A stretch of DNA of 64,000 nt from positions 2,524,001 through 2,588,000 of the forward strand of contig NZ_CP035733.1 of the NCBI RefSeq assembly GCF_009768975.1, written 5' to 3'. This DNA comes from Sphingorhabdus lacus (lineage in GTDB: Bacteria; Pseudomonadota; Alphaproteobacteria; Sphingomonadales; Sphingomonadaceae). Under the pieces are notes generated by a model. That model was not told the DNA's origin and ran no database searches. It was given only the letters and a program-made list of their open reading frames with translations. The stretch's first letter is position 1. Every line of letters starts with the position of its first letter. The position numbers and the translations under genes were made by a program. Positions 1 to 64,000 of this stretch are shown one piece after another.

Positions 1-1798
1 AGTCGATATAGTCCCGCAGGTCGGCCAGGTCCCAGTCATCAAAGACATGGACGCCCGGTTGACGCGGTGGGGCAGGCTTCAGGCTTTCGTCGATTTCAAA
101 CCCATTGGCACGCGCTTCATCCAGCGTCGCCAAAGGCTTGGCGGTCTTACCGGCACGCGCATCGCGGATATGGCTATATTCGGCACGCGTTTCGGCAACG
201 AATTTGTCGGCCATGGTGTCGCTGACAAGAGTTCCGGCAACACCCACCGCGCGGGAGGCATCGAGAACATGAATGACCGGACCGGAATAGACCGGCTCGA
301 TACGCAGCGCGGTGTGGGTCTTGGACGTGGTCGCCCCGCCGATCATCAGCGGCATGGTCATACCCGCCTTTTGCATTTCCTCGGCGACCGTGACCATCTC
401 GTCCAGCGACGGCGTGATAAGCCCTGAAAGACCGATCATATCGGCGTCATTTTCGACCGCGGCTTTCAGGATTTCTGACCAGGGAACCATGACGCCCAGG
501 TCCACAATCTCGAACCCGTTGCACTGCAGGACGACGCCGACGATATTTTTGCCGATATCATGGACGTCACCCTTTACGGTCGCCATGACGATCTTGCCCT
601 TGCCCTTGGAATTCTCGTCCTTCTCGGCCTCGATATAAGGGAAAAGATGCGCCACAGCCTTTTTCATGACGCGCGCCGATTTGACGACCTGCGGCAGGAA
701 CATTTTGCCGGAACCGAACAGATCGCCGACAACATTCATGCCGTCCATCAATGGGCCTTCGATGACCTCGATCGGGCGGCCACCGGCCTGTTTGATGGCC
801 AGACGCGCCTCTTCGGTGTCGTCAACGATATGGGCGTCGATCCCTTTGACCAGTGCATGTTCGAGCCGCTTTGTAACCGGCCAACCGCGCCATTCGGCCT
901 CGGCTTTTTCCTGCGCCACATCGGTGCCGCGGTATTTTTCGGCCAGAGAGATCAGCCGCTCGGTCGCATCGGCATCACGGTTGAGAATGACATCCTCACA
1001 CGCAACACGAAGCTCGGGGTCAATATCATCATAAATGTCGAGCTGGCCGGCATTGACAATCGCCATGTCCAGTCCGGCCGGGATCGCGTGGTAGAGAAAG
1101 ATCGAATGCATTGCCCGGCGGACAGGCTCGTTACCCCGGAAGGAGAAGGAAAGGTTCGAAAGACCGCCCGAATAATGGGCGTGCGGGCACAAGACCCGCA
1201 GCTCTTTGACTGCTTCGATGAAGTCGACACCGTAATTATTATGCTCTTCGATACCGGTGGCGACAGCAAAGATATTGGGGTCGAAAATGATGTCCTCGGG
1301 CGGAAAGCCGGTGCCGACCAATAGCTCATAGGCACGCTTGCAGATTTCGACTTTTCGTTCCTTGGTATCTGCTTGGCCCTTTTCATCAAAGGCCATCACC
1401 ACAACTGCGGCGCCATAGGCCATGCACAGACGCGCATGCTGCAGGAACTGCTCTTCGCCCTCTTTCATTGAAATCGAATTTACGATGGGCTTGCCCGAAA
1501 CGCATTTGAGACCCGCCTCGATCACACTCCATTTTGAACTGTCGATCATCAGCGGCACGCGCGCAATGTCAGGTTCGGCTGCGATCCGCTTGATAAACGT
1601 CGTCATCGCTTCATGCGCGTCGAGCAGACCTTCATCCATATTGATGTCAATAATCTGGGCACCATTTTCGACCTGATCGCGCGCCACTTCGACGGCGGCT
1701 TCATAATCGCCAGCGAGGATCAATTTCTTGAACTTGGCGCTGCCAGTAACATTTGTGCGTTCGCCGATATTGACGAACCGGGAGGAGGACGGGGTCAT
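1..1798 (-). CDS. metH: Methionine synthase, cobalamin-dependent, folate/B12 part (3' end outside window)
   Basis: This chain carries the folate- and cobalamin-dependent half of methionine synthase, which moves the methyl group of 5-methyl-THF to homocysteine through B12. Translation from the ATG at 1798 starts directly in the pterin-binding domain ([13 protein letters not shown], about residues 7-19). The cobalamin motif GDVHDIGKN lies near residues 410-418, with the B12-ligand His at 413. The window ends at the DLRDYID linker that opens the AdoMet reactivation domain, so that domain is off-window. It has no homocysteine domain of its own; that domain is the separate gene just upstream (1814-2860), 15 bp away in the same operon. 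Confidence 0.95.
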
Positions 1799-1813
1799 GA
1801 TTTCTTTTCTAGT

Positions 1814-2860
1814 TCAAGCGGCCATGATGAAGGGTTCGAGACCAGCTAATCTGGTCAAGACAGGGGGCTGTGGAATGTGTCTTGGCGCACGGTCTTCGAC
1901 GGCCTTGGCTATGGCAGCAATGTGCGCGGGCGTTGTGCCGCAACATCCGCCCACCACATTGACCAGACCGTCGTCAAGCCATGCTTCGATCAAGGTCGCG
2001 GTTTCGGCGGGAAGCTCGTCATATTGACCAAGCTCGTTCGGCAATCCCGCATTGGGATAAGCCATGATAAGCGCGTCTGCCTGCTTTGCCAGTGCCGCCA
2101 AATGCGGTCGTAACAAGTCGGCGCCGAAAGAGCAGTTCAAGCCGACTGTCAGCGGCTTTACATGCCGGATCGCCGCCCAGAAGGCTTCGACCGTATGGCC
2201 GGAAAGGTTGCGGCCCGCCATATCGGTGATAGTCATCGAGATCATCAAGGGGACATCGCGGCCGCAGGCGTCGGCGGCCTCCTGCGCCGCCATTGCGGCA
2301 CATTTGGCGTTCAATGTATCAAATATTGTTTCAATCAACAGGAAATCGACACCGCCTTCAATCAAGGCATCGCACTGCTCGCGATAGACATTTCTCAGAT
2401 AGTCGAAATCAATCTCCCGAAATCCGGGGTCATTAACATCGGGCGACAGCGATAACGTCTTGTTCGTCGGCCCGATCGAACCGGCTACGAATCGGCGCTT
2501 GCCATCCCTTACTTCAAATTCGTCGCAGCACGCTCGCGCCAGCTTTGCTGATTCAAGGTTCAGTTCCCGCACCAGATGTTCGCAGCCATAATCTGCCATG
2601 CTGATCTGGGTTGCACTGAAGGTATTGGTTTCGATCATGTCGGCACCAGCTTCCAGATAGGCGCTATGAATCGCCTTAACGATGTCGGGGCGGGTTATCG
2701 ATAGCAGATCATTATTACCCTTCTGATCGTGCGTTAGTTCAAGATTGCCCCGGTAATCCGCTTCAGTAAGCTTGTAACCCTGGATGGCTGTTCCATAGCC
2801 GCCATCAAAAACGAGTATCCGCTTGTCCGCCCGTGCGCGGAATGCATCACGCGCGCTCAT
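1814..2860 (-). CDS. metH: Homocysteine-binding methionine synthase subunit (split MetH N-terminal domain)
   Basis: A 348-residue homocysteine S-methyltransferase domain that supplies the zinc and homocysteine site of methionine synthase. The three zinc cysteines of the family are visible: Cys243 in GLNCSFG and Cys306-Cys307 in VGGCCGTT. A longer open frame begins at 2989, but the ATG at 2860 overlaps the metF stop as ATGA, and the conserved sequence starts there. With the downstream cobalamin chain it makes a MetH split over two polypeptides. Single-domain members can instead be betaine- or S-methylmethionine-type enzymes; the operon context makes the split MetH reading much more likely. Confidence 0.93.
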   Translation of the reverse strand: MSARDAFRARADKRILVFDGGYGTAIQGYKLTEADYRGNLELTHDQKGNNDLLSITRPDIVKAIHSAYLEAGADMIETNTFSATQISMADYGCEHLVRELNLESAKLARACCDEFEVRDGKRRFVAGSIGPTNKTLSLSPDVNDPGFREIDFDYLRNVYREQCDALIEGGVDFLLIETIFDTLNAKCAAMAAQEAADACGRDVPLMISMTITDMAGRNLSGHTVEAFWAAIRHVKPLTVGLNCSFGADLLRPHLAALAKQADALIMAYPNAGLPNELGQYDELPAETATLIEAWLDDGLVNVVGGCCGTTPAHIAAIAKAVEDRAPRHIPQPPVLTRLAGLEPFIMAA

Positions 2861-3798
2861 GCCGCCTTCTCCTGCGCTGCAGACACCGGACGTTTTCCAA
2901 GCAGATGGCAGATTGCGTAGGACAATTCCGCACGATTGAGCGTGTAAAAGTGGAAATCGCGAACCCCGCCGGCATATAAGCGGCGGCACATTTCGGCCGC
3001 GATGGTCGCGGCGACTAACTGACGGGCGGGCGGATGGTCGTCCAACCCTTCAAACAAATGCGCCATCCATGCAGGTATCGCGGTTCCGGTCATGTTGGAC
3101 ATGCGGGTGATTGCCGCAAAATTGGATACTGGCATGATACCGGGCACTATCTCTGCGGTGATTCCTGCTGCGGCAACAGCGTCGCGGAATCGGAAAAAGG
3201 TTTCTGGTTCAAAGAAGAATTGGGTGATCGCCCGGCTGGCACCTGCATCCAACTTACGCTTCAGGAAATCGATATCGGTCGCGGCCGAAGCGGCTTCCGG
3301 GTGTGTTTCTGGATAAGCGCTGACGGAAATTTCGAACGGATGAATTTTTTGCAGGCCTTCGACAAGTTCCGCTGCGCTGGCATAGCCATCCGGATAAGGC
3401 GTGAATCTTCCATCTGCCGTCGGCGAATCCCCACGCAGAGCTACGATATGGCGTACTCCTGCTTCCCAATAGGCATGGGCAACTTCGGCTATCTCGCTTT
3501 TGGTTGCCTCGACGCATGTCAAATGGGCAGCAGCAGGAATGCTTGTTTCACGGGCGATGCGTGCAACCGTGCTGTGGGTGCGCTCCCGAGTTGAACCCCC
3601 GGCACCGTAGGTCACCGACACAAAACGCGGGGCCAGCGGCGCCAAAGTTACGACCGAGTCCCACAGCTGTTCTTCCATCTTTTCTGTTTTTGGTGGAAAA
3701 AATTCGAAACTGATTTCACAATCGCCGGGCAGACCCGCAAAAAGAGGGTCCGCCAGCGCACGGCTAGCTTCCTGCATCTGCGCAAGAGGGAAAATCAT
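2857..3798 (-). CDS. metF: 5,10-methylenetetrahydrofolate reductase
   Basis: Reduces 5,10-methylene-THF to 5-methyl-THF, the methyl donor for the MetH chains encoded next in the operon. The 313-residue product has the MetF TIM-barrel signatures: FEFFPPKTEKM near residue 30, SVTYGAGGSTRERT near 60 and ITQFFFEPETF near 190. Size is normal for the family. Both ends show ATGA overlaps (3795-3798 with the regulator gene, 2857-2860 with the homocysteine-binding subunit), so the four genes are probably translated as one coupled operon from the promoter at about 4784-4812. Confidence 0.96.
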   Translation of the reverse strand: MIFPLAQMQEASRALADPLFAGLPGDCEISFEFFPPKTEKMEEQLWDSVVTLAPLAPRFVSVTYGAGGSTRERTHSTVARIARETSIPAAAHLTCVEATKSEIAEVAHAYWEAGVRHIVALRGDSPTADGRFTPYPDGYASAAELVEGLQKIHPFEISVSAYPETHPEAASAATDIDFLKRKLDAGASRAITQFFFEPETFFRFRDAVAAAGITAEIVPGIMPVSNFAAITRMSNMTGTAIPAWMAHLFEGLDDHPPARQLVAATIAAEMCRRLYAGGVRDFHFYTLNRAELSYAICHLLGKRPVSAAQEKAA

Positions 3799-4775
3799 GC
3801 AACTATCCTTAATTTGCTATTCTGTGTGGTTGCAGCCTGTGCCTGTTTCTGGCCCATCCAGACTTTGACCGCGAGCGTGCCGCCATCCAACGCGAGCTGG
3901 TGCGCTAGATGCACATTGTTCGCCTGAAAAGCTTTAACGATAAGATCATCGGCAAAACCAAGTCGGGCATGCGCATGGACGGTGCGCAATTCTTCGCGGT
4001 CGTGCGCTGCAAAGTCGACAATGACGAGACGACCCTTGGGTGCGAGGACCCGGCACGCTTCCGCTATAACTCCTTCAGGGTGCTGCGCATAATGCAAGAC
4101 CTGATGAAAGATGATCGTATCAAACATTGCGTCGTTGAACGGCAGCGCATTGAAATCGCCGAGCATGAAGTCAACATTCGCAGCAACAGCGCTATCCAGA
4201 TTACCCAATTTTGCTCGGGCTATCCGCAACATTTCAGTACTGCTATCCAGCGCCACAAACGATTGTGCATCGCTTGCAAAAAGCTCCATCATGCGACCAG
4301 TGCCGGTACCTACATCTAGCACGCGACCGATCGGAGCAGTTGAAAGAATTCTGTGAATGGCGTTTTCGACTTCTGATTCAGCTACATGTAATGAACGTAG
4401 CGAGTCCCACTCTTCTGCATGTGCCGAAAAATAGGCGGCTGCAGTCGCCGTGCGCGCCGCTCTTACTTCTTCAAGTTTAAGCAGATCGCGCTGAAAGGAC
4501 TTTGCTTGGGTAATATCGACATCTGCAAAGAGCGGAGACAGTCTGCCCTCACTCAAGACACTGCCGGGCCGCATAAACACCCAACTCCCCTCTTTTCGGC
4601 GTTCCAATATTCCGGCCTCGTCCAAAATGCGGATGTGCCGAGAAACACGGGGCTGACTCTGACCCAAAATCTGTACCAATTCACCAACAGAAAGTTCGAG
4701 CCGAAGTATCAAAAACACGATTCGCAACCGCGTCGGATCCGCAAGAGCTCGCATAATGTTAAGTAAATCGATCAC
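3795..4775 (-). CDS. ArsR-family regulator fused to a SAM-dependent methyltransferase (SahR-like)
   Basis: A 326-residue fusion. Residues 1-85 form an ArsR winged helix (LGQSQPRVSRHIRILDEAGILERR), and residues about 115-290 form a class I methyltransferase with the SAM motif VLDVGTGTGRM at 152-162. It heads the metF–metH operon with an ATGA overlap. Fusions of this type beside methionine-cycle genes are known as the SahR group, thought to sense S-adenosylhomocysteine; applying that to this gene is inference. The start is a GTG at 4775, about 8 nt after the -10 box, so the message may be nearly leaderless; an in-frame ATG at 4754 is an alternative. Confidence 0.88.
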   Translation of the reverse strand: MIDLLNIMRALADPTRLRIVFLILRLELSVGELVQILGQSQPRVSRHIRILDEAGILERRKEGSWVFMRPGSVLSEGRLSPLFADVDITQAKSFQRDLLKLEEVRAARTATAAAYFSAHAEEWDSLRSLHVAESEVENAIHRILSTAPIGRVLDVGTGTGRMMELFASDAQSFVALDSSTEMLRIARAKLGNLDSAVAANVDFMLGDFNALPFNDAMFDTIIFHQVLHYAQHPEGVIAEACRVLAPKGRLVIVDFAAHDREELRTVHAHARLGFADDLIVKAFQANNVHLAHQLALDGGTLAVKVWMGQKQAQAATTQNSKLRIVA

Positions 4776-4782
4776 AAGACAG

Positions 4783-4812
4783 GCATATAAAGAAATCTTT
4801 ATATGCTGTCAA
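4783..4812 (-). promoter_or_regulatory. Promoter and overlapping operator of the methionine operon
   Basis: Reading leftwards there is a consensus -35 box TTGACA (4812-4807), a 17-nt spacer and a -10 box TATATG (4789-4784). A perfect inverted repeat with 10-bp arms, GCATATAAAG N4 CTTTATATGC on the plus strand (4783-4806), fills the spacer and -10 box. A dimeric ArsR-type repressor bound there would block RNA polymerase, which suggests autoregulation by the adjacent fusion protein. Confidence 0.75.
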
Positions 4813-5007
4813 TTGGCTCAAATTCGCCATGTTTTCTACCTTAAAGGTAGAGTTTACCCCAAATATAGTGGTGCTCGCCGCACAAGTCGCAAAAACCCGA
4901 TTGCCATGAAAAATTGAAGCGGCTAGAGGAGCAAACCGCAGTCATATTTGCATTCGTGCATTGTGCCTGTCAGGTTTTCAATAAGTTTTGCTAGGGGGTT
5001 TTCCCAA

Positions 5008-5307
5008 ATGAAGAAAATTGCTGTATCTCTCGTTCTCGCCGCTTCGCTCGGCCTGGCTGCATGCTCGGGCGCTGAAGAAGCAACCACCGAAGCTGCTGAC
5101 GCAACCGCAGAAGCAACCACCGAAGCTGCTGACGCTGCTGTAGAAGGCGCTGACGCTGCTGCAACCGACGCTGCTGCCGCAACCGCTGAAACCGCCGACA
5201 AGGCTGGTGAAATGGCTGACGCTGCTGGTGAAGCTGCTGACAAGGCTGGTGAAGCCGCTGCTAAGGCTGGTGAAGCTGCAGACGCTGCTAAGGAAGCTGC
5301 GAAGTAA
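5008..5307 (+). CDS. Small alanine-rich lipoprotein
   Basis: A 99-residue protein with a lipoprotein signal peptide ending in the lipobox LAAC (Cys19). The mature part is almost only Ala, Glu, Asp, Thr, Lys and Gly, in degenerate repeats such as KAGEAADKAGEAA, and should form long amphipathic helices. The start was set at the ATG at 5008 because it has the ribosome site AGGGGG at 4993-4998; a frame opening at 4948 has none and would bury the signal peptide. A strong terminator follows, so this is probably a single-gene transcript. The function is unknown; low-complexity envelope lipoproteins of this kind may be structural. Confidence 0.85.
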   Translation: MKKIAVSLVLAASLGLAACSGAEEATTEAADATAEATTEAADAAVEGADAAATDAAAATAETADKAGEMADAAGEAADKAGEAAAKAGEAADAAKEAAK

Positions 5308-5340
5308 TATCGCACTTTCAGCGCAAGCTGATTTAAAAAA

Positions 5341-5374
5341 GGCCGTCCTGACTTCAGGGCGGCCTTTTTGTTTT
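5341..5374 (+). terminator. Rho-independent terminator
   Basis: A 10-bp GC-rich stem with one G-U pair (5341-5350 with 5355-5364), a 4-nt loop and the tract TTTTTGTTTT. It lies 34 bp after the alanine-rich lipoprotein gene. Confidence 0.9.
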
Positions 5375-5399
5375 GTCCAAATGTCGGTAGATGTTCGAA

Positions 5400-5576
5400 A
5401 TGCCTAAGCGATCATTTGCCCTGTTACTTCTCCTCTGCCTGACGGGCGCTTGTGGAGCGGAACCCGGTGAAACAAACATCGGTGGTGTAACCGCTGACGA
5501 TGCGCGCGCACTCGACGATGCAGCGCAAAAACTCGATAGCGAGAATGAATTAAATGAAACGCGGCAGCGGGATTAA
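5400..5576 (+). CDS. Small lipoprotein of unknown function
   Basis: A 58-residue product beginning MPKRSFALLLLL and ending its signal peptide with the lipobox LTGAC (Cys18). The mature peptide is about 40 residues, acidic and probably helical (ARALDDAAQKLDSENELNE). An ATG three codons upstream (5391) is possible. It lies just after the terminator of the previous lipoprotein gene. No family was recognised. Confidence 0.6.
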   Translation: MPKRSFALLLLLCLTGACGAEPGETNIGGVTADDARALDDAAQKLDSENELNETRQRD

Positions 5577-5641
5577 CTGTTGCCCCTTATACCGAAAAAT
5601 ATATGGAACGACCGCCCACATAAGGGCTGACAACATAACAG

Positions 5642-6799
5642 CTATCGCTGGTGATACGTGGCTACGGACCGCGACACAAATTGCATGAACGCCATCCTCT
5701 CGGGAATAGAGGATGTGGTGCTGCCCATCATTACAGCCACAGCATAGCGGGTGCCGTCGGGTGCGGTCATTATGCCAATGTCATTATAGCCTGTCGACAC
5801 AGGCGAAAGTATCTGCCCAGTCCCCGTTTTATGCAAAAACCGCCAACCTGCAGGCACACCCGCCTTTAAACGGTTTGGACCACTGCTTGTCCGAGACATG
5901 ATGTCGAGGAGCAAACGAGTTGATGTGGCGGACAATAGTTCGCCCTTGGCCAGCTTTCCCAAGGCCCGGACGATTGCTTCAGGGGATGCGCCATCGACAG
6001 GATTAGCCAGATATCGGTCCAGCGCAGCCTTCCGGGTAGCCAGGGGCACGGCATCTCGCGCCACATAGAAACGCCGCCCGATCGCATATTCCTGCTTCCA
6101 TTCCATACCGGCAATGCCACTTTGCAATGCTCTCTCACCCGGACCAAAACGGATAGCGCTTAGCTTCTTCCGGGTCATGAAAGCCCTGACGGCTTGCGGA
6201 CCGCCTGCCGTGCGCAGCAACGAATCGTTGGCAGTGTTATCGCTTGCCGTAATGGCTTGCTCGAGCAAGCTTAAAACCGTTTCCTCGATTTGGCCGTTGG
6301 CAATGACGCGCTCGCGAATGGGCTGATGAAACACGGCCAAGTCATCGGTGGTAATGCGAACACGCTGGTCAAGTTTCAGCTTACCCTGGTCCACGAGATC
6401 CAAAATGGTCATTGCGACCCAGGTTTTCGATACGCTTTGCTGGGGAAACAATTCATCCAGCCTGCGACCAAGTACCCAATCGCCACCGTCGATGCGCATG
6501 ACCGCAACGCCAGTCTTTCCGGGGAATTGGCGCCACTGCTCATGCAGCAAATTTTCGAGACCCTCCGGCGGACGACCGACAGAGGGCCGTGCCACCTCGG
6601 GCATTGCAGGACGCGGCCCGGGCGCAGGTGCGGGACCTGTTGCCGGACGGGTTACGGGTGCCGGAGGCTTTGGAGCAGGTAGAATAGGGCTATCTGGCGC
6701 GACACAAGCGGACATCAGGAAAAGCAAACAAAGAGATGCAATGATCCTTCCGCCCGGTTTGTGACCGAAATGAAAGCGCCCTGTCGAGTGTGATATCAT
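5642..6799 (-). CDS. Class-A beta-lactamase-like serine hydrolase lipoprotein
   Basis: A 385-residue lipoprotein (LMSAC, Cys32) with a proline-rich tether at about 36-75 and a penicillin-binding fold. All active-site boxes are present: SVSK at 122-125, SDN at 186-188 and KTG at 324-326. Glu222 in the GERALQ segment sits about where the class A omega-loop glutamate should be. It could be a true beta-lactamase or a murein-active relative; sequence alone does not decide. The tether suggests anchoring in an envelope membrane. Ribosome site GGAAG precedes the ATG. Confidence 0.85.
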   Translation of the reverse strand: MISHSTGRFHFGHKPGGRIIASLCLLFLMSACVAPDSPILPAPKPPAPVTRPATGPAPAPGPRPAMPEVARPSVGRPPEGLENLLHEQWRQFPGKTGVAVMRIDGGDWVLGRRLDELFPQQSVSKTWVAMTILDLVDQGKLKLDQRVRITTDDLAVFHQPIRERVIANGQIEETVLSLLEQAITASDNTANDSLLRTAGGPQAVRAFMTRKKLSAIRFGPGERALQSGIAGMEWKQEYAIGRRFYVARDAVPLATRKAALDRYLANPVDGASPEAIVRALGKLAKGELLSATSTRLLLDIMSRTSSGPNRLKAGVPAGWRFLHKTGTGQILSPVSTGYNDIGIMTAPDGTRYAVAVMMGSTTSSIPERMAFMQFVSRSVATYHQR

Positions 6800-6994
6800 G
6801 ATCTTCCGTTAGAGCGGAAATCGAGCGCGCGATATGATGCTCTGTTCTATTTGCGACGAACGATTCTGTGTCATCGACGAAAAGCGGCTGAAGCGCCCGG
6901 AAAGGCAATTTCGTCACTATGCAGGATTTACTTGACGTTCCAAGCCGTCCGTAGTTGTCCTGTCATTACAATAAATGGCTATGGGTAGGAATTT

Positions 6995-8557
6995 ATGGAC
7001 AGCATCTTTATCGGCAAAAGTGCAAATGGTCCGGAGGCTCTTAATTTAAAGAGAGCCAACCGCCACGGCTTGATAGCGGGCGCTACAGGCACCGGGAAAA
7101 CCGTCACTCTGCAGGGCCTCGTCGAGGGCTTCTCTGCCGCTGGAGTCCCAACATTTGTCGCTGACGTAAAAGGCGATCTTTCCGGCCTTGCGATGGCAGG
7201 TTCACCGCAAACCAAAACGCATGAAATTTTCGCGGGGCGCGCAGCCGAAATTGGGCAAACCGATTGGGCCTATAAAGACAACCCCACGCAATTCTGGGAT
7301 CTTTTCGGCGAACAGGGCCACCCGATCCGTACAACGGTTTCCGAAATGGGTCCTCTGCTGCTGTCCCGCTTGATGGACTTGAACGAAGTTCAGGAAGGTG
7401 TTTTGACCATAGCCTTTCATGTTGCGGACAAGGACGGTCTGCTCATGCTCGATCTCGACGATCTGCAAGCGATGTTGGTGCATTGCGGAGAGCGGGCAGA
7501 CGAATTGACGCTTGAATATGGAAATATTTCCAAACAGTCTGTCGGCAGCATCCAAAGATCGGTTTTGCAATTGCGCAGCCAAGGCGGAGAACATTTCTTC
7601 GGTGAACCGGCACTTGACCTGATGGACTTTATCAAAACCGACGACTCCGGCCGGGGAATTGTCAATATTCTTGCGGCCGACAAGCTAATGGCCAGCCCGA
7701 AGCTTTATTCGACATTCCTGCTTTGGCTTCTGTCCGAACTGTTCGAAAATTTCCCCGAAGTTGGCGACGCTGACAAGCCCAAAATGGTGTTCTTCTTTGA
7801 TGAAGCGCATCTGTTGTTCAACGACGCGCCGAAAGCGTTGCTCGAGAAAATCGAACAGGTCGTCCGGCTGATCCGCTCCAAAGGAATCGGCGTGTATTTC
7901 ATTACACAGAACCCTATCGATATTCCCGATACTGTGGCCGCACAGCTGAATAATCGTATTCAACACAAACTGAACGCCTTCACACCCCGCGATCAACAAG
8001 CTGTTAAATCGGCTGCGGAAACCTTTCGCCCCAATCCCGACATCGACGTCGCACAGGTCATTACCGAACTGAAAATCGGGGAAGCGCTCGTGTCCTTGCT
8101 GCAACCCGACGGTTCGCCGTCCATTGTGCAAAGGACATTGATCAAGGCACCCGCAAGCCGTGTTGGTCCGTTAACGCCGCAGGAACGCGGCGTCATGATC
8201 CAGACAGATGCTATCGGCGATAAATATGATGCGCTGATCGACCGGGAATCGGCCGAAGAAATTCTCGTTGCCAAGGCCGCACAAGCCTCCGCCGCGGCCG
8301 ATGAAGCAAAAGCGCAGGCCGCAGCGGACAAGGAGGCTGCTCTGGCTGCAAAAGAAAAGGCCAAGGCAGATGCGGCTGCTGCCAAAGAGCTTGCGCGCCA
8401 GCAAGCTGCGGCTGAACGTGAGGCGGCCAAGCCCAGCATGGCGGAAAAAATGGTACAATCAGCTGCCAGATCAGCAGCAACCTCCGTTGGACGTCAGTTG
8501 GCGGGGTCGCTCGGAAAATCGTTGGTGCGCGGCATATTGGGCAGTCTCTTTAAATAA
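6995..8557 (+). CDS. HerA-like ATPase (DUF853 family)
   Basis: A 520-residue P-loop ATPase of the HerA/FtsK-like group known as DUF853. Walker A is GATGTGKT at 29-36 and Walker B is VFFFDEAH, with the acidic pair Asp269-Glu270. Residues about 420-490 are an alanine/lysine/glutamate-rich helix, followed by a short glycine-rich tail. HerA proper works with NurA in end resection, but no nurA is adjacent and the cellular role of DUF853 proteins is not established. It stands alone, convergent with queF. Confidence 0.88.
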   Translation: MDSIFIGKSANGPEALNLKRANRHGLIAGATGTGKTVTLQGLVEGFSAAGVPTFVADVKGDLSGLAMAGSPQTKTHEIFAGRAAEIGQTDWAYKDNPTQFWDLFGEQGHPIRTTVSEMGPLLLSRLMDLNEVQEGVLTIAFHVADKDGLLMLDLDDLQAMLVHCGERADELTLEYGNISKQSVGSIQRSVLQLRSQGGEHFFGEPALDLMDFIKTDDSGRGIVNILAADKLMASPKLYSTFLLWLLSELFENFPEVGDADKPKMVFFFDEAHLLFNDAPKALLEKIEQVVRLIRSKGIGVYFITQNPIDIPDTVAAQLNNRIQHKLNAFTPRDQQAVKSAAETFRPNPDIDVAQVITELKIGEALVSLLQPDGSPSIVQRTLIKAPASRVGPLTPQERGVMIQTDAIGDKYDALIDRESAEEILVAKAAQASAAADEAKAQAAADKEAALAAKEKAKADAAAAKELARQQAAAEREAAKPSMAEKMVQSAARSAATSVGRQLAGSLGKSLVRGILGSLFK

Positions 8558-9016
8558 TCAGCCACGCCCGCGATAGGGTGCTACACCTTGGTCTGGTAGC
8601 CATAATCCCTTGGGAGGCTCGCCGGATTGCCAGAACACGTCGATCGGAATGCCACCACGTGGGTACCAATACCCGCCGATGCGTAGCCAATGGGGCTTCA
8701 TTTCGTTTAAAAGCCGCTGACCAATCCCCACCGTGCAATCTTCATGGAAAGCCGCATGATTGCGAAAGGATCCAAGAAACAATTTGAGGGATTTTGATTC
8801 GACGATTGTCGCATCGGGCGCGTAGTCGATCACAAGATGCGCGAAATCCGGCTGTCCCGTCACGGGGCAAAGGGACGTGAATTCCGGCACCGCAAAACGG
8901 GCAACGTAAAGGGTTCCTGGCCGCGGGTTGGGAACATAGTCCAGATTGGCATCTTCCGGTGAGGATGGCAAATCGCTTTGTTGGCCAAGAAAGGCGGTTT
9001 TAGGTTGTTCGCTCAT
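8558..9016 (-). CDS. queF: NADPH-dependent 7-cyano-7-deazaguanine reductase
   Basis: Reduces preQ0 to preQ1 in queuosine tRNA modification. The 152-residue size is that of the short, unimodular QueF class. The nucleophile Cys50 and acid Asp57 lie in [11 protein letters not shown], the family ESKSLKLF motif starts at Glu73, and FHEDC is at 90-94. The frame is open to 9052, but the conserved protein starts at the ATG at 9016. Other queuosine genes are not in this window. Confidence 0.95.
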
Positions 9017-9144
9017 AGCGTGCGCATTTATCCGTTTCACCGCAGGATGCAAACAGCTCGTTGGAAAGCGTGCCGTTATTCATCCATCATTCAGCGCCCG
9101 GGGCTGTTTGAACCAGCTTTTATCGGGTTCAGAAAGTCAATAAA

Positions 9145-10263
9145 ATGGCGCGGCTTGCGCAATTCGCTTCACTCTTATGTTTGCTGGTCGCGCCGCTGCA
9201 CGCACAAGAAGCGCTCCCCCAAACCCCACCCGAACTGCGTGATTTCCGGATCGAACCTGAACGCGCACAACCAGAGCCCACTTCAGGCCCTGAGGTCCGA
9301 CCCTCCCTAACCCAGCCCGCCCCCGAACCCGCTGCGCCCGACAGGACAGCAGACACAACGCCCGATAGGCCGGCACCTATATCTAATGTTACGCCAAACC
9401 GCCGGCAGACAGACGAGACCGCACCGAATCGTCAGGCACCGTCAACGGCGGCGGCTGCACCTGAATCGATTCAACCAATCAACGACAGTGCCACTGCCAC
9501 GCCAGAAGCTGAGCCTGAACCTGCAATCGCCGCCCCTCAACCACCACAAGATGCGCCAATTAGCCCCACTACGCTCGTCGAAAGAAATTGGCACCTCGTA
9601 GCATTAGTACTGCTAGCCTTACTCTGTATCCTGTTTGTCGGCTGGTTCGTTAGGCGCCGTAAGCGCGATAATTTTACGGTGGTGCACGAAAGATTACCTT
9701 CAATAGAAGTTGAAGAAACAGGTGCCCCTCTAGCACCCTATGACAGCGCTGCACGAACACAGCCGAACGAAATCAAGCCGCAGATCATACTGGAGTTCAG
9801 GCCGGAACGCGCCACGTTGAGCTTTACCGCTCTCACCGTTATAGGGACGCTGGTTATCGAGAATTTAGGCAAGGAAACTGCCACGGACATGCACATGCGT
9901 GCGACGATGATTTCAGCAAGTCGCAACCAGGTTGCCACAATCAACGCCTTTTTCGACGGATCCATTCCTGTCGAGGACAACATCTTGGGCGATGCAAAGG
10001 CAGGCGAGAAAATTGCCTTGGAATTGGAAATATCCATCCCGTCGCAAGAATTACAAGGCTACTCAGTGGCGGAGCGCCAGATTGTTGTGCCTGTGATTGT
10101 GGCCCATCTTTCGTATAGCTGGTCAGGTGGCAAGGATTCGAGCCGCCTCGCTTGTCTCGTCGGTCGGGAGGCGCAACCCCCGCAAGGAAAAATGGGGCCA
10201 TTACGTCTCGACCTCGGGCCTCGTAGTTTCAGTCCTTTGGGCCAGCGTCCCCTGTATGCCTAA
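9145..10263 (+). CDS. Membrane-anchored protein with proline-rich periplasmic segment, unknown function
   Basis: A 372-residue protein with a signal peptide ending near LHAQ (about residue 20). A low-complexity Pro/Ala/Glu-rich stretch to about residue 145 and one transmembrane helix (HLVALVLLALLCILFVGWFV, about 150-170) follow, then a basic stop-transfer RRRKR. The C-terminal 190 residues appear beta-rich and soluble (IILEFRPERATLSFTALTVI). Given the signal peptide and positive-inside rule, the C-terminal domain is probably cytoplasmic. No named family was recognised. Confidence 0.75.
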   Translation: MARLAQFASLLCLLVAPLHAQEALPQTPPELRDFRIEPERAQPEPTSGPEVRPSLTQPAPEPAAPDRTADTTPDRPAPISNVTPNRRQTDETAPNRQAPSTAAAAPESIQPINDSATATPEAEPEPAIAAPQPPQDAPISPTTLVERNWHLVALVLLALLCILFVGWFVRRRKRDNFTVVHERLPSIEVEETGAPLAPYDSAARTQPNEIKPQIILEFRPERATLSFTALTVIGTLVIENLGKETATDMHMRATMISASRNQVATINAFFDGSIPVEDNILGDAKAGEKIALELEISIPSQELQGYSVAERQIVVPVIVAHLSYSWSGGKDSSRLACLVGREAQPPQGKMGPLRLDLGPRSFSPLGQRPLYA

Positions 10264-10308
10264 ATGCCTGTATCGCGTTCGGTGAACCCGAATGTTTATG
10301 CACCATTT

Positions 10309-11832
10309 ATGACCACATTAGTTCTTATTTTAGGCGATCAGTTGAGCCTCAATATTTCATCCCTTGAAGGGAGGGATAAAAACCGGACGGTCATTCTGAT
10401 GGTCGAGGTGCATGAGGAGTCTGTCTACGTAAAACACCATAAAGCAAAGCTGGTCTATATTCTGTCGGCGATGCGGCACCATGCAGAACTGCTACGTTCA
10501 GAAGGCTGGCTTGTAGACTATGTCACGCTCGATGATCCTGAAAATGCGGGAAGTTTTACAGGAGAACTTGCCCGCGCGATCGAACGTCATGCACCCAAAC
10601 AAATCTGCGTCACCGAAGCGGGCGAATGGCGCGTGAAAGCTATGCTCGACAGCTGGCATGACCGTTTTGTTGTTCCGGTTACAATCAATCCAGATAATCG
10701 GTTTCTTGCCACCCACGCCGAGTTTGAAGCGTGGGCCGAAGGTCGCAAGCAACTTCGCATGGAATATTTCTACCGCAGCATGCGGTGCAAATCGGGCCTT
10801 CTTATGGACGGGAATGACCCGGCAGGTGGGCAATGGAATTATGATGCGGAAAACCGCAAACCTGCAAATCGGGACACCGCAATTCCTCGCCCTCTCCATT
10901 TCACACCTGATCCCATAACGCGCGATGTGATGCAGTTAGTCACCGCGCATTTTAGCGATCATATTGGCAGCATGGATTCCTTTGGTTTTGCCGTTACCCG
11001 CGCCGACGCCCTGAAGCAGCAAACACACTTCCTCGACCATGTCTTGGCTCGATTCGGGGATTATCAGGATGCGATGCTAACGGATGAGCCCTTTCTCTGG
11101 CACTCAATCCTTTCTCCCTATATAAATTCGGGGCTGCTTGACCCGGTGGAACTCTGCAAAGAAGTCGAGCAACGTTATCGGGATGGGAACATTCCCCTAA
11201 ACGCTGCGGAGGGGTTTGTCCGGCAGATCATCGGGTGGCGCGAATATGTTCGCGGAATCTACTGGTTAGCCGGACCGGACTACGTCCGTCGCAATGAGTT
11301 GGGGGCTACAAGGCCGCTTCCCAGCTTTTACTGGACCGGGCAGACCGACATGCATTGCATGTCCCAAGCCATCGGACAGACCCTTGAATATGCCTATGCG
11401 CACCATATCCAACGGCTGATGATTACAGGTAATTTTGCGCTTCTCATCGGTGTAGAGCCGCAAGAAGTTCATCAGTGGTATCTCGCCGTCTATGCGGATG
11501 CCTATGAGTGGGTCGAACTGCCAAACACGCTGGGAATGAGCCAATTTTCCGACGGCGGAATGCTAGCATCCAAGCCTTACGCGGCGAGTGGCGCCTATAT
11601 CAGCCGGATGTCCGACTATTGCCGTTCGTGCCGATACGACGTCAAATCAAAAACCGGTCCCGATGCCTGCCCCTTCAACTCCCTATACTGGGACTTCATC
11701 GCGCGGAATGAAGCGAAGTTGCGCGGCAATCCCCGAATGGCCCTGACCTACAAAAATTGGGAGCGGATGAGCGCGACAGACAAATCGGCATTGCAACGAC
11801 AGGCAACGAAGTTTCTGGAAACACTTGGCTAG
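10309..11832 (+). CDS. phrB: Iron-sulfur cryptochrome/photolyase, PhrB type
   Basis: A light-driven DNA repair flavoprotein of the FeS bacterial cryptochrome and photolyase group; the best-studied member, Agrobacterium PhrB, repairs (6-4) photoproducts. Starting at the ATG at 10309 gives 507 residues. The four cysteines that would hold a [4Fe-4S] cluster fall at 350, 438, 441 and 454, the same positions as I recall for PhrB. The N-terminal Rossmann part begins LVLILGDQLS. The frame is open from 10264, right after the previous stop, but that extension carries no conserved sequence. Confidence 0.93.
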   Translation: MTTLVLILGDQLSLNISSLEGRDKNRTVILMVEVHEESVYVKHHKAKLVYILSAMRHHAELLRSEGWLVDYVTLDDPENAGSFTGELARAIERHAPKQICVTEAGEWRVKAMLDSWHDRFVVPVTINPDNRFLATHAEFEAWAEGRKQLRMEYFYRSMRCKSGLLMDGNDPAGGQWNYDAENRKPANRDTAIPRPLHFTPDPITRDVMQLVTAHFSDHIGSMDSFGFAVTRADALKQQTHFLDHVLARFGDYQDAMLTDEPFLWHSILSPYINSGLLDPVELCKEVEQRYRDGNIPLNAAEGFVRQIIGWREYVRGIYWLAGPDYVRRNELGATRPLPSFYWTGQTDMHCMSQAIGQTLEYAYAHHIQRLMITGNFALLIGVEPQEVHQWYLAVYADAYEWVELPNTLGMSQFSDGGMLASKPYAASGAYISRMSDYCRSCRYDVKSKTGPDACPFNSLYWDFIARNEAKLRGNPRMALTYKNWERMSATDKSALQRQATKFLETLG

Positions 11833-11896
11833 ATTGGAAAAGCACCTTATCTTGCACCGCACAAGAATCAAAAAACAGCGGGCTAGGACATAGAAT

Positions 11897-12739
11897 ATGG
11901 AACTTTTGGTAAGCACCGAATGGCTGGCAAAAGAGATCGGTGCCTCCGATTTACGCATCGTCGATGCAACGTGGTTCATGCCCGATGCCGGTCGTAATGC
12001 ACAGGCCGAGTATGAAGGCGGTCACATCCCGACTGCAGTATTCATGGATCTGGAAGAGTTAGCCGACGCAAATAGCACTTTGCCCAACACCCTGCCCCCG
12101 CCAGAAAAATTTGCCAGTCGCATGCAGTCGTTAGGACTTGGCGATGGAAGCCGTATCGTTGTGTACGACGACAGCCCCTTTAAATCGGCAACCCGCGCCT
12201 GGTGGATGCTGACTTTATTCGGTGCTCACGACGTTGCCATTCTGGACGGCGGCATCGCCAAATGGAAAGCTGAAGGGCGCGCACTGGAAACCGGCAAGCC
12301 TTCCTTGCGTCACCGCCATTTTACGGTCTGGAAAGACGATAAGGGCGTAAAGTCGAAGGCGGATATGCTGGCCAATCTGCACAGCCGCGAAGCCGTTGTT
12401 GTGGACGCCCGCGGCGCGGGTCGGTTCACCGGCGAGGAAGCCGAGCCGCGGCCCGAAATGGCGTCCGGACATATCCCGGGCAGCCGCAATTTGCCCTTTG
12501 GCAATCTGTACAACCCCGACGGTACATGGAAAAGGGGCGATGATCTCGTCGCCGCCTATACACAAGCAGGCGTTGATCTGGGCAAGCCGATGATTACCAC
12601 ATGTGGTTCCGGAATGACCGCAGCCGTTGTTCTGTTTGGCGCGCGACTGACCGGCAAGAAGGATGTCGCATTATATGACGGAAGCTGGTCCGAATGGGGC
12701 TTGGATAAGGATACTCCAAAGGAAACGGGTGCGGCTTGA
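11897..12739 (+). CDS. sseA: 3-mercaptopyruvate sulfurtransferase
   Basis: A two-domain rhodanese of 280 residues that transfers sulfur from 3-mercaptopyruvate to thiol acceptors. The catalytic loop is CGSGMTA with Cys236; the G-S-G-x-T form is typical of mercaptopyruvate enzymes rather than thiosulfate rhodaneses. The N-terminal rhodanese domain (about 5-130) is inactive, as usual. Its stop overlaps the TTG start of metC (12736-12739), so the two sulfur-metabolism genes are probably co-translated. Confidence 0.93.
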   Translation: MELLVSTEWLAKEIGASDLRIVDATWFMPDAGRNAQAEYEGGHIPTAVFMDLEELADANSTLPNTLPPPEKFASRMQSLGLGDGSRIVVYDDSPFKSATRAWWMLTLFGAHDVAILDGGIAKWKAEGRALETGKPSLRHRHFTVWKDDKGVKSKADMLANLHSREAVVVDARGAGRFTGEEAEPRPEMASGHIPGSRNLPFGNLYNPDGTWKRGDDLVAAYTQAGVDLGKPMITTCGSGMTAAVVLFGARLTGKKDVALYDGSWSEWGLDKDTPKETGAA

Positions 12740-13920
12740 GTTCCGAAAAGCCCCGCAAGACCGCAACACAATTGGTGACAGGCGGGCGTAAGAAGGAATT
12801 TACAGGATCGGTTGTAAATGTTCCTGTCTGGAGGGCTAGTACCCATCTCTACTGTGATGTTGCTAGCCTCGAAGCGGGAAAGGAAACTAACGCCGACGGC
12901 CGCTTTTTTTACGGTCGCCGCGGGTCACCGACACAATGGGCGCTTGCCGACGCGCTGACCGGTATGGAACCAGGGGCGGCAGGAACAATGCTGTACCCGT
13001 CGGGCGTCGCAGCGATTTCTTGCGCCTTGCTTTCCGTCTTACGGCCGGGCGATGTCCTGTTGATGACGGATAATGCATATGATCCCAGTCGCTCCTTTGC
13101 CGATGGATTTCTGAAGCGTTTTGGAATCGAAACCCGCTATTTCGATCCGCTCATCACTGATTATGGCAGCCTTTTCTGCGAGAGGACGCGAGCGATATTG
13201 CTTGAAGCCCCCGGCAGTCTGACTTTCGAGGTGCAAGATGTACCGGCGATATGCGCAGAAGCCAAAAAGCGGGGTGTCGTCACGCTGCTCGATAACACAT
13301 GGGCAACGCCCTATTTCTTCACGGCACTGAACAAGGGAGTCGACATGACCATTTTAGCCGCCACTAAATATATTGTGGGGCATAGCGATGTCATGTTGGG
13401 CTGTGTGACCACCCATGAAAAGTATTGGACGCGTCTGCGCCAGACTGCGCAACAACTCGGTCAGATTGTATCGCCGGATGACGCCTTTCTCGCCAGCAGA
13501 GGACTGCGTACTCTGGCCGTTCGGATGAATGCGCATGAGGCATCTGCTCTCAAAATAGCACGCTGGCTACAAACTCGTCCGGAAGTCGAAACCGTATTAC
13601 ACCCGGCGCTGCCCGAATGCCCCGGACATGCTTTTTGGGCACGTGATTTTACGGGCTCCTCTGGTCTTTTTTCCTTTGTACTAAAGGGGAGCAAGGCCAA
13701 GGCAGCGGCATTCGTTGACGCGTTGGACCTGTTCGGTATCGGATATAGTTGGGGCGGCTTTGAAAGTCTTGCCCTCCCTGTTCACCCGGAAACTTGCCGG
13801 TCGGAGGTCCCATGGGATACCAGCCGAAATATCATCCGCCTACAAATAGGGCTCGAAGACAGTGACGACTTGATTGCGGATCTCGAATCGGCTTTCGGTC
13901 AAACGACAGGGTTAGACTGA
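12736..13920 (+). CDS. metC: Cystathionine beta-lyase
   Basis: A PLP enzyme of the Cys/Met metabolism family, 394 residues, that splits cystathionine to homocysteine, pyruvate and ammonia. The PLP lysine is Lys211 in AATKYIVGHSD, and FYGRRGSPTQ near residue 55 is the typical substrate and cofactor loop. The start is a TTG overlapping the sseA stop as TTGA; no ATG lies near the conserved N-terminus. Related gamma-lyases share the fold; the GHSDVMLG context and size favour MetC. Confidence 0.92.
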   Translation: MSSEKPRKTATQLVTGGRKKEFTGSVVNVPVWRASTHLYCDVASLEAGKETNADGRFFYGRRGSPTQWALADALTGMEPGAAGTMLYPSGVAAISCALLSVLRPGDVLLMTDNAYDPSRSFADGFLKRFGIETRYFDPLITDYGSLFCERTRAILLEAPGSLTFEVQDVPAICAEAKKRGVVTLLDNTWATPYFFTALNKGVDMTILAATKYIVGHSDVMLGCVTTHEKYWTRLRQTAQQLGQIVSPDDAFLASRGLRTLAVRMNAHEASALKIARWLQTRPEVETVLHPALPECPGHAFWARDFTGSSGLFSFVLKGSKAKAAAFVDALDLFGIGYSWGGFESLALPVHPETCRSEVPWDTSRNIIRLQIGLEDSDDLIADLESAFGQTTGLD

Positions 13921-13924
13921 AAAC

Positions 13925-14794
13925 TCAGCGCGTTGGTACAGGCTCTTCGCCGTTATAATCATAAAATCCCCGCTTCACTTTCCGGCCGTACCAACCTGCT
14001 TCGACATATTTTTGCAGAAGGGGCGCTGGACGGAATTTCGGATCACCTGTCGACGTAAACAGCACATTTGTGATTTCGAGACAGGTATCGAGACCAATAA
14101 AGTCAGCCAGTGTCAAAGGCCCCATCGGATGGTTAAGCCCTAACCGGCACGCTGTGTCGATGTCCCGAATACTCGCAACACCCTCACCTAGTGCAAAGCA
14201 GGCTTCGTTGATCATCGGCATCAGAACACGATTCACGATGAAACCCGGCGCATCATTGGCGAACACCAATTGCTTGCCAAGCGCCTCGCCATAGCGCCGC
14301 ACTAGATCAACTGTGGCGTCGCTCGTCGCCAGCCCGCGGATAATTTCGATCAATCCCATAACAGGTACTGGGTTGAAAAAATGCACGCCGATAAAGCGCG
14401 CGGGGTCTGATGAAGCCTGCGCCAGACGGGTGATAGGAATAGACGATGTGTTGGAGGCTAGAACTGCGTCCGCCCCTAAAATGGTTCCTACGGCTTCGAA
14501 GATCTTGCGCTTTATTTCCTCACGTTCCGTTGCAGCTTCAATGATCAATGCTGCATCCGCCATAGGCGCGTAACTTCCCACCGGTTCAATGCGTGCCAGC
14601 AATGCTTCTGCGTCGGGTTGCGTTATCTTTTCTTTTTCAACCAATTTGCCCAAAGCTTTTGCAATGCCGGCTTTTCCGGTTTCGGCCCGCGCAAGATCAA
14701 TGTCCGACAGATAGACATGATAGCCTGCGCTTGCGCTTACTTGCGCGATGCCCGCACCCATCTGCCCCGCTCCGATAACACCCACTGCGCGCAT
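13925..14794 (-). CDS. 3-hydroxybutyryl-CoA dehydrogenase (FadB2/Hbd type)
   Basis: Oxidises (S)-3-hydroxyacyl-CoA with NAD(P) in fatty-acid or butyrate/PHB metabolism. The 289-residue protein has the Rossmann motif GVIGAGQMGAG at its start, the catalytic region ASNTSSIPIT, HFFNPVPVMGLIEI and the C-terminal GLDTCLEI domain. An upstream TTG at 14806 lies inside the ribosome site (GGAGA), so the ATG at 14794 is the start. It is convergent with metC, 4 bp apart. Confidence 0.93.
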   Translation of the reverse strand: MRAVGVIGAGQMGAGIAQVSASAGYHVYLSDIDLARAETGKAGIAKALGKLVEKEKITQPDAEALLARIEPVGSYAPMADAALIIEAATEREEIKRKIFEAVGTILGADAVLASNTSSIPITRLAQASSDPARFIGVHFFNPVPVMGLIEIIRGLATSDATVDLVRRYGEALGKQLVFANDAPGFIVNRVLMPMINEACFALGEGVASIRDIDTACRLGLNHPMGPLTLADFIGLDTCLEITNVLFTSTGDPKFRPAPLLQKYVEAGWYGRKVKRGFYDYNGEEPVPTR

Positions 14795-14863
14795 GATTTT
14801 CTCCAACTAAACTGAGTCCGAAAGCCCCTAGCTTAGGTCGTCCAAAAGCGCTAGCCTGCGGCT

Positions 14864-15925
14864 ATGCACAGGGCAATTTTCGCGTCAGCATTATTCGTTA
14901 CAGGGGCATCGATCATGGCGTCGGCCCCGGTACCAACCCCTGGAAAGGTCATGACCTATAAAGATTGGACGGTCGGCTGTGATAATGGTCTGTCCTGTCA
15001 AGCAGTCGCGCTAAAACCGGATGGTCCATGGGACGATGGACTTTCCGTTGTTGTTACGCGCAAAGCAGGACTTCAAGCGCAACCGATAGTCGAAATCAGT
15101 GGCTTTCCTGCAAAGCTGGGACGTTTTCGGCTTTTGGTGGATGGCAAAGTGACCGAAACCGGTTCGCTACAAACCGGAGCTGAATCGATTACCCTGAAAG
15201 ACGCCACAGCGGTAAAGGTCGCCCGCGCTTTGGCAAAGGGAACGTCGCTACAGCTTGTGGACGCAAGCGGCGCCAAATACGGGGCTGCGTCTTTGTCCGG
15301 TGTGGCCGCCGCGCTGCGATATGTCGATAGCGTTCAAGGTCGTGCTGGATCCAAAGGCGCGGTCATCGCGCTTGGTGCGCGAAAGGCCGCTGCCAAAAAA
15401 GCGATGATTCCTATCTTCGAGGTCCGGAAAATCGCACCAAGCGATGTGTTGCCAGACGCTTCGGCGCTGGTAGCCCTTTCGGAAGGGAGTCCCTGTGCGC
15501 AGGAACGCTTCGGTTCGACGCAGGATACGGCCTATAGTTTAGGCAACGGACCCGGCGGCGCACAATCTCTCGTGATGCTCAACTGCGGCGCAGGCGCTTA
15601 TAATTTTTCCTCGGGCATTTATGTCGGGCAACGTAACGCAGCCGGAAAGTGGACGTTTGAGCCTGCCAAATTTGATTATGGCGCCACGGGTTTTTCCGCG
15701 GACAGTAAAATTCCCTTGTTGGTGAATGCCGACTGGGACGCCGCGACACAGACGATCGGCAGCTATTCCAAAGGCCGCGGACTGGGCGATTGTGGTTCAT
15801 CCGAAAGCTGGGTTTGGGATGGAACGATGTTTCGCCTCACGGAAGCGACCGTGATGGGCGAATGCCGGGGTTCGGTAGACTGGATCCCCGTGTGGCGGGC
15901 CGAGGTAAAACTGTTACCGCGCTAA
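14864..15925 (+). CDS. DUF1176 secreted protein
   Basis: A 353-residue protein with a cleavable signal peptide (MHRAIFASALFVTGASIMASA) and the DUF1176 pattern: YKDWTVGCDNGLSCQA near the N-terminus, a central region with SALVALSEGSPC, and a C-terminal GDCGSSESWVWDGTMF. At least four cysteines suggest disulfides, in line with periplasmic placement. The family is common in alpha- and gammaproteobacteria and has no settled function. Confidence 0.85.
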   Translation: MHRAIFASALFVTGASIMASAPVPTPGKVMTYKDWTVGCDNGLSCQAVALKPDGPWDDGLSVVVTRKAGLQAQPIVEISGFPAKLGRFRLLVDGKVTETGSLQTGAESITLKDATAVKVARALAKGTSLQLVDASGAKYGAASLSGVAAALRYVDSVQGRAGSKGAVIALGARKAAAKKAMIPIFEVRKIAPSDVLPDASALVALSEGSPCAQERFGSTQDTAYSLGNGPGGAQSLVMLNCGAGAYNFSSGIYVGQRNAAGKWTFEPAKFDYGATGFSADSKIPLLVNADWDAATQTIGSYSKGRGLGDCGSSESWVWDGTMFRLTEATVMGECRGSVDWIPVWRAEVKLLPR

Positions 15926-16052
15926 TCGGTGGCCGCCATTGTTTTACCCGTTTTCCAAATGCAGGCAGCCAGCTTGGGCTGGTAATTTCAGTCCGAAACG
16001 CCTAAGCGCACCGCCAATGCTCGCAACTTGGCAGAAAGCTTGAACCCAAAAA

Positions 16053-17357
16053 ATGTCCTCCCCCCTTCGTATTGCGCTCGCTGGTCTCGGCACCGTCGGT
16101 ACCGGCGTTATCCAACTGATTGAGGAAAATAGCGCGCTCATTGCGCGTCGTGCGGGGCGGCCTATCGAGATTGTCGCCGTTACGGCGCGTGACCGCTCCA
16201 AGAATCGGGGTGTCGACCTTTCAGCCTACCGCTGGGTCGACGATATGGGCGAACTGGCCACGGCCAGCGATATCGATGTTGTCGTAGAGCTGGTAGGTGG
16301 TTCGGACGGACCTGCCCTGACCCTCGCACGCGAGACGCTGTCCAACGGGCGATCCTTTGTCACCGCGAACAAGGCCATGATCGCCCATCACGGCGCTGAA
16401 TTGGCGAAACTGGCCGAGAGCAAAAACACGGCCCTGAAATTTGAAGCGGCGGTCGCCGGCGGCATACCGGTCATTCAAGGTTTGCGCGACGGTGCCGCCG
16501 CAAACCGGATTGACCGTGTCTATGGCATTTTAAACGGGACCTGCAATTTCATCCTTTCGACGATGGAGAAGGAAGGTCTGGATTTCACGGATGTCCTATC
16601 CGATGCACAGGCTAAGGGCTTTGCCGAGGCGGATCCGAGTTTTGATATCGACGGCATTGATGCCGCACATAAGCTTGCAATCCTGGCTTCGCTCAGTTTC
16701 GGATCGGAGATTGACTTTGGGGGCGTAGAAGCGCGCGGCATACGCAAGATTTTGGCGGCGGATATCGCGCAGGCGAAGGCGCTGGGATACAGGATTCGGC
16801 TTATCGGACTTGCGGAAATAGACGGCGAAAACGGTGCTTCGGAAATCTTCCAGCGAGTTCAGCCCTGCCTCGTTCCCTTGGCGCATCCGTTGGCGCACGT
16901 CACGGGCGCGACCAATGCCGTCGTAGCCGAGGGCAATTTCTCGGGTCGATTGCTATTTCAAGGTGCCGGCGCGGGCGATCGGCCGACTGCATCGGCAGTT
17001 GTGGCCGACCTTGTGGATATTGCACGGAAGGAAACAGGGCCTGCCTTTTCCATGCCATCGTCCGAACTCGAAAAGCTTCCCCGCGCCGCATCCGCACATC
17101 GCGTTGGAAAAACCTATATCCGCATGATCGTCGCAGACCGGGTCGGTGTACTGGCCGAAATCACCGCGGCGATGCGCGATGCCGGATTGTCGATCGAAAG
17201 CCTGATCCAGACCGAGACCAGTGATGACGGGTCTGCCTTGATCGCCATGGTCACCCACGCAGGACCCGAACAAGCTATCAACGACACATTGAAAACGCTG
17301 GCTCCGTCGGAAAGCCTGATGGGCGAGCCCATGGTGATGCACATATTGGGGGAATAA
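16053..17357 (+). CDS. hom: Homoserine dehydrogenase
   Basis: Reduces aspartate semialdehyde to homoserine, the branch point to threonine and methionine. Domains: an NAD(P)-binding Rossmann fold (GLGTVGTGV, about 9-17), a catalytic domain with NGTCNFILSTM near 160 and EADPSFDIDG near 195, and a C-terminal ACT domain (about 350-430, RVGVLAEITAAMRDAG) expected to give feedback control. The length of 434 is normal for the ACT-bearing monofunctional class. It stands alone here, so it is not in the met operon. Confidence 0.95.
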   Translation: MSSPLRIALAGLGTVGTGVIQLIEENSALIARRAGRPIEIVAVTARDRSKNRGVDLSAYRWVDDMGELATASDIDVVVELVGGSDGPALTLARETLSNGRSFVTANKAMIAHHGAELAKLAESKNTALKFEAAVAGGIPVIQGLRDGAAANRIDRVYGILNGTCNFILSTMEKEGLDFTDVLSDAQAKGFAEADPSFDIDGIDAAHKLAILASLSFGSEIDFGGVEARGIRKILAADIAQAKALGYRIRLIGLAEIDGENGASEIFQRVQPCLVPLAHPLAHVTGATNAVVAEGNFSGRLLFQGAGAGDRPTASAVVADLVDIARKETGPAFSMPSSELEKLPRAASAHRVGKTYIRMIVADRVGVLAEITAAMRDAGLSIESLIQTETSDDGSALIAMVTHAGPEQAINDTLKTLAPSESLMGEPMVMHILGE

Positions 17358-17372
17358 CCCGAGATAAGTCGC

Positions 17373-17801
17373 CTATTCTTGCGGCCCGTCTTCCCGCAAG
17401 ATCATATCGGGTTCGGGTAATCCCCGGAGAACCTCTTCCAGCGGGATTGCTGGCGGCGGCACATAACCGAAGCCTACCCCAACGCCCTTCATATATATCT
17501 TGCACATACTATCCCCGGTGAGGCAGGCCGCTGCCCGTCGGGTCGAAACGGCCTCTCAGCGTCGACGCCGCGTTTCATTGTCATCCTTAGAACCCTTGAA
17601 AATGCGCTGACTGACATCATCAGGGTGATCACCGCAGACAACAATCTCATCTGTCTGGGGATATTTGACACAGCCATCCTTGTCGACGGCGACCAGCCGC
17701 CGCGCCTTCTCGATCTGGGCTGCGACATCGCGTTCCGAGTCTGATTGTGCTAATGTTGTCGAAGCTGAAAATGCAAACGCAATGATAAGCAATCTCGACA
17801 T
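17373..17801 (-). pseudogene. EIVVCG-motif secreted protein gene interrupted by an in-frame TGA
   Basis: An 81-codon frame (17556-17801) starts with a signal peptide (MSRLLIIAFAFSASTTLAQ) and contains CVKYPQTDEIVVCG, a motif of small secreted sphingomonad proteins. It stops at a TGA (17556-17558). The same frame then runs on without another stop for 60 codons to a TAG at 17373. That continuation reads like protein, for example MCKIYMKGVGVGFGYVPPP and EEVLRGLPEPD. The simplest reading is a recent nonsense mutation in a gene of about 142 codons. Termination with a shorter product is the alternative. A paralogue-like protein lies at 43634-43996. Confidence 0.6.
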
Positions 17802-17907
17802 TTGGCAAAGCCTTCCTTATCGGAGCAGCGAAACGTAATTACGACGCCTATTTGCCGAGCATTCTTCCCCTAAAGAGACCCGATTTTTAATAAGCTAGGA
17901 AATACTT

Positions 17908-18891
17908 ATGACGGCAGCAAGCCAAATCCTCGACCGAGTGCTTGTCCTCGAAATGGTCCGCGTTACTGAAGCGGCCGCAATTTCAGCGGCCAAGTTAATT
18001 GGCCGTGGCGATGAAAAGGCAGCCGATGCGGCAGCGGTGGAAGCGATGCGCGCGGCCCTGAACGGCTTGTATATGGACGGCACTGTCGTCATCGGCGAAG
18101 GTGAGCGCGACGAAGCCCCCATGCTGTACATTGGCGAAAAGGTTGGATCGGCGATTGGTAAGGGGCCACGAATCGATATTGCGCTTGATCCACTCGAAGG
18201 AACAACAATCACTGCAAAGGCTGGTCCGAATGCACTCGCCGTGCTCGCAGTTGCCGAAGAAGGCAACTTGCTGAACGCGCCTGACGTCTACATGGACAAA
18301 ATCGCCGTTGGCCCCGGCTATTCACCCGATATCGTCAATCTTGACCGTAGCGTCACCGAGAATGTGACGGCTGTTGCGCGGGAAAAGGGTGTGGACCCCA
18401 GCGAAATCATCGTTTGTGTGCTGGACCGCCCACGCCATGAGAAGCTGATCGCGGAATTGCGCGCTTTGGGATGCGGTGTGATGTTGATCCCCGATGGCGA
18501 TGTTGCGGGCGTTATTGCTACGACAAACCCCGAAACAACTGTGGATATTTATATGGGAACAGGCGGCGCGCCAGAGGGCGTACTCGCTGCGGCAGCACTG
18601 CGTTGTGTTGGCGGACAATTCAAAGGCCGGTTGCTGTTCCGCAATGATGACGAGCGCAAGCGTGCCCATAAATGGGGCATTGAAGACCTCGACAAAATCT
18701 ACGATCTGGAAGAACTGGCGAAGGGTGACTGCATCTTTGCAGCGACCGGCGTTACAGACGGGTCGCTGTTGCATGGGGTAAAAACGCTGCGCGACGGCCG
18801 CATTACCACGGAGACAATCGTTATGCGTGCATCCAGCGGCACCGTACGCCGCGTGAAAAGCGAGCACGGCCGGGCAAACCCGATCCGTTAA
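17908..18891 (+). CDS. glpX: Class II fructose-1,6-bisphosphatase
   Basis: Hydrolyses fructose-1,6-bisphosphate in gluconeogenesis. The 327-residue protein shows GlpX signatures: [17 protein letters not shown] near 66-82, the metal site ALDPLEGT near 92, and the conserved [10 protein letters not shown] near 218. A ribosome site AGGAAA precedes the ATG. Its last codons overlap the convergent flavodoxin-like gene by 4 bp. Confidence 0.95.
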
Positions 18892-19379
18892 AATATGCCA
18901 AGTGCCATACCGGCCGCTAAATGCGCGCCGGTTTGGCGAGCTTGCTCCAACCCTTCTTCGCCAATTGTTTTCGAAGCCATGATCGCGGTTTCCGTCTGGG
19001 CATGGGTGCATATGATCAGGGGTTCGGCAATTTTTCGAAGCCGCCAGCCAGTGGCGATACGCTCGGCTTGCCGTGCAGCATTACTCCCGTCTGAGCCTGC
19101 GCATATTATCATCGCATAAGGCCGCCCCTCAATCCGGCCTAGGCACGGATAATAGCAACGGTCAAAAAAGGCTTTCATCACGCCGCTGATTGCGGCGAGA
19201 TTTTCGGGGAACACAAACAGATATCCGTGTGCGCCAAGCATATCCAACGGGTTGGCTTGTTCTGCGGAAACACAGCTGACCTTCACAGCGCCTTCGTCTT
19301 CTGCGCCTTGTGCCGCCGCCTTCGCCAGCGCCCTAGACCCGCCGGTCATGCTGTGCCAGACGATGAGCAATTCTTTCAT
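18888..19379 (-). CDS. Flavodoxin-like / NAD(P)H-dependent FMN reductase-like protein
   Basis: A 163-residue single-domain protein with a flavodoxin-type fold. It begins MKELLIVWHSMTGGSRALA, where SMTGGS would be the FMN phosphate loop. The middle has YLFVFPENLAAISGVMKAFFDRCYYP, like NADPH-dependent FMN reductases. A redox partner or quinone-reductase role is likely, but the substrate cannot be read from sequence. Confidence 0.75.
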   Translation of the reverse strand: MKELLIVWHSMTGGSRALAKAAAQGAEDEGAVKVSCVSAEQANPLDMLGAHGYLFVFPENLAAISGVMKAFFDRCYYPCLGRIEGRPYAMIICAGSDGSNAARQAERIATGWRLRKIAEPLIICTHAQTETAIMASKTIGEEGLEQARQTGAHLAAGMALGIF

Positions 19380-19420
19380 GTCGGCTTGCTAGCATTCGCA
19401 ACCCCGCATAGGGAAGAGCC

Positions 19421-21187
19421 ATGTCTTCGGTCCTCAACATCACACATTCCGTTACCGGGCAAAGCTGGAAATGGCGCAGCGGAGATGTCGACGCACGCGA
19501 TCCGGGATTTCAGCCGGACGATCTTGTCACGCAATTGCTTTTGGCACGCGGCGTCCCTCGCGATGATATCGAACGCCACCGCGACCCGACTATACGCGGT
19601 TTCATGCCCGATCCGTCGATTTTTCGGGACATGGATTGTGCTGCTGAACGCCTAGCTGATGCCGTTGAAGCACGTGAAGCTGTGACGATCTATGGCGACT
19701 ATGATGTGGACGGCGCAACCAGCGCCGCATTGCTGATACGCCTTTTGCGGGACTTGGGATTGGACGCGGGCCATTATATTCCGGACCGGTTGATGGAAGG
19801 CTATGGCCCATCCGGCGAGGCACTGGTGCGCATCGGGGATAGCGGCTGCCGCCTGATCGTTACCGTGGACTGCGGCGCCATGGCCTTTGATGCGCTAGCG
19901 CAAGCCAAAGCAGCAGGGCTTGAAGTCATCGTTGTTGACCATCACAAATGCGCCGCAGACCTTCCGTCTGCCTTCGCCCTCGTAAATCCCAATCGGTTAG
20001 ACGAAAATGATGAGGCGGCCTCACACGGTCATCTCGCCGCCGTTGGTGTTGCGTTTCTTCTGGCGGCCGCCATCGTCCGCATTTTGCGCGGTCGGGGCTA
20101 CTTCGTGAACCGGGCCGAGCCCAAATTGATGGAGCTGCTCGACATTGTAGCCCTAGGCACAGTCGCGGACGTTGCACAATTACGCGGCCTCAATCGCGCT
20201 TTTGTTGCGCAAGGACTAAAGGTGATGGCTGGACGGCGCAATATCGGGCTCGCCGCTTTGATCGAAGCCAGCCGATTGAACCGCGCACCGGTATGTTCGG
20301 ATCTCGGCTTTGCACTGGGGCCTCGAATCAATGCGGGAGGGCGTGTTGGCAAATCCGATCTAGGGGTGCGCTTATTGACCACACAAGACCGCGAAGAAGC
20401 CCGCTCCATTGCCGCCGAACTGGATCGCTTGAATGAAGAGCGGCGGTCGATCGAGGCCCTTGTCCAGGAAGAAGCCGAAGCAATGCTTGCGGGTCAGCAT
20501 AATCGCGCCGTCGCGTTATTGGCGGGTCAGGGCTGGCACCCGGGAGTCATCGGCATTGTAGCTGGGCGTATCAAGGAAAAGACCGGAAAGCCTTCCATTA
20601 TTATTGCCATCGATGATCAGGGCGTCGGCAAAGGATCGGGCCGTTCCATCGCAGGCGTTGATCTGGGCGCCGCCATTATTTCGGCCCGCGAGGCTGGGTT
20701 GCTGGTTGCGGGCGGTGGGCACGCCATGGCCGCCGGATTGACGATAGCCGCCGACAAGGTCGATGCGCTTGCCGACTGGCTTGATGAACGGCTCGCTGCC
20801 GATGTCACACGCGCCAGCGCCAACAGCGCTATGCTTGTCGACGCACTGCTGACACCCCGCGGACTGAACCCTGCATTCATAGAGGCGATGGAAGGTGCTG
20901 GCCCCTATGGCATGGGCTGGCCGGGCCCTCGAATTGTTACTGGACCGGTGCGGGTTATAAAATGCGATATCGTTGGCAAGGACCATGTTCGCGCCATCGT
21001 CGGTGGCGACGACGGTGCGTCGTTCAAAGCCATGGCCTTCCGGCAAGGCGAAACGGCATTGGGGCAAATGCTGATGCATGGAGAACGTGGCCGAAAATAT
21101 TGGCTAGCGGGTCGCGCAAAGATCGACGACTGGGGTCCCACACCCAAGGCGGAGCTACATATTGACGATATCGCCTTTGCAGATTGA
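19421..21187 (+). CDS. recJ: Single-stranded-DNA-specific exonuclease RecJ
   Basis: A 5'-3' single-strand exonuclease of the DHH superfamily, acting in recombination, mismatch and base-excision repair. Metal motifs are visible: YGDYDVDGATSAALL near 86-100, VTVDCG near 147, VVDHHKC near 172 and GGGHAMAAGLTI near 433 (DHHA1). The C-terminal OB-fold (about 470-585) is present. The 588-residue length is normal. The tRNA-Glu that hosts the island follows 66 bp downstream. Confidence 0.95.
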   Translation: MSSVLNITHSVTGQSWKWRSGDVDARDPGFQPDDLVTQLLLARGVPRDDIERHRDPTIRGFMPDPSIFRDMDCAAERLADAVEAREAVTIYGDYDVDGATSAALLIRLLRDLGLDAGHYIPDRLMEGYGPSGEALVRIGDSGCRLIVTVDCGAMAFDALAQAKAAGLEVIVVDHHKCAADLPSAFALVNPNRLDENDEAASHGHLAAVGVAFLLAAAIVRILRGRGYFVNRAEPKLMELLDIVALGTVADVAQLRGLNRAFVAQGLKVMAGRRNIGLAALIEASRLNRAPVCSDLGFALGPRINAGGRVGKSDLGVRLLTTQDREEARSIAAELDRLNEERRSIEALVQEEAEAMLAGQHNRAVALLAGQGWHPGVIGIVAGRIKEKTGKPSIIIAIDDQGVGKGSGRSIAGVDLGAAIISAREAGLLVAGGGHAMAAGLTIAADKVDALADWLDERLAADVTRASANSAMLVDALLTPRGLNPAFIEAMEGAGPYGMGWPGPRIVTGPVRVIKCDIVGKDHVRAIVGGDDGASFKAMAFRQGETALGQMLMHGERGRKYWLAGRAKIDDWGPTPKAELHIDDIAFAD

Positions 21188-21205
21188 TTTTGCATCATGT
21201 TGGGC

Positions 21206-21234
21206 TTGACCTAGGCAAATCGAATCCGTAAAGG
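21206..21234 (+). promoter_or_regulatory. Likely promoter of tRNA-Glu
   Basis: TTGACC (21206-21211), a 17-nt spacer and TAAAGG (21229-21234), ending 19 bp before the mature tRNA. The -35 is close to consensus and the -10 is weak, which is acceptable for a stable-RNA promoter. Confidence 0.5.
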
Positions 21235-21253
21235 CGCGGCTCGCCAAGCGATT

Positions 21254-21328
21254 GGCCCCTTCGTCTAGCGGTTAGGACGCGGCCCTTTCACGGCTGAAAC
21301 ACGGGTTCGATTCCCGTAGGGGTCACCA
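21254..21328 (+). tRNA. tRNA-Glu (anticodon UUC)
   Basis: A 75-nt cloverleaf. The acceptor stem pairs GGCCCCT with AGGGGTC (one G-U). The anticodon loop CTTTCAC gives anticodon TTC, the T arm contains GGTTCGATTCC, and the terminal CCA is encoded. Its 3' end is the attachment site of the element that follows; the tRNA itself is intact. Confidence 0.97.
21308..21328 (+). repeat. attL core (tRNA-Glu 3' end)
   Basis: CGATTCCCGTAGGGGTCACC plus a final A, forming the T-arm 3' side, acceptor strand and CCA of the tRNA. The other copy at 50447-50467 differs only at the fourth base (T here, G there). Confidence 0.9.
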
Positions 21329-21406
21329 TAATTTCCTGAAAATCAGCAGAAATCCGCCATATTCCGGCACGTCGTGAGCGCGGCGGACTCGGATTGTGTA
21401 CAAAAC

Positions 21407-21426
21407 TGTTCACAAAATCGTTCACA
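21407..21426 (+). repeat. Left candidate integrase arm-type site
   Basis: TGTTCACAAAATCGTTCACA, a tandem pair of GTTCACA, 78 bp inside the attL core. A third weaker copy (GTGTACA) lies just upstream. The partner at 50361-50380 has 19 of 20 identical bases. Confidence 0.7.
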
Positions 21427-21514
21427 CGGTTTTGCGTGATCAGCCTCGTAACACGATTCATCCACCGTCCCGTTCGCCTTTAAGCGCCCCGCCGTGCCGG
21501 ATGGAGCGATTTAC

Positions 21515-23521
21515 ATGGGCTTGGACACCTATATCTGGCGTCGCGGGAAAACATTTCACTTTCGCCGCCGTATCACCCGTCAAAATGGAGACTACCGTCC
21601 TATAAGCATTTCTATGAAAACCCGCGACCCGGATCGCGCGCGCGTATTGGCGCGTCGACTGGCTTCCCGCTGGGATATGGAGATGACGATGTTGGAGCAT
21701 TCTTTCGCAGCGCCCATGACCGCCGCCCAGCGCAGCCAAATTTTCAAGATGGCAATGGCGGAGGAATTGACGCTAGCGACCGCTCATAGCCTTGATCGGT
21801 CGACATTTAACGATGCCGAGGAAAAGAGACGAGCGCGGATCTACGCGGCTGCTTACGATGAGGAGCGGCAGCGTTATGTTCGCGGCGCACAGCCTACGCT
21901 GTGGGACAACTTAGACGAAGAAGATCAAAAAATCGCAGAGAAGCTTCATGGCGTTTACGTGTCACGGCATTCCACCGAGCGGCGAATTATGCCCGATTAT
22001 ATTGAAAAACTCGGTATTGGTGTCAGCGAAGGCAATCTGTTCGATGCCATAAAAGCACATTATTCCGGAAGGATAGAGGCGCAACAGCGCAGCGCGTTCC
22101 TGGCGAATCCTGCCGTCCTTGCGCGCGGCGATGCGACAGCCGCGTTGCTGGACGACGATTTCATTGCATTACTAAGGCTCGCAAATAGTCAGGGCGCTAA
22201 TCCTCATGCGAATGAAGCCACGAATCCGAACGCTTCCGCCACAATCCAGATACCCCAACCGGCTAACGATACAGAGTTTCCTTTCGCGCGCCGCGACGAG
22301 CGCAGATTTTCAGAAGTTATTCGGCATATCATCGACAAGAAGCTCGCCGACAAAGATTGGAAGGCCGAAACTGGCGATCAAAACCGGATCTTGCACATCT
22401 TTGCATGGGTCACCGGCGACAAACAATTATGCGAGTATAGGCAATCGGATATCTCGACATTTGTCGCGGCGTATGAAGAAGCACCTGCGGGGTTTCGCTG
22501 GATGGATCATATTAAGGCCAAGCCGCAGTTGCCTTGGACCACGGTCAAAGCCGGCTTTCCCGAGAAACGAGGCGAAACGCGATCGGCCGCAACCTTTAAT
22601 CGGGACGTTGGTGTTCTCCAGGCGGCATGCCAGGTTCTCGGCGCAGAAGATGGCCCCTGGGAACCGAGATCTGGTGATCGGCTCGTCTTGGCAGCCGTTA
22701 AACGCAAAACGATCGACCAGCCTGATCCGCTTGATCCAAAGCGAATGCCGTGGACTCCCTCGCATTTGGAAGCGCTATTCAACTTGAATCTCTACACTGG
22801 CGGTGGTGGTCACCTTAGGCGCCTTGAGGAAAGCCATTTGCCCACGGTTTGGCACGATGCAGCCTATTGGGTGCCAATGGCTGGGTCCTACAGTGGCGGT
22901 GTTCTAAACGAATTGTGCGGATTGGAGCTAAGGGACGTTAACCTTGACTGTGCAATTCCGCATTTTTTGATCCGCGATAACATGACGCGATCCAAGGATG
23001 GTGTCGAGCGAGCTGGCGCGAAAACACGTTATCGCATCCGCCATGTTCCAATACACAGGGAGCTTCTACGTCTAGGATTCGCAGATTACGTTCGGGCGGT
23101 TGCCAAGAATGGCAACACCAAGCTCTTCCCGGAACTCTACACAATTAAAAGTGGTGGCGGTACAATGTTTTATGCGCGAGCTTGGGTGAATTTGGTTGAC
23201 GCAGTCGACGCCCAAATTCGCCTGCCCCGGACGTCCGATGGCAAACGCGCCGACTTTCATTCGCTGCGAACTTACTCTGAAAGTATTCTTGCAAGCATCG
23301 ACGCATCGCAGGCTCACATAGACCGCATTTTAGGCCATGCGTCGGATGGAACTGGAGCCAAGCACTACAACCGACGGATGCACGTGATTGGAATAGACAA
23401 GTATCTGGAGGAATTACGGACACTGATGGAGGACTCATTTGTAGTTGTGACCGGCCACCTCCAACCGACTGGGATCAAATTGTTACCGCTAGAGCATCGC
23501 AGCCGGACTGGAGCGGCATGA
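21515..23521 (+). CDS. int: Tyrosine site-specific integrase (DUF6538-type N-terminus)
   Basis: A 668-residue tyrosine recombinase beside the attL site, so the likely integrase of the element. The N-terminus (MGLDTYIWRRGKTFHFRRRI) matches the DUF6538 type of integrase. The catalytic domain keeps the Lys region (KTRYRIRHVPIH), HSLR of box II, the ILGH histidine and the HYNRR tyrosine. The box I arginine expected in the G-A-R-x-x-E-L segment is Val463 (SGGVLNEL), which may impair catalysis. The ATG at 21515 has a GGAG site 8 nt upstream and is preferred over a GTG at 21494. Confidence 0.9.
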   Translation: MGLDTYIWRRGKTFHFRRRITRQNGDYRPISISMKTRDPDRARVLARRLASRWDMEMTMLEHSFAAPMTAAQRSQIFKMAMAEELTLATAHSLDRSTFNDAEEKRRARIYAAAYDEERQRYVRGAQPTLWDNLDEEDQKIAEKLHGVYVSRHSTERRIMPDYIEKLGIGVSEGNLFDAIKAHYSGRIEAQQRSAFLANPAVLARGDATAALLDDDFIALLRLANSQGANPHANEATNPNASATIQIPQPANDTEFPFARRDERRFSEVIRHIIDKKLADKDWKAETGDQNRILHIFAWVTGDKQLCEYRQSDISTFVAAYEEAPAGFRWMDHIKAKPQLPWTTVKAGFPEKRGETRSAATFNRDVGVLQAACQVLGAEDGPWEPRSGDRLVLAAVKRKTIDQPDPLDPKRMPWTPSHLEALFNLNLYTGGGGHLRRLEESHLPTVWHDAAYWVPMAGSYSGGVLNELCGLELRDVNLDCAIPHFLIRDNMTRSKDGVERAGAKTRYRIRHVPIHRELLRLGFADYVRAVAKNGNTKLFPELYTIKSGGGTMFYARAWVNLVDAVDAQIRLPRTSDGKRADFHSLRTYSESILASIDASQAHIDRILGHASDGTGAKHYNRRMHVIGIDKYLEELRTLMEDSFVVVTGHLQPTGIKLLPLEHRSRTGAA

Positions 23522-23610
23522 ACTGCAGACTTTGATTTCTGCTGATGCTGTGATCAAGTGAAAGGAGAGGAAAAATTCTACTCCTGTTTGATCGGCAAGC
23601 AGGAGTTACC

Positions 23611-24495
23611 ATGACTAATACTACAAACCGCTTAACGGTCGACGTCGCTAAGAATGTTGTCAAAAAAACCGATTCAGACGTCCGCATTCTTCACCGCGTT
23701 GCGCAGCTAAAAGATCTGCAGCTCGCACCCCGTGGCAAGGGGCCATTTCGCATTGTTGGTATCCTTGACACCGAAACAACCGGTATCGACCCTGAACAAG
23801 ACGAGATAATCGACCTCGCACTCGTAACGCTTGAGATAAATGGCGTTGGCGAGATCGTGAAAATAATCAGCGCGCAAGAAGGGCTTCGAGAGCCGAGTAT
23901 TCCGATACCGCCTAAGATTACTGCTATCACAGGCATTGCCGATGCCGACGTTCAAGGTCTGAAATTTGAGACAGCGGTGGTGGAGCACCGTTTGCATACT
24001 GCTGACGTGTTGATCGCGCATTGTGCAAGTTTTGACATTGGCTTCGTGGAGCGTCTGATCCCCAGTATCGCAGGGGCAGCATGGGCATGCTCGGCGAAGG
24101 ATTTTGATTGGCTGACAGCTGGGTTTGACGGCCGCAAACTGGGGCACTTGCTGAACCAAGTTGGCTATTTTAACGACTCCCACCGCGCGATGACCGACGT
24201 CGTTTCGCTGGTCCATTTGCTCGCGCATCGCCTGCCCAGTGGCCGAACAGTACTAAGCGATTTGCTAGATAATGCTTCGTGCAGGATGACCCGCCTAGAA
24301 GCGTGCGGGGCGCCTTATAGTAAGCGTCATCAGCTGAAGCGTCGGGGCTATTCATGGGATGCACGTGCGAAAGTGTGGTGGATCGAACTATCACCAGTTG
24401 AATGTGATGCTGAGGAGGATTGGCTCCGCGACAACATAATTGCCCGCAAGCATTTTGATCGCACGTCAATCACGTGGCGCAATCGGCATCGCTGA
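23611..24495 (+). CDS. DEDDh 3'-5' exonuclease (DnaQ/epsilon-like)
   Basis: A 294-residue protein with an exonuclease domain at about 45-215. Exo I is ILDTETTGID (Asp and Glu ligands), Exo II is AHCASFDIGF, and Exo III is HRAMTDV with the His-x4-Asp of the DEDDh type. A C-terminal region of about 60 residues (YSKRHQLKRRGYSWDARAKVWWIEL) resembles the tail of DnaQ-like proteins often found on mobile elements. The start is supported by a GGAG site in GCAGGAGTTACC. It lies 90 bp after the integrase gene on the same strand. Confidence 0.85.
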   Translation: MTNTTNRLTVDVAKNVVKKTDSDVRILHRVAQLKDLQLAPRGKGPFRIVGILDTETTGIDPEQDEIIDLALVTLEINGVGEIVKIISAQEGLREPSIPIPPKITAITGIADADVQGLKFETAVVEHRLHTADVLIAHCASFDIGFVERLIPSIAGAAWACSAKDFDWLTAGFDGRKLGHLLNQVGYFNDSHRAMTDVVSLVHLLAHRLPSGRTVLSDLLDNASCRMTRLEACGAPYSKRHQLKRRGYSWDARAKVWWIELSPVECDAEEDWLRDNIIARKHFDRTSITWRNRHR

Positions 24496-24625
24496 AGTTG
24501 AAACACAAATCTACAAGAATGGAAGCAACGAGCACGCCGAGATGAAGGGAAAATGTCTCGTCTTATAGGCTGGTGACTAACCGGAACAGATTACCCCCAA
24601 CGACTTAGAAAAGGTAATAACGCAA

Positions 24626-25513
24626 ATGATCATGCAACCTACCCAAACCCGTGAGCCCGCCCGTCCGCGGTCGTATGTCGTCCTTGATCTCGAAAGCGCG
24701 GTCCTTGATGAATCGGGTCACCAACGCTATCAACTGATGGAGCGCTGGAAGCCAAATAATGAAGCGCCGTCTCGTCGTGGCTACAAGCGCAGCGAAGACC
24801 CTTTGAAAACGCCGCGCTGGCCATTCCAGACAATTACCACCTCCAGTGTCATGACGTTGATCGAGCATTTGGATGGCAATTTTGACATCGCCACGTTCGA
24901 AACCTTTAGTGCACCGGATCTCGATGAGCGCGAGGTCGTTAAGGGCGTAATGAAATCGTTAGCAGCCGCGCCTCAAGGCGCTGAGCTGGTGACCTTCGCC
25001 GGAATGATGCACGATATTCCAATATTCACGTTGGCGGCGATGCGTCACGGTCTTAGTCTGCCACCAGCTTGGCGATGGCTGGCGTTTGGCGGAGCAGACC
25101 GAGCGCGCCACCTAGATTTTGCTCGGATTATGTCCGGAGGCATGAAAATGAAACAGGTCCATATGGCCGAACTGCTTGCCAGCCTCAATATCCCCGCAAA
25201 AATCAGCGCGCCAGCATTTGCAATGGCTCGGCATATCTATGCAGGTGAATGGCAGTTGGTTCAGGAAGGCTGTGAAGGTGATGTTATCAGCACCGCATTG
25301 ATGCTAACCAGATGGCGAGGACTGCTAGACCCCCTGGCGCCGATGGAGGTTGTCGAAGACAGGATACTGCGGCGGATTGTGGAGCTTCGCCCTGATCGCA
25401 GTTACACCAGCACGATCAAAGCCCGGCGCATGAGAAAATTTTCACAACAGCTTCTCGCTGCTGCCAACGACGCCGCAATCCTCGCGCCTTGGCTAGATGT
25501 TGACGCGGCATAG
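24626..25513 (+). CDS. Predicted PolB-like 3'-5' exonuclease
   Basis: A 295-residue protein resembling the predicted 3'-5' exonuclease domain of the DNA polymerase B family. YVVLDLES at 17-24 matches Exo I (Asp, Glu), VTFAGMMHDIPIF near 130 matches Exo II, and GCEGDVISTALMLTRW near 215 matches the last acidic motif with its Asp. HLDFARIM near 165 is also typical. Catalytic activity is inferred from these motifs only. It follows the DEDDh exonuclease by 130 bp on the same strand. Confidence 0.65.
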   Translation: MIMQPTQTREPARPRSYVVLDLESAVLDESGHQRYQLMERWKPNNEAPSRRGYKRSEDPLKTPRWPFQTITTSSVMTLIEHLDGNFDIATFETFSAPDLDEREVVKGVMKSLAAAPQGAELVTFAGMMHDIPIFTLAAMRHGLSLPPAWRWLAFGGADRARHLDFARIMSGGMKMKQVHMAELLASLNIPAKISAPAFAMARHIYAGEWQLVQEGCEGDVISTALMLTRWRGLLDPLAPMEVVEDRILRRIVELRPDRSYTSTIKARRMRKFSQQLLAAANDAAILAPWLDVDAA

Positions 25514-25593
25514 TAAGTAATTACCTGGCTGGAATAAGGCCGACACATTCTTCTTAATCCACACTGGCGTTGATCGAAGGATAGGGTCGCTAC

Positions 25594-26322
25594 CTACTCG
25601 TTCAGCAGCAGCTCCGCCATATTGTCCAAGCTTGCTTTGCTCGCCTGCCATTCGGAACAATGACGGTCCAAAAGCCAGTAGAATCGCTTACTGTGGTTAT
25701 GCTCCTGCAAGTGGCAAAGTTCATGGATCAACACATAGTCGATGCAATGCTTGGGAGCTTTGATTAAAGAGGGGTTCAAATTCATATTACCAGATGGTGA
25801 GCAACTGCCCCATTGCTTGTTCATCTTTAAGAGTCGAAACTCGGGCGGGCTTTCCAGCCAGGGCAGCTCACTTGATAAAAGCGAGAGTCGGCTAGCAAAA
25901 TAAGCCTTAGCGCGTTGCGCATACCAATTTCGTAATCTCCGGCGAACGGCGACGGGATCACTTATCGGCAACGTCACCTCTATTGCACCACGCATGCAGC
26001 GAACGCGAGATGGACTTAGGTTGTCTACGGCAACCTTTAACCGGTAGCGACGGCCTAGATAAAAATGCGCTTCACCTGAAACGTAGGTGCGCGGCAATGC
26101 ATGTTCTCGTAACGCCGCCGTTTCGGAAAGTTGACGGACAATCCACCGAGCGCGCTTTTGGACCGCAGCTTGAACCTTGGCTGTGGAACTGCACAATGGA
26201 GCCTCAACCACGACGTTAGAATCCGGTAGAACGTGAATGCGAATTCGGGACCGCAATCGGTCATTCTCATTCACCGAATATGGCACGTTGACGTTACCAT
26301 AACGAAGCAGGCCTTCGTTCAT
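25594..26322 (-). CDS. YgjP-like (DUF45) M48-type metallopeptidase
   Basis: A 242-residue protein with the zinc motif HELCH at 200-204 and a further His at 210 in EHNHSKRF, typical of the YgjP/DUF45 family. WGSCSPSGNMNLNP near 171-184 is also a family hallmark. It is the last gene of the restriction operon and overlaps hsdR as ATGA. Members of this family are common companions of type I restriction genes; the role is not established. Confidence 0.88.
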   Translation of the reverse strand: MNEGLLRYGNVNVPYSVNENDRLRSRIRIHVLPDSNVVVEAPLCSSTAKVQAAVQKRARWIVRQLSETAALREHALPRTYVSGEAHFYLGRRYRLKVAVDNLSPSRVRCMRGAIEVTLPISDPVAVRRRLRNWYAQRAKAYFASRLSLLSSELPWLESPPEFRLLKMNKQWGSCSPSGNMNLNPSLIKAPKHCIDYVLIHELCHLQEHNHSKRFYWLLDRHCSEWQASKASLDNMAELLLNE

Positions 26323-29300
26323 TGCAAGCCTTGGAAAAGACCAACGCGGGTCACTTCAATAACTCGTTCGGTGATCGCCTTCGCTTGGTCCAATCCAGTA
26401 TGCGGGAACAGCAAAGGCAGTAACGATTTACGGATGGCGGATTCAATGTTCTGAGGGTTTAGTGAGTTCTCTGCAACGGCTGTACGAACCGCTATATCCA
26501 TCGCGAGAGCAAGATCCTCAAACGCGATAGAATCAGATTTTAGAACAGCTTCGTCGCCAAGTTGCAGCCGCATTAGCCCGAAATATGCTGCCGCATGTCG
26601 GTTATCGGCGATTCTTTGTGGTGTACCTTCAACGTGCCGCGACGCCAAATCTTCATCAAGTTCTTTGAAGAGGGCATATTGCCGTTTTGCATTGCCAAAC
26701 ATAGCTTGGGCTTCCGCAATCGCTTGCCGGAGCAACTCGGAAAAGTGGCGTTGGGCAAACGGATCGTCAACGAGTTCCTGTTCAATTGTTCTCTTCAAGC
26801 GGCTCTTGATGATGTCGGTTTCATTCCTTGTCTTTTCGTCACTCCAGCTATCGACGTCTTCATGGCGAGCCGGGTCGTTTATGAGGACAGCCCCATCGGC
26901 CTCTTCGATTTTCTCTCCAATGACGTAACGGTCTACAAGCTTCCGAATTTGATTTTCATATGCACTGAAATCGACCGTTTCTTGTGCATCTTGCTTGGCC
27001 ATCCGCCGAAGGCTGGTAAAGAATTTGAGGTCGCGCTTATAAGTCGCAATCTGCCCTTCAGTGACGGACGCATCTTCGAAAAATGATCGAGTCGCCAAGG
27101 CAACTCGCAAACACATACCAAACTCGGTCAAAGCCTCGTAAAAGTCTTCCCGGACCATCTGAGTGATATCAAGAGGCACTCCATCTGGCTGCTCTCGGAA
27201 TCTCGGAACAAGAATCTGTCGGTACTGCTCAATATCAGCGCGGTTTTTCACGCTAGCAAAAAGGCCCCAAAGGGTATCGTGTAACGAAGGGAGTCGCTTA
27301 TATTCGGTGTTAACGTTGGAATAGAGCGTATCAATGTCGTCGAGATCAAAGCCCCCCTGCGTCCGCTCCGCCAAATCCTGATATTCAGCTAAAGCGGAAT
27401 CAAGTTCGCGCAAGATGCCACGATAGTCGATTAGCAGCCCGTATTTCTTCTCCTCATGCAGCCGGTTTACTCGCGCAATTGCTTGTATTAGATTATGTTG
27501 TTTCAGTGGCTTGTCGATATAGAGCACAGCGTTTCGAGGCTCATCAAAGCCGGTCAAAAGCTTATCCACGACGATCAGAATGTCTGGCTTTCCCTCTGTG
27601 CCAAAGTCTTCAATTGTCCGTCGCTCATAATCCTCGTCATCGCCTTTGACGTTATCCTTCCACCATTGCAAAACCTCGGGCAATTCGGCCTCGTCAACTT
27701 CCTCATGGCCTTCGCGCGTGTCGGGCGAGGAAATGATGACGGCGCTGGTGACCAGACCGGTTGCATCAAGAGCCTTTTTGTAACGGATTGCCGACAGCTT
27801 GCTATCGGTGGCAAGTTGCCCCTTCAGCCCCATGTCGCGTGCGCCAAAATGCTCGCTAAAGTGAACCGCAATGTCCCAGGCAATAAGGTCAATGCGGTTC
27901 GCGGAGCCATAAACCGGCCCTTTTTTGCCATATTTCTCTTTCAGGTCGCTCTTCTGTTTATCCGAAAGGCCGATGGTGATCTTTTCGAACCAATTGTCGA
28001 TGGCCGCTTCGTTTATATCGAGGACGGGCTTTCGTTCCTCATACAGCAAGGGCGTAACTGTTCCGTCCGCAACCGCGTCCTGCATTGTATACGCATGGAC
28101 AATTCGGCCGAACTTGTTGGCGGTCTTGTCATTTTTCAGCAGGGGGGTGCCGGTGAACGCCACATAGGCGGCGTTCGGCAGGGCGTGTCGCATCCTCTCG
28201 TGATTTTCGCCGCCCTGGCTACGATGCCCCTCATCAACTAGCACAATGAGATTGGGGCTATTGTTGTGGCAGGCGTCAAGCTTCGCTGCGCTGGCGAATT
28301 TGTTGATGATCGTGAATATGATCCGCTCGGTTCCTTTGCCGATCCTGCGGGCAAGGTCTCGGCCAGAACGGGTCTTTGCACGCTCGCCTTCTTTGTCCGC
28401 TAAATCTGAACCGAATGCCCCGCCTGTCAGGAAGTTGCCCGCCAATTGCTTTTCAAGGTCGCGCCGGTCGGTAACGACAATTAGGCGGCATTCGCGCAAC
28501 GCATCGTCGAGCAGCAAAGCCTTGCAGAGCATCACCATCGTGAAACTCTTGCCCGATCCTGTGGTGTGCCAAATAACACCACCTTCACGCCCGCCGTCAG
28601 GTCGTATGACGGCAATTTCGCGCAACAGTGACCGGATACCGAAAAACTGTTGGTGCCGCGCCACGATCTTCTCGACCTTGCGGTCAAACAACACATAGCT
28701 GCGGATGAACTCAAGAAATCGGTTCGGCGAGCACAGCGAAACCAGCAAGCGATCCTGTCCTGTCACTGCCTGCTCGCCGTCCCATAAATGATTGAAATGT
28801 TCACGCACTTCGCGCACTTGGCTCTTTAGGATGGCCGCGCGCGGATCGGTTGCCAGCGCCTTGTTTTTGACGCCAAGAAAATGATCCTCGACAAATTCCT
28901 CCTCTCGCCATTGCGCCCAGAATTTGCGAGGTGTTTTTGTGGTGCCATAGCGTCCGTCGGTCATGCCTATGGACAACAACAGTTGTGCGTAAGCGAACAG
29001 CAACGGAATCTCGTCCTGCCCCTGGTTTCGGATAGTCTGGCTAATGCCTTCGTCCACCATCGACTTATTCGGGTTGCCGCTGTCCGGGCGTTTGGCTTCA
29101 ATGACAAGCAGGGGGATGCCGTTGACAAAACCGACCATGTCGGGCCGGCGCGTGTGCGTGCCGCTGGTCGAAAGCAGCTCATATTCTTCGGTGATGTGAA
29201 AAGCGTTGGTTTGCGGCACTGCCCAATTGATGATTGGAACGGTGATGCTGATGCGCTTCCCATCGACAAATTCGGTGACTGTGATGCCCAGTGTGAGTGC

Positions 29301-29594
29301 GTTGTAGAGCCGCTCGTTTGCGGTCATTAGGCCCTCGTTAAGAGCGGGCGATGACAGTTCGCGGATGATCTGGTCGATGGCGTTGGGCGAAAGCGAATGG
29401 ATTTTACCCTTATGTTCAAATGTTCGCCTTTGCAGTTCATCGACTAACACCGGGCGAAGCAAAACCTGCGCATTGCTGCCACGCATTGCGATGCATTCGG
29501 CGGGCGACACATATTCCCAGCCAAGCGCTACTAGCGTTGCAAGCGCTGGGATGTGCGCGCTGTAGAGCTCTGCCGTGTTAGGAGTGAGGGTCAT
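26319..29594 (-). CDS. hsdR: Type I restriction endonuclease subunit R
   Basis: A 1091-residue motor-nuclease subunit that translocates DNA and cuts away from the recognition site when HsdM and HsdS are bound. The N-terminal nuclease has Asp152 and IEAK (Glu166, Lys168). The helicase part has Walker A HTTGSGKS at 343-350, DEGH at 453-456 and FTGTPLL as motif III. The frame is open from 29627, but the ATG at 29594 overlaps the stop of the Abi gene as ATGA and starts at the natural N-terminus. It appears intact. Confidence 0.96.
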   Translation of the reverse strand: MTLTPNTAELYSAHIPALATLVALGWEYVSPAECIAMRGSNAQVLLRPVLVDELQRRTFEHKGKIHSLSPNAIDQIIRELSSPALNEGLMTANERLYNALTLGITVTEFVDGKRISITVPIINWAVPQTNAFHITEEYELLSTSGTHTRRPDMVGFVNGIPLLVIEAKRPDSGNPNKSMVDEGISQTIRNQGQDEIPLLFAYAQLLLSIGMTDGRYGTTKTPRKFWAQWREEEFVEDHFLGVKNKALATDPRAAILKSQVREVREHFNHLWDGEQAVTGQDRLLVSLCSPNRFLEFIRSYVLFDRKVEKIVARHQQFFGIRSLLREIAVIRPDGGREGGVIWHTTGSGKSFTMVMLCKALLLDDALRECRLIVVTDRRDLEKQLAGNFLTGGAFGSDLADKEGERAKTRSGRDLARRIGKGTERIIFTIINKFASAAKLDACHNNSPNLIVLVDEGHRSQGGENHERMRHALPNAAYVAFTGTPLLKNDKTANKFGRIVHAYTMQDAVADGTVTPLLYEERKPVLDINEAAIDNWFEKITIGLSDKQKSDLKEKYGKKGPVYGSANRIDLIAWDIAVHFSEHFGARDMGLKGQLATDSKLSAIRYKKALDATGLVTSAVIISSPDTREGHEEVDEAELPEVLQWWKDNVKGDDEDYERRTIEDFGTEGKPDILIVVDKLLTGFDEPRNAVLYIDKPLKQHNLIQAIARVNRLHEEKKYGLLIDYRGILRELDSALAEYQDLAERTQGGFDLDDIDTLYSNVNTEYKRLPSLHDTLWGLFASVKNRADIEQYRQILVPRFREQPDGVPLDITQMVREDFYEALTEFGMCLRVALATRSFFEDASVTEGQIATYKRDLKFFTSLRRMAKQDAQETVDFSAYENQIRKLVDRYVIGEKIEEADGAVLINDPARHEDVDSWSDEKTRNETDIIKSRLKRTIEQELVDDPFAQRHFSELLRQAIAEAQAMFGNAKRQYALFKELDEDLASRHVEGTPQRIADNRHAAAYFGLMRLQLGDEAVLKSDSIAFEDLALAMDIAVRTAVAENSLNPQNIESAIRKSLLPLLFPHTGLDQAKAITERVIEVTRVGLFQGLQ

Positions 29595-30529
29595 TTGGTA
29601 CCACCCCACAATTGCCAATCCGTCCAATTTGCAGGAAAGCCCATGTCCGCATCGCGGCCCGGTGCAAGGGTTGCCATATGATCAATCAGTCGCTGACCCC
29701 AGCCATTTGCAGGTTCACATTTGTCGAGCAGATATTTGAGAAAGGCGAGAGTGTTATAAAGCTTGTCGTTGGCTGTCCGATTTAGAGCCCTCGCCAATTC
29801 CGGCGGGTTCTTTTTGGGCAATTTCAAAGTCGCTTTAAGCCGCCGATTCCAAAGACGTCCATGGTGCGCGCAGGTGTTACGGACGTTAGAAATATGTTGA
29901 ACGGCAGGAACGAAAACTATTTCGTCGATTGCGAACGGTGCGGCCACTAATTGTCGGTTGGACCGTCCGTCCAGCAAAGCGTACCAACGAGACAAAAGCC
30001 CAAATGACATTAACTCTGACGCCATCCATACAGGTGGGCGCGTCGGTCCGGAATATTTGGCTTTATAGTGTAGAATGAAGGTGTCTTTTGATCGGGCGGT
30101 TTCTTCGTCCAACTTGCGACAGTTGCCAACAAATTTCCGTTGGTCGGAATAAAGGTGTCGGTTCAAGTAGCCGTGGGAACCTCCCTGCGTTGCCAAGACA
30201 TAAGCCCAACTGCCCCGAATCGCGACTTCGATCCGTTCAACCGCGTCTAATACGAGCAGGCGCAAAGTGCGGTCGAACTCGTACAGCGCGATAACGTCCT
30301 CGAAAGTGGTGCCGGGCCTAAATCGTGGCCCTGCTTGTCCCTTCGGGTACTCGAAATAGAGCCAGTAAGCGCTGAGGCGATAATAGCTGATATGTTGCAA
30401 GCAATGTGTTGCCATTGCATGATCGCCGATGGCCATGCCCTCGCCCTCCAGCTTTGCAATCTGCTGGGCAATAGTTAGCGCTGGCTTGGTGAACGGCACT
30501 TTGGCTTGGAGGATCGGCGGTAGCGTCAT
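29591..30529 (-). CDS. Abi family (AbiD/AbiF-like) abortive-infection protein
   Basis: A 312-residue Abi_2-type protein. The N-terminus KPALTIAQQIAKLEGEGM and YYRLSAYWL are family features. RNTCAHHGRLWNRR near 225 supplies the R-x4-H motif of HEPN ribonucleases. These proteins act in phage exclusion, probably by RNA cleavage; activity here is inferred. It is embedded between hsdS and hsdR and overlaps hsdR as ATGA, so it belongs to the restriction operon. The ATG at 30529 with AAGGTGG upstream was chosen over a frame opening at 30583. Confidence 0.88.
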   Translation of the reverse strand: MTLPPILQAKVPFTKPALTIAQQIAKLEGEGMAIGDHAMATHCLQHISYYRLSAYWLYFEYPKGQAGPRFRPGTTFEDVIALYEFDRTLRLLVLDAVERIEVAIRGSWAYVLATQGGSHGYLNRHLYSDQRKFVGNCRKLDEETARSKDTFILHYKAKYSGPTRPPVWMASELMSFGLLSRWYALLDGRSNRQLVAAPFAIDEIVFVPAVQHISNVRNTCAHHGRLWNRRLKATLKLPKKNPPELARALNRTANDKLYNTLAFLKYLLDKCEPANGWGQRLIDHMATLAPGRDADMGFPANWTDWQLWGGTK

Positions 30530-30662
30530 GTGATTGCCACCTTGCCCGTGCTGCGGGCAAAAAAAGTCCCTCCTGGTGCGCATCGTAGAGAGGCGTGGAG
30601 GGCTCTGTTGATGTGCAGATAGCGACGCAAGGCCGTTTTGTCAACCAGAAGTTGACTTTTGG

Positions 30663-30706
30663 TCCAGTGCGCGTCAAAGCGATGCATCGCTTTGACGCGC
30701 ACTGGA
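30663..30706. repeat. 44-bp perfect palindrome between hsdS and abi
   Basis: A perfect inverted repeat without spacer, arms TCCAGTGCGCGTCAAAGCGA on each side of a central TGCA. Adding a G-U and a G-C pair outward gives 24-bp arms. No T-tract follows on either strand, so it is not a standard terminator. It sits 32 bp after the hsdS stop and 134 bp before the abi start, and may act as a processing hairpin or a protein site. Confidence 0.9.
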
Positions 30707-30737
30707 TCACTAATCCGATCACTGGATGAAATATCGG

Positions 30738-31979
30738 TTAGCATGTTTTCTCCTCCAAATCTACCGTAACCCGCCGTTTGCCTGTGAGGAGTTGCTGCAT
30801 CAGGGCGGATTTTTCATTGCGAAGAGCGGCTAGTTGGTTGAGCAACGTTCGCTCCATTTTTTCAGCTTCGTTTATCACCTCAGCTATTGCAGTTTGCTCT
30901 TCGTGTCCTGGCGCGTGGAGAGATGTGTCAAAGAAATCCACTACGCTGACGTTCAACAAGCCGTGATTGCGCGCGCCTTCTTGGGCGATGGCTGAAATCT
31001 CCCGATTGAACAGACCAGCTTCAAAATAATGCCGAAAGAATCCGTGGTCATGCCCGTCATTTGCTAAGCGAAAGCAAATATACAGGCTGGAAACGATGCC
31101 GCTGTCATAGCGTTCTAATGGTTTGAAAGCTCCCATCGGGTATCCGTCGGAATAGCTCTTGTTATACGCGAAATCGCCATTGCGCAGCAAAGTGTATCCC
31201 CGCACATCTTCGCTCGCGACGCTCTTGTTGAAATATTCAACCTGACTGACCAGGCCATGTTGTGCCGAAATTGTCAGGACATTAGTATTTCCAACGTCAT
31301 TCTTTTGCCGGACGCGCTCAAACACCTCCGAAAATTTTATCCAACGCCAATCCGCCGAAAAGCCCGGCAGGCGTTGTGTGCCGGTGAGGAGCGATTGCAT
31401 CAGCGCCTTTTTCTGGGCACGGGCGTTGGCAATAAGTGTCTCCAGCGTTTCGATCGCGTGATCCCATGTCGACAAAATCTCCGCAATACGCCTTTGTTCA
31501 GTTAGCGGCGGGAGCATTATAGGATAATCACGCAAATCGGCAGGGCTTATATGCGGAACTGCTGTTTCAGTCTGAACTGCTTGAACATGTTGATCGAAAT
31601 GATGACCAGAAAAGAATTGTTTCATCAACCCTTGATGCAAGGTGCCTCTGGCTCTGAGACGAGCTACCCGCTGCACCAACAGGCAGGGCAAGTCAGCTTC
31701 GGTAACCTCGGCAATTTTCACCCCCGAGGGAAGCCACGTTCGATCCATTGCAACTACAAAATCGCCCGCTCGCAGCTGATAGCGGTCCATCTCAGCGGCG
31801 CGTTCTAATGGGAACCGCTTCACATCGCGCCAACGCAATCGATGTGGCGCGACGTTGTCTCCGCGAAGAAGCTTAACGTCTTGCTCATCGGATGTGTATT
31901 CAGCACTCTTGAATGCAAAGCCGGTAAGAATTTCAGCGTGCTGACCTATTACGGTGGCTTTCCACCCCTTGGGAATCAT
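30738..31979 (-). CDS. hsdS: Type I restriction specificity subunit S
   Basis: A 413-residue subunit with the usual two target-recognition domains (about 1-150 and 205-345). Each is followed by a conserved helix region: TEQRRIAEILSTWDHAIETLE with KKALMQSLLTGTQRL, and EEQTAIAEVINEAEKMERTLL with KSALMQQLLTGKRRV. It should recognise a bipartite DNA site with HsdM. Its ATG overlaps the stop of the 27-aa ORF as ATGA. Confidence 0.95.
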   Translation of the reverse strand: MIPKGWKATVIGQHAEILTGFAFKSAEYTSDEQDVKLLRGDNVAPHRLRWRDVKRFPLERAAEMDRYQLRAGDFVVAMDRTWLPSGVKIAEVTEADLPCLLVQRVARLRARGTLHQGLMKQFFSGHHFDQHVQAVQTETAVPHISPADLRDYPIMLPPLTEQRRIAEILSTWDHAIETLETLIANARAQKKALMQSLLTGTQRLPGFSADWRWIKFSEVFERVRQKNDVGNTNVLTISAQHGLVSQVEYFNKSVASEDVRGYTLLRNGDFAYNKSYSDGYPMGAFKPLERYDSGIVSSLYICFRLANDGHDHGFFRHYFEAGLFNREISAIAQEGARNHGLLNVSVVDFFDTSLHAPGHEEQTAIAEVINEAEKMERTLLNQLAALRNEKSALMQQLLTGKRRVTVDLEEKTC

Positions 31980-32059
31980 GCCTTATCCCCTTTGAAACTG
32001 CGCAAAGGCCTCGGCTTAACCCCGTCCACGGTATTATACCGGATGACTTCGTCTACCAT
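31976..32059 (-). CDS. 27-aa ORF bridging hsdM and hsdS
   Basis: A 28-codon frame that reads MVDEVIRYNTVDGVKPRPLR and then seven more residues. Its ATG overlaps the hsdM stop as TGATG, and its stop overlaps the hsdS ATG as ATGA. These exact junctions on both sides make it likely to be translated, either as a real micropeptide or as a coupling leader that carries ribosomes from hsdM to hsdS. No known family was recognised. Confidence 0.55.
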   Translation of the reverse strand: MVDEVIRYNTVDGVKPRPLRSFKGDKA

Positions 32060-33564
32060 CAGAAACCAAGCTCTTTCAAATAGCCGTCCATTTTTAACTC
32101 AAGTGTGGCCAGCTCGTCTTTTAGTTTGAGCCGCTCTGCGCGTACGGCAACAAGGTCGATCTCCTCTTCTTCTTCGAACGTATCTACATAACGCGGGATA
32201 TTGAGGTTCCAGTCGTTACCCGCGATTTCCTCTGGCGTAGCAAGGTGGGCGTATTTGGGCGCGCTTTCGCCTGCTTGGATAGTCGAAATGATTTTGTCGA
32301 GGTGGTCGCGGGTTAGCTGGTTCTGGTTCTTTCCAGATTTGAATTCGCGACTTGCATCGATAAAAAGAACGTCGTTGGTCGGCCTGTTTTTGCGCAAGAT
32401 AAGGATCGCGGCAGGAATGCCCGTCCCATAAAACAGCTTTTCGGGTAGACCGATCACGACGTCGAGTAGATTCTCTTCAATCAGCTTGCGCCGGATCGCA
32501 CCTTCGCTGCTTCCCCTGAAAAGGACACCGTGGGGCACAACAACCGCCATACGCCCTGTGCGCGGCTTCATCGTTTCGACCATGTGTAGGATAAAAGCGT
32601 AATCGCCCTTAGTACGTGGCGGCAAGCCGCGCCGGAAACGTCCAAAGCGGTCGTGCTCCGCTGTGTCATGCCCCCATTTGTCTAGGCTAAACGGCGGGTT
32701 GGCGACTACGATATCAAAATGCTTCAATCGATCTTCGGCGTCGAGCAGCTTGGGGTTGCGGATTGTATCGCCCCATTCAATGCGGTGATTATCCTCGCCG
32801 TGCAGGAACATATTCATCTTCGCGAGCGCCCACGTGCTGCCAATGGATTCCTGACCGTAGAGCGCATATTTCTTCGATCCGCTTTTAGCGACCACACGTC
32901 GCCCGCACTTCATCAACAACGAGCCAGACCCACAGGTGGGGTCACAAGCTTCTTCGCCCTCGTTCATGTCCATGATCTCCGCCATCAGCTGCGAGACTTC
33001 CGGCGGCGTATAAAATTCGCCAGCCTTGCGCCCGGCATCTGATGCGAAATTCTTGATTAGAAATTCATAAGCGTTGCCGATGACGTCGAGGTCGCCAATT
33101 CGCGACGGGCGCATGTTCAGCTCGGGTTTTTCGAAATCCTCCAGCAAATGGCGAAGCAGATCATTCTTCTGTTTCTCTTCGCCAAGCTTGTTCGAATTAA
33201 AACTGATATCCTGAAAGACGTCGCGCAGTTTGCCGATATTGGCTTCCTCAATCGCATGCAGCGCTTGGTCGATCCTCTCACCATTGCCGGGTTCATGGCG
33301 GCGCTTGTAAAGTGCGGTAAAGCTTGCATCTGCTGGCAAAACGAAGCGTTCGTTGCGCATCATTTCGGTTACCAATTCAGGCGCGTCGGGATAATCCTTG
33401 GCGTAGGCGTCATAGTGATCCTGCCAAACATCGCTGATATACTTCAGGAACAGCATCGTAAGGACAAAATCCTTATAGATGTCAGCGGCTACGGTTCCCC
33501 TAAAGGTATCACACGCACCCCAGACCGCCTTATTCACATCGTCTTGTTTAATCTGGTCGGTCAT
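32059..33564 (-). CDS. hsdM: Type I restriction-modification DNA methyltransferase subunit M
   Basis: A 501-residue N6-adenine methyltransferase. It has the HsdM N-terminal helical domain (about 10-130), SAM motif I DPTCGSGSLLMKCG near 205 and catalytic motif IV NPPF near 289 in IVVANPPFSL. Host DNA is methylated when it pairs with an S subunit. The start overlaps the half-size S gene stop as ATGA, and the stop overlaps the 27-aa ORF. Confidence 0.97.
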   Translation of the reverse strand: MTDQIKQDDVNKAVWGACDTFRGTVAADIYKDFVLTMLFLKYISDVWQDHYDAYAKDYPDAPELVTEMMRNERFVLPADASFTALYKRRHEPGNGERIDQALHAIEEANIGKLRDVFQDISFNSNKLGEEKQKNDLLRHLLEDFEKPELNMRPSRIGDLDVIGNAYEFLIKNFASDAGRKAGEFYTPPEVSQLMAEIMDMNEGEEACDPTCGSGSLLMKCGRRVVAKSGSKKYALYGQESIGSTWALAKMNMFLHGEDNHRIEWGDTIRNPKLLDAEDRLKHFDIVVANPPFSLDKWGHDTAEHDRFGRFRRGLPPRTKGDYAFILHMVETMKPRTGRMAVVVPHGVLFRGSSEGAIRRKLIEENLLDVVIGLPEKLFYGTGIPAAILILRKNRPTNDVLFIDASREFKSGKNQNQLTRDHLDKIISTIQAGESAPKYAHLATPEEIAGNDWNLNIPRYVDTFEEEEEIDLVAVRAERLKLKDELATLELKMDGYLKELGF

Positions 33565-34172
33565 GCGCTGATGTGCCTTTCGATTTTCAATATTTCTGCC
33601 GCAATTGCGTCGATCTGACGGGTGCGATTACTAATTAATTCATTTAGAATGCGCCGTTCATTTTGGGCTGTAGTGACAACTGCCATCAGCGAACGTTGCA
33701 TGTCTAGAGATGGTAATGCGAGGGGAAGGGATTCGATCGCTCCCCGCGTGATATTTAAGATGTGGGAACCAGTGGCGGCCTGTTGTAAATAGTCTTGGCA
33801 CGACCGTTGGTTTATCTGCCAAGCCAGAAAAGAGGGCATGACCTGCGTCTCGTCAAAAACGCGAATGACAAAAAAGTGCGGCGAGCAAACCGCCGCGCAT
33901 GGGACTCTATCGAGGGCAAGGGCAAAATTGCGCCGACCTCGGGTGGTGAATATCAGGTCGCCGGTTGCAAGCAAATCGGCAGAACGTTGCGATGGTAGTT
34001 TTACGCGAGCAATGGCGTTCCAATTTACCCCGATAACCTCGTCCACATTACGCATCTGAATGGCACCAACATCGCCTTGCTCAAGCGCATCAATTGCACC
34101 GCGAAACGGATAGCCTGCACGGATATCGGCAATTTCGACCAACGGAAAATGTTTTAGTGCAGTAGAACTCAT
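33561..34172 (-). CDS. Half-size specificity (HsdS-like) protein, single target-recognition domain
   Basis: A 203-residue protein with one S-type target-recognition domain (FPLVEIADIRAGYPFRGAID through ESLPLALPSLDMQRSL) and one C-terminal helix region. That is about half of a normal HsdS. It is the first gene of the operon, ahead of hsdM with ATGA overlap, and the frame is uninterrupted, so it does not look like a decayed fragment. It could dimerise to act as an alternative specificity subunit or regulate the system; which is unknown. Confidence 0.8.
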   Translation of the reverse strand: MSSTALKHFPLVEIADIRAGYPFRGAIDALEQGDVGAIQMRNVDEVIGVNWNAIARVKLPSQRSADLLATGDLIFTTRGRRNFALALDRVPCAAVCSPHFFVIRVFDETQVMPSFLAWQINQRSCQDYLQQAATGSHILNITRGAIESLPLALPSLDMQRSLMAVVTTAQNERRILNELISNRTRQIDAIAAEILKIERHISA

Positions 34173-34316
34173 ACTGCGTAAATACGCACCGAGTCGCTAG
34201 AAAGTCAATATTATTTTGCGTCAACGGTATTGATGCATATTTACATAATAATTTCGTGTATCGATTTATTTAAACCTGACATTACCGGAATGACGCGATC
34301 TGCGGTGATAATGCCA

Positions 34317-35297
34317 TCAAATTCTCTGAACTTTGACAACGGATGCCTTGGCGAAAGGCGACGGCAGTAAAGCGGAATCGAAATCAAGTTCGGCGTCAAA
34401 TCCATATCGCATGGCGAACAAGAGCGTCCAAGCGTTCCTTCTTGCCGCATGTGCTTCAGCGTCATGGCTGATAGTAGAAAGTAGCCAGTCCTCGCATAAC
34501 TTCCAGCAAGCGTTCGCCTTAGCTTTCGGGCTTCCGGCATTTGCAAATTCTTTATACAAGCTCGGGCGGTCATATTCCTCGAGCGACGTAAATGGCGGCA
34601 ACCCGCAACGCTGCCACTTTAAACATTCTTGACTGCTTAAAACCGGATGCGGTCTGAAGCCGAAGTGCTTTGAGTTTTCAAGTATGGCAATCCAAGGATT
34701 TCCTGGATGCCAAGCCAAGGCAACCTCCGGCTGCTGCTTTTTCACCGGGCGGAAGCTTTGAACACGCACGCCTTCTGATGATGTCCTGCGTTCAGAGAAT
34801 GGTTCCATGAATTTCTGAATATCGCCGAGGCTGATGTTCCGAGCCGCACGAGCATCAAAACCTGCAGCTTCGAGCTTGGTGAAGAAGTCGATCTTATATT
34901 GATCGACACGGGGCTGGCTAAGCGCCCAACTGCGAAAGTTCACTTCAGCTTCCGTAAGCTGTGTTTCGATCAATACTAATTCTGCTTGAATAACAGACAA
35001 TAGCCGCGCCAAAACGTTTCTATCTTGGCTCAAACGAGCGACACGGTCTGCCGGTGAAAAACCGAGTTTGGTTTTTTGAGCTACGATAGTTGCTTGTTGC
35101 TGGGGTCGGACATCGAGTGCCTGCAATGCCCTTATTGCATCGCTTAACGCCTTTTCCACTGCCGTTTCATCAGCATCAACCGCAGCCAACGTATCAAGAA
35201 GCTTTGCAACAGCCGGATGATGCTTTGGCAATGTCTGTGCTTCGTCCAATAAACGCCGGGCGCCTACCTTGTTTCTTGGTCGTCCAGTCCTTGCCAC
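34317..35297 (-). CDS. Hypothetical protein of the mobilisation region
   Basis: A 326-residue protein with no recognised family. The N-terminus is basic (ARTGRPRNKVGARRLLDEAQ), followed by helical segments to about 180. The C-terminal half carries W and C residues in SSQECLKWQRCGLPPF and CWKLCEDWLL. The start is a GTG at 35297 with AAGGAG eight bases upstream and a good promoter beyond; the frame is open to 35459 but those codons cover the promoter. It is divergent from the TraK-like gene, which suggests a linked function on this element. Confidence 0.7.
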   Translation of the reverse strand: MARTGRPRNKVGARRLLDEAQTLPKHHPAVAKLLDTLAAVDADETAVEKALSDAIRALQALDVRPQQQATIVAQKTKLGFSPADRVARLSQDRNVLARLLSVIQAELVLIETQLTEAEVNFRSWALSQPRVDQYKIDFFTKLEAAGFDARAARNISLGDIQKFMEPFSERRTSSEGVRVQSFRPVKKQQPEVALAWHPGNPWIAILENSKHFGFRPHPVLSSQECLKWQRCGLPPFTSLEEYDRPSLYKEFANAGSPKAKANACWKLCEDWLLSTISHDAEAHAARRNAWTLLFAMRYGFDAELDFDSALLPSPFAKASVVKVQRI

Positions 35298-35305
35298 GCG
35301 AAAGT

Positions 35306-35356
35306 CTCCTTTTTGTACATAAGTCATTATATAGTCGAAAGTCGACTTTTGTGCAA
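35306..35356 (-). promoter_or_regulatory. Promoter and ribosome site for the gene ending at 34317
   Basis: TTGCAC (35356-35351), a 17-nt spacer, TATATAAT from 35333, then AAGGAG (35311-35306) and GTG at 35297. The spacer holds the perfect 12-bp palindrome AAAGTCGACTTT (35338-35349), a candidate operator in the divergent intergenic region. Confidence 0.65.
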
Positions 35357-35436
35357 GCTTCGTAAATCCCATAACCCTAATTGTCGCGACGTTGCGGCGA
35401 TCAAGGAGCGGTGCGTTGGCATTGCAGGAGAATAAA

Positions 35437-35772
35437 ATGGACTTTGTAGAAGAATGCAAAAACCTTCAGGCGCGAAATGCTCCGGTTGAGACTGCAATCG
35501 TCGCTCATGCGGAAAACATTCAGAGGGCCAGGGCACAAGGTGTCCCTCTCAATATCATCTACAAAAAGCTGTCGGAAAATGGCGAAGCTGTAGGAAAGGG
35601 CTACAGCAGCTTCAGGCAAGCGATCGCTCGGCTCGATACGCGTGGGTGGCCGACAACAAGTGGCGCGCGCTCCGAACCCACACCCCAATCATCACTATCG
35701 GCTGAGGAGCCGCTGCGGAATTCACCAAACCCTGATCGCTTCGGCGACAAGAGCCGCACCTCAGCGTTTTAA
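35437..35772 (+). CDS. Small TraK-like protein, possible relaxosome accessory factor
   Basis: A 111-residue protein. Residues 20-65 (ENIQRARAQGVPLNIIYKKL, then SSFRQAIARL) follow the pattern of small TraK-type DNA-binding proteins that help relaxases at oriT. The C-terminal 40 residues are Pro/Ser-rich and probably disordered. The ATG at 35437 has AGGAG upstream. It lies 11 bp before the ParA-like gene, the same order as traK-traL in IncP-type systems. The family assignment is by pattern and context. Confidence 0.5.
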   Translation: MDFVEECKNLQARNAPVETAIVAHAENIQRARAQGVPLNIIYKKLSENGEAVGKGYSSFRQAIARLDTRGWPTTSGARSEPTPQSSLSAEEPLRNSPNPDRFGDKSRTSAF

Positions 35773-35783
35773 GGATCCATATC

Positions 35784-36671
35784 ATGCAAAATTACAATCA
35801 ACCTTCATCTCTCACATCCCTCGTCTTTCTCGTTGTAGCCGCGAACGCTGGAGGAGAGGGAAAGACAACGATTGCCAAACTTATACAGGCGCTTTGGCGG
35901 CTATTTGGCTCGCCCGTGCACTTATTCGATTCTGATGCCGGCAATTGGTCAGCAAGTGCAACTGATCCAGAAGCGATCCCCGTCGGATGGGGCGTGCAAA
36001 CAATCAAGGTTCCCGAAATCTTGGCGGCGACGAAGGGTAAAAATGCGATCATGGACCTTGGGGGAAATGCACTGGCAAGCGCAAGAGAGATCGCCAATCT
36101 GGTGCCCGCGCTTCAGAAAGCTTACTCCGATGCGGGTTATCGTACGATAGCGTTGCTACCGTACTCTACAAATAAGCCTGGTGCGACGAGTTCGATCAAG
36201 GACGTGAAAGACGAGCTAATAGGTTTTGAGAAGTGTTATGTAAAAGTCAATCGCGACGGTTCAGCACACTATTATGGCAATTTGCCAGCCGATGACACGG
36301 TCAGCATCGGACATCTCAAACCTGGGTTTCAGACGTTAATTATGGACGAATACAAATCCTTCGATGCTTTGATATCCGAGCCAAAAGACAATCATGGTTT
36401 GGCTAGAGCTTATATCGGCCAATGGATGCATGATTTTGCAAAGCAACCCTTTATCAAATCCATTATTGGAGGCGAGATTGCCATTTTGCGGGGAATCAAC
36501 GCACCGCGACGAAACCTTCGCTTCAATGTTGCAAGGCTAGAACAGACCACAGACGATGCACTTTGGGAAAATGTTAAGAAGAGTAATTTTCTAGACGAAA
36601 TTGATGCCGCAGGATGGTCAGCTGAGGGGTTACGATCAGTCGCAAGCAAAATTGATCGCGGAATACTTTAA
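35784..36671 (+). CDS. ParA/MobD/TraL-like P-loop ATPase
   Basis: A 295-residue protein with the loop ANAGGEGKTTIAKL near residues 19-32. This is the ParA-type KGGxGKTT loop, but the signature first lysine is alanine. FDSDAGNW near 50 and IMDLGGNA near 90 fit the other nucleotide-binding positions. ParA-like proteins of this size (MobD, TraL) sit in mobilisation operons. It ends at a strong terminator, and the relaxase gene follows. Confidence 0.65.
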   Translation: MQNYNQPSSLTSLVFLVVAANAGGEGKTTIAKLIQALWRLFGSPVHLFDSDAGNWSASATDPEAIPVGWGVQTIKVPEILAATKGKNAIMDLGGNALASAREIANLVPALQKAYSDAGYRTIALLPYSTNKPGATSSIKDVKDELIGFEKCYVKVNRDGSAHYYGNLPADDTVSIGHLKPGFQTLIMDEYKSFDALISEPKDNHGLARAYIGQWMHDFAKQPFIKSIIGGEIAILRGINAPRRNLRFNVARLEQTTDDALWENVKKSNFLDEIDAAGWSAEGLRSVASKIDRGIL

Positions 36672-36690
36672 CCTCGAATCATCTGTGAAA

Positions 36691-36718
36691 GGGCCGGTTT
36701 CGACCGGCCCCTTTTTTT
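36691..36718 (+). terminator. Rho-independent terminator after the ParA-like gene
   Basis: GGGCCGGT / ACCGGCCC stem (36691-36698 and 36703-36710) capped by a TTCG tetraloop, followed by C and seven Ts. It lies 20 bp after the ParA-like gene stop. Confidence 0.93.
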
Positions 36719-36833
36719 GTCGGCGGTGAAGGAAAACGGGATGACGCCGTGCCTTCATCCTAGCATTGGCACGGCAATACCCGCGCAGTCTCAAAAGGCA
36801 CCGAGGCGCCAATTCAACAAACACTGCTCCACC

Positions 36834-36945
36834 AACGTTGCAACAACGTTAAAGTAATATTTGCGGGATGCAGAGCAATGCAATAGCAAAGTTTAAGTAA
36901 TATTTTTAGGCGCAATACCGCAGTTTGGGCAGGAGCCCAAACTGC
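36834..36945 (+). other. Candidate origin of transfer (oriT) upstream of the relaxase
   Basis: The 420-bp non-coding stretch from 36672 to 37092 holds stacked repeats. These are an inverted repeat AACGTTG-CAA-CAACGTT (36834-36850), two near-identical 14-mers around AAGTAATATTT (36849-36862 and 36892-36905), and a perfect 11-bp hairpin GCAGTTTGGGC with loop AGGA (36920-36945). Such clusters next to a relaxase gene are typical of oriT. No known nic consensus was recognised, so the nic site is not placed. Confidence 0.45.
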
Positions 36946-37092
36946 TTTTGCGAAACAAAAAATAATGAAGCATGCATCAAACATTCTATTATGAAAATCA
37001 CGGCAGAAAAATCTGTGAATTGTTTCAAAAAAGTTGAATAAAATTCCTCAGATGCCTTGGTGGGACCAGAAGTACTATCCTATACACCAAAT

Positions 37093-39522
37093 ATGCTCCC
37101 TTCCGAACCCACCAATCAATCACTCGAACTGGCAGACGAGATAGCAGCGCTCCTCACGCGCCTAAGGCTAGTGCGTGAAGGCCTGCTGCCATGGCAGGTC
37201 GATCAAGTAACGCATTATAGACGTCCGGCTAAAACCGGACAGGCGCGAGAAGCAAACCAATCGATCTCGCCGCAATTTCATGTTCCATCCACGCGTCCGC
37301 TACGGCTGACAAATATGCAGGGTGCATCCAGTTTCCATTTTAGCCACCGGCCAGTTTCGAAGGCTAAACCCAAGCTAGAACGAAAGCATGGGCAAGCGGT
37401 GTCCGGGGCCGCACGTAACTTCGGCCAATATATTGAACGCGAAACAGTGCTGGCAAAAGCGGACGAGCTACTCGTTGAGGTTCGGCGCGCATCACTTTCA
37501 CCTTTCCCCTTATCAATCACGCAGGAGCAATATGATGAATCTACCGATCAAACCGACCGACCAGCTTCCAACCGAGACTTGGTGGCGGAATTCCAACTAT
37601 TTGAGTCCGGTTTTGCGAACCATCACGCAATCGAGCCCATCTGGGGCGACGCTTCCAGAATTGCCAAACCCGATGCCGATCTGTGCCTGCTGCCCAGCGT
37701 CGACTTGGTATGTGATGGATGGCAAGCTGATGGTATATTGCTTGGCGCTGAGGATGTATCCTCATTATCAAGGAAGGGTCATCACCGATTGCGACTCGCG
37801 GCGCAGGGCGATAGAATTAACGAAAAGAACGTAAAGCCAGCAAAGCTAAAATATGGCGGTGAAACCGGTCGGCATGATGCGTACATCGATAGATCGAATG
37901 CGGTCGCTGTGCAGCCAGACGGTGGGCGTGCGTTGATCACAAATATTGATGAAAATGCTGTTGAACGCGCAAAATTCTGGGCACTGGTCGAGCAGCATGA
38001 AGCAGTCAAAAGTGACGACCAAATGACCGTTCGACTAGCGGATGCTCCGGCCTTTTGGTCAACCGTATTATCCCAACCCGATTGTCCACCGGATCTACAC
38101 GCCGGAATCAGCAAAGCTCCGCACAGCAGCGCCCATCGATTTACGATTTCATCAGGGTCCGAAGTACGGGGATTTTTGGCACGACAGTCCGGTTGGGTAC
38201 CTTTATCGAAAGGACGATCACACGCGAGTCAAGCGAAGCCCCTAGCTAAATTTCACGATGGTCGAGGCGGGCGCATCCAGTACCAAATTGTAGGCGAGCT
38301 GCCGAACGACCTTTCCGCCGCAGAACGTTTTGCCATCGTGCGTGATTTTGCGAAAGAATTTGAAAAGAGGGAGCTCCCGTTTGTTGCGGTTATGCACGCG
38401 CCTAACCACTCGAATGATGAAAAAAACTGGCATTTCCATCTCATTTATTATGATCGGCCGTGTCGTCGTATTACGCGGGGCGACATCCAGCAGCTCGCTG
38501 CCGAGGGCTACAGATCTAATCATCTAAAGCCCGGTGACTGGGATTTTGCTGTAGCGACGCCTAAAAAGGGACGGAGCAACGGTAGAGCGGTTCCACTGCG
38601 CCGAAATAAGGTCGCTGAAGTCACAGATGACAGCTGGCCTGGATTTTTGCGCACGCGATTGGCAACAATTACCAATAAACATCTGAAGGCATCTGGCGTC
38701 GATCGTAGCGTCGACGCTGGAACCTTCGAAAAAATGGGCATTCCCGCAGCACCACAGGACCACCTTGGAAAGGCCAATGCAGCTTTGGAGGATCGAGGAA
38801 TTGCAACACGCACCGGCAGCTCGAACGAACAACGCCAGTGGAATGCCATCATAGCGGCAGCTAACATCGAGCTTGAGCAGACGCTGCAAGGTATTTGGTT
38901 GCAAAGCACCGAGGAAGCCAAAGCGACCGAACATAAGCAGCCGTCAGATGAATCGGTTAGGTTGCTTACTCAGGCGGCGCATCTTGAGCACCAGGCCTTT
39001 ATACTAGAACAGGAATTAGAGCGTGTTTACTCCCGCCCAAGAGAAGTTCGCCGGAAAAATCAGCGTTTGTTGAATGCTTGTAAAGCAGACGCCGAAACAT
39101 TGTCCGAGCGTCAACGGAATGATGCCCAGCGCTTGGTAGAGTCGGCAAACACTTATATTGAAGGACTAACTGCATTCTTAGGAGAGGCTGTATGGATACC
39201 CGATACTATACAATGGATTGCAAGAAAGCTGAAATTCCAAGCCTCGGAACAACAAGTGCAAATGTATGCATCACCACAAGCAGAACGAACCGACTTGCAT
39301 GTTTCCAGCAGCAACGCTGCGGAGACGAAAATTCAGGCACGTGAAGCTCCGCAGGAAATACGCAAACATCAAAACACCCACCCTGGACCTGCTGAGCCAG
39401 AACTTTCGTTAAAGCAGGATGCGGAACCAACCGCAGTCGCTGCTGCACATGCGGTCGACGATGCTACCAAACGCGCATCGATGCAGGCCGCGCTGGCAGC
39501 TGCTAGAGGAATGGGGCTTTGA
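37093..39522 (+). CDS. MobA/MobL-type (MOBQ) relaxase
   Basis: An 809-residue relaxase that would nick oriT and lead the strand in mobilisation. The metal motif HAPNHSNDEKNWHFHLIYYD starts at about residue 434, preceded by the family block AERFAIVRDFAKEFEKRELP. In typical members this motif lies within the first 150-250 residues, so there is a long N-terminal region of unknown role. Residues about 590-809 are helical, Glu/Gln-rich and repetitive, ending near an Ala-rich tail. A TTG at 37057 is a less likely start. Confidence 0.8.
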   Translation: MLPSEPTNQSLELADEIAALLTRLRLVREGLLPWQVDQVTHYRRPAKTGQAREANQSISPQFHVPSTRPLRLTNMQGASSFHFSHRPVSKAKPKLERKHGQAVSGAARNFGQYIERETVLAKADELLVEVRRASLSPFPLSITQEQYDESTDQTDRPASNRDLVAEFQLFESGFANHHAIEPIWGDASRIAKPDADLCLLPSVDLVCDGWQADGILLGAEDVSSLSRKGHHRLRLAAQGDRINEKNVKPAKLKYGGETGRHDAYIDRSNAVAVQPDGGRALITNIDENAVERAKFWALVEQHEAVKSDDQMTVRLADAPAFWSTVLSQPDCPPDLHAGISKAPHSSAHRFTISSGSEVRGFLARQSGWVPLSKGRSHASQAKPLAKFHDGRGGRIQYQIVGELPNDLSAAERFAIVRDFAKEFEKRELPFVAVMHAPNHSNDEKNWHFHLIYYDRPCRRITRGDIQQLAAEGYRSNHLKPGDWDFAVATPKKGRSNGRAVPLRRNKVAEVTDDSWPGFLRTRLATITNKHLKASGVDRSVDAGTFEKMGIPAAPQDHLGKANAALEDRGIATRTGSSNEQRQWNAIIAAANIELEQTLQGIWLQSTEEAKATEHKQPSDESVRLLTQAAHLEHQAFILEQELERVYSRPREVRRKNQRLLNACKADAETLSERQRNDAQRLVESANTYIEGLTAFLGEAVWIPDTIQWIARKLKFQASEQQVQMYASPQAERTDLHVSSSNAAETKIQAREAPQEIRKHQNTHPGPAEPELSLKQDAEPTAVAAAHAVDDATKRASMQAALAAARGMGL

Positions 39523-39639
39523 TGGTGCGCACTACTGTTTGGAACGTGTGCCTATTGTCTATACAAGGAATGGCTATGTTGGAACCGCAGTAGGTCGGTG
39601 CTGCCAAAGTGTTAGCAGCAGTAGTTCGCTCGTCTCAGA

Positions 39640-40365
39640 TTACAGTGTTTGTACCGGTGACTGGACCGTGTTGGAGATCTTGCGGCTATGTCTGCAATTC
39701 GGGAAATTAGAGCACCCTACAAAATTACCAAATTTCCCACTTCGTATGACTTCCCTGCCGCCACAAGCTGAAGGACAGTATTCCCGTAGACTAGCATGAT
39801 GGAATAAAGTCGGCTGCTCGGGTCGATGGGCTTTTTGCCGCTTTGCTCTGTACCGCTGCTTCTTATATTCCCAGGGATGGATATTGTCGTCCCTTGCCCA
39901 AATACCCCGCTGGTGCTGCTGAGCGTCGCGTAATGCGTGGTTATAAATTTCGTCTGGGCAGTAGCGGTCAAGAACCCAAGCCCAACCATTGACCACCATC
40001 TCAAGTTCGATATTTCGTGGAAGGGTTGCCCGTGCAACCCAAGGCGAAGGTATGGATTTGCCAGGTAAAAAAGGTACTGCAACTATCCGCCCATATTTAT
40101 CGACGATTCCACCGGTGTCCATCTTCGTCAGAATTACCAGATCAACTGATTTGCCCCCAATTATCGATGTTAAAAAGTCGCGGGCTTCAACCCCTCCCAA
40201 TTGTCCTATTTCTGGCGCATCGATAAAGCCAAACCTGACCGTCATTTCCGCGGTTTCCCGATGCCTCGGAAATTCTATTTTTGTCAAAAAGCCATCGCCA
40301 TCAAAAACTTTTACAACCGGAACGCGAAGGGTCTGACAATTTGGGGCCTGCTCAACAATTAGCAT
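39640..40365 (-). CDS. SNase-like nuclease with topoisomerase-type zinc finger
   Basis: A 241-residue protein. Residues about 10-165 resemble the thermonuclease/SNase fold: VVKVFDGDGFLTKI, VRFGFIDAPEIGQ, VDKYGRIVA (Arg of the active site) and GWAWVLDRYC. Residues about 200-230 form a C4 zinc finger of the topoisomerase C-terminal type (EYCPSACGG, then GNFVGCSNFPNC). The pairing suggests a nuclease that binds DNA through the finger. It is convergent with the relaxase gene and next to a second putative nuclease. Confidence 0.75.
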   Translation of the reverse strand: MLIVEQAPNCQTLRVPVVKVFDGDGFLTKIEFPRHRETAEMTVRFGFIDAPEIGQLGGVEARDFLTSIIGGKSVDLVILTKMDTGGIVDKYGRIVAVPFLPGKSIPSPWVARATLPRNIELEMVVNGWAWVLDRYCPDEIYNHALRDAQQHQRGIWARDDNIHPWEYKKQRYRAKRQKAHRPEQPTLFHHASLREYCPSACGGREVIRSGKFGNFVGCSNFPNCRHSRKISNTVQSPVQTL

Positions 40366-40374
40366 GGCGTTACC

Positions 40375-40968
40375 CTATGCAGTTCCGACGTCATTCAACG
40401 ACGACCAGTCTACTCTGAGATTGTCACCTTTGGCTTTTGGCAGGGATCTGCGATCGATTAGCTTACCGCTAATCTCAAATTCACTCGAAATTTTGACGAT
40501 CAATACTTTGCTGAAGTTTCTTTGCAGGTTCAATTCAACGATATTATTCCGTTTGAAGGGCGTGATGGTTTTCACTTCGACAAAATCGTTACCCAACCGG
40601 CCATCTGAACCCTGCGCATAATTGCGATGCAGCTGAATGCCATAAGTGATAGCACCGAATAACTCACCGATGTCGCCATAGACTTGCAGATGACGGCCAG
40701 TCCGGACAAAATATTCTTGGGCCGTTGCAAGCAGGTCCTGAAAAATAGGTATCAGCTCCAAATCTGCATTCGGAAACCGTTCCTGCAGTTCCAAGCGGCC
40801 AAGGTGGCTATTTGTCTCATCCCAGCCCACCCATTCACCGTCATCCCAAATCGCGTTATCTGGCCCAAGCATATGTCTTCTATCCATGCCAAAAGACGAC
40901 ATATGCGGTCGAACCGTGAGTATTGCGTTAATTTCTGATACGCAGTCGCGGCCGTAGGCGTCCTGCAC
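40375..40968 (-). CDS. Hypothetical protein, possible PD-(D/E)XK nuclease
   Basis: A 197-residue protein with GDIGELFGAITYGIQ near 98-112 and GNDFVEVKT near 128-136. A glutamate followed further on by D-x2-E-V-K fits a PD-(D/E)XK active site. No specific family was recognised. It sits 9 bp before the SNase-like gene on the same strand and is probably co-transcribed with it. Confidence 0.5.
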   Translation of the reverse strand: MQDAYGRDCVSEINAILTVRPHMSSFGMDRRHMLGPDNAIWDDGEWVGWDETNSHLGRLELQERFPNADLELIPIFQDLLATAQEYFVRTGRHLQVYGDIGELFGAITYGIQLHRNYAQGSDGRLGNDFVEVKTITPFKRNNIVELNLQRNFSKVLIVKISSEFEISGKLIDRRSLPKAKGDNLRVDWSSLNDVGTA

Positions 40969-41069
40969 TTCCCTGCTTAACGGACGGCAGGAAACAAAGA
41001 CTGCAAATTATTATCTGATTGACCATTCTGTTGTCGGGAACCGATATTGTTGAGGTGAGCGTCTCGAAT

Positions 41070-41129
41070 GTCGGCTTTCTCGTCTTTTAGTCTAAAAGCT
41101 GCCTGTCCGGACACGACAACAAAGCGGAC
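41070..41129 (+). repeat. Repeat copy A (60-bp form)
   Basis: Starts GTCGGCTTTC and ends GACAACAAAGCGGAC, exactly 60 bp between termini. It matches copies C, F and G in length and ends and follows the PD-(D/E)XK-like gene, about 100 bp from its start. Confidence 0.8.
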
Positions 41130-41218
41130 ATTCTGTTCTCAAGGCGCCTGCCGTCTTAAACGTTGCCAAAACTGCGAACTGACATAAATTGATAGAGCCA
41201 TAAGGAGCGCTACAACAA

Positions 41219-41356
41219 ATGATCGATTGGGTGATTTCCTTTTTAATCGATAAACCATTGGAAGACGCCGTTATCAGGTTGTTTCAAAACCGAATGTTTT
41301 TGATTATTACGGCCGTAGTAATGGTGCTTATCGCAATTGCATTGTCCGGCCTGTAA
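41219..41356 (+). CDS. 45-aa small membrane protein
   Basis: A 45-codon frame with AAGGAG eleven bases upstream (41202-41207). An amphipathic start (MIDWVISFLIDKPLEDAVIR) is followed by a hydrophobic helix (MFLIITAVVMVLIAIALSGL) long enough to cross the membrane once. It lies between repeat copies A and B. The family is unknown; size and layout resemble small stress or toxin-like membrane peptides, but nothing proves a role. Confidence 0.55.
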   Translation: MIDWVISFLIDKPLEDAVIRLFQNRMFLIITAVVMVLIAIALSGL

Positions 41357-41410
41357 CGCGAATGATTCTGCTTCGCACGCTTGCGACACTGCGATTAAAG
41401 CTACATTTCA

Positions 41411-41431
41411 GGATACAACAACATTGCGGAC
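41411..41431 (+). repeat. Repeat copy B (right end only)
   Basis: ACAACAACATTGCGGAC preceded by GGAT: the right end of the repeat family, 10 bp from the stop of the next gene. Confidence 0.65.
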
Positions 41432-41440
41432 ACCAACCAT

Positions 41441-41596
41441 TTATGGAGCTACACAATCCTGACTACGGGTCATGGGCGCGATGACAATTTCGCCGCTGTC
41501 AGTGCAATCTTTGGCACTAATGAACTTCCAGATCGTTCCGCCAACCAGCAGCACTACGAAGGCAGTAATGAGTAGCAATCGATAGAAGCGCCGCAT
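41441..41596 (-). CDS. Small single-pass membrane protein
   Basis: 51 residues from the ATG at 41596: a basic start (MRRFYR), a hydrophobic helix (LLLITAFVVLLVGGTIWKFI) and a short tail with two cysteines (DCTDSG, QDCVAP). A longer frame starts at 41647, but its first codons fall inside repeat copy C. It is flanked by repeat copies B and C. Function unknown. Confidence 0.6.
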   Translation of the reverse strand: MRRFYRLLLITAFVVLLVGGTIWKFISAKDCTDSGEIVIAPMTRSQDCVAP

Positions 41597-41632
41597 CGAA
41601 GTAGTGTCACTTATTAGCTCAAACACGTCAAT

Positions 41633-41692
41633 GTCCGCTTCCCACAACTAACTTGCCACAGCGGTCGAGCAGCAAATGACAACATTGCGCAC
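41633..41692 (+). repeat. Repeat copy C (60-bp form)
   Basis: Begins GTCCGCTTCCCACAACTAAC and ends GACAACATTGCGCAC, exactly 60 bp. It lies between two minus-strand genes. Confidence 0.85.
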
Positions 41693-41718
41693 GTTCAACT
41701 GAACACCGCATCCCGGCA

Positions 41719-42348
41719 TTAGTTGTCTACAGCTCCCAATTTCGCTTTGGTCAGCCGATACATTGGTTCAGCAATCATCCCGCGAATAATTGATAGACTA
41801 AACTCCAGAGTAATGCCCGCTTGAGTGCACGCACCTATAATAGGGAGTAGCGCTTTGGTCGCCACCATTTCGCCTTTTGTGGCAACACCGCTTTCGAGCA
41901 AGGCATATGATAAAGCTGGCGCTTTACGCACCGTACATTCTCCTATGTCCATTGTCACAGCATAAGCGGCTTCCCGGCTACTGGGTTGATCGGCTTGAGC
42001 CGCGTAGGTTATTGCGGCCACCTCTTCGAAAGAGTCTTGCTTCGGGGCAGCGGCATAGTCTTTTTTGAGTAAGGCTTCGAAGATCGCGCCGCGAATGACT
42101 GTTGGTCTGAACCGCATTTCGGCTCCATCTTCATATTTGGTTCCAACCGTCGATTTATCGATGCACTTTGTCTTTAACACGTCGAGCCAGCGCTCGCCCT
42201 CCCGTCTATCTCCCAAGGGCTGGTCGAGAAGCGGACGAACACGGTAGCCATTTTTTTGAACCATGCAGGCAGCATATCGGTCAACTGCGACCCGTGCATC
42301 ATCCGCACCTTCGCCAGATAACAATAGCAAGAATGCGAGCGCCGTCAT
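41719..42348 (-). CDS. Hypothetical secreted protein
   Basis: 209 residues from the ATG at 42348, with a short signal-like segment (MTALAFLLLLSGEGADDAR) and a helical body with four cysteines (YAACMVQKNGYRV, KTKCIDK, GECTVRK, GACTQAG) that could form two disulfides. Start codons further up (42372) would hide the signal. No family recognised. Repeat C is 26 bp past its stop and repeat D about 150 bp before its start. Confidence 0.65.
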   Translation of the reverse strand: MTALAFLLLLSGEGADDARVAVDRYAACMVQKNGYRVRPLLDQPLGDRREGERWLDVLKTKCIDKSTVGTKYEDGAEMRFRPTVIRGAIFEALLKKDYAAAPKQDSFEEVAAITYAAQADQPSSREAAYAVTMDIGECTVRKAPALSYALLESGVATKGEMVATKALLPIIGACTQAGITLEFSLSIIRGMIAEPMYRLTKAKLGAVDN

Positions 42349-42500
42349 TCCTGTACATCCGTCCGATTGCATTCCAAATGTTCAGACATATTCGGGCCTT
42401 TCACAGAAAACCTGATCGATATACGCGGATTTGGCAACATGGAATGGCGATGGGCCGGCCATTTTCTCTCTTAGAGGAATCCAAGGCAGCTAATTAGGCA

Positions 42501-42544
42501 TCTCTACTAAAAGCAGACGGGCGCCAAACGACAACATTGCGGAC
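42501..42544 (+). repeat. Repeat copy D (right half)
   Basis: Ends AAACGACAACATTGCGGAC, preceded by AAAGCAGACGGGC, like the inner part of the family. The left terminus has diverged. Confidence 0.65.
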
Positions 42545-42613
42545 ATAGGCGAAAACCTGCCACCGGAAAATAAAGTCGCCTCGATAACCTAATGAGCAGA
42601 TCAGCGCCAAGCG

Positions 42614-43093
42614 TCATTTGGTGCTCGGTTTACTGCCTGCAGCGCGGCAAACGATGTTTTTCTTTGTTGAATTGAACAAAACCCAATCGAAATTCTTTGC
42701 GCGACGAGCCCAATTTTCGTCGAACTTTGATGTCAAGATCATAATGGAGCTGCCCGCATCTTCCGCTTGTTTTTGGGCAGACAAAAAGTCCCCGAAGGTA
42801 ACATCTTCTTGGAGGCGATATTCAAAAACGCAGCGATTGTCATTTTCTAGCGGCCGTTTGCCAACTTCACTTGATATGCTGGGTAGAGTTTGACCGTTCA
42901 ACGTCCAACGCTTGCCGTCCCAAACTGGTAATTTACTCTCATCCTCTAAGTGAAGTCCACCGTCCTTAAAAAATGACTCACCACATGAAAGGCAGACGCT
43001 ATACTCAGGTTCCTCAGGGGATGGGCGATTAACAATCCACGCTGCGTCGAATATCACTACCAAAACAACAATAGCTATCAGAGTGCGCCTCAT
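42614..43093 (-). CDS. Hypothetical membrane-anchored protein
   Basis: 159 residues with an N-terminal membrane helix or signal anchor (MRRTLIAIVVLVVIFDAAWI) and a likely periplasmic body. The body has a CLSCGESFF segment (C-x2-C) and one later cysteine (NRCVFEY). No family recognised. It is flanked by repeats D and E. Confidence 0.65.
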   Translation of the reverse strand: MRRTLIAIVVLVVIFDAAWIVNRPSPEEPEYSVCLSCGESFFKDGGLHLEDESKLPVWDGKRWTLNGQTLPSISSEVGKRPLENDNRCVFEYRLQEDVTFGDFLSAQKQAEDAGSSIMILTSKFDENWARRAKNFDWVLFNSTKKNIVCRAAGSKPSTK

Positions 43094-43150
43094 GCATGGA
43101 TGTTGTATTAAGTGGTGTTAAACAGCAAGGGTAAGATGCGACGCGCCAAT

Positions 43151-43217
43151 GTCCGCTAACCACAACATTCCGGTCATACAGCTACAGGTTCAAGCCCTTG
43201 CTAGCTGCCGTTGGTTC
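43151..43217 (+). repeat. Repeat copy E (left half of the long form)
   Basis: GTCCGCTAACCACAACATTC followed by CGGTCAT and the internal CTAGCTGCCGTTGGTTC seen in copy H. It ends 6 bp before the stop of the next gene. Confidence 0.75.
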
Positions 43218-43222
43218 ACCGG

Positions 43223-43519
43223 CTAATCGACAATTTCTGTTCGGCCGCCAATAGATGCAAGCAAGTCACCGGCACTCATGGACCAGGCGCGCGCCAGAGC
43301 ATCGATCTCAGCGCGGGAAACTGCATCGCCCCGAGTGATTGCGGCGAACCGCGGGACGGGTATGCCAGTGAGCGCGGAAAGGCGGACATAGGGAGTGCCG
43401 TTCTGCATTAGCCAAGCATCAAGCCAGTGCGTTCCTGTGGCGATCGACTGAGCAATATGCCCGTCGATATCCCAGCGCTCTAACGTTTTTGGTATTTGCT
43501 TTTCGCCCTTGCGCCTCAT
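43223..43519 (-). CDS. Small XRE-like helix-turn-helix protein
   Basis: A 98-residue protein whose C-terminal half reads as a Cro/CI-type helix-turn-helix: VRLSALTGIPVPRFAAITRG followed by SRAEIDALARAWSMSAGDLL. The first 40 residues (GHIAQSIATGTHWLDAWL) may form a dimer or partner helix. It is probably a regulator, with unknown target. It lies between repeat E and a plus-strand gene pair. Confidence 0.65.
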   Translation of the reverse strand: MRRKGEKQIPKTLERWDIDGHIAQSIATGTHWLDAWLMQNGTPYVRLSALTGIPVPRFAAITRGDAVSRAEIDALARAWSMSAGDLLASIGGRTEIVD

Positions 43520-43633
43520 GTCTCATCTCCGATTCTAATTTGTGTTACTAGAACATAGATAGAACAAGCGATGAGTGCTATCGGCGTGAAATTTATTGTC
43601 GCAATCCTGGCCCGTTAGGTTACACTTCCGCAA

Positions 43634-43996
43634 ATGGCCGAGTTCATCGTTCTGCTATTATTGTATGCGGCGCCTCCCGTATCCGCGCAAACGGACACCT
43701 ACGGTGCAGTCAACGACAAGCCATCCCCAGTGAAATTTGATATTCTGGTCAAGCAACCCGAGCCAGAGTGCTCAGAACAAACGGCTGATGAAATCTTAGT
43801 TTGTGGCGAGAAGACCGATCAGGAACGCTATCGCTTGAGGCGGACGGACAAAGACAATTTGTACGAAGAGGAGCCAACTAAGGCCGAGTTCTCCATCAGC
43901 GGAAATACGAAAATTGCAGCGGAGAATGAGGCGGCTCAAATCGGGCCTGGGGTTCAAAGCAACCGCTTAATGGCACGGATCAAGTTCAAATTCTGA
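43634..43996 (+). CDS. EILVCG-motif small secreted protein
   Basis: A 120-residue protein with a signal peptide (MAEFIVLLLLYAAPPVSAQ). The core CSEQTADEILVCGEKTDQER has the same pattern as the interrupted gene at 17373-17801. Such proteins are frequent in sphingomonads and have no assigned function. No clear ribosome site precedes the ATG. Confidence 0.7.
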   Translation: MAEFIVLLLLYAAPPVSAQTDTYGAVNDKPSPVKFDILVKQPEPECSEQTADEILVCGEKTDQERYRLRRTDKDNLYEEEPTKAEFSISGNTKIAAENEAAQIGPGVQSNRLMARIKFKF

Positions 43997-44147
43997 GAGC
44001 GTGGACAAACTTCGGATAAACTTAATATAAGAACCGTCACGTGCTTATCTAAGAGCACCGTAAGGGATAACTCAATCAACGCGGCGTCCCGATATCAGCC
44101 TCAGGATTTAATCGGATGTTAAAAAGCGTGTCGGCATATCTGTCGTC

Positions 44148-45419
44148 ATGCTCTTTCCCATTTCCCTTATCGGCATGCTGGTATCAACATTATTTATTTG
44201 GCTCCTTGCTAATATTCCGCTGCTGAACTTATACCTGATCTTCGTGCTGTTGCCGGCATGGCCGGTCATAACGATCAATGGGGGTATGATCGCGGTGGCT
44301 GTCGAAGTTTTGGCTAGAAAACTTTCGATTGCGTGGTTGGCTGTGCCGCTTTTCTATTTCGGGGGATATGCGAGTTTGGCCTGGGCTGATCAGCAGAACT
44401 TAGTCTCTTTGCGCACTCAGATCGCGGAGGCCAATGCGCGGGTGCGTGTGCCGTTTAATCCAGCGCAGCAACAGTTAGTTTTCGAAGGGTTTTCTGAACA
44501 TTCGCTCATTCAAAACTATGGGCTGCCCGTTGCATTTGAAAAGAGGGGAGAAGTTTCAGGGGAGTATCGATCAACACGAATGATCGAGCGCGAAGTTTGC
44601 GAACAGATTCGCGGCCGCTCTTTTCGTGCTGCGGGGATCTGGACGTCCGGAATTTCCGAACCAAGTGATAAAATTAGCGGTAGGATTTACGTCAAGAATT
44701 TCTGCATGGTATCGATGCCGGACTCGCCCAGCCTTCCTGTAGTGAAGTTGTCGGTGAAGGAACGCCGCGACACTTATAGTTCGCTGAGAGTGACCTATCG
44801 AGATACAAAAATCACTACGCCCGACGATCAGGTCTATCAAATTCGCGGAGGACACGCGTCGGCACTGGGTTGGATACCGCTTCCGTTCATTGCATACGAT
44901 CCAATGTCCTCACCGCCCAAGTTTAAGCCCACCTTTGCCTTCAAGCCTTCAACTTTTCTTCCTCTCAACAATGAAGCCGGACGCTATACCAGCGGTACGG
45001 CGGCGCTAGCCAACGCACTAGGTCTCAAAAAGATAGCACCCGAAAAGCGAAAATCCTCGCCCAGCAAAGCCATCATGGCAAAAATCATTGCCAGCCAACG
45101 TGCGATTGTTGCTGACGAGACAGCTAAGCTGGATCGTGTGCTCGTCGACGTTCAGTCTGAGATTGGGAGCCTGCCGTTCAACAGTTTACGCGGTCGACAG
45201 GATATCATCCTGCCCCGCATCGCGGCGATTGTAGCTGCAGTGGAGCGAGGAGTATCGGAAAGTAAAAATGGCCGGAATAACGCGCAGCAAATGTTCCGCT
45301 TGCTTGAACAAGCTCAGCCAGACGCAGTGATGCCTTATCTGAACAGAATTAAGGCGCTGGAGGCCAAGGATAAATGGTTCAAGTTTGAGTCCAAACCGGT
45401 GACTAACGAAGTGATATAG
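44148..45419 (+). CDS. Hypothetical membrane protein
   Basis: 423 residues with two or three N-terminal transmembrane helices (about 1-32, 32-58 and 62-82, e.g. IAWLAVPLFYFGGYASLAWA) and a large soluble remainder. This contains a beta-rich part (RIYVKNFCMVSMPDSPSLPV) and a helical C-terminus (AIVAAVERGVSESKNGRNNA). No family was recognised. It is the longest gene of the repeat-punctuated region. Repeat F follows its stop by about 120 bp. Confidence 0.65.
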   Translation: MLFPISLIGMLVSTLFIWLLANIPLLNLYLIFVLLPAWPVITINGGMIAVAVEVLARKLSIAWLAVPLFYFGGYASLAWADQQNLVSLRTQIAEANARVRVPFNPAQQQLVFEGFSEHSLIQNYGLPVAFEKRGEVSGEYRSTRMIEREVCEQIRGRSFRAAGIWTSGISEPSDKISGRIYVKNFCMVSMPDSPSLPVVKLSVKERRDTYSSLRVTYRDTKITTPDDQVYQIRGGHASALGWIPLPFIAYDPMSSPPKFKPTFAFKPSTFLPLNNEAGRYTSGTAALANALGLKKIAPEKRKSSPSKAIMAKIIASQRAIVADETAKLDRVLVDVQSEIGSLPFNSLRGRQDIILPRIAAIVAAVERGVSESKNGRNNAQQMFRLLEQAQPDAVMPYLNRIKALEAKDKWFKFESKPVTNEVI

Positions 45420-45542
45420 GCGTCAAAATTCACGAATACTGCGTTGCAATAAAATCCTGCAATTCTGAGGATACTCATCCCAGCGGCACCAAAATAACCT
45501 CGCGAATGTCTGCTCTCTTTGCTTTCTCTAAGAAAGTTGCAC

Positions 45543-45602
45543 GTCCGCTTTCCAGAACAAATTCGCCCAAGCGGCCTGTCTGGACACGACAACATTGCGG
45601 AC
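45543..45602 (+). repeat. Repeat copy F (60-bp form)
   Basis: GTCCGCTTTCCAGAACA at the left end, GACAACATTGCGGAC at the right end, exactly 60 bp. It ends 12 bp from the desaturase stop codon. Confidence 0.9.
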
Positions 45603-45614
45603 GTTGAGACTTCA

Positions 45615-46601
45615 CTAAACGCGATAACGTTGCGATACCGCTTCTTGATCTGGTGCAGCGATGCTCAGTGCTCGTTCCGTCAGTGGTGTGATTGAGGGCC
45701 GAGCAGGCAAGTTCGAAGGCAACATTATGTTTTTGGCCAGACCGCACCATGCAAGTAGCCGAATGAAATCGTAGCCCCAGTCGATCTGTCCGGGATATAA
45801 GCCGTGACGCGCTGAAGCTGGAAAGGCGTGATGATTACAGTGCCAACTCTCACCCATGGTAGGTATGGCAAGCCAACTTATGTTGTAACCTTGAACAGCG
45901 GCGTCTTCAACAAACCAGTCCTGCCCACCTGGCCGGTGCGCCACATGCGCGATATACCAATGCATCGTGAAACATGTCGCTACGCGTACGACTACTCCCC
46001 AGACAACCCATGGCCAGCCGCCAATCCAATACAGCAGCAGTGCGATCGGAATTTGGTGGAGCATCCATGTCCGCTGTAGAAAAAGATAAAATGCGTCGTC
46101 GCTGATACCTGACCCTGCATCGAACTTCGGTGGCTTCTCAAAAATGAGGCGAAAGTTGAGATAGTAGTAGCCGTCAATCAACGCTGGTTTAGCGTGGCGC
46201 AGGAACCAGTGACAGTTTTCTTGCCTCTGTGCCCAATCTCGAATGTCGTGAAGGCCGACAGTCCAAAGAGGGCCTCCCATGCCGACCAAAACACCAATAT
46301 ATACCATCACCCGTTCGAGCCACTTTGGACAGTCAAATGTATGGTGAATTAAGCGACGGTGAAAGCCCACTGAATGACCCACGCAAAGTGTGAAACCTGA
46401 CAGGGCAAGAAAAGCAACAAACGCACCCCATGTGAAATAGAGAGGACCGAGGATTAATGCCGCGACCAAAAATCCCATATTCCAAATCGAACGGGGCCAA
46501 TCCCAGACAAGCCGTCCCTTGCCCGCATCGGCGTCTGCAAGCCCCGACAAGGAATTGACTTTAAATGCTCCGCTTGCGGCTTCGCCCTGAACGTCAGACA
46601 T
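45615..46601 (-). CDS. Acyl-CoA / membrane fatty-acid desaturase
   Basis: A 328-residue membrane di-iron desaturase that would introduce a double bond in acyl chains. His boxes are HSVGFH near 80, HDIRDW near 118 and WHCNHH near 255, with hydrophobic spans at about 29-60 and 175-205. It follows the ArsR gene with an 8-bp overlap, so the pair is an operon. A GTG at 46604 is a possible alternative start. As cargo, it may adjust membrane fluidity. Confidence 0.87.
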   Translation of the reverse strand: MSDVQGEAASGAFKVNSLSGLADADAGKGRLVWDWPRSIWNMGFLVAALILGPLYFTWGAFVAFLALSGFTLCVGHSVGFHRRLIHHTFDCPKWLERVMVYIGVLVGMGGPLWTVGLHDIRDWAQRQENCHWFLRHAKPALIDGYYYLNFRLIFEKPPKFDAGSGISDDAFYLFLQRTWMLHQIPIALLLYWIGGWPWVVWGVVVRVATCFTMHWYIAHVAHRPGGQDWFVEDAAVQGYNISWLAIPTMGESWHCNHHAFPASARHGLYPGQIDWGYDFIRLLAWCGLAKNIMLPSNLPARPSITPLTERALSIAAPDQEAVSQRYRV

Positions 46602-46914
46602 CACTCAAGTCCTCAGTGTTTGGAACAAGCTTTCTCTCAGCCGCTATTGCCCGCGCTTCGGGACAAAATGGCGTGAGAAAAGAATAGAGGTTATTGGCGA
46701 GGTTATTGGCAGCGATCGAATAGATGACTTCCTGCCCACGCTTCTGCCGTTGCAGTAGTCCAGCATCAAATAGAACTGAGATGTGCTTCGAGATCGAGGG
46801 CAATGTCATGTCGAACTTTGATGCCACTTCACCGACAGTCATTGGACCCCCGGCGAGATGGTTTAATATGCGCCGCCTTGGTGTGGACGCCAATGCTTTG
46901 AACGCTTTATCCAT
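46594..46914 (-). CDS. ArsR-family transcriptional regulator
   Basis: A 106-residue winged-helix repressor (VGEVASKFDMTLPSISKHIS recognition region, then VLFDAGLLQRQKRGQEVIYS for the wing). It has no cysteine pair in the helix used by classic metal sensors, so a non-metal signal is likely. It precedes the desaturase and has a perfect palindrome just before its start codon, which points to autorepression and control of the desaturase. Confidence 0.85.
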   Translation of the reverse strand: MDKAFKALASTPRRRILNHLAGGPMTVGEVASKFDMTLPSISKHISVLFDAGLLQRQKRGQEVIYSIAANNLANNLYSFLTPFCPEARAIAAERKLVPNTEDLSDV

Positions 46915-46917
46915 CGA

Positions 46918-46939
46918 TATTTTCCTAATTAGGAAAATA
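46918..46939. promoter_or_regulatory. 22-bp palindrome, likely ArsR operator
   Basis: A perfect palindrome centred on TTTTCCTAATTAGGAAAA, extended by TA on both sides, 4 bp from the ArsR start codon. Position and symmetry fit a dimeric repressor site. The desaturase–ArsR transcript must begin in or near it. Confidence 0.75.
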
Positions 46940-46954
46940 CGAAAGTCAATCTAC

Positions 46955-47014
46955 GTCTGCTTCCCACAACATTCCGGTCACACCGATTGTAAAATGAAAT
47001 CGTGCAAAGCGGAC
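46955..47014 (+). repeat. Repeat copy G (60-bp form)
   Basis: GTCTGCTTCCCACAACATTC at the left and AAAGCGGAC at the right, exactly 60 bp. It separates the ArsR–desaturase operon from the next gene. Confidence 0.88.
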
Positions 47015-47041
47015 GTTCTGGACGGGTAATCGCCCCGGCAA

Positions 47042-47410
47042 TCAAGCATCGTCATTTGCAGCGTCTGTAAAATCCGTGAGATCTATAAAGCGACCTTCAA
47101 TCGCACCTCGAAAATGTGGCGGCGCTTGTCTAAGCGGCTCACCGCGCCAATGACCTGATTGATAAGCCTCAGGTATCGGGTCGACGTGGGGATCAATTCC
47201 CGCAGCTTCAAGTTCGTCGTACCAGCGATCCATTTGAGACGGCGGCAGACGTTCTCCACACCAAGGGCAGTAGTAAAGCTGCTGCCTAGCAGCACCGGCA
47301 GGCAGCCAGTACACATCAAATCGTGCGTCATATTTTATCGTATCCCAGTCATTCTGTGGATGACTGTCCATATGGCCGCAGCTGCTTCTAATTTTTCCCA
47401 TGTGGGCCAT
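47042..47410 (-). CDS. DUF6980-like protein
   Basis: A 122-residue protein with YYCPWCGERLPPSQMDRWYD near 46-65, a C-x2-C knuckle motif I associate with the DUF6980 family, followed by ELEAAGIDP. The rest is polar and probably a small folded domain. Function unknown. It is flanked by repeats G and H. Confidence 0.65.
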   Translation of the reverse strand: MAHMGKIRSSCGHMDSHPQNDWDTIKYDARFDVYWLPAGAARQQLYYCPWCGERLPPSQMDRWYDELEAAGIDPHVDPIPEAYQSGHWRGEPLRQAPPHFRGAIEGRFIDLTDFTDAANDDA

Positions 47411-47438
47411 TTAGCTTAGGGTTACATTGATGGAAAGC

Positions 47439-47581
47439 GTCCGCTTCCCACAACATTCCGGTCATTCAGGCAACAAGTTCGTGCCTTCGTTAGCTGCCGT
47501 TAGTTCATGGGCTGAACGAAGGGCAGCTTTCGGACATTATGCGTTGAAAGCGGACCGTCAGGACACGACAACATTGCGGAC
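47439..47581 (+). repeat. Repeat copy H (143-bp long form)
   Basis: The most complete copy. It has left end GTCCGCTTCCCACAACATTC, an internal hairpin (AGCTGCC 47492-47498 with GGCAGCT 47522-47528, and GTTCA with TGAAC inside it), then AAAGCGGACCGTCAGGACAC and right end GACAACATTGCGGAC. The stop codon of the next gene begins 3 bp later. Confidence 0.9.
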
Positions 47582-47583
47582 AT

Positions 47584-48000
47584 TCATTCATCGGAGTGGC
47601 TGTATATGTTCAGCCCTAGTTCTAGGCCTCTCGCTGAAATCGCGCTGAGCGTCTCTGAACTGATCTCAACACCCATATTGGAGGTGCCGAGGAAAAAACC
47701 GACAAAGAGGTTTCCAACATAACGCTCTGAAAGATAGCGCCATGCGTCGAGGTCTGGTGTTAATTGCTTGAACAATCGGATTAGCTGTTCATCGAACTCC
47801 TCGCCGGGCTCGGCTGGATCGACTCTCAAATGCCAATGACCTGTTTTGGCAACCCGCTCCCGACCGCCCGTGGACTGCAAGGGTGCGCCCTTGGTAGCGG
47901 CGTTAGTCGGAATTGCGCCGAGCAGACTGGTTAGCTCTTCCGGATCAAGGTCGTCCCCGCGAAACCGAAGAGTGATTGCAGTTTGATGTATGTTTTCCAT
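47584..48000 (-). CDS. DUF4279 protein
   Basis: 138 residues from the ATG at 48000. The pattern ITLRFRGDDLDPEELTSLLG at the start and GHWHLRVD in the middle match the DUF4279 family, small proteins common among immunity-type and island genes. Function unknown. A longer frame reaches 48036 but runs into repeat copy I. The stop codon almost touches repeat H. Confidence 0.75.
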   Translation of the reverse strand: MENIHQTAITLRFRGDDLDPEELTSLLGAIPTNAATKGAPLQSTGGRERVAKTGHWHLRVDPAEPGEEFDEQLIRLFKQLTPDLDAWRYLSERYVGNLFVGFFLGTSNMGVEISSETLSAISARGLELGLNIYSHSDE

Positions 48001-48022
48001 CCACGGAGCTTGCCAGAGCGAA

Positions 48023-48048
48023 GTTTCGCATTCCACAACATTTCGGAC
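48023..48048 (+). repeat. Repeat copy I (short solo form)
   Basis: GTTTCGCATTCCACAACATT followed by TCGGAC, 26 bp with family-like termini on both sides. It sits between two minus-strand genes. Confidence 0.7.
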
Positions 48049-48057
48049 ATCGCTTAA

Positions 48058-48228
48058 TCAATCTATCGGCAAGATCGAAATCTCCACTTTAATCTCGCTA
48101 TCGGCATACATGAGGCTACCGTCCTCGAATTCGATAAGTACTTCTTGTTCACGATGGCGGACGATTTGCTTGACCACTTTCCCACGCAAAAGTGAGGTAG
48201 CACGTGCGCTTTCTTCATCCAATGTCAT
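48058..48228 (-). CDS. 56-aa hypothetical protein
   Basis: A 56-codon frame starting MTLDEESARATSLLRGKVVK and rich in beta-prone repeats (QEVLIEFEDGSLMYADSEIK). This looks like a small beta-barrel or SH3-like fold. Codons are consistent and both ends abut repeat copies (I after the stop, J before the start). No family recognised. Confidence 0.55.
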   Translation of the reverse strand: MTLDEESARATSLLRGKVVKQIVRHREQEVLIEFEDGSLMYADSEIKVEISILPID

Positions 48229-48251
48229 GTTTTTTCTCTGACACAGACAAC

Positions 48252-48330
48252 GTCAGCTTTCCACAACTTTCCTGCCGTTCGTTTCGCTAATTAGGCTTCA
48301 CGTAACCTGCCGTTCGTTCATCGCCCAATC
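48252..48330 (+). repeat. Repeat copy J (left part, degenerate)
   Basis: GTCAGCTTTCCACAACTTTC, then CTGCCGTTCG twice, as in the inner hairpin of copy H. The right terminus is not clear. Confidence 0.6.
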
Positions 48331-48378
48331 TCTGCTTACCAACGACCGCTTTTGTGGTAGGGATCGGGGGGGGCTAAT

Positions 48379-48403
48379 GTCTGAAATGTTGTGGGAAGCA
48401 GAC
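48379..48403 (-). repeat. Repeat copy K (25-bp solo form, reverse)
   Basis: On the minus strand GTCTGCTTCCCACAACATTT followed by CAGAC: a minimal copy whose ends are inverted. It lies 1 bp from the stop codon of the next gene. Confidence 0.78.
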
Positions 48404-48404
48404 T

Positions 48405-48800
48405 TTAAGAGTAGCGGTTAAGGCTCTGACGAAAAGTGACTGGGATTGAACCGCAAGAGCTTTTAAATTCGATTAGCTCGGCAGGCTTGTAAGCGTGGTG
48501 CACAACCAACGTGCTCCCTTCCCACTGTAGATTAATTGGCTGATCGTGACGCGTCTCCATAATCTTGCATGCAAGCGCCTGCCAACGCGGATATTTCTTA
48601 TTCCATACCAATATCCGAGTTCCAGCGGTCAAGGGCACGCCGCTAACCAAAACTTCTGCATGGTGTCCTTCTAATGAAGAACTTCGCGCTGATACAACGT
48701 CTGGGAATGCCAACTTGAAACCGATCCAGAACACGCAGACAAGAGCAGGAAACGCGGCAGCAACTTTGACCGGCATCGGTAATTTGGTTGCATCGTTCAT
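48405..48800 (-). CDS. Hypothetical membrane-anchored protein
   Basis: 131 residues with an N-terminal hydrophobic helix (VKVAAAFPALVCVFWIGFKL) and an outward domain with a likely beta fold (GTRILVWNKKYPRWQALACK). Two cysteines follow the membrane helix. No family recognised. Repeats K and L in the same orientation flank it closely (1 and 40 bp). Confidence 0.6.
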   Translation of the reverse strand: MNDATKLPMPVKVAAAFPALVCVFWIGFKLAFPDVVSARSSSLEGHHAEVLVSGVPLTAGTRILVWNKKYPRWQALACKIMETRHDQPINLQWEGSTLVVHHAYKPAELIEFKSSCGSIPVTFRQSLNRYS

Positions 48801-48840
48801 ATCTTGGCCTCATAAATTCGAAGCGGGCCTGTGTGGTCTG

Positions 48841-48867
48841 GATCGGTATGTTGTGGGAAGCAGCCAC
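48841..48867 (-). repeat. Repeat copy L (short form, reverse)
   Basis: On the minus strand GGCTGCTTCCCACAACATAC followed by CGATC. Same core as copy K. Confidence 0.72.
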
Positions 48868-48901
48868 TTCAGTTAGTGTGGCTTACCGCAGGAGCCCAAA
48901 C

Positions 48902-49075
48902 ATGCACAAAAGAAAATTGCTTCGAGTGCTCGCGATCCTACTGGCCGCATCGTTCATATATTCAGCTTATATGGAGTATACGACTGGCAAGGTAGTTTAT
49001 TTTATTCTGGCCGGGTTCTCACTGATTTTGTCTACGCTGGTCGGCGTTCTCCTGAACCGAAATACAGCTAAATAG
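48902..49075 (+). CDS. 57-aa small membrane protein
   Basis: From the ATG at 48902, which has AGGAG 7 bases before it. Two hydrophobic helices (LLRVLAILLAASFIYSAYM and VVYFILAGFSLILSTLVGVL) with a short loop suggest a two-pass membrane protein. A frame opening at 48788 would add repeat-derived codons and is not preferred. Function unknown. Confidence 0.6.
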   Translation: MHKRKLLRVLAILLAASFIYSAYMEYTTGKVVYFILAGFSLILSTLVGVLLNRNTAK

Positions 49076-49149
49076 ACTTTCGGCTGATTGTTTAAAAAAC
49101 GTCCCTTCTTTCGGGTTCGACAACAGTGACGTTGTAACGCCGATCCAAT

Positions 49150-49220
49150 GTTCGTAATTTTGTCGTGTCCTGACAGTCCGGTTTTATCTGATATCGTCCA
49201 GAAGCTAACTTCGTTCAGCC
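49150..49220 (-). repeat. Repeat copy M (right half of long form, reverse)
   Basis: On the minus strand it runs CTGAACGAAGTTAGC, then ACCGGACTGTCAGGACACGA and a terminal CAAAATTACGAAC, matching the right half of copy H. It fills most of the 247-bp gap between 49075 and 49323. Confidence 0.72.
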
Positions 49221-49322
49221 TGTGAGCCAACGGCACGTAAAAGTGTTCGAGCATTGATGCAATCAACCAACTCTTAAACAAACTACCTTGCTCATGTTCT
49301 ATTTTTGTTCTGAATAAGGTCG

Positions 49323-49685
49323 ATGAGAGGAATCAGTCGCAGCGCCCCATATGGATGGCTTCCAGGGAAAGAACACTATCGACCTGTTCGGTCGCTATTT
49401 GATTGTGCGCTCTACAAAATCAATCTGAAGGCTGTCTGCTGGCAATGCAGACACAGTTCTGTAATTGATGCGCCGGGGCACTGGTGGCGCTGCCAACGGC
49501 TAGGCCTGGACGACAAGATTAAAGCCTTCCATTCGCGTCTCTACTGCAGTGCCTGTTATGGTCGCGGCAAGCTAAAGGTGCGCGAACCCACTCTTCAGCA
49601 AACGAAGGAAAAGGTACAAGGGGTGCTTATGCCCGGGCCGGATGAATACACTTGGAAGCGGATCGTGAACGCTCAACGGGGTTGA
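49323..49685 (+). CDS. Small zinc-ribbon-like hypothetical protein
   Basis: A 120-residue basic protein with cysteine pairs CWQCRH near 39-44 and YCSACYGRGK near 74-83 plus a single WWRCQR near 54, which could bind zinc. Residues HSRLYCSACYGRGKLKV look like a nucleic-acid-binding ribbon. No named family recognised. Confidence 0.65.
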   Translation: MRGISRSAPYGWLPGKEHYRPVRSLFDCALYKINLKAVCWQCRHSSVIDAPGHWWRCQRLGLDDKIKAFHSRLYCSACYGRGKLKVREPTLQQTKEKVQGVLMPGPDEYTWKRIVNAQRG

Positions 49686-49741
49686 CGCTGTGGCGGGGGG
49701 CGATAACCGTTGCTAGGTACTTCACTTGAGGAGAGTTTAGG

Positions 49742-50266
49742 GTGACAGCCAGACAAAATGTTTTGATGTGGACACTTACGAGCATCGCGCTTGCAGTCAG
49801 TTCGCCGGCAAATGCACAAATTCGGCCATATGAGTTTTTAAGCGACGAGTGGTTAGCAGGTAAAGACACTGACGACGCTATTGCCGCATCTGAACGGCAT
49901 GGTGAAACAGATACCAAGGAGCGAGCCGACCTGATTGTCGCCGTACATGAATGGTACCAGTGCGCGCAAGGTTACGATGAGGTGACACGCCGTGGAAACA
50001 AGGGCGCAATAACTTGGGATAAAACTAATATAGCGGTTCTTTCGTGCGTTGAGCAGCGCTCTAAGGTGAGGCAGCTGGCTAAGGTTTATTCTGCAGTGAA
50101 TGGGACACCATCAATGGCAGATCAGAAATCGGGTCGATTGAAGTATCTCTCCGTGAGTTGCTTACAAGGCGCCTGTTTGAGCACAATAGGTGGGAAGCAA
50201 ACCGATAATATGGCTATGCTCCAAATAACCAACCTCCACGTTACCGCTGCTGACTGGCTAACCTGA
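49742..50266 (+). CDS. Hypothetical secreted protein
   Basis: 174 residues from a GTG with GAGGAG upstream. Signal peptide MTARQNVLMWTLTSIALAVS...ANAQ; the mature domain has four cysteines (WYQCAQ, VLSCVE, VSCLQGAC) that suggest two disulfides. It is the last gene of the element, about 180 bp before attR. No family recognised. Confidence 0.65.
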   Translation: MTARQNVLMWTLTSIALAVSSPANAQIRPYEFLSDEWLAGKDTDDAIAASERHGETDTKERADLIVAVHEWYQCAQGYDEVTRRGNKGAITWDKTNIAVLSCVEQRSKVRQLAKVYSAVNGTPSMADQKSGRLKYLSVSCLQGACLSTIGGKQTDNMAMLQITNLHVTAADWLT

Positions 50267-50360
50267 AAGGCCTGTCTCTTGCTCAGATTATAAGAATGTC
50301 ATGCCTAATTTTGATCAGAAATTCTACATATTCTAGGCTTGGGCAAACTGTCCCTTGACC

Positions 50361-50380
50361 TGTTCACAAAATTGTTCACA
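50361..50380 (+). repeat. Right candidate integrase arm-type site
   Basis: TGTTCACAAAATTGTTCACA, identical to the left site at 21407-21426 except one base and in the same orientation, 66 bp inside the attR repeat. Confidence 0.7.
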
Positions 50381-50446
50381 AGGGGCCTAGGACAATAGAA
50401 AAAATGGCAGTTTTCTGCAGTTTTTCGGATCTAATGGTGATAGACA

Positions 50447-50467
50447 CGAGTCCCGTAGGGGTCACCA
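50447..50467 (+). repeat. attR core (tRNA-Glu 3' end fragment)
   Basis: CGAGTCCCGTAGGGGTCACC plus a final A; no other part of a tRNA precedes it. The surrounding stretch 50267-50685 has no gene: it holds the right arm site, this repeat and about 220 bp of chromosome with no signal that I can see. Confidence 0.9.
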
Positions 50468-50685
50468 AGGCGGTCTGCGGTTTCCGGCGGATTTCCAGCA
50501 TCTCCTCTCACGCAACCGATTTCTATCCAGCGGGCATTTAAATTCATCGCCCCTGGATTAATCTTAGTCATGCCCCGCGACTGACTTTCAAAGTTTATAG
50601 TAGTCAAAAAGTGGGTATCTTGGCCTTATTTTCGTTTTAAGAGCGAAAAGCCGTGCAATCATTGTAACGAGAAGCGGGATGGCGA

Positions 50686-52056
50686 CTAAGGGGTGAAACT
50701 CGGATGTAGCGCCCCCGCCCAAGCCAAAATTTTAGAGTCTGTCAGACTTTGGCCAATCAGCATAGCGCCAATGGGCGGTTCGTCAGGCGATGAGATCGGT
50801 AAAGTTATACTGCACCCGTCTGCCAGATTGGCGACCATTGGATTGCGCAGTACCGCCGCGTTTATTTGTGTATACTCTGCATCACCGATACAATCAGCCT
50901 TTCGCGGAGGCACAAAGGGGGTAGTGGGTACCAATAATGCATCAAAACCCTTAAGCTCGTAGCCCAGGTCTCTTATGAAGGCTTCACGTGCTGAATAAAG
51001 TTCGGCTGTTTCCTGCTCAGTCTGATCGCTACCACGCTGAATACGAACCAAAACTCTTGGGTCATAGTCAGATTTATTTTTCTCTAGAAGAGTTTTGTGC
51101 CAGCTGTAGCTTTCCGCTGCGACGATTCCGCCATTGCGGTTTAACGCCGCAACTGAATCAAGCGAGCGGACAACCTTTTTCTCAATCTGAACGCCTTTGG
51201 ACTCCAGCCAATATGCGAAACGTTGAAATATCAGCTCAACATCACGATCTATGCCATCAAAGAAATAGTTTTCGGGAATCAGCAGTTTTTTTGGCATCCG
51301 CAACTGCACATTGGGCAGCGGTTCATTTGCCATCAGCGCCGTTAAAATTGTCACGCATCTCACGGTACGACCGATGGCCCCTACTGAATCGAGCTTTGGC
51401 GATAGCGGTATCATTCCGTCCATAGGAATTCTGCGCGCAGTGGGTTTAAAACCAACCAATCGATTAAAGCTTGCAGGAATGCGGCATGACCCTCCGGTAT
51501 CCGTACCAATTCCCGCGATTCCAGCGCCCAGAGCAGTTGCAATCGCGGCGCCAGATGAAGAACCACCCGGAACACGACCGTCAGAAGGATTCCAGACGCA
51601 GTCAGGGTCCGCGAAGTGACAATTAAGGCCCAAACCTGAATAGGCGAATTCGGTCATGTGGGTTCGGCCTAGGATAACAAATCCAGCGTCCGTTAGCCGT
51701 TGAATGGCAGTCGCATGCCTTGACGCAGGGACCGGTGGCAGAATTTTTGAACCTGCGTTCGTGATTTGCCCATCAACATCGAATAGATCTTTTACAGAAA
51801 TGGGTATTCCCGCGAACATTGGGACAGGTCGCCCCACGCGCCTTTGTTCATCCCATCTAGCGGCCTGCGCGAGAGCCACTTCATTATTTATGGTAATGAA
51901 AGCCTTTCGGCAATTATCGGCCTCGTCTATCGCAGACAGACTGGCCTCCACTAAAGACCTCCCCGTTACGACACCGTTGCGCAAATATGCAGCCAATTCG
52001 GCTATACCGACTTTGGAAGCAGGGTTCTTCCAGTTCAGCATATCGGATTCCTTCAT
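50686..52056 (-). CDS. Amidase-signature family protein
   Basis: A 456-residue hydrolase with the amidase signature: Lys89 in ISVKDLFDV, the GGSSSGAA segment at 164-170, and the nucleophile Ser190 in GTDTGGSCRIP. Substrate unknown. It lies 7 bp after the flippase gene and closes the glycan operon, so it might remove or exchange an N-acyl group on the sugar; this role is inference. GatA has the same signature but would not be expected in this operon. A longer frame reaches 52107 and would overlap the flippase. Confidence 0.85.
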   Translation of the reverse strand: MKESDMLNWKNPASKVGIAELAAYLRNGVVTGRSLVEASLSAIDEADNCRKAFITINNEVALAQAARWDEQRRVGRPVPMFAGIPISVKDLFDVDGQITNAGSKILPPVPASRHATAIQRLTDAGFVILGRTHMTEFAYSGLGLNCHFADPDCVWNPSDGRVPGGSSSGAAIATALGAGIAGIGTDTGGSCRIPASFNRLVGFKPTARRIPMDGMIPLSPKLDSVGAIGRTVRCVTILTALMANEPLPNVQLRMPKKLLIPENYFFDGIDRDVELIFQRFAYWLESKGVQIEKKVVRSLDSVAALNRNGGIVAAESYSWHKTLLEKNKSDYDPRVLVRIQRGSDQTEQETAELYSAREAFIRDLGYELKGFDALLVPTTPFVPPRKADCIGDAEYTQINAAVLRNPMVANLADGCSITLPISSPDEPPIGAMLIGQSLTDSKILAWAGALHPSFTP

Positions 52057-52063
52057 GCCTTCG

Positions 52064-53347
52064 TCAATGCTGACCTGACAATGACGCGATAGTATACGCG
52101 CAGCCAATCATCACTATCGCAGCGATTGCAGTGCCTTCCCAAGCAATAGGCACTTTCCACTTCCGCCATGCACTGACTGCGCCCACAGCAGATTTGGTGG
52201 CCATCAATGCAAAAAAGCCGACATAGCTACCGATTGAACCTAACTGTGTCACGGCCACAAACCACAGCGCCAACCCTGCAACGCCGGAAACGAGAGTAAT
52301 CTTCAGGAGATGACTACCTTCACCATGATAGTAAAAGAAATTCTGTGCATAATACCAAGGTATGACAAATGCATACGCTAACAGTAAAAAAAGTGTTTCA
52401 TATATCATGTTGTGATAGTTCTGGAGATTGAACGGCCCCAGATACGTTAAGAATGAAACTCCAGCGATTATCAAGCATCCCATAAAACCGATAGACGCGC
52501 CTTGAACTATATAAAAAATGCGGCTCGATGCATGTAATTTCGACAAATTTCCTTTTTGAAGTTCAACATAAATTCGAGGACTCCAAATCTGATTTAGAGA
52601 TGTGGCTATCAAATGCATCAACGATGAAAGCGTATACGCGAAAACAAAGCGTGCAACTTCCACATGTGAAAAACTGGCCTCAACCAAAAACAGGCTCCCA
52701 TATCCCGAAAGCCAGTCGAATATTGCAATAACCAAGAATGGGTGCAATTTCCATAAACCACCTCCCAGATCGGCCGGCTTTTCCCACCCACGAATGCCGC
52801 CACGCCAGAACCTCAAAATGAGCAGATAACCGGAAAGCATCCCGGTAGACATTATGAGAAAAATGGACTGCGCTTGGAAAGCTAGAAAGGCCGCAATGGC
52901 AGCCGCAACTATTCCACAAATCGGCGGTATGTTGCTCGTTACTAGCGTGGTCGTGTGGTCTTCCTCCAGACGAGACAACTGTGCTTGAATGGTGACCAAT
53001 GCACTAATTCCGCCGAAGAGAAGCGCGAGCAAAACCGCACTTGGAGAAATTTGACCTATCACTGTAAAAATGACGCCTCCTGCAACAATTGTCGCGGACG
53101 CAATCACTATAAATAAAAACTTCACTTGACGAAAAACTGCCAGCCTTTGATTCGACTCCTTATTCGACTTCATTGCGCCGACGGCTGTCTCGACAATACC
53201 GGCCATCGCAAAAGTCGCAATGCCTGCCTGCAAAGCATACATCAGACCAAACATCGCATATTCCGACGCAGGTAACAAATTTGCTAGCGTTAGAAAGAGT
53301 AAGAAACCCAAACCCTTTTGTACCGCTGCCCCCATAGCATAGCCCAT
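52064..53347 (-). CDS. Polysaccharide/oligosaccharide flippase (Wzx/MATE-like)
   Basis: A 427-residue membrane protein with about 12 hydrophobic spans (for example VLLALLFGGISALVTIQAQL and LALWFVAVTQLG), consistent with a lipid-linked sugar exporter. Codons that look like protein (KVQSAKLASYA) extend about 12 positions upstream of the ATG at 53347 to an in-frame stop, with no ATG, GTG or TTG. The true start may be a rare codon such as ATT. It sits in the nonulosonate operon. Confidence 0.82.
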   Translation of the reverse strand: MGYAMGAAVQKGLGFLLFLTLANLLPASEYAMFGLMYALQAGIATFAMAGIVETAVGAMKSNKESNQRLAVFRQVKFLFIVIASATIVAGGVIFTVIGQISPSAVLLALLFGGISALVTIQAQLSRLEEDHTTTLVTSNIPPICGIVAAAIAAFLAFQAQSIFLIMSTGMLSGYLLILRFWRGGIRGWEKPADLGGGLWKLHPFLVIAIFDWLSGYGSLFLVEASFSHVEVARFVFAYTLSSLMHLIATSLNQIWSPRIYVELQKGNLSKLHASSRIFYIVQGASIGFMGCLIIAGVSFLTYLGPFNLQNYHNMIYETLFLLLAYAFVIPWYYAQNFFYYHGEGSHLLKITLVSGVAGLALWFVAVTQLGSIGSYVGFFALMATKSAVGAVSAWRKWKVPIAWEGTAIAAIVMIGCAYTIASLSGQH

Positions 53348-53416
53348 TGCATAAGACGCGAGTTTCGCACTTTGGACTTTACCAATAATAATGGGTCACC
53401 ATTCCAATGAATAACG

Positions 53417-54469
53417 TCAAAAGGCATCGCCAGTAACCGGCGTGTTTCGCAAGATGCGGCGTCTTGCAACTTTGCCGACAACGTCGCATTTAAACTTTGG
53501 GGCAAGCCCAAATCCAGGTCGTACCGACCGAACATCGTCACCAGTAATCAAAGTACCCTTCTCGATGTCGTTCACAAAATAAAGTGATCGCCGAAACTGC
53601 ACGTTCCCTAATTCACTAGGCTTACGATCATAGTTTACTCGTCCCAGCGCCGACCACGCAATTTTGCTACTCTTGCATAACTCCTCCAGTTCCACCGGTT
53701 CCAGAGAGAAACTATCATCGGGTCCGCCGCCATTTCGATCGATAGTGAAATGTTTCTCAATAATTGAGGCTCCAAGCGCGACACTTGCAATGGCCGTAGT
53801 GTTGTCAAGTGTATGATCGGACAATCCGGTGACAAGTCCGAATCTTGAAATCATGTCAGTAATCGTCGCAAGATTGTAGTCATGCGCTGGTGCTGGATAA
53901 CCACTTACACAATGCAGAATAGCCAGATCAGTGCAGCCACCTTGTCGCGCAGCATCAATAGCTTCGGCTATTTCTTCGGCATTCGCCATTCCGGTCGAAA
54001 TTATTAGCGGCTTTTTAGTACTGGCGGCATATTTGATCAATTCATGATCGATCGCCTCAAACGAGGCAATCTTGTAAGCTGGCGCATTCAAATCTTCCAA
54101 GAGGTCTACAGCGGAACAATCAAAGGGCGAGCTAAAAATAGTTATTCCGTTGGCGCGTGCGTGCTGAAACAGTGGCTTGTGCCAGTCCCAAGGCATGTGG
54201 GCCTCTTCGTACAATTCATACAACGTCCGTCCGTCCCAAAGACCGCCACGAACTCGGAAATCCTCGGAGTTAGAATTAAGTGTAATGGTGTCCGGACGGT
54301 AGGTTTGAATCTTAATTGCATCGGCCCCTGAAGCTTTTGCAGACGACACAATCTTTTTTGCAATGTCGAAGTTTCCATTATGATTTGCAGACAGTTCGGC
54401 GATCACAAAGGGTGGGTGCAGGCGACCAATGGGCCGTCCCGCAATGGTTACTGTCGGTTCTTCAGTCAT
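53417..54469 (-). CDS. pseI: Pseudaminic acid synthase
   Basis: Condenses phosphoenolpyruvate with a 6-deoxy-AltdiNAc-type sugar to make pseudaminic acid. The 350-residue protein has the NeuB-type barrel (VIAELSANHNGNF, ADAIKIQTYRPDTIT, IISTGMAN, GLSDHTLDNTTAI) and a C-terminal antifreeze-like SAF domain (about 290-345, LYFVNDIEKGTLITGDD). LSANHNG and the QTY-PDT wording favour PseI over sialic or legionaminic synthases. pseG and pseH are close by, which supports it. Confidence 0.92.
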   Translation of the reverse strand: MTEEPTVTIAGRPIGRLHPPFVIAELSANHNGNFDIAKKIVSSAKASGADAIKIQTYRPDTITLNSNSEDFRVRGGLWDGRTLYELYEEAHMPWDWHKPLFQHARANGITIFSSPFDCSAVDLLEDLNAPAYKIASFEAIDHELIKYAASTKKPLIISTGMANAEEIAEAIDAARQGGCTDLAILHCVSGYPAPAHDYNLATITDMISRFGLVTGLSDHTLDNTTAIASVALGASIIEKHFTIDRNGGGPDDSFSLEPVELEELCKSSKIAWSALGRVNYDRKPSELGNVQFRRSLYFVNDIEKGTLITGDDVRSVRPGFGLAPKFKCDVVGKVARRRILRNTPVTGDAF

Positions 54470-54520
54470 GAAGACTTAACTCCAGAAAAACTATCGGTAC
54501 GATATCCCAATTTACTTGGA

Positions 54521-55294
54521 TTACTCGACCCTCTCAATTATAATCATATACCAGCTGAGCATTAACGGGCCACTGATCTGCATTCTTTCTAGGCTACCAT
54601 TGCTGCCTATAGCATTAACTGTGTAAGTACCCATGATGTCGGGATTTTTGGGTTTAGGAATATCAATATCCAATACAAATGGCTGGGCTTCAGTCAACCT
54701 GTATCCGTGATTAGCGCAGAAACGACTGACGTCGGGAATAGAATACACATTGTAAAATGACTGAGCCGCACGCGCATATTCTTTCACTTCAATACGACAT
54801 GAAATTTCTCCATCGTAGAAGAGACTATTCAGGCATATCCAATTCGGTTTTATTTTAGTAAAGATTTCTTTTAACGGCCGCTGATATTCAGGAAGCCAGC
54901 TCAAAGTCTGTAGACTGAGCACCCCATCAAAACTCTCTTCTTCTAGATCGAACCAGTCGGCCTGCTGGAAGTCCAGATTGCCTATACCTCGCTTTAATGC
55001 TAATTCGTTTCCTAGCTCGACAAGTTCATCGACATAGTCTTTTCCAGAAAAAAGTACATTTGGGTGTTGCGATGCAAAATATGCCGTGGCGGCACCCGCA
55101 CCACACCCTAAATCTAAAACTTTGCGCGCGCTCTTTAGTTTGCCTGAAGCAAACTGTTCCAAAAACTTTGTGCTTTGCTTCGGCGTTTCCCATTGCAGTT
55201 GATGATACTTCAGTGCAACTTCGTCCAGTTTGATCCACTCATCTACGCGTTGCTCGACAGATGGAGTGTTGGGTTTTTCAACCGTTTCATTCAT
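54521..55294 (-). CDS. Class I SAM-dependent methyltransferase of the glycan operon
   Basis: A 257-residue protein with SAM motif VLDLGCGAGAATAYF near 60-74, followed by FSGKDYVDELVELG and the post-motif FDGVLSLQTLSWLPEY. The target is unknown; it may methylate a sugar O or N atom, as seen in some nonulosonates. It lies between pseI and pseH. Confidence 0.82.
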   Translation of the reverse strand: MNETVEKPNTPSVEQRVDEWIKLDEVALKYHQLQWETPKQSTKFLEQFASGKLKSARKVLDLGCGAGAATAYFASQHPNVLFSGKDYVDELVELGNELALKRGIGNLDFQQADWFDLEEESFDGVLSLQTLSWLPEYQRPLKEIFTKIKPNWICLNSLFYDGEISCRIEVKEYARAAQSFYNVYSIPDVSRFCANHGYRLTEAQPFVLDIDIPKPKNPDIMGTYTVNAIGSNGSLERMQISGPLMLSWYMIIIERVE

Positions 55295-55377
55295 ATAGAT
55301 ATTTCTCCAAATTGCCCACTCGACGCGGTCGCAAAGACGTTAACAACTTACTCGGCCGAGCCACAAAATTACGAAGC

Positions 55378-55881
55378 CTACCGATCAAATCCCGACTTTA
55401 GGAGCCCAAATAAAATGACATCTGCAACGTTCAAACCATCTGCAAACTGCTCTCTTAGAATTCCCTCCTGCGCGAATCCCAGCCTCAAATGAAATTTCTG
55501 TGACTTGTGATTGAAGCCAAGTGATTGGCCGCAAACTTTCCGCAAACTAAGTTCTGAAAAGGCATGACGTAAAGCAGCAATTCCCAATTTCAGTCCTGAA
55601 CCTTTAGCTGATCCAGGCACTGTGTAAAAGCCCCAGTCAGCCACATTTCCATCGTAAATTCTTTTGAACGTGACCACCCCTATCGGTTCATAGTCCAATT
55701 CAACGATTCGAACATGGTAGCCAGTATCTAGCAAGGCAGTGGCCAGCCATCTTGCGTGCTCCTCTGGTGAGATCACGTTCGACGTGTACATGAAACTCCG
55801 CACATCGGAGTGGTTTCGCCAAGCCAACACAGCTTCTTCATCACTGCGTTTGATGCTGCGGATGGTCGCTTCCTTGTTCAT
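55378..55881 (-). CDS. pseH: GNAT acetyltransferase, PseH-like
   Basis: Acetyl-CoA-dependent N-acetyltransferase of the pseudaminate pathway (acetylation of the 4-amino sugar). From the ATG at 55881 it is 167 residues of GNAT fold: RSIKRSDEEAVLAWRNHSDV, YEPIGVVTFKRI, ADWGFYTVPGSAKGSGLKLG (the acetyl-CoA loop), and ending NVADVILFGLL. Operon position next to pseG supports PseH. Confidence 0.88.
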   Translation of the reverse strand: MNKEATIRSIKRSDEEAVLAWRNHSDVRSFMYTSNVISPEEHARWLATALLDTGYHVRIVELDYEPIGVVTFKRIYDGNVADWGFYTVPGSAKGSGLKLGIAALRHAFSELSLRKVCGQSLGFNHKSQKFHLRLGFAQEGILREQFADGLNVADVILFGLLKSGFDR

Positions 55882-55885
55882 GGTC

Positions 55886-56989
55886 TCACGCATTCATCGA
55901 AGCAATAATTCCGCAAACTCGTTCGACGCCTTTACCGTCGGTAATTGATGCAGCAGCGGTGCTCATCAGTCTTAAGTTGTCGCGAATCTGCATTTTTGTA
56001 ATTGCGGCCGCAAACTCCGCTTCGAAATCTGCGTCGTATCCAAGCAATATCCCAGCGCCCACGTCTGCAAGTGCTTCCGCACCCGCCCTTTGGTTATCGG
56101 CCATTACAACCAACAAGGAAGGTAGAGCCAAGCAACATCGTTCCCAGGCTGTACTCCCAGCACCTCCTATCGCCAAATCATTTTCGGACATCGTAGCGGC
56201 CATATCGCTAACATTCACTTTCAAACTGCTTTGAAAATCAAGGTTCTCGAGCATTTTTCGAACTTGTTTAACACAGGTAGAGCTTTGACCCAAGATGACA
56301 GTCAATTTGAATTCTGGTCCAAAATTCATGTCGGCAAAAGCTGAAATAATCCGCCCGGTAACGTTGGCTTTATCAGCCCCGCCCATTGAAACAACGACAG
56401 AGTTTAGCTCTCCGTCAATCCGGCGCTCTTTACTTCGCTTTCTCCACATTGCGAATTCCGGACGTAGCAGCGCGTAGCCTGGGCCGATTAGCAACGAAGT
56501 CCCATTGTCGACTAACGATACGTAATCCTCCTTCTTACGCCCCAAATTTGCATCCAGTAACAAGTGGCACTGATGGGGGCGGTCAGCAAGATCATCTAAC
56601 ACGATCATGAACGACCGGTCGCGTCCCATTTTTTCTTCCCACCGTCGGTCGAGAGCATAATGGTCAACGCAGTATGCATCAACATCAACCCCCGCCAATG
56701 CCGCCTGGCAATCGCAGACATCTTGTTCCCACGAGACGCCGAGCAAATCGGCGACAGTAGAATTTTTTCGCCTCGACAAGCGTGCTGAACTATCCGGCGG
56801 CGGAGGCAATTCAATTAATTGAAACCCTGATTCCCGCACCTTGTTGGAAATGTTGCCGGGCAAATTGCGTGAAAGAAATATTGGTTTGCTACCTGAATTC
56901 CGCAATCCCTCGGCCAATGCCAAGCACCGCATCACATGACCAGTGCCAATGTCATAAGAAGCGTCCGCCCGGATCGCGACTGTCCTCAT
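55886..56989 (-). CDS. pseG: UDP-2,4-diacetamido-trideoxy-altropyranose hydrolase
   Basis: Releases UDP from UDP-6-deoxy-AltdiNAc to give the free sugar used by PseI. 367 residues with the GT-B-like PseG features: RADASYDIGTGHVMRCLALA at the start, YCVDHYALDRRWE, VVSMGGADKANVT, and GGAGSTAWERCCLALPSL near 275-292. Its stop lies 5 bp from the pseH start, consistent with the pathway order. Confidence 0.92.
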   Translation of the reverse strand: MRTVAIRADASYDIGTGHVMRCLALAEGLRNSGSKPIFLSRNLPGNISNKVRESGFQLIELPPPPDSSARLSRRKNSTVADLLGVSWEQDVCDCQAALAGVDVDAYCVDHYALDRRWEEKMGRDRSFMIVLDDLADRPHQCHLLLDANLGRKKEDYVSLVDNGTSLLIGPGYALLRPEFAMWRKRSKERRIDGELNSVVVSMGGADKANVTGRIISAFADMNFGPEFKLTVILGQSSTCVKQVRKMLENLDFQSSLKVNVSDMAATMSENDLAIGGAGSTAWERCCLALPSLLVVMADNQRAGAEALADVGAGILLGYDADFEAEFAAAITKMQIRDNLRLMSTAAASITDGKGVERVCGIIASMNA

Positions 56990-57076
56990 GGCTTGATCCG
57001 ATTATGTTTGCGGATGACTACTCGGTGATGTCTGTCAAATCGCAATGCGGCTTTCCTTAGTTTACCAGAAAATCTA

Positions 57077-58129
57077 TCATTCGGCAACCGGAAGACCACC
57101 ACTGTCAATCCACGACAGACCATCATAAACATCTGCAATCTCTGAAATTGATACTCTTCTGCCACTCAAGCTGCTTAACTCGGCAGCATAGAGGATGTCA
57201 GATAGATGTCGGTCGTCCGACCAACTTTTTACATATTTGTCGCCGTTTAACGCACCAATCCAATTTTCTATCTCTTTGCGATAAATGTCTTCAAAGTAAA
57301 ACCCCCATCGGCCTCGGTACGAAGTCGGGCGAGACGTCGTCTGACAACCGCTTGACCGGTTGAAATGATCGAGCCGTCCTTCTCCAATCTGCAGAACGAG
57401 CGTATCATCACGCATGGCCACACGGGTTTCTCGAACCGGTGATACTTGGTGAAGCTCCACCGACAGCGTCCCTGCGACTCCGGATTCAAACTCCAGAGCA
57501 ATAAAAAAGCTATCGTCCAAAGGGTTGCGCCAGTCGCGGCTCTGGCATTTCAGCGCGGAAAGATTAGCGACAGGCCCCAGCGCATGGACCAAAATCTCGA
57601 TTTCAAACGGAACCATTTCGCGCGCAGCTGAGCTATTGCTCCGACCAGCGTAAAATTCGTGATAGGGTTCCCAGCTATGCCAGTCAGGCAAGAATGCTCC
57701 ATATCGATGCGAAATTGTGTTGACCTGTTCGGTGCCAATTGCGACTATTTTATCACGTAGCTGCTGCACAAGCGGGTGAAATAACCATGTGCCAGAGGGA
57801 TAACCCTTGACTCGACCCGACTTTTCTTTGCCCACAAACCAACTTACATGTGGCGTGAAAATGTTTGCCTCGGAGAAGAAATTAAGTCCGTTAGCATAGC
57901 AAAACTCGTAAAAATAAGCATGGCAGTCGGGAGGTGTCGAAATTACCACCGCTTCAATTGTGGACGGAATATCTAAGTGTGTTTCAAAGGTGCTGATTCC
58001 AAAATGACGCTGCGCGTCGCTCCGCCGGTCTGCTCTGACGTCTACGCCGATCACGTCGTGACCTAGATGCAAAAGATCGCGGACCCGCCGTCGGCCCATA
58101 GAACCCAAACCTATAACTGCAATTTTCAT
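57077..58129 (-). CDS. Gfo/Idh/MocA-type oxidoreductase (first)
   Basis: A 350-residue NAD(P)-dependent oxidoreductase-like protein with a Rossmann start (IAVIGLGSMGRRRVRDLLHL) and VVISTPPDCHA. The usual E-K-P motif is replaced by SEANIF, so dehydrogenase activity is less certain. It overlaps the cytidylyltransferase gene as ATGA. Its place in a nonulosonate operon suggests sugar oxidation or reduction. Confidence 0.78.
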   Translation of the reverse strand: MKIAVIGLGSMGRRRVRDLLHLGHDVIGVDVRADRRSDAQRHFGISTFETHLDIPSTIEAVVISTPPDCHAYFYEFCYANGLNFFSEANIFTPHVSWFVGKEKSGRVKGYPSGTWLFHPLVQQLRDKIVAIGTEQVNTISHRYGAFLPDWHSWEPYHEFYAGRSNSSAAREMVPFEIEILVHALGPVANLSALKCQSRDWRNPLDDSFFIALEFESGVAGTLSVELHQVSPVRETRVAMRDDTLVLQIGEGRLDHFNRSSGCQTTSRPTSYRGRWGFYFEDIYRKEIENWIGALNGDKYVKSWSDDRHLSDILYAAELSSLSGRRVSISEIADVYDGLSWIDSGGLPVAE

Positions 58130-58947
58130 GAGCTAGGTCCTACAATATATGTTTCTTCACCGCGCTTAACTCGCAAAGGGTTTGCGGCCAAGATCGCCTC
58201 TGTCCTCTCCCAATAGCCTTCATCGAGATTGGCATTGATTTCCAAAATGTCCGGAACACGACGCACGAAATCGCAAATAAAATCAAGTGAGGCAATTCGA
58301 CCAAGACAGTCGGCTTCGGCATAAATTCGCCTAAAAACCTCTAGATCTTCGGGATAATCAAGAGTGAGCCTCAGATTTGGCATGTTATGCAACGCATTCG
58401 CGCAAGGTATTGGCGTAACGCTAAACAGTCCAGACTGTGTGAGATAATAGCCGAATCCGGTATCGTTCTTTCCAGGGATATAACACTGGTAGACGCGCTC
58501 AAGGGAATCGCCTCGAAATGCTTTGGTTCCAGCACCTAATGGCAAATCTGTGCCGCTGACAGCCACTTCAGCTTCACCCCGTTCGACAGTTGCAAGTGCC
58601 ATGTCCAGGTAATTGGGATCCGCACAGATATCGTCGCCGTCGATTTCAGCTACCAGATCGCTTGGAAACGCTTTGCTCGCCATATAAAGGCGATCTATCA
58701 AGTCATCTGTATGGCCTCGGAATATATTGGCGCCGAGTTTTGTGACTTCATCGGCAAGTGGATCATCTGAGGAACGTAAAGTTGTGCAAACTACAATGTC
58801 GGTGCGATCAAGAAACGAACTTTGTTCAACCTGCTCTATAAGGCGCTGAATGGCAGACTTGCCAGCAACGTCCAGTAGCGCTTTTTCTGGCAATCGAGTC
58901 GAATCCAGCCGACACGGAACTAAAGCGATTGCGTGGCGCCGGTTCAT
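58126..58947 (-). CDS. SpsF-like cytidylyltransferase (likely CMP-nonulosonate activation)
   Basis: A 273-residue nucleotidyltransferase with ALVPCRLDSTRLPEKALLDV at the N-terminus, AEIDGDDICADP near 99-110 and DYPEDLEVFRRIY near 200. The start resembles SpsF-type enzymes rather than the RGGSKRIP motif of typical PseF, so this is a different branch. No other CMP-sugar synthetase is seen here, so it most likely makes CMP-Pse or a relative. ATGA overlap downstream. Confidence 0.8.
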   Translation of the reverse strand: MNRRHAIALVPCRLDSTRLPEKALLDVAGKSAIQRLIEQVEQSSFLDRTDIVVCTTLRSSDDPLADEVTKLGANIFRGHTDDLIDRLYMASKAFPSDLVAEIDGDDICADPNYLDMALATVERGEAEVAVSGTDLPLGAGTKAFRGDSLERVYQCYIPGKNDTGFGYYLTQSGLFSVTPIPCANALHNMPNLRLTLDYPEDLEVFRRIYAEADCLGRIASLDFICDFVRRVPDILEINANLDEGYWERTEAILAANPLRVKRGEETYIVGPSS

Positions 58948-58953
58948 AGCCGT

Positions 58954-60285
58954 TTACACATTATTGTACTTACGAAACACAGGCTGCACGGCATTACCTT
59001 CGTAACCCGTGGAGACATCGCCACCCTCGTCAAGCAATCGTTTCACTCGGTTAAAGCCTGCCTCCAATGCTTTCATAGTCTGCTCAAGCTCCGCATCGCC
59101 ATGCGACCAAGTGATCGAAATCCAAGGAATCAGAACACCCTGAGCAATAACCTCTTCATGAAAAGCAGTATGTAGTTCAGGCCAATAGCCTCCGTCTGCA
59201 TGGGTAGACAGAATCTGAGGATTGCAGTCAAAGCCGATAATTCGCACATAGTCTTCGACTCCAACACTTTTTACCAACGCGTTGAATTTATCTTTTAGTT
59301 TTTTGCCAGTCGACCAGACGTGGGTTGAGACATCGTTACGAATGCACTCCTCCATCGTCGCACGACATGCTGCGAGTCCGACTGTTTCGGATGCGTGAGT
59401 TTGGGATAGAAGGAAAACGCGCGACCTGTCATGCATCAAACCGCCGAGCTCCATTATCTCCTTGGCACCGATCAAGAACGAAAAACTGAACCCATTAGAG
59501 ACCGCTTTACCGAAGGTCGCGAGATCCGGTTGGACATTGTACAAATGGTGAGCCCCGAGATGATGAAAACGCATGCCTGCAATCATTTCATCAAAGATAA
59601 GTACCGCGTTTTCACGCGTTGCAATTGCGCGTAGACCTTCGAGAAAACCGTCAACGGGCGCATCGTTTTTCACAGGCTCGAGAATTATCGCTGCAATTTG
59701 GCCAGGATATTCAGCGAATAATGCTTCAACGGAAGCCATATCATTATATCGAAATTTGACCGTTGTCCTTTTTTCACCTTGAAGCGTTCCCGCGTCCATC
59801 GCTGTCGAGCCAATGAACCAATCATGTGTCGAAAAAAATGGATGGTCGCCGCATATGGCCACAATCTCACGCCCTGTTGCTGCTCGCGCCAATTTTATGG
59901 CAGCAGTCGTGACGTCGGAACCATTCTTACCGAATTTTACCATTCCGGCCCAAGAATGCATATCCAGAAGATATTCGGCAACTTCTAGTTCAAGAAGGCC
60001 CGGCCGAGTGTAGTTCACTCCAACATCGATTGCATTCTTAACCGCTTCGTTGACTGCTGGATAGCCGTGGCCCAGAATGAAAACGCGGTTTCCCATTGCC
60101 CAGTCGAGAAAGCGGTTCCCGTCAACGTCCACACAATAAGCACCCTTTGCGCCAGTTATTAGTTGTGGCGAACGATAGGGAAATTGATCCAAACCCTTGC
60201 TGTAGGTATGACCGCCACCTGGAACAATTTCATGAAGACGAGCAATCATTTTTTGCGATTTCGAAAAATTGTCGATCCGCGTCAT
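58954..60285 (-). CDS. Class III aminotransferase (glutamate-1-semialdehyde aminomutase-like)
   Basis: A 443-residue PLP enzyme of the GSA-aminotransferase type. The N-terminus MIARLHEIVPGGGHTYSKG and RFLDWAMGNRVFILGH fit the group. The PLP lysine lies in ATFGKAVSNGF near 275, and VLIFDEMIAGMR near 230 is the cofactor Asp region. In sugar clusters such enzymes act on sugar ketones. It overlaps the second Gfo/Idh gene as ATGA. HemL itself would not be expected in this operon. Confidence 0.85.
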   Translation of the reverse strand: MTRIDNFSKSQKMIARLHEIVPGGGHTYSKGLDQFPYRSPQLITGAKGAYCVDVDGNRFLDWAMGNRVFILGHGYPAVNEAVKNAIDVGVNYTRPGLLELEVAEYLLDMHSWAGMVKFGKNGSDVTTAAIKLARAATGREIVAICGDHPFFSTHDWFIGSTAMDAGTLQGEKRTTVKFRYNDMASVEALFAEYPGQIAAIILEPVKNDAPVDGFLEGLRAIATRENAVLIFDEMIAGMRFHHLGAHHLYNVQPDLATFGKAVSNGFSFSFLIGAKEIMELGGLMHDRSRVFLLSQTHASETVGLAACRATMEECIRNDVSTHVWSTGKKLKDKFNALVKSVGVEDYVRIIGFDCNPQILSTHADGGYWPELHTAFHEEVIAQGVLIPWISITWSHGDAELEQTMKALEAGFNRVKRLLDEGGDVSTGYEGNAVQPVFRKYNNV

Positions 60286-61217
60286 TTTTTGAACTCCTTG
60301 TGCAATCCTGCCATCGCGATTAATTCGACAATCTTGCGCGTTTGCTGACGTGGAATATTCGCTTCTGTATCTCGCGCAACCCCTATAAAATGCTCGAGCG
60401 CTTTTTTAAAAGCCCCAAAAGAATCCGAAAATGTTTTCTCACATTCGGCCAGTCCACCTTTCAGCTTAAAGCCAATCGGGGATGGCCGCGCACCATGGGT
60501 AGTGAAACGCGTCACGACGCCGCTGCGCCAAGTGACCGTCAGTTGAGTTCTGCCGTCCTCTTTATGAACTTCGTGCGCCGCAATTCCATCAAGTGTCGGA
60601 AATTGGGCTATCAACGGTTCTATGACATGCACCGCATATGTCTCCCAGTATTTTGGGGCCCAAGCGTCGATCATCAGGATATTGCCTATTCTTGCGAGCT
60701 CCTCCGATCGTACCCTGAGTTCATCAGCATAACGCAATGCTGAACAGGAGAAAATGCGTCCCCCAGTCGGATCTAGCGCAAACAGACGTTCTGCATCCTC
60801 AATAGTTACTGCAAGCGGTTTATCGATGTAAATCGGAAGTCCTGCCCTGAGAAAAGGGGCAGCGAAGCGAAAATGATTTTCCGCGTCGTCCCTTGCGAGC
60901 AAAATGGCGTCGACTTCACCGATCAGATCTTCCGCATTATCGACGACGTGGCCAATCCGTGAAGCCGCAGAAATATGTTCGGCCTCTGCCCGATTTTCGC
61001 ACCAAATGTGCGTTACTCGTGCACCCTGTAAAAAATCATCCGGATATTTCTGCTTTCCTAAATAGTCAGGAATCGACGGAAATGGACAGTCCTCCATGAT
61101 ATCGGCGTCATATCCATTTATGATAGCCGACCAAGAATAAGGGTGGCCATTGCCCTCGCTGGCTCCCAAAATGCCTAAACGTAATGTCTTCCATGTTGTT
61201 CGCGCACTGGTCACCAT
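60282..61217 (-). CDS. Gfo/Idh/MocA-type oxidoreductase (second)
   Basis: A 311-residue oxidoreductase with LRLGILGASEGNGHPYSW at the start and YIDKPLAVTIEDAERLF near 130, which has the lysine of the E/D-K-P motif. It overlaps the aminotransferase (4 bp) and the aldo/keto reductase (7 bp). It may oxidise a hydroxyl to the ketone that the class III aminotransferase uses; this is inference. Confidence 0.82.
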   Translation of the reverse strand: MVTSARTTWKTLRLGILGASEGNGHPYSWSAIINGYDADIMEDCPFPSIPDYLGKQKYPDDFLQGARVTHIWCENRAEAEHISAASRIGHVVDNAEDLIGEVDAILLARDDAENHFRFAAPFLRAGLPIYIDKPLAVTIEDAERLFALDPTGGRIFSCSALRYADELRVRSEELARIGNILMIDAWAPKYWETYAVHVIEPLIAQFPTLDGIAAHEVHKEDGRTQLTVTWRSGVVTRFTTHGARPSPIGFKLKGGLAECEKTFSDSFGAFKKALEHFIGVARDTEANIPRQQTRKIVELIAMAGLHKEFKK

Positions 61218-62071
61218 TGGGTAGGATCAACTAACCGCTCATCTTGGCAGGCTAACTCCATCGGAACAGAGAGAGCGCCTCTTTTGCTTGCTTTAATCAA
61301 CTCCTCAAGTTGATTGACGCCATCTACGCCAACAATCACTCTGTCAGCCGCGTGCAATGCAAGTGCGCAACCGATTGAAGCTTCTGCCTGCGTGACCCCT
61401 TCCCGTTGCGCCCAATCAGTGATTGCTTCAAGCTCCGGATTCCAGTTCGAAAAGCGCGTCGGTATTCCATCTGGGGGCATCAACAACAGTCCTTGCAGAA
61501 ATATCGACCTGATGTGGAGTTCCACATTTTCAGATTTCAGTCGGCTGGCCCAGCCACTTGTTTCCAGCCGCCGATCCAGAATGCTGAAGGGACTCTGCAC
61601 AATATCTGGCTGAAAATACGGCCAGATGTCATCCAGTTGGTTTGGGCGGTAGATCGATACTCCAATTTTTTTGCACCAACCCCTGTCCTTTATCATGGAT
61701 AGACCATCAATCAGTGACTGACCATCAGGCCCAATAAGATCTTCAGAGCTGTGCAACAACACAGCATAAATACTGTCTAACCGGAGTCGCTGAAGAGAAA
61801 GGGCCACTTGGTCGACTGCCCAATAACGCAAGTTGCTTTGTGCAGGATCCCGTTTCGGCAATTTCGTTACGACCTGAAAATCGCCTACACCCAAATTCCC
61901 AAGTGCCTGTTCGCTGCTTCCATAAGCAACAGCTGTATCGATAAGGTCTAGGCCTTCTGCACGGGCTAAGCTTATCACTTTACTTGCCTGCTCTTGAGTA
62001 AGCTGTCCCGCGCAGTTAGCAATGCCGTAATCTAGGCCGAACTGCGCCGTCCCAATGGCTAATTTCATCAA
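61211..62071 (-). CDS. Aldo/keto reductase
   Basis: A 286-residue TIM-barrel NADPH reductase. The catalytic Asp-Tyr are in LIDTAVAYGSSE near 40-51, with Lys in VVTKLPKRD near 70 and His in LLHSSED. The N-terminus KLAIGTAQFGLDYGIAN is typical of sugar-cluster members. It overlaps pseC as ATGA and the Gfo/Idh gene. Confidence 0.87.
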   Translation of the reverse strand: MMKLAIGTAQFGLDYGIANCAGQLTQEQASKVISLARAEGLDLIDTAVAYGSSEQALGNLGVGDFQVVTKLPKRDPAQSNLRYWAVDQVALSLQRLRLDSIYAVLLHSSEDLIGPDGQSLIDGLSMIKDRGWCKKIGVSIYRPNQLDDIWPYFQPDIVQSPFSILDRRLETSGWASRLKSENVELHIRSIFLQGLLLMPPDGIPTRFSNWNPELEAITDWAQREGVTQAEASIGCALALHAADRVIVGVDGVNQLEELIKASKRGALSVPMELACQDERLVDPTQW

Positions 62072-63234
62072 TTAAGCGCCTGTCGCATCGAGGTAACGAC
62101 ATACTCAATATTTTCGGCCGTTAGTCCAGGGAACATCGGAATGGTAATTGCTTGTTCGTAATAATTCTCGGCATTCGGAAAATCACCATTAGCGAACCCC
62201 ATCGACCGGTAATATGGCTGCAAGTGAACAGGAATATAGTGGAGGTTTACTCCAATGCCGTTTTCCCGAAGTTCATTGAAGACATCCAAGCGGCTGCGTC
62301 TTGTTTGAGCAGGATCGAGCCGTACTACATAGAGATGCAGCCCCGAATATCCATCAGGGTTGTGCGTGGGGAGAATTAAAGGCAAATCTGCCAGCTGCTT
62401 GTTGTATTCGGCTGCAATCCGATGCCGAGCCGCAACATAGAGATCAATCCTGTCCAACTGCGACAAACCAAGCGCAGCTTGAATATCTGTCAATCGGTAA
62501 TTATAGCCCAACTGCAACTGCTGGTAGTACCATGGTCCATCTGGTACATGTGTCATGTCGTCGGGTTCTCTGCTAATCCCATGCGATCGTAACTGCATCA
62601 TGGATTTTGCTAAACTCGCGTTGTTTGTAAGAGCCATGCCCCCTTCACCCGACGTAATAATTTTCACCGGATGAAAACTGAAAACTGTTATGTCACTAAA
62701 TGCACAATTCCCGATAGGGTGATCAAGATAGCGGCCCCCAATCGCATGCGAAGCATCTTCGATCAACCTGACACCATATTGCTGGGCTAATTGGTGAATC
62801 TCCTTCATCGCACTGGGCATCCCTGACAAATGGACGACGACTATAACCTTGGGAAGCAACCCGTTGAGGGACGCTGTTTTCAATTTGGCTTCAAGGGCGG
62901 CGACACAGATATTGGTTGTGGCGGGGTCGATGTCGACGAAGTCGACCCGAGCGCCGCAATACAGCCCGCAATTGGCCGATGCGACGAAAGTGATCGGCGT
63001 TGTCCAGAGCCAATCACCCTCACCCAAACCAAGCGCGAGACACGCGACATGCAGGGCGGAAGTGGCACTGTTCATAGCTACTGCAAAGGATGCATGCGCG
63101 TAGTCCGCCACGGCACGCTCAAACTCTTCTACGACCGGGCCTTGTGTTAGAAAGTCTGACTTCAGGACCCGAACAACAGCATCGATATCAGCCTGCGTAA
63201 TGTCCTGTCGGCCATATGGGATAGTCATTGTCAT
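62068..63234 (-). CDS. pseC: UDP-4-amino-4,6-dideoxy-N-acetyl-beta-L-altrosamine transaminase
   Basis: Second step of pseudaminic acid synthesis: transfers an amino group to the 4-keto sugar made by PseB. 388 residues of the DegT/DnrJ/EryC1 type: IPYGRQDITQADIDAVVRVL at the start and the PLP lysine in FSFHPVKIITSGEGG near 182-196. LHLYVVRLDPAQ is also typical. ATGA overlaps on both sides. Confidence 0.93.
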   Translation of the reverse strand: MTMTIPYGRQDITQADIDAVVRVLKSDFLTQGPVVEEFERAVADYAHASFAVAMNSATSALHVACLALGLGEGDWLWTTPITFVASANCGLYCGARVDFVDIDPATTNICVAALEAKLKTASLNGLLPKVIVVVHLSGMPSAMKEIHQLAQQYGVRLIEDASHAIGGRYLDHPIGNCAFSDITVFSFHPVKIITSGEGGMALTNNASLAKSMMQLRSHGISREPDDMTHVPDGPWYYQQLQLGYNYRLTDIQAALGLSQLDRIDLYVAARHRIAAEYNKQLADLPLILPTHNPDGYSGLHLYVVRLDPAQTRRSRLDVFNELRENGIGVNLHYIPVHLQPYYRSMGFANGDFPNAENYYEQAITIPMFPGLTAENIEYVVTSMRQALN

Positions 63235-64000
63235 ATTTTTCCGACTTTTTCTCGGTTCTCGTCGATCCAGTTATGCAATTCATTTTTGGTCATCCATTCG
63301 CTGTTGTTATCGCTCGAATAGACGAACCCCTCAGGCACCTTTGTGCCGTCTTTGATCCGGATAGGATCGGAGTTCCAACTATGGATGGCCGGAAGTATCT
63401 TAAAATGTTCCGCATACTCATAGGTATATAGAGAGTCTTCTGCACTGATCATTTGTTCGTGCAGTTTTTCACCGGGTCGAATACCAATGATCTTTATTTT
63501 TGTGCCTGGTCTCACAGCGTCTGCAAGGTCGCATATTGTCATCGACGGTATCTTTTTAACGTAAATCTCGCCACCTTGCATATCGTTGAATGCGTGCCAA
63601 ACCAGCTCCACCCCTTGCTCCAAAGTGATCATGAAGCGGGTCATCCGCTCATCGGTAATCGGTAATTCGCTGCCTTCAGGTAGGTTGAGAAAAAACGGTA
63701 TTACCGACCCCCGTGAACCCATAACGTTACCGTATCGAACGACTCCAAAGCGCGTATCCTGCGAGCCTGCATATGAATTCCCAGAAACGAAAAGCTTGTC
63801 GGAGGCGAGCTTCGTCGCGCCATAAAGATTTATAGGACTGCTCGCTTTGTCAGTCGATAACGCAACGACGCGCTTTACCTTCTTGTCTATGGCAGCGTCG
63901 ATCAGATTCATGGCGCCGTTAATGTTGGTCTTGACACACTCGAATGGATTATACTCAGCTGTCGGAACAATTTTTGTTGCCGCTGCGTGGACAACATAAT
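63231..64000 (-). CDS. pseB: UDP-N-acetylglucosamine 4,6-dehydratase (inverting), 5' end outside window
   Basis: First step of the pathway. The coding frame continues past base 64000: it reads YVVHAAATKIVPTAEYNPFE before the first internal ATG at 63911, so the N-terminal NAD-binding part is off-window. The active site is in STDKASSPINLYGATKLASD (Tyr-x3-Lys). FECVKTNINGAMN and GIRPGEKLHEQMIS are PseB signatures. It is upstream of pseC with ATGA overlap. Confidence 0.95.
   Translation of the reverse strand, partial: YVVHAAATKIVPTAEYNPFECVKTNINGAMNLIDAAIDKKVKRVVALSTDKASSPINLYGATKLASDKLFVSGNSYAGSQDTRFGVVRYGNVMGSRGSVIPFFLNLPEGSELPITDERMTRFMITLEQGVELVWHAFNDMQGGEIYVKKIPSMTICDLADAVRPGTKIKIIGIRPGEKLHEQMISAEDSLYTYEYAEHFKILPAIHSWNSDPIRIKDGTKVPEGFVYSSDNNSEWMTKNELHNWIDENREKVGKI

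Follow-up and report, generated by a model that had tools for sequence, protein, structure and literature searches.

A type I restriction-modification operon of Sphingorhabdus lacus with a putative RNA-controlled AbiF cassette in its S-R gap

A type I restriction-modification (R-M) operon of Sphingorhabdus lacus carries a gene for an AbiD/F-type HEPN protein between the genes of its specificity (S) and restriction (R) subunits. The initial annotation of the 64,000-nucleotide stretch of DNA in which it lies (the window) took the overlap of abi with hsdR as a sign that restriction and abortive infection are made together. The question that arises is whether Abi is tied to the restriction enzyme or forms a separately controlled element. 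The comparison described below makes it quite probable that the S-R gap of this operon is a cargo site, which now holds an AbiF toxin-antitoxin cassette controlled by its own RNA.

Gene families were assigned using Pfam, PADLOC and NCBIfam. All seven open reading frames, which are read from position 34172 to position 25594 of the minus strand in the order half-size hsdS (half-S), hsdM, a 27-aa ORF (ORF27), hsdS, abi, hsdR and ygjP, were confirmed at the places and in the order first reported. The features of the operon are as follows.

33561-34172, minus strand: half-size HsdS with a single TRD, 203 aa (PADLOC Specificity_I, 5.8e-20)
32059-33564, minus strand: hsdM, N6-adenine methyltransferase subunit, 501 aa (Pfam HsdM_N and N6_Mtase; TIGR00497 above cutoff)
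31976-32059, minus strand: 27-aa ORF, RhuM scar, which keeps TGATG with hsdM and ATGA with hsdS
30738-31979, minus strand: hsdS, full-size specificity subunit with two TRDs, 413 aa (PADLOC Specificity_I, 2.8e-103; Pfam Methylase_S)
30660-30709, minus strand: inverted repeat (hairpin) with 25-bp arms, 5′ of the abiF promoter (repeat search; arm comparison)
30616-30644, minus strand: σ70-like promoter of the abiF RNA, TTGACA-17 nt-TATCTG (aligned -35/-10 columns of 47 loci)
30567-30602, minus strand: abiF RNA, RF03085, predicted RNA antitoxin (Rfam, 41.5 bits against a gathering threshold of 37)
30559-30565, minus strand: T7 run, predicted intrinsic terminator/attenuator upstream of abiF-hsdR-ygjP (47-locus comparison; fold of the short RNA)
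29591-30529, minus strand: abiF, Abi_2 HEPN RNase toxin, 312 aa, with an R217-H222 motif (Pfam Abi_2; structure match)
26319-29594, minus strand: hsdR, restriction/translocase subunit, 1091 aa (PADLOC REase_I, 1591 bits; TIGR00348 above cutoff)
25594-26322, minus strand: YgjP-like/SprT zinc metallopeptidase, the last gene of the operon (Pfam YgjP-like, 4e-59)

The translation of hsdM contains the NPPF motif, PADLOC full-length matches cover residues 1-405 of the full-size HsdS, which has two TRDs, and the Pfam domains of HsdR (HSDR_N, SWI2_SNF2 and T1R_D3) correspond to an N-terminal nuclease and an SF2 translocase. The start of HsdR is ATG 29594, not the mechanically called TTG 29627. The family matches thus support the reading of the locus as a type I R-M operon with two S-like proteins; by gene content the operon is complete, and restriction and methylation activities are predicted. 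Direct reading of the junctions revealed ATGA overlaps between half-S and hsdM, ORF27 and hsdS, abi and hsdR, and hsdR and ygjP, and a TGATG overlap between hsdM and ORF27. The overlaps first described are thus present at these five junctions; between hsdS and abi, in place of a simple overlap, ca. 200 nt of structured control sequence are found. The ATGA overlap and the Abi_2 match also bear out that an AbiD/F HEPN gene is embedded between S and R and is translationally coupled to hsdR.

The Abi protein matched Pfam Abi_2 with an E value of 1.3e-52, and also AbiD; Abi_2 was the only Pfam domain found in the 330-aa frame, which lacks a PrrC-type N-terminal ABC ATPase. The AlphaFold model (pLDDT 90) matched PDB 8VZ6, the PbAbiF dimer (Prevotellaceae) bound to ncRNA, with TM scores of 0.83/0.87 and an E value of 2e-17, and the structure search returned no other significant match; at the sequence level, the match to 8VZ6 had an E value of 5.4e-45. 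R217 and H222 of the R-x4-H HEPN motif, which are invariant in 14 sequences, correspond to R210/H215, whose mutation inactivates PbAbiF, and to R202/H207, which C. difficile AbiF needs for its toxicity. In C. difficile, toxic AbiF is bound and neutralised by RCd22, an RNA with abiF motifs (PMC12373285). The window gene shares with these systems (AbiF/AbiFr) an Abi_2 HEPN protein with R-x4-H and the same fold, preceded by RF03085, here with a predicted promoter and terminator. It differs from them in lying inside a type I R-M operon, with hsdR and ygjP behind the predicted RNA terminator, and in having one abiF RNA motif where RCd22 has two. By analogy with C. difficile, the window is most simply read as carrying a type III-like pair of AbiF toxin and RNA antitoxin. 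No close relatives of this AbiF were found in the viral contigs searched.

The 201 nt around the S-Abi junction form a much more stable fold than shuffled versions of the sequence do (z = -7.0), and they house the abiF RNA directly upstream of abiF. The longest Abi frame (330 aa) opens at ATG 30583. Since this codon lies inside the abiF RNA and Abi homologues align only from about residue 9 of that frame onward, the gene very likely starts at ATG 30529. Upstream of the RNA, TTGACA-17-TATCTG is followed by an AACA start context, and downstream of it there are seven thymines, 2 nt from the abiF stem. The -35 and -10 columns line up and are conserved across 47 AbiF loci, and a T-run follows the stem at 45 of these loci compared to 7.9% of random 18-mers. 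A strict promoter scan did not include the TTGACA-17-TATCTG site among its predictions; the assignment of the promoter therefore rests on the comparison of loci. From these conserved signals, the abiF RNA is predicted to have its own promoter and a terminator before the gene. The abiF RNA stem covaries in relatives; since the alignment was fitted to a covariance model seeded from the same motif, the pair counts lean its way and are supportive rather than independent. The control region (abiF RNA, promoter, hairpin and T-run) was absent from the initial annotation, and it would place Abi under a control of its own.

The hairpin has near-perfect 25-nt arms without coding constraint, as judged by codon-position test. 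It lacks a T-run and is therefore not a classical terminator. Genomes G000, G427 and G588 each contain exactly one such site, always at the same place and with compensated changes in the arms. As a general feature preceding AbiF the palindrome was rejected, since among the 47 loci it was present only in the close clade of the window. The viral contigs searched contained no copy of the hairpin, and the plasmids searched no close copy of the abiF control region. We also considered a 72-codon frame (ORF72, 30744-30526), which spans the S stop and the Abi start, as an additional coupled gene. Substitutions between four homologues are spread evenly across the three codon positions, so the segment is RNA/promoter region rather than protein.

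Relatives of the operon were collected by HsdR from plasmids and from genome samples at the level of order, class and phylum, and their neighbourhoods were parsed. One further genome of the family has the same complete gene order (locus L058); there, Abi is 74%, R 73% and M 85% identical to the window proteins and the abiF RNA is present. It thus follows that the arrangement in the window did not arise by chance. At L058, a 122-aa ORF (L058:9023-9391, minus strand of the locus), whose start overlaps the S stop, lies between hsdS and the abiF control region. This ORF is lacking in the window, where the HsdS end EEKTC resembles the ORF end ERQTC, which suggests that the ORF was deleted and its end fused to HsdS.

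Half-S, M, S, R and YgjP recur in this order among the relatives, with ygjP following hsdR in most of them, and two gaps vary. The M-S gap contains RhuM, ORF6N, Bro-N, DUF1016 or nothing. The S-R gap houses AbiF in eight parsed operons (the window, L058, L202, L203, L204, L207, L208 and L214). Elsewhere it holds Kiwa KwaA/KwaB (three operons: L092, L215 and L222), DUF3800 (four, in one case beside a HAD protein), Fic (two: L204, beside abi, and L225), DUF6119, DUF1016 and UPF0149 (two each), DUF4917 with an HD phosphohydrolase, AAA with RloB, or RhuM, and in several relatives it is empty. In most operons the hsdR start codon falls no more than 10 nt before or 4 nt after the stop codon of the gene in front, whatever that gene is. 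The coupling thus belongs to the slot and not to Abi. The proposal that restriction and abortive infection are made together through Abi-R coupling is not upheld by this result: the cargo of the gap is unrelated or missing from one operon to another, and R is usually coupled regardless.

The M-S gap of the window contains ORF27, which the initial annotation had not related to RhuM. Its N-terminus was compared with those of six slot-1 RhuM proteins from syntenic operons: five matched with a shuffle p ≤ 0.001, and the sixth, from L092, gave no match. In the corresponding gap of L058, 40-odd residues bring together the two ends, N- and C-terminal, of the L091 RhuM (MSGEIILC... AVEQHFIE...KLAADKSAK). 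Judged by these remnants, ORF27 is what a deletion has left of a RhuM gene, with the TGATG and ATGA junctions kept.

We also examined 80 AbiF loci from bacterial genomes, which are the closest matches to the query and not a random sample. In 28 of these 80 loci hsdM was found upstream on the same strand within ca. 6 kb. Where S could be placed, the order was M-Abi-S in 14 cases and M-S-Abi-R in 7, and AbiF followed R in 1. AbiF also stands alone, and it is accompanied by the RNA in each setting. A fixed position of Abi between S and R can thus be dismissed: AbiF was met as M-Abi-S-R, as M-S-Abi-R, after R and alone. Since AbiF and its RNA occur between M and S, after R and alone, AbiF does not need to be coupled to HsdR. 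The covariance model detected the abiF RNA just upstream of abi at about 50 of the 80 sampled loci, and at 11 embedded AbiF loci that it missed, a variant of the RNA was visible by eye. In a tree of 104 AbiF proteins, copies located in this operon type require at least four changes, from which it follows that AbiF cassettes were recruited into such operons several times. In the same tree, the window AbiF nests with that of L058 among stand-alone sphingomonad copies. At L098 (Aurantiacibacter), two type I R-M operons flank a stand-alone AbiF and its RNA; the first operon encodes an HsdR 74% identical to that of the window.

The half-S gene upstream of hsdM is present in 19 of 30 comparable operons, and its best orthologues are 43-49% identical to the window protein. 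Rather than a decaying duplicate of the full S, it is, as judged by this conservation, a gene family of its own. One may propose that it acts as a second specificity subunit, pairing with M as a dimer and methylating a second palindromic motif, which would be compatible with the cargo-site reading of the S-R gap. The half-S proteins form a single-TRD family with intact frames and a conserved place upstream of M, and functional S proteins in which one TRD is present twice are known (engineered EcoR124INT). Yet among close relatives half-S is more conserved than full S at equal R divergence (45% versus 36% at R identities of 70-100%, and 36% versus 28% at 60-70%), which also fits a fixed structural or regulatory role, and several operons have no half-S. 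We therefore regard the second-specificity proposal as plausible, while leaning slightly against it. The half-S of L202 looks frame-disrupted. Phase variation between half-S and S was considered and rejected: between positions 30500 and 34300 there are no direct repeats of at least 16 nt and no inverted repeat that pairs the two S genes, and the similarity of the proteins is weak.

The operon appears to lie inside a genomic island of ca. 29 kb. A tRNA-Glu gene (21254-21328) is followed by a DUF6538 protein (21494-23521), a probable tyrosine integrase, and the 3′ end of the tRNA is repeated over 17 bp (TCCCGTAGGGGTCACCA) at 50451-50467. Since the window also contains a gene for an 821-aa MobA/MobL-like relaxase (37057-39522) and a ParA-like gene (35784-36671), the island may be mobilisable. 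Two adjoining 3′-5′ exonuclease-like genes (23611-24495, RNase_T, and 24626-25513, DNA_pol_B_exo2) are located on the plus strand downstream of the operon.

In the mechanism that we favour, the AbiF cassette would comprise a dedicated promoter, a short abiF RNA that terminates by itself, and abiF. Judging from the characterised homologues, the RNA would bind the AbiF dimer and block its HEPN RNase. Most transcripts from the abiF promoter would stop at the T-run after the RNA, and occasional read-through, together with transcription from the hsd promoter, which may override the attenuator, would yield AbiF, HsdR and YgjP. A shortfall of the RNA, e.g., when a phage shuts down host transcription, would release AbiF, which would then cut RNA and stop growth, backing up restriction.

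Toxin-antitoxin modules can make the DNA on which they reside more stable, and the cassette might mainly retain the R-M operon or the island while contributing little to phage defence directly. The location of the operon in a putative tRNA-Glu island that encodes a relaxase and a probable integrase, as well as the free exchange of other S-R cargo, would agree with this. However, a large part of what the slot holds in relatives matches known or candidate defence families (Kiwa, PDC). Defence is therefore the likelier shared theme, and retention as the main role appears rather unlikely. One can also imagine that the abiF RNA is a shared rheostat, its terminator setting abiF, hsdR and ygjP together, and that loss or titration of the RNA in an infected cell would release AbiF and increase HsdR at once. 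If so, an RNA antitoxin would control a restriction endonuclease, and one small RNA would set both restriction level and suicide; we consider this unlikely. Quite improbable is an arrangement in which HsdRMS holds AbiF inactive until a phage anti-restriction protein frees it, with embedding and coupling functionally required: PrrC is a proven precedent of such a guard, AbiF is coupled to R in the window, and Anantharaman et al. (2013), who tabulated Abi2/AbiF/AbiD as embedded in R-M operons, proposed PrrC-like joint action for HEPN proteins of such operons in general (PMC3710099), but AbiF has its own predicted RNA antitoxin wherever it is placed, occurs alone or at other positions, and is without the ABC ATPase domain of PrrC, and the S-R gap of relatives holds unrelated genes.

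Several known systems resemble the locus. In EcoprrI/PrrC, too, a type I operon houses the gene of a HEPN RNase that serves as a second defence line, but PrrC carries an ABC ATPase and is held by the R-M complex, whereas AbiF is paired with a predicted RNA antitoxin. Other modules are known from the hsdS-hsdR gap. In enteropathogenic E. coli, the toxin-antitoxin module DarTG2 occupies this gap of a type I operon; it is not AbiF and has a protein antitoxin, a DNA ADP-ribosylation toxin and a regulator, RptR (PMC12255303). TgvAB of V. cholerae VPI-2 and Campylobacter RloF, located between hsdR and hsdS, are accessory defence genes inside type I operons near hsdS/hsdR, but they provide type IV-like modification-dependent restriction and are not RNases (PMC11411939). 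The S. lacus locus is thus a well-preserved example of known nested defence and not a new system; the AbiF-RNA pair has already been characterised and its structure solved. In the openly readable literature, to which the search was confined, we found no description of an abiF RNA inside a type I operon. The locus clearly illustrates how a type I restriction operon can serve as a chassis whose cargo between S and R is exchangeable, and the predicted RNA-controlled toxin that it now carries belongs to the family thought to have given rise to Cas13.
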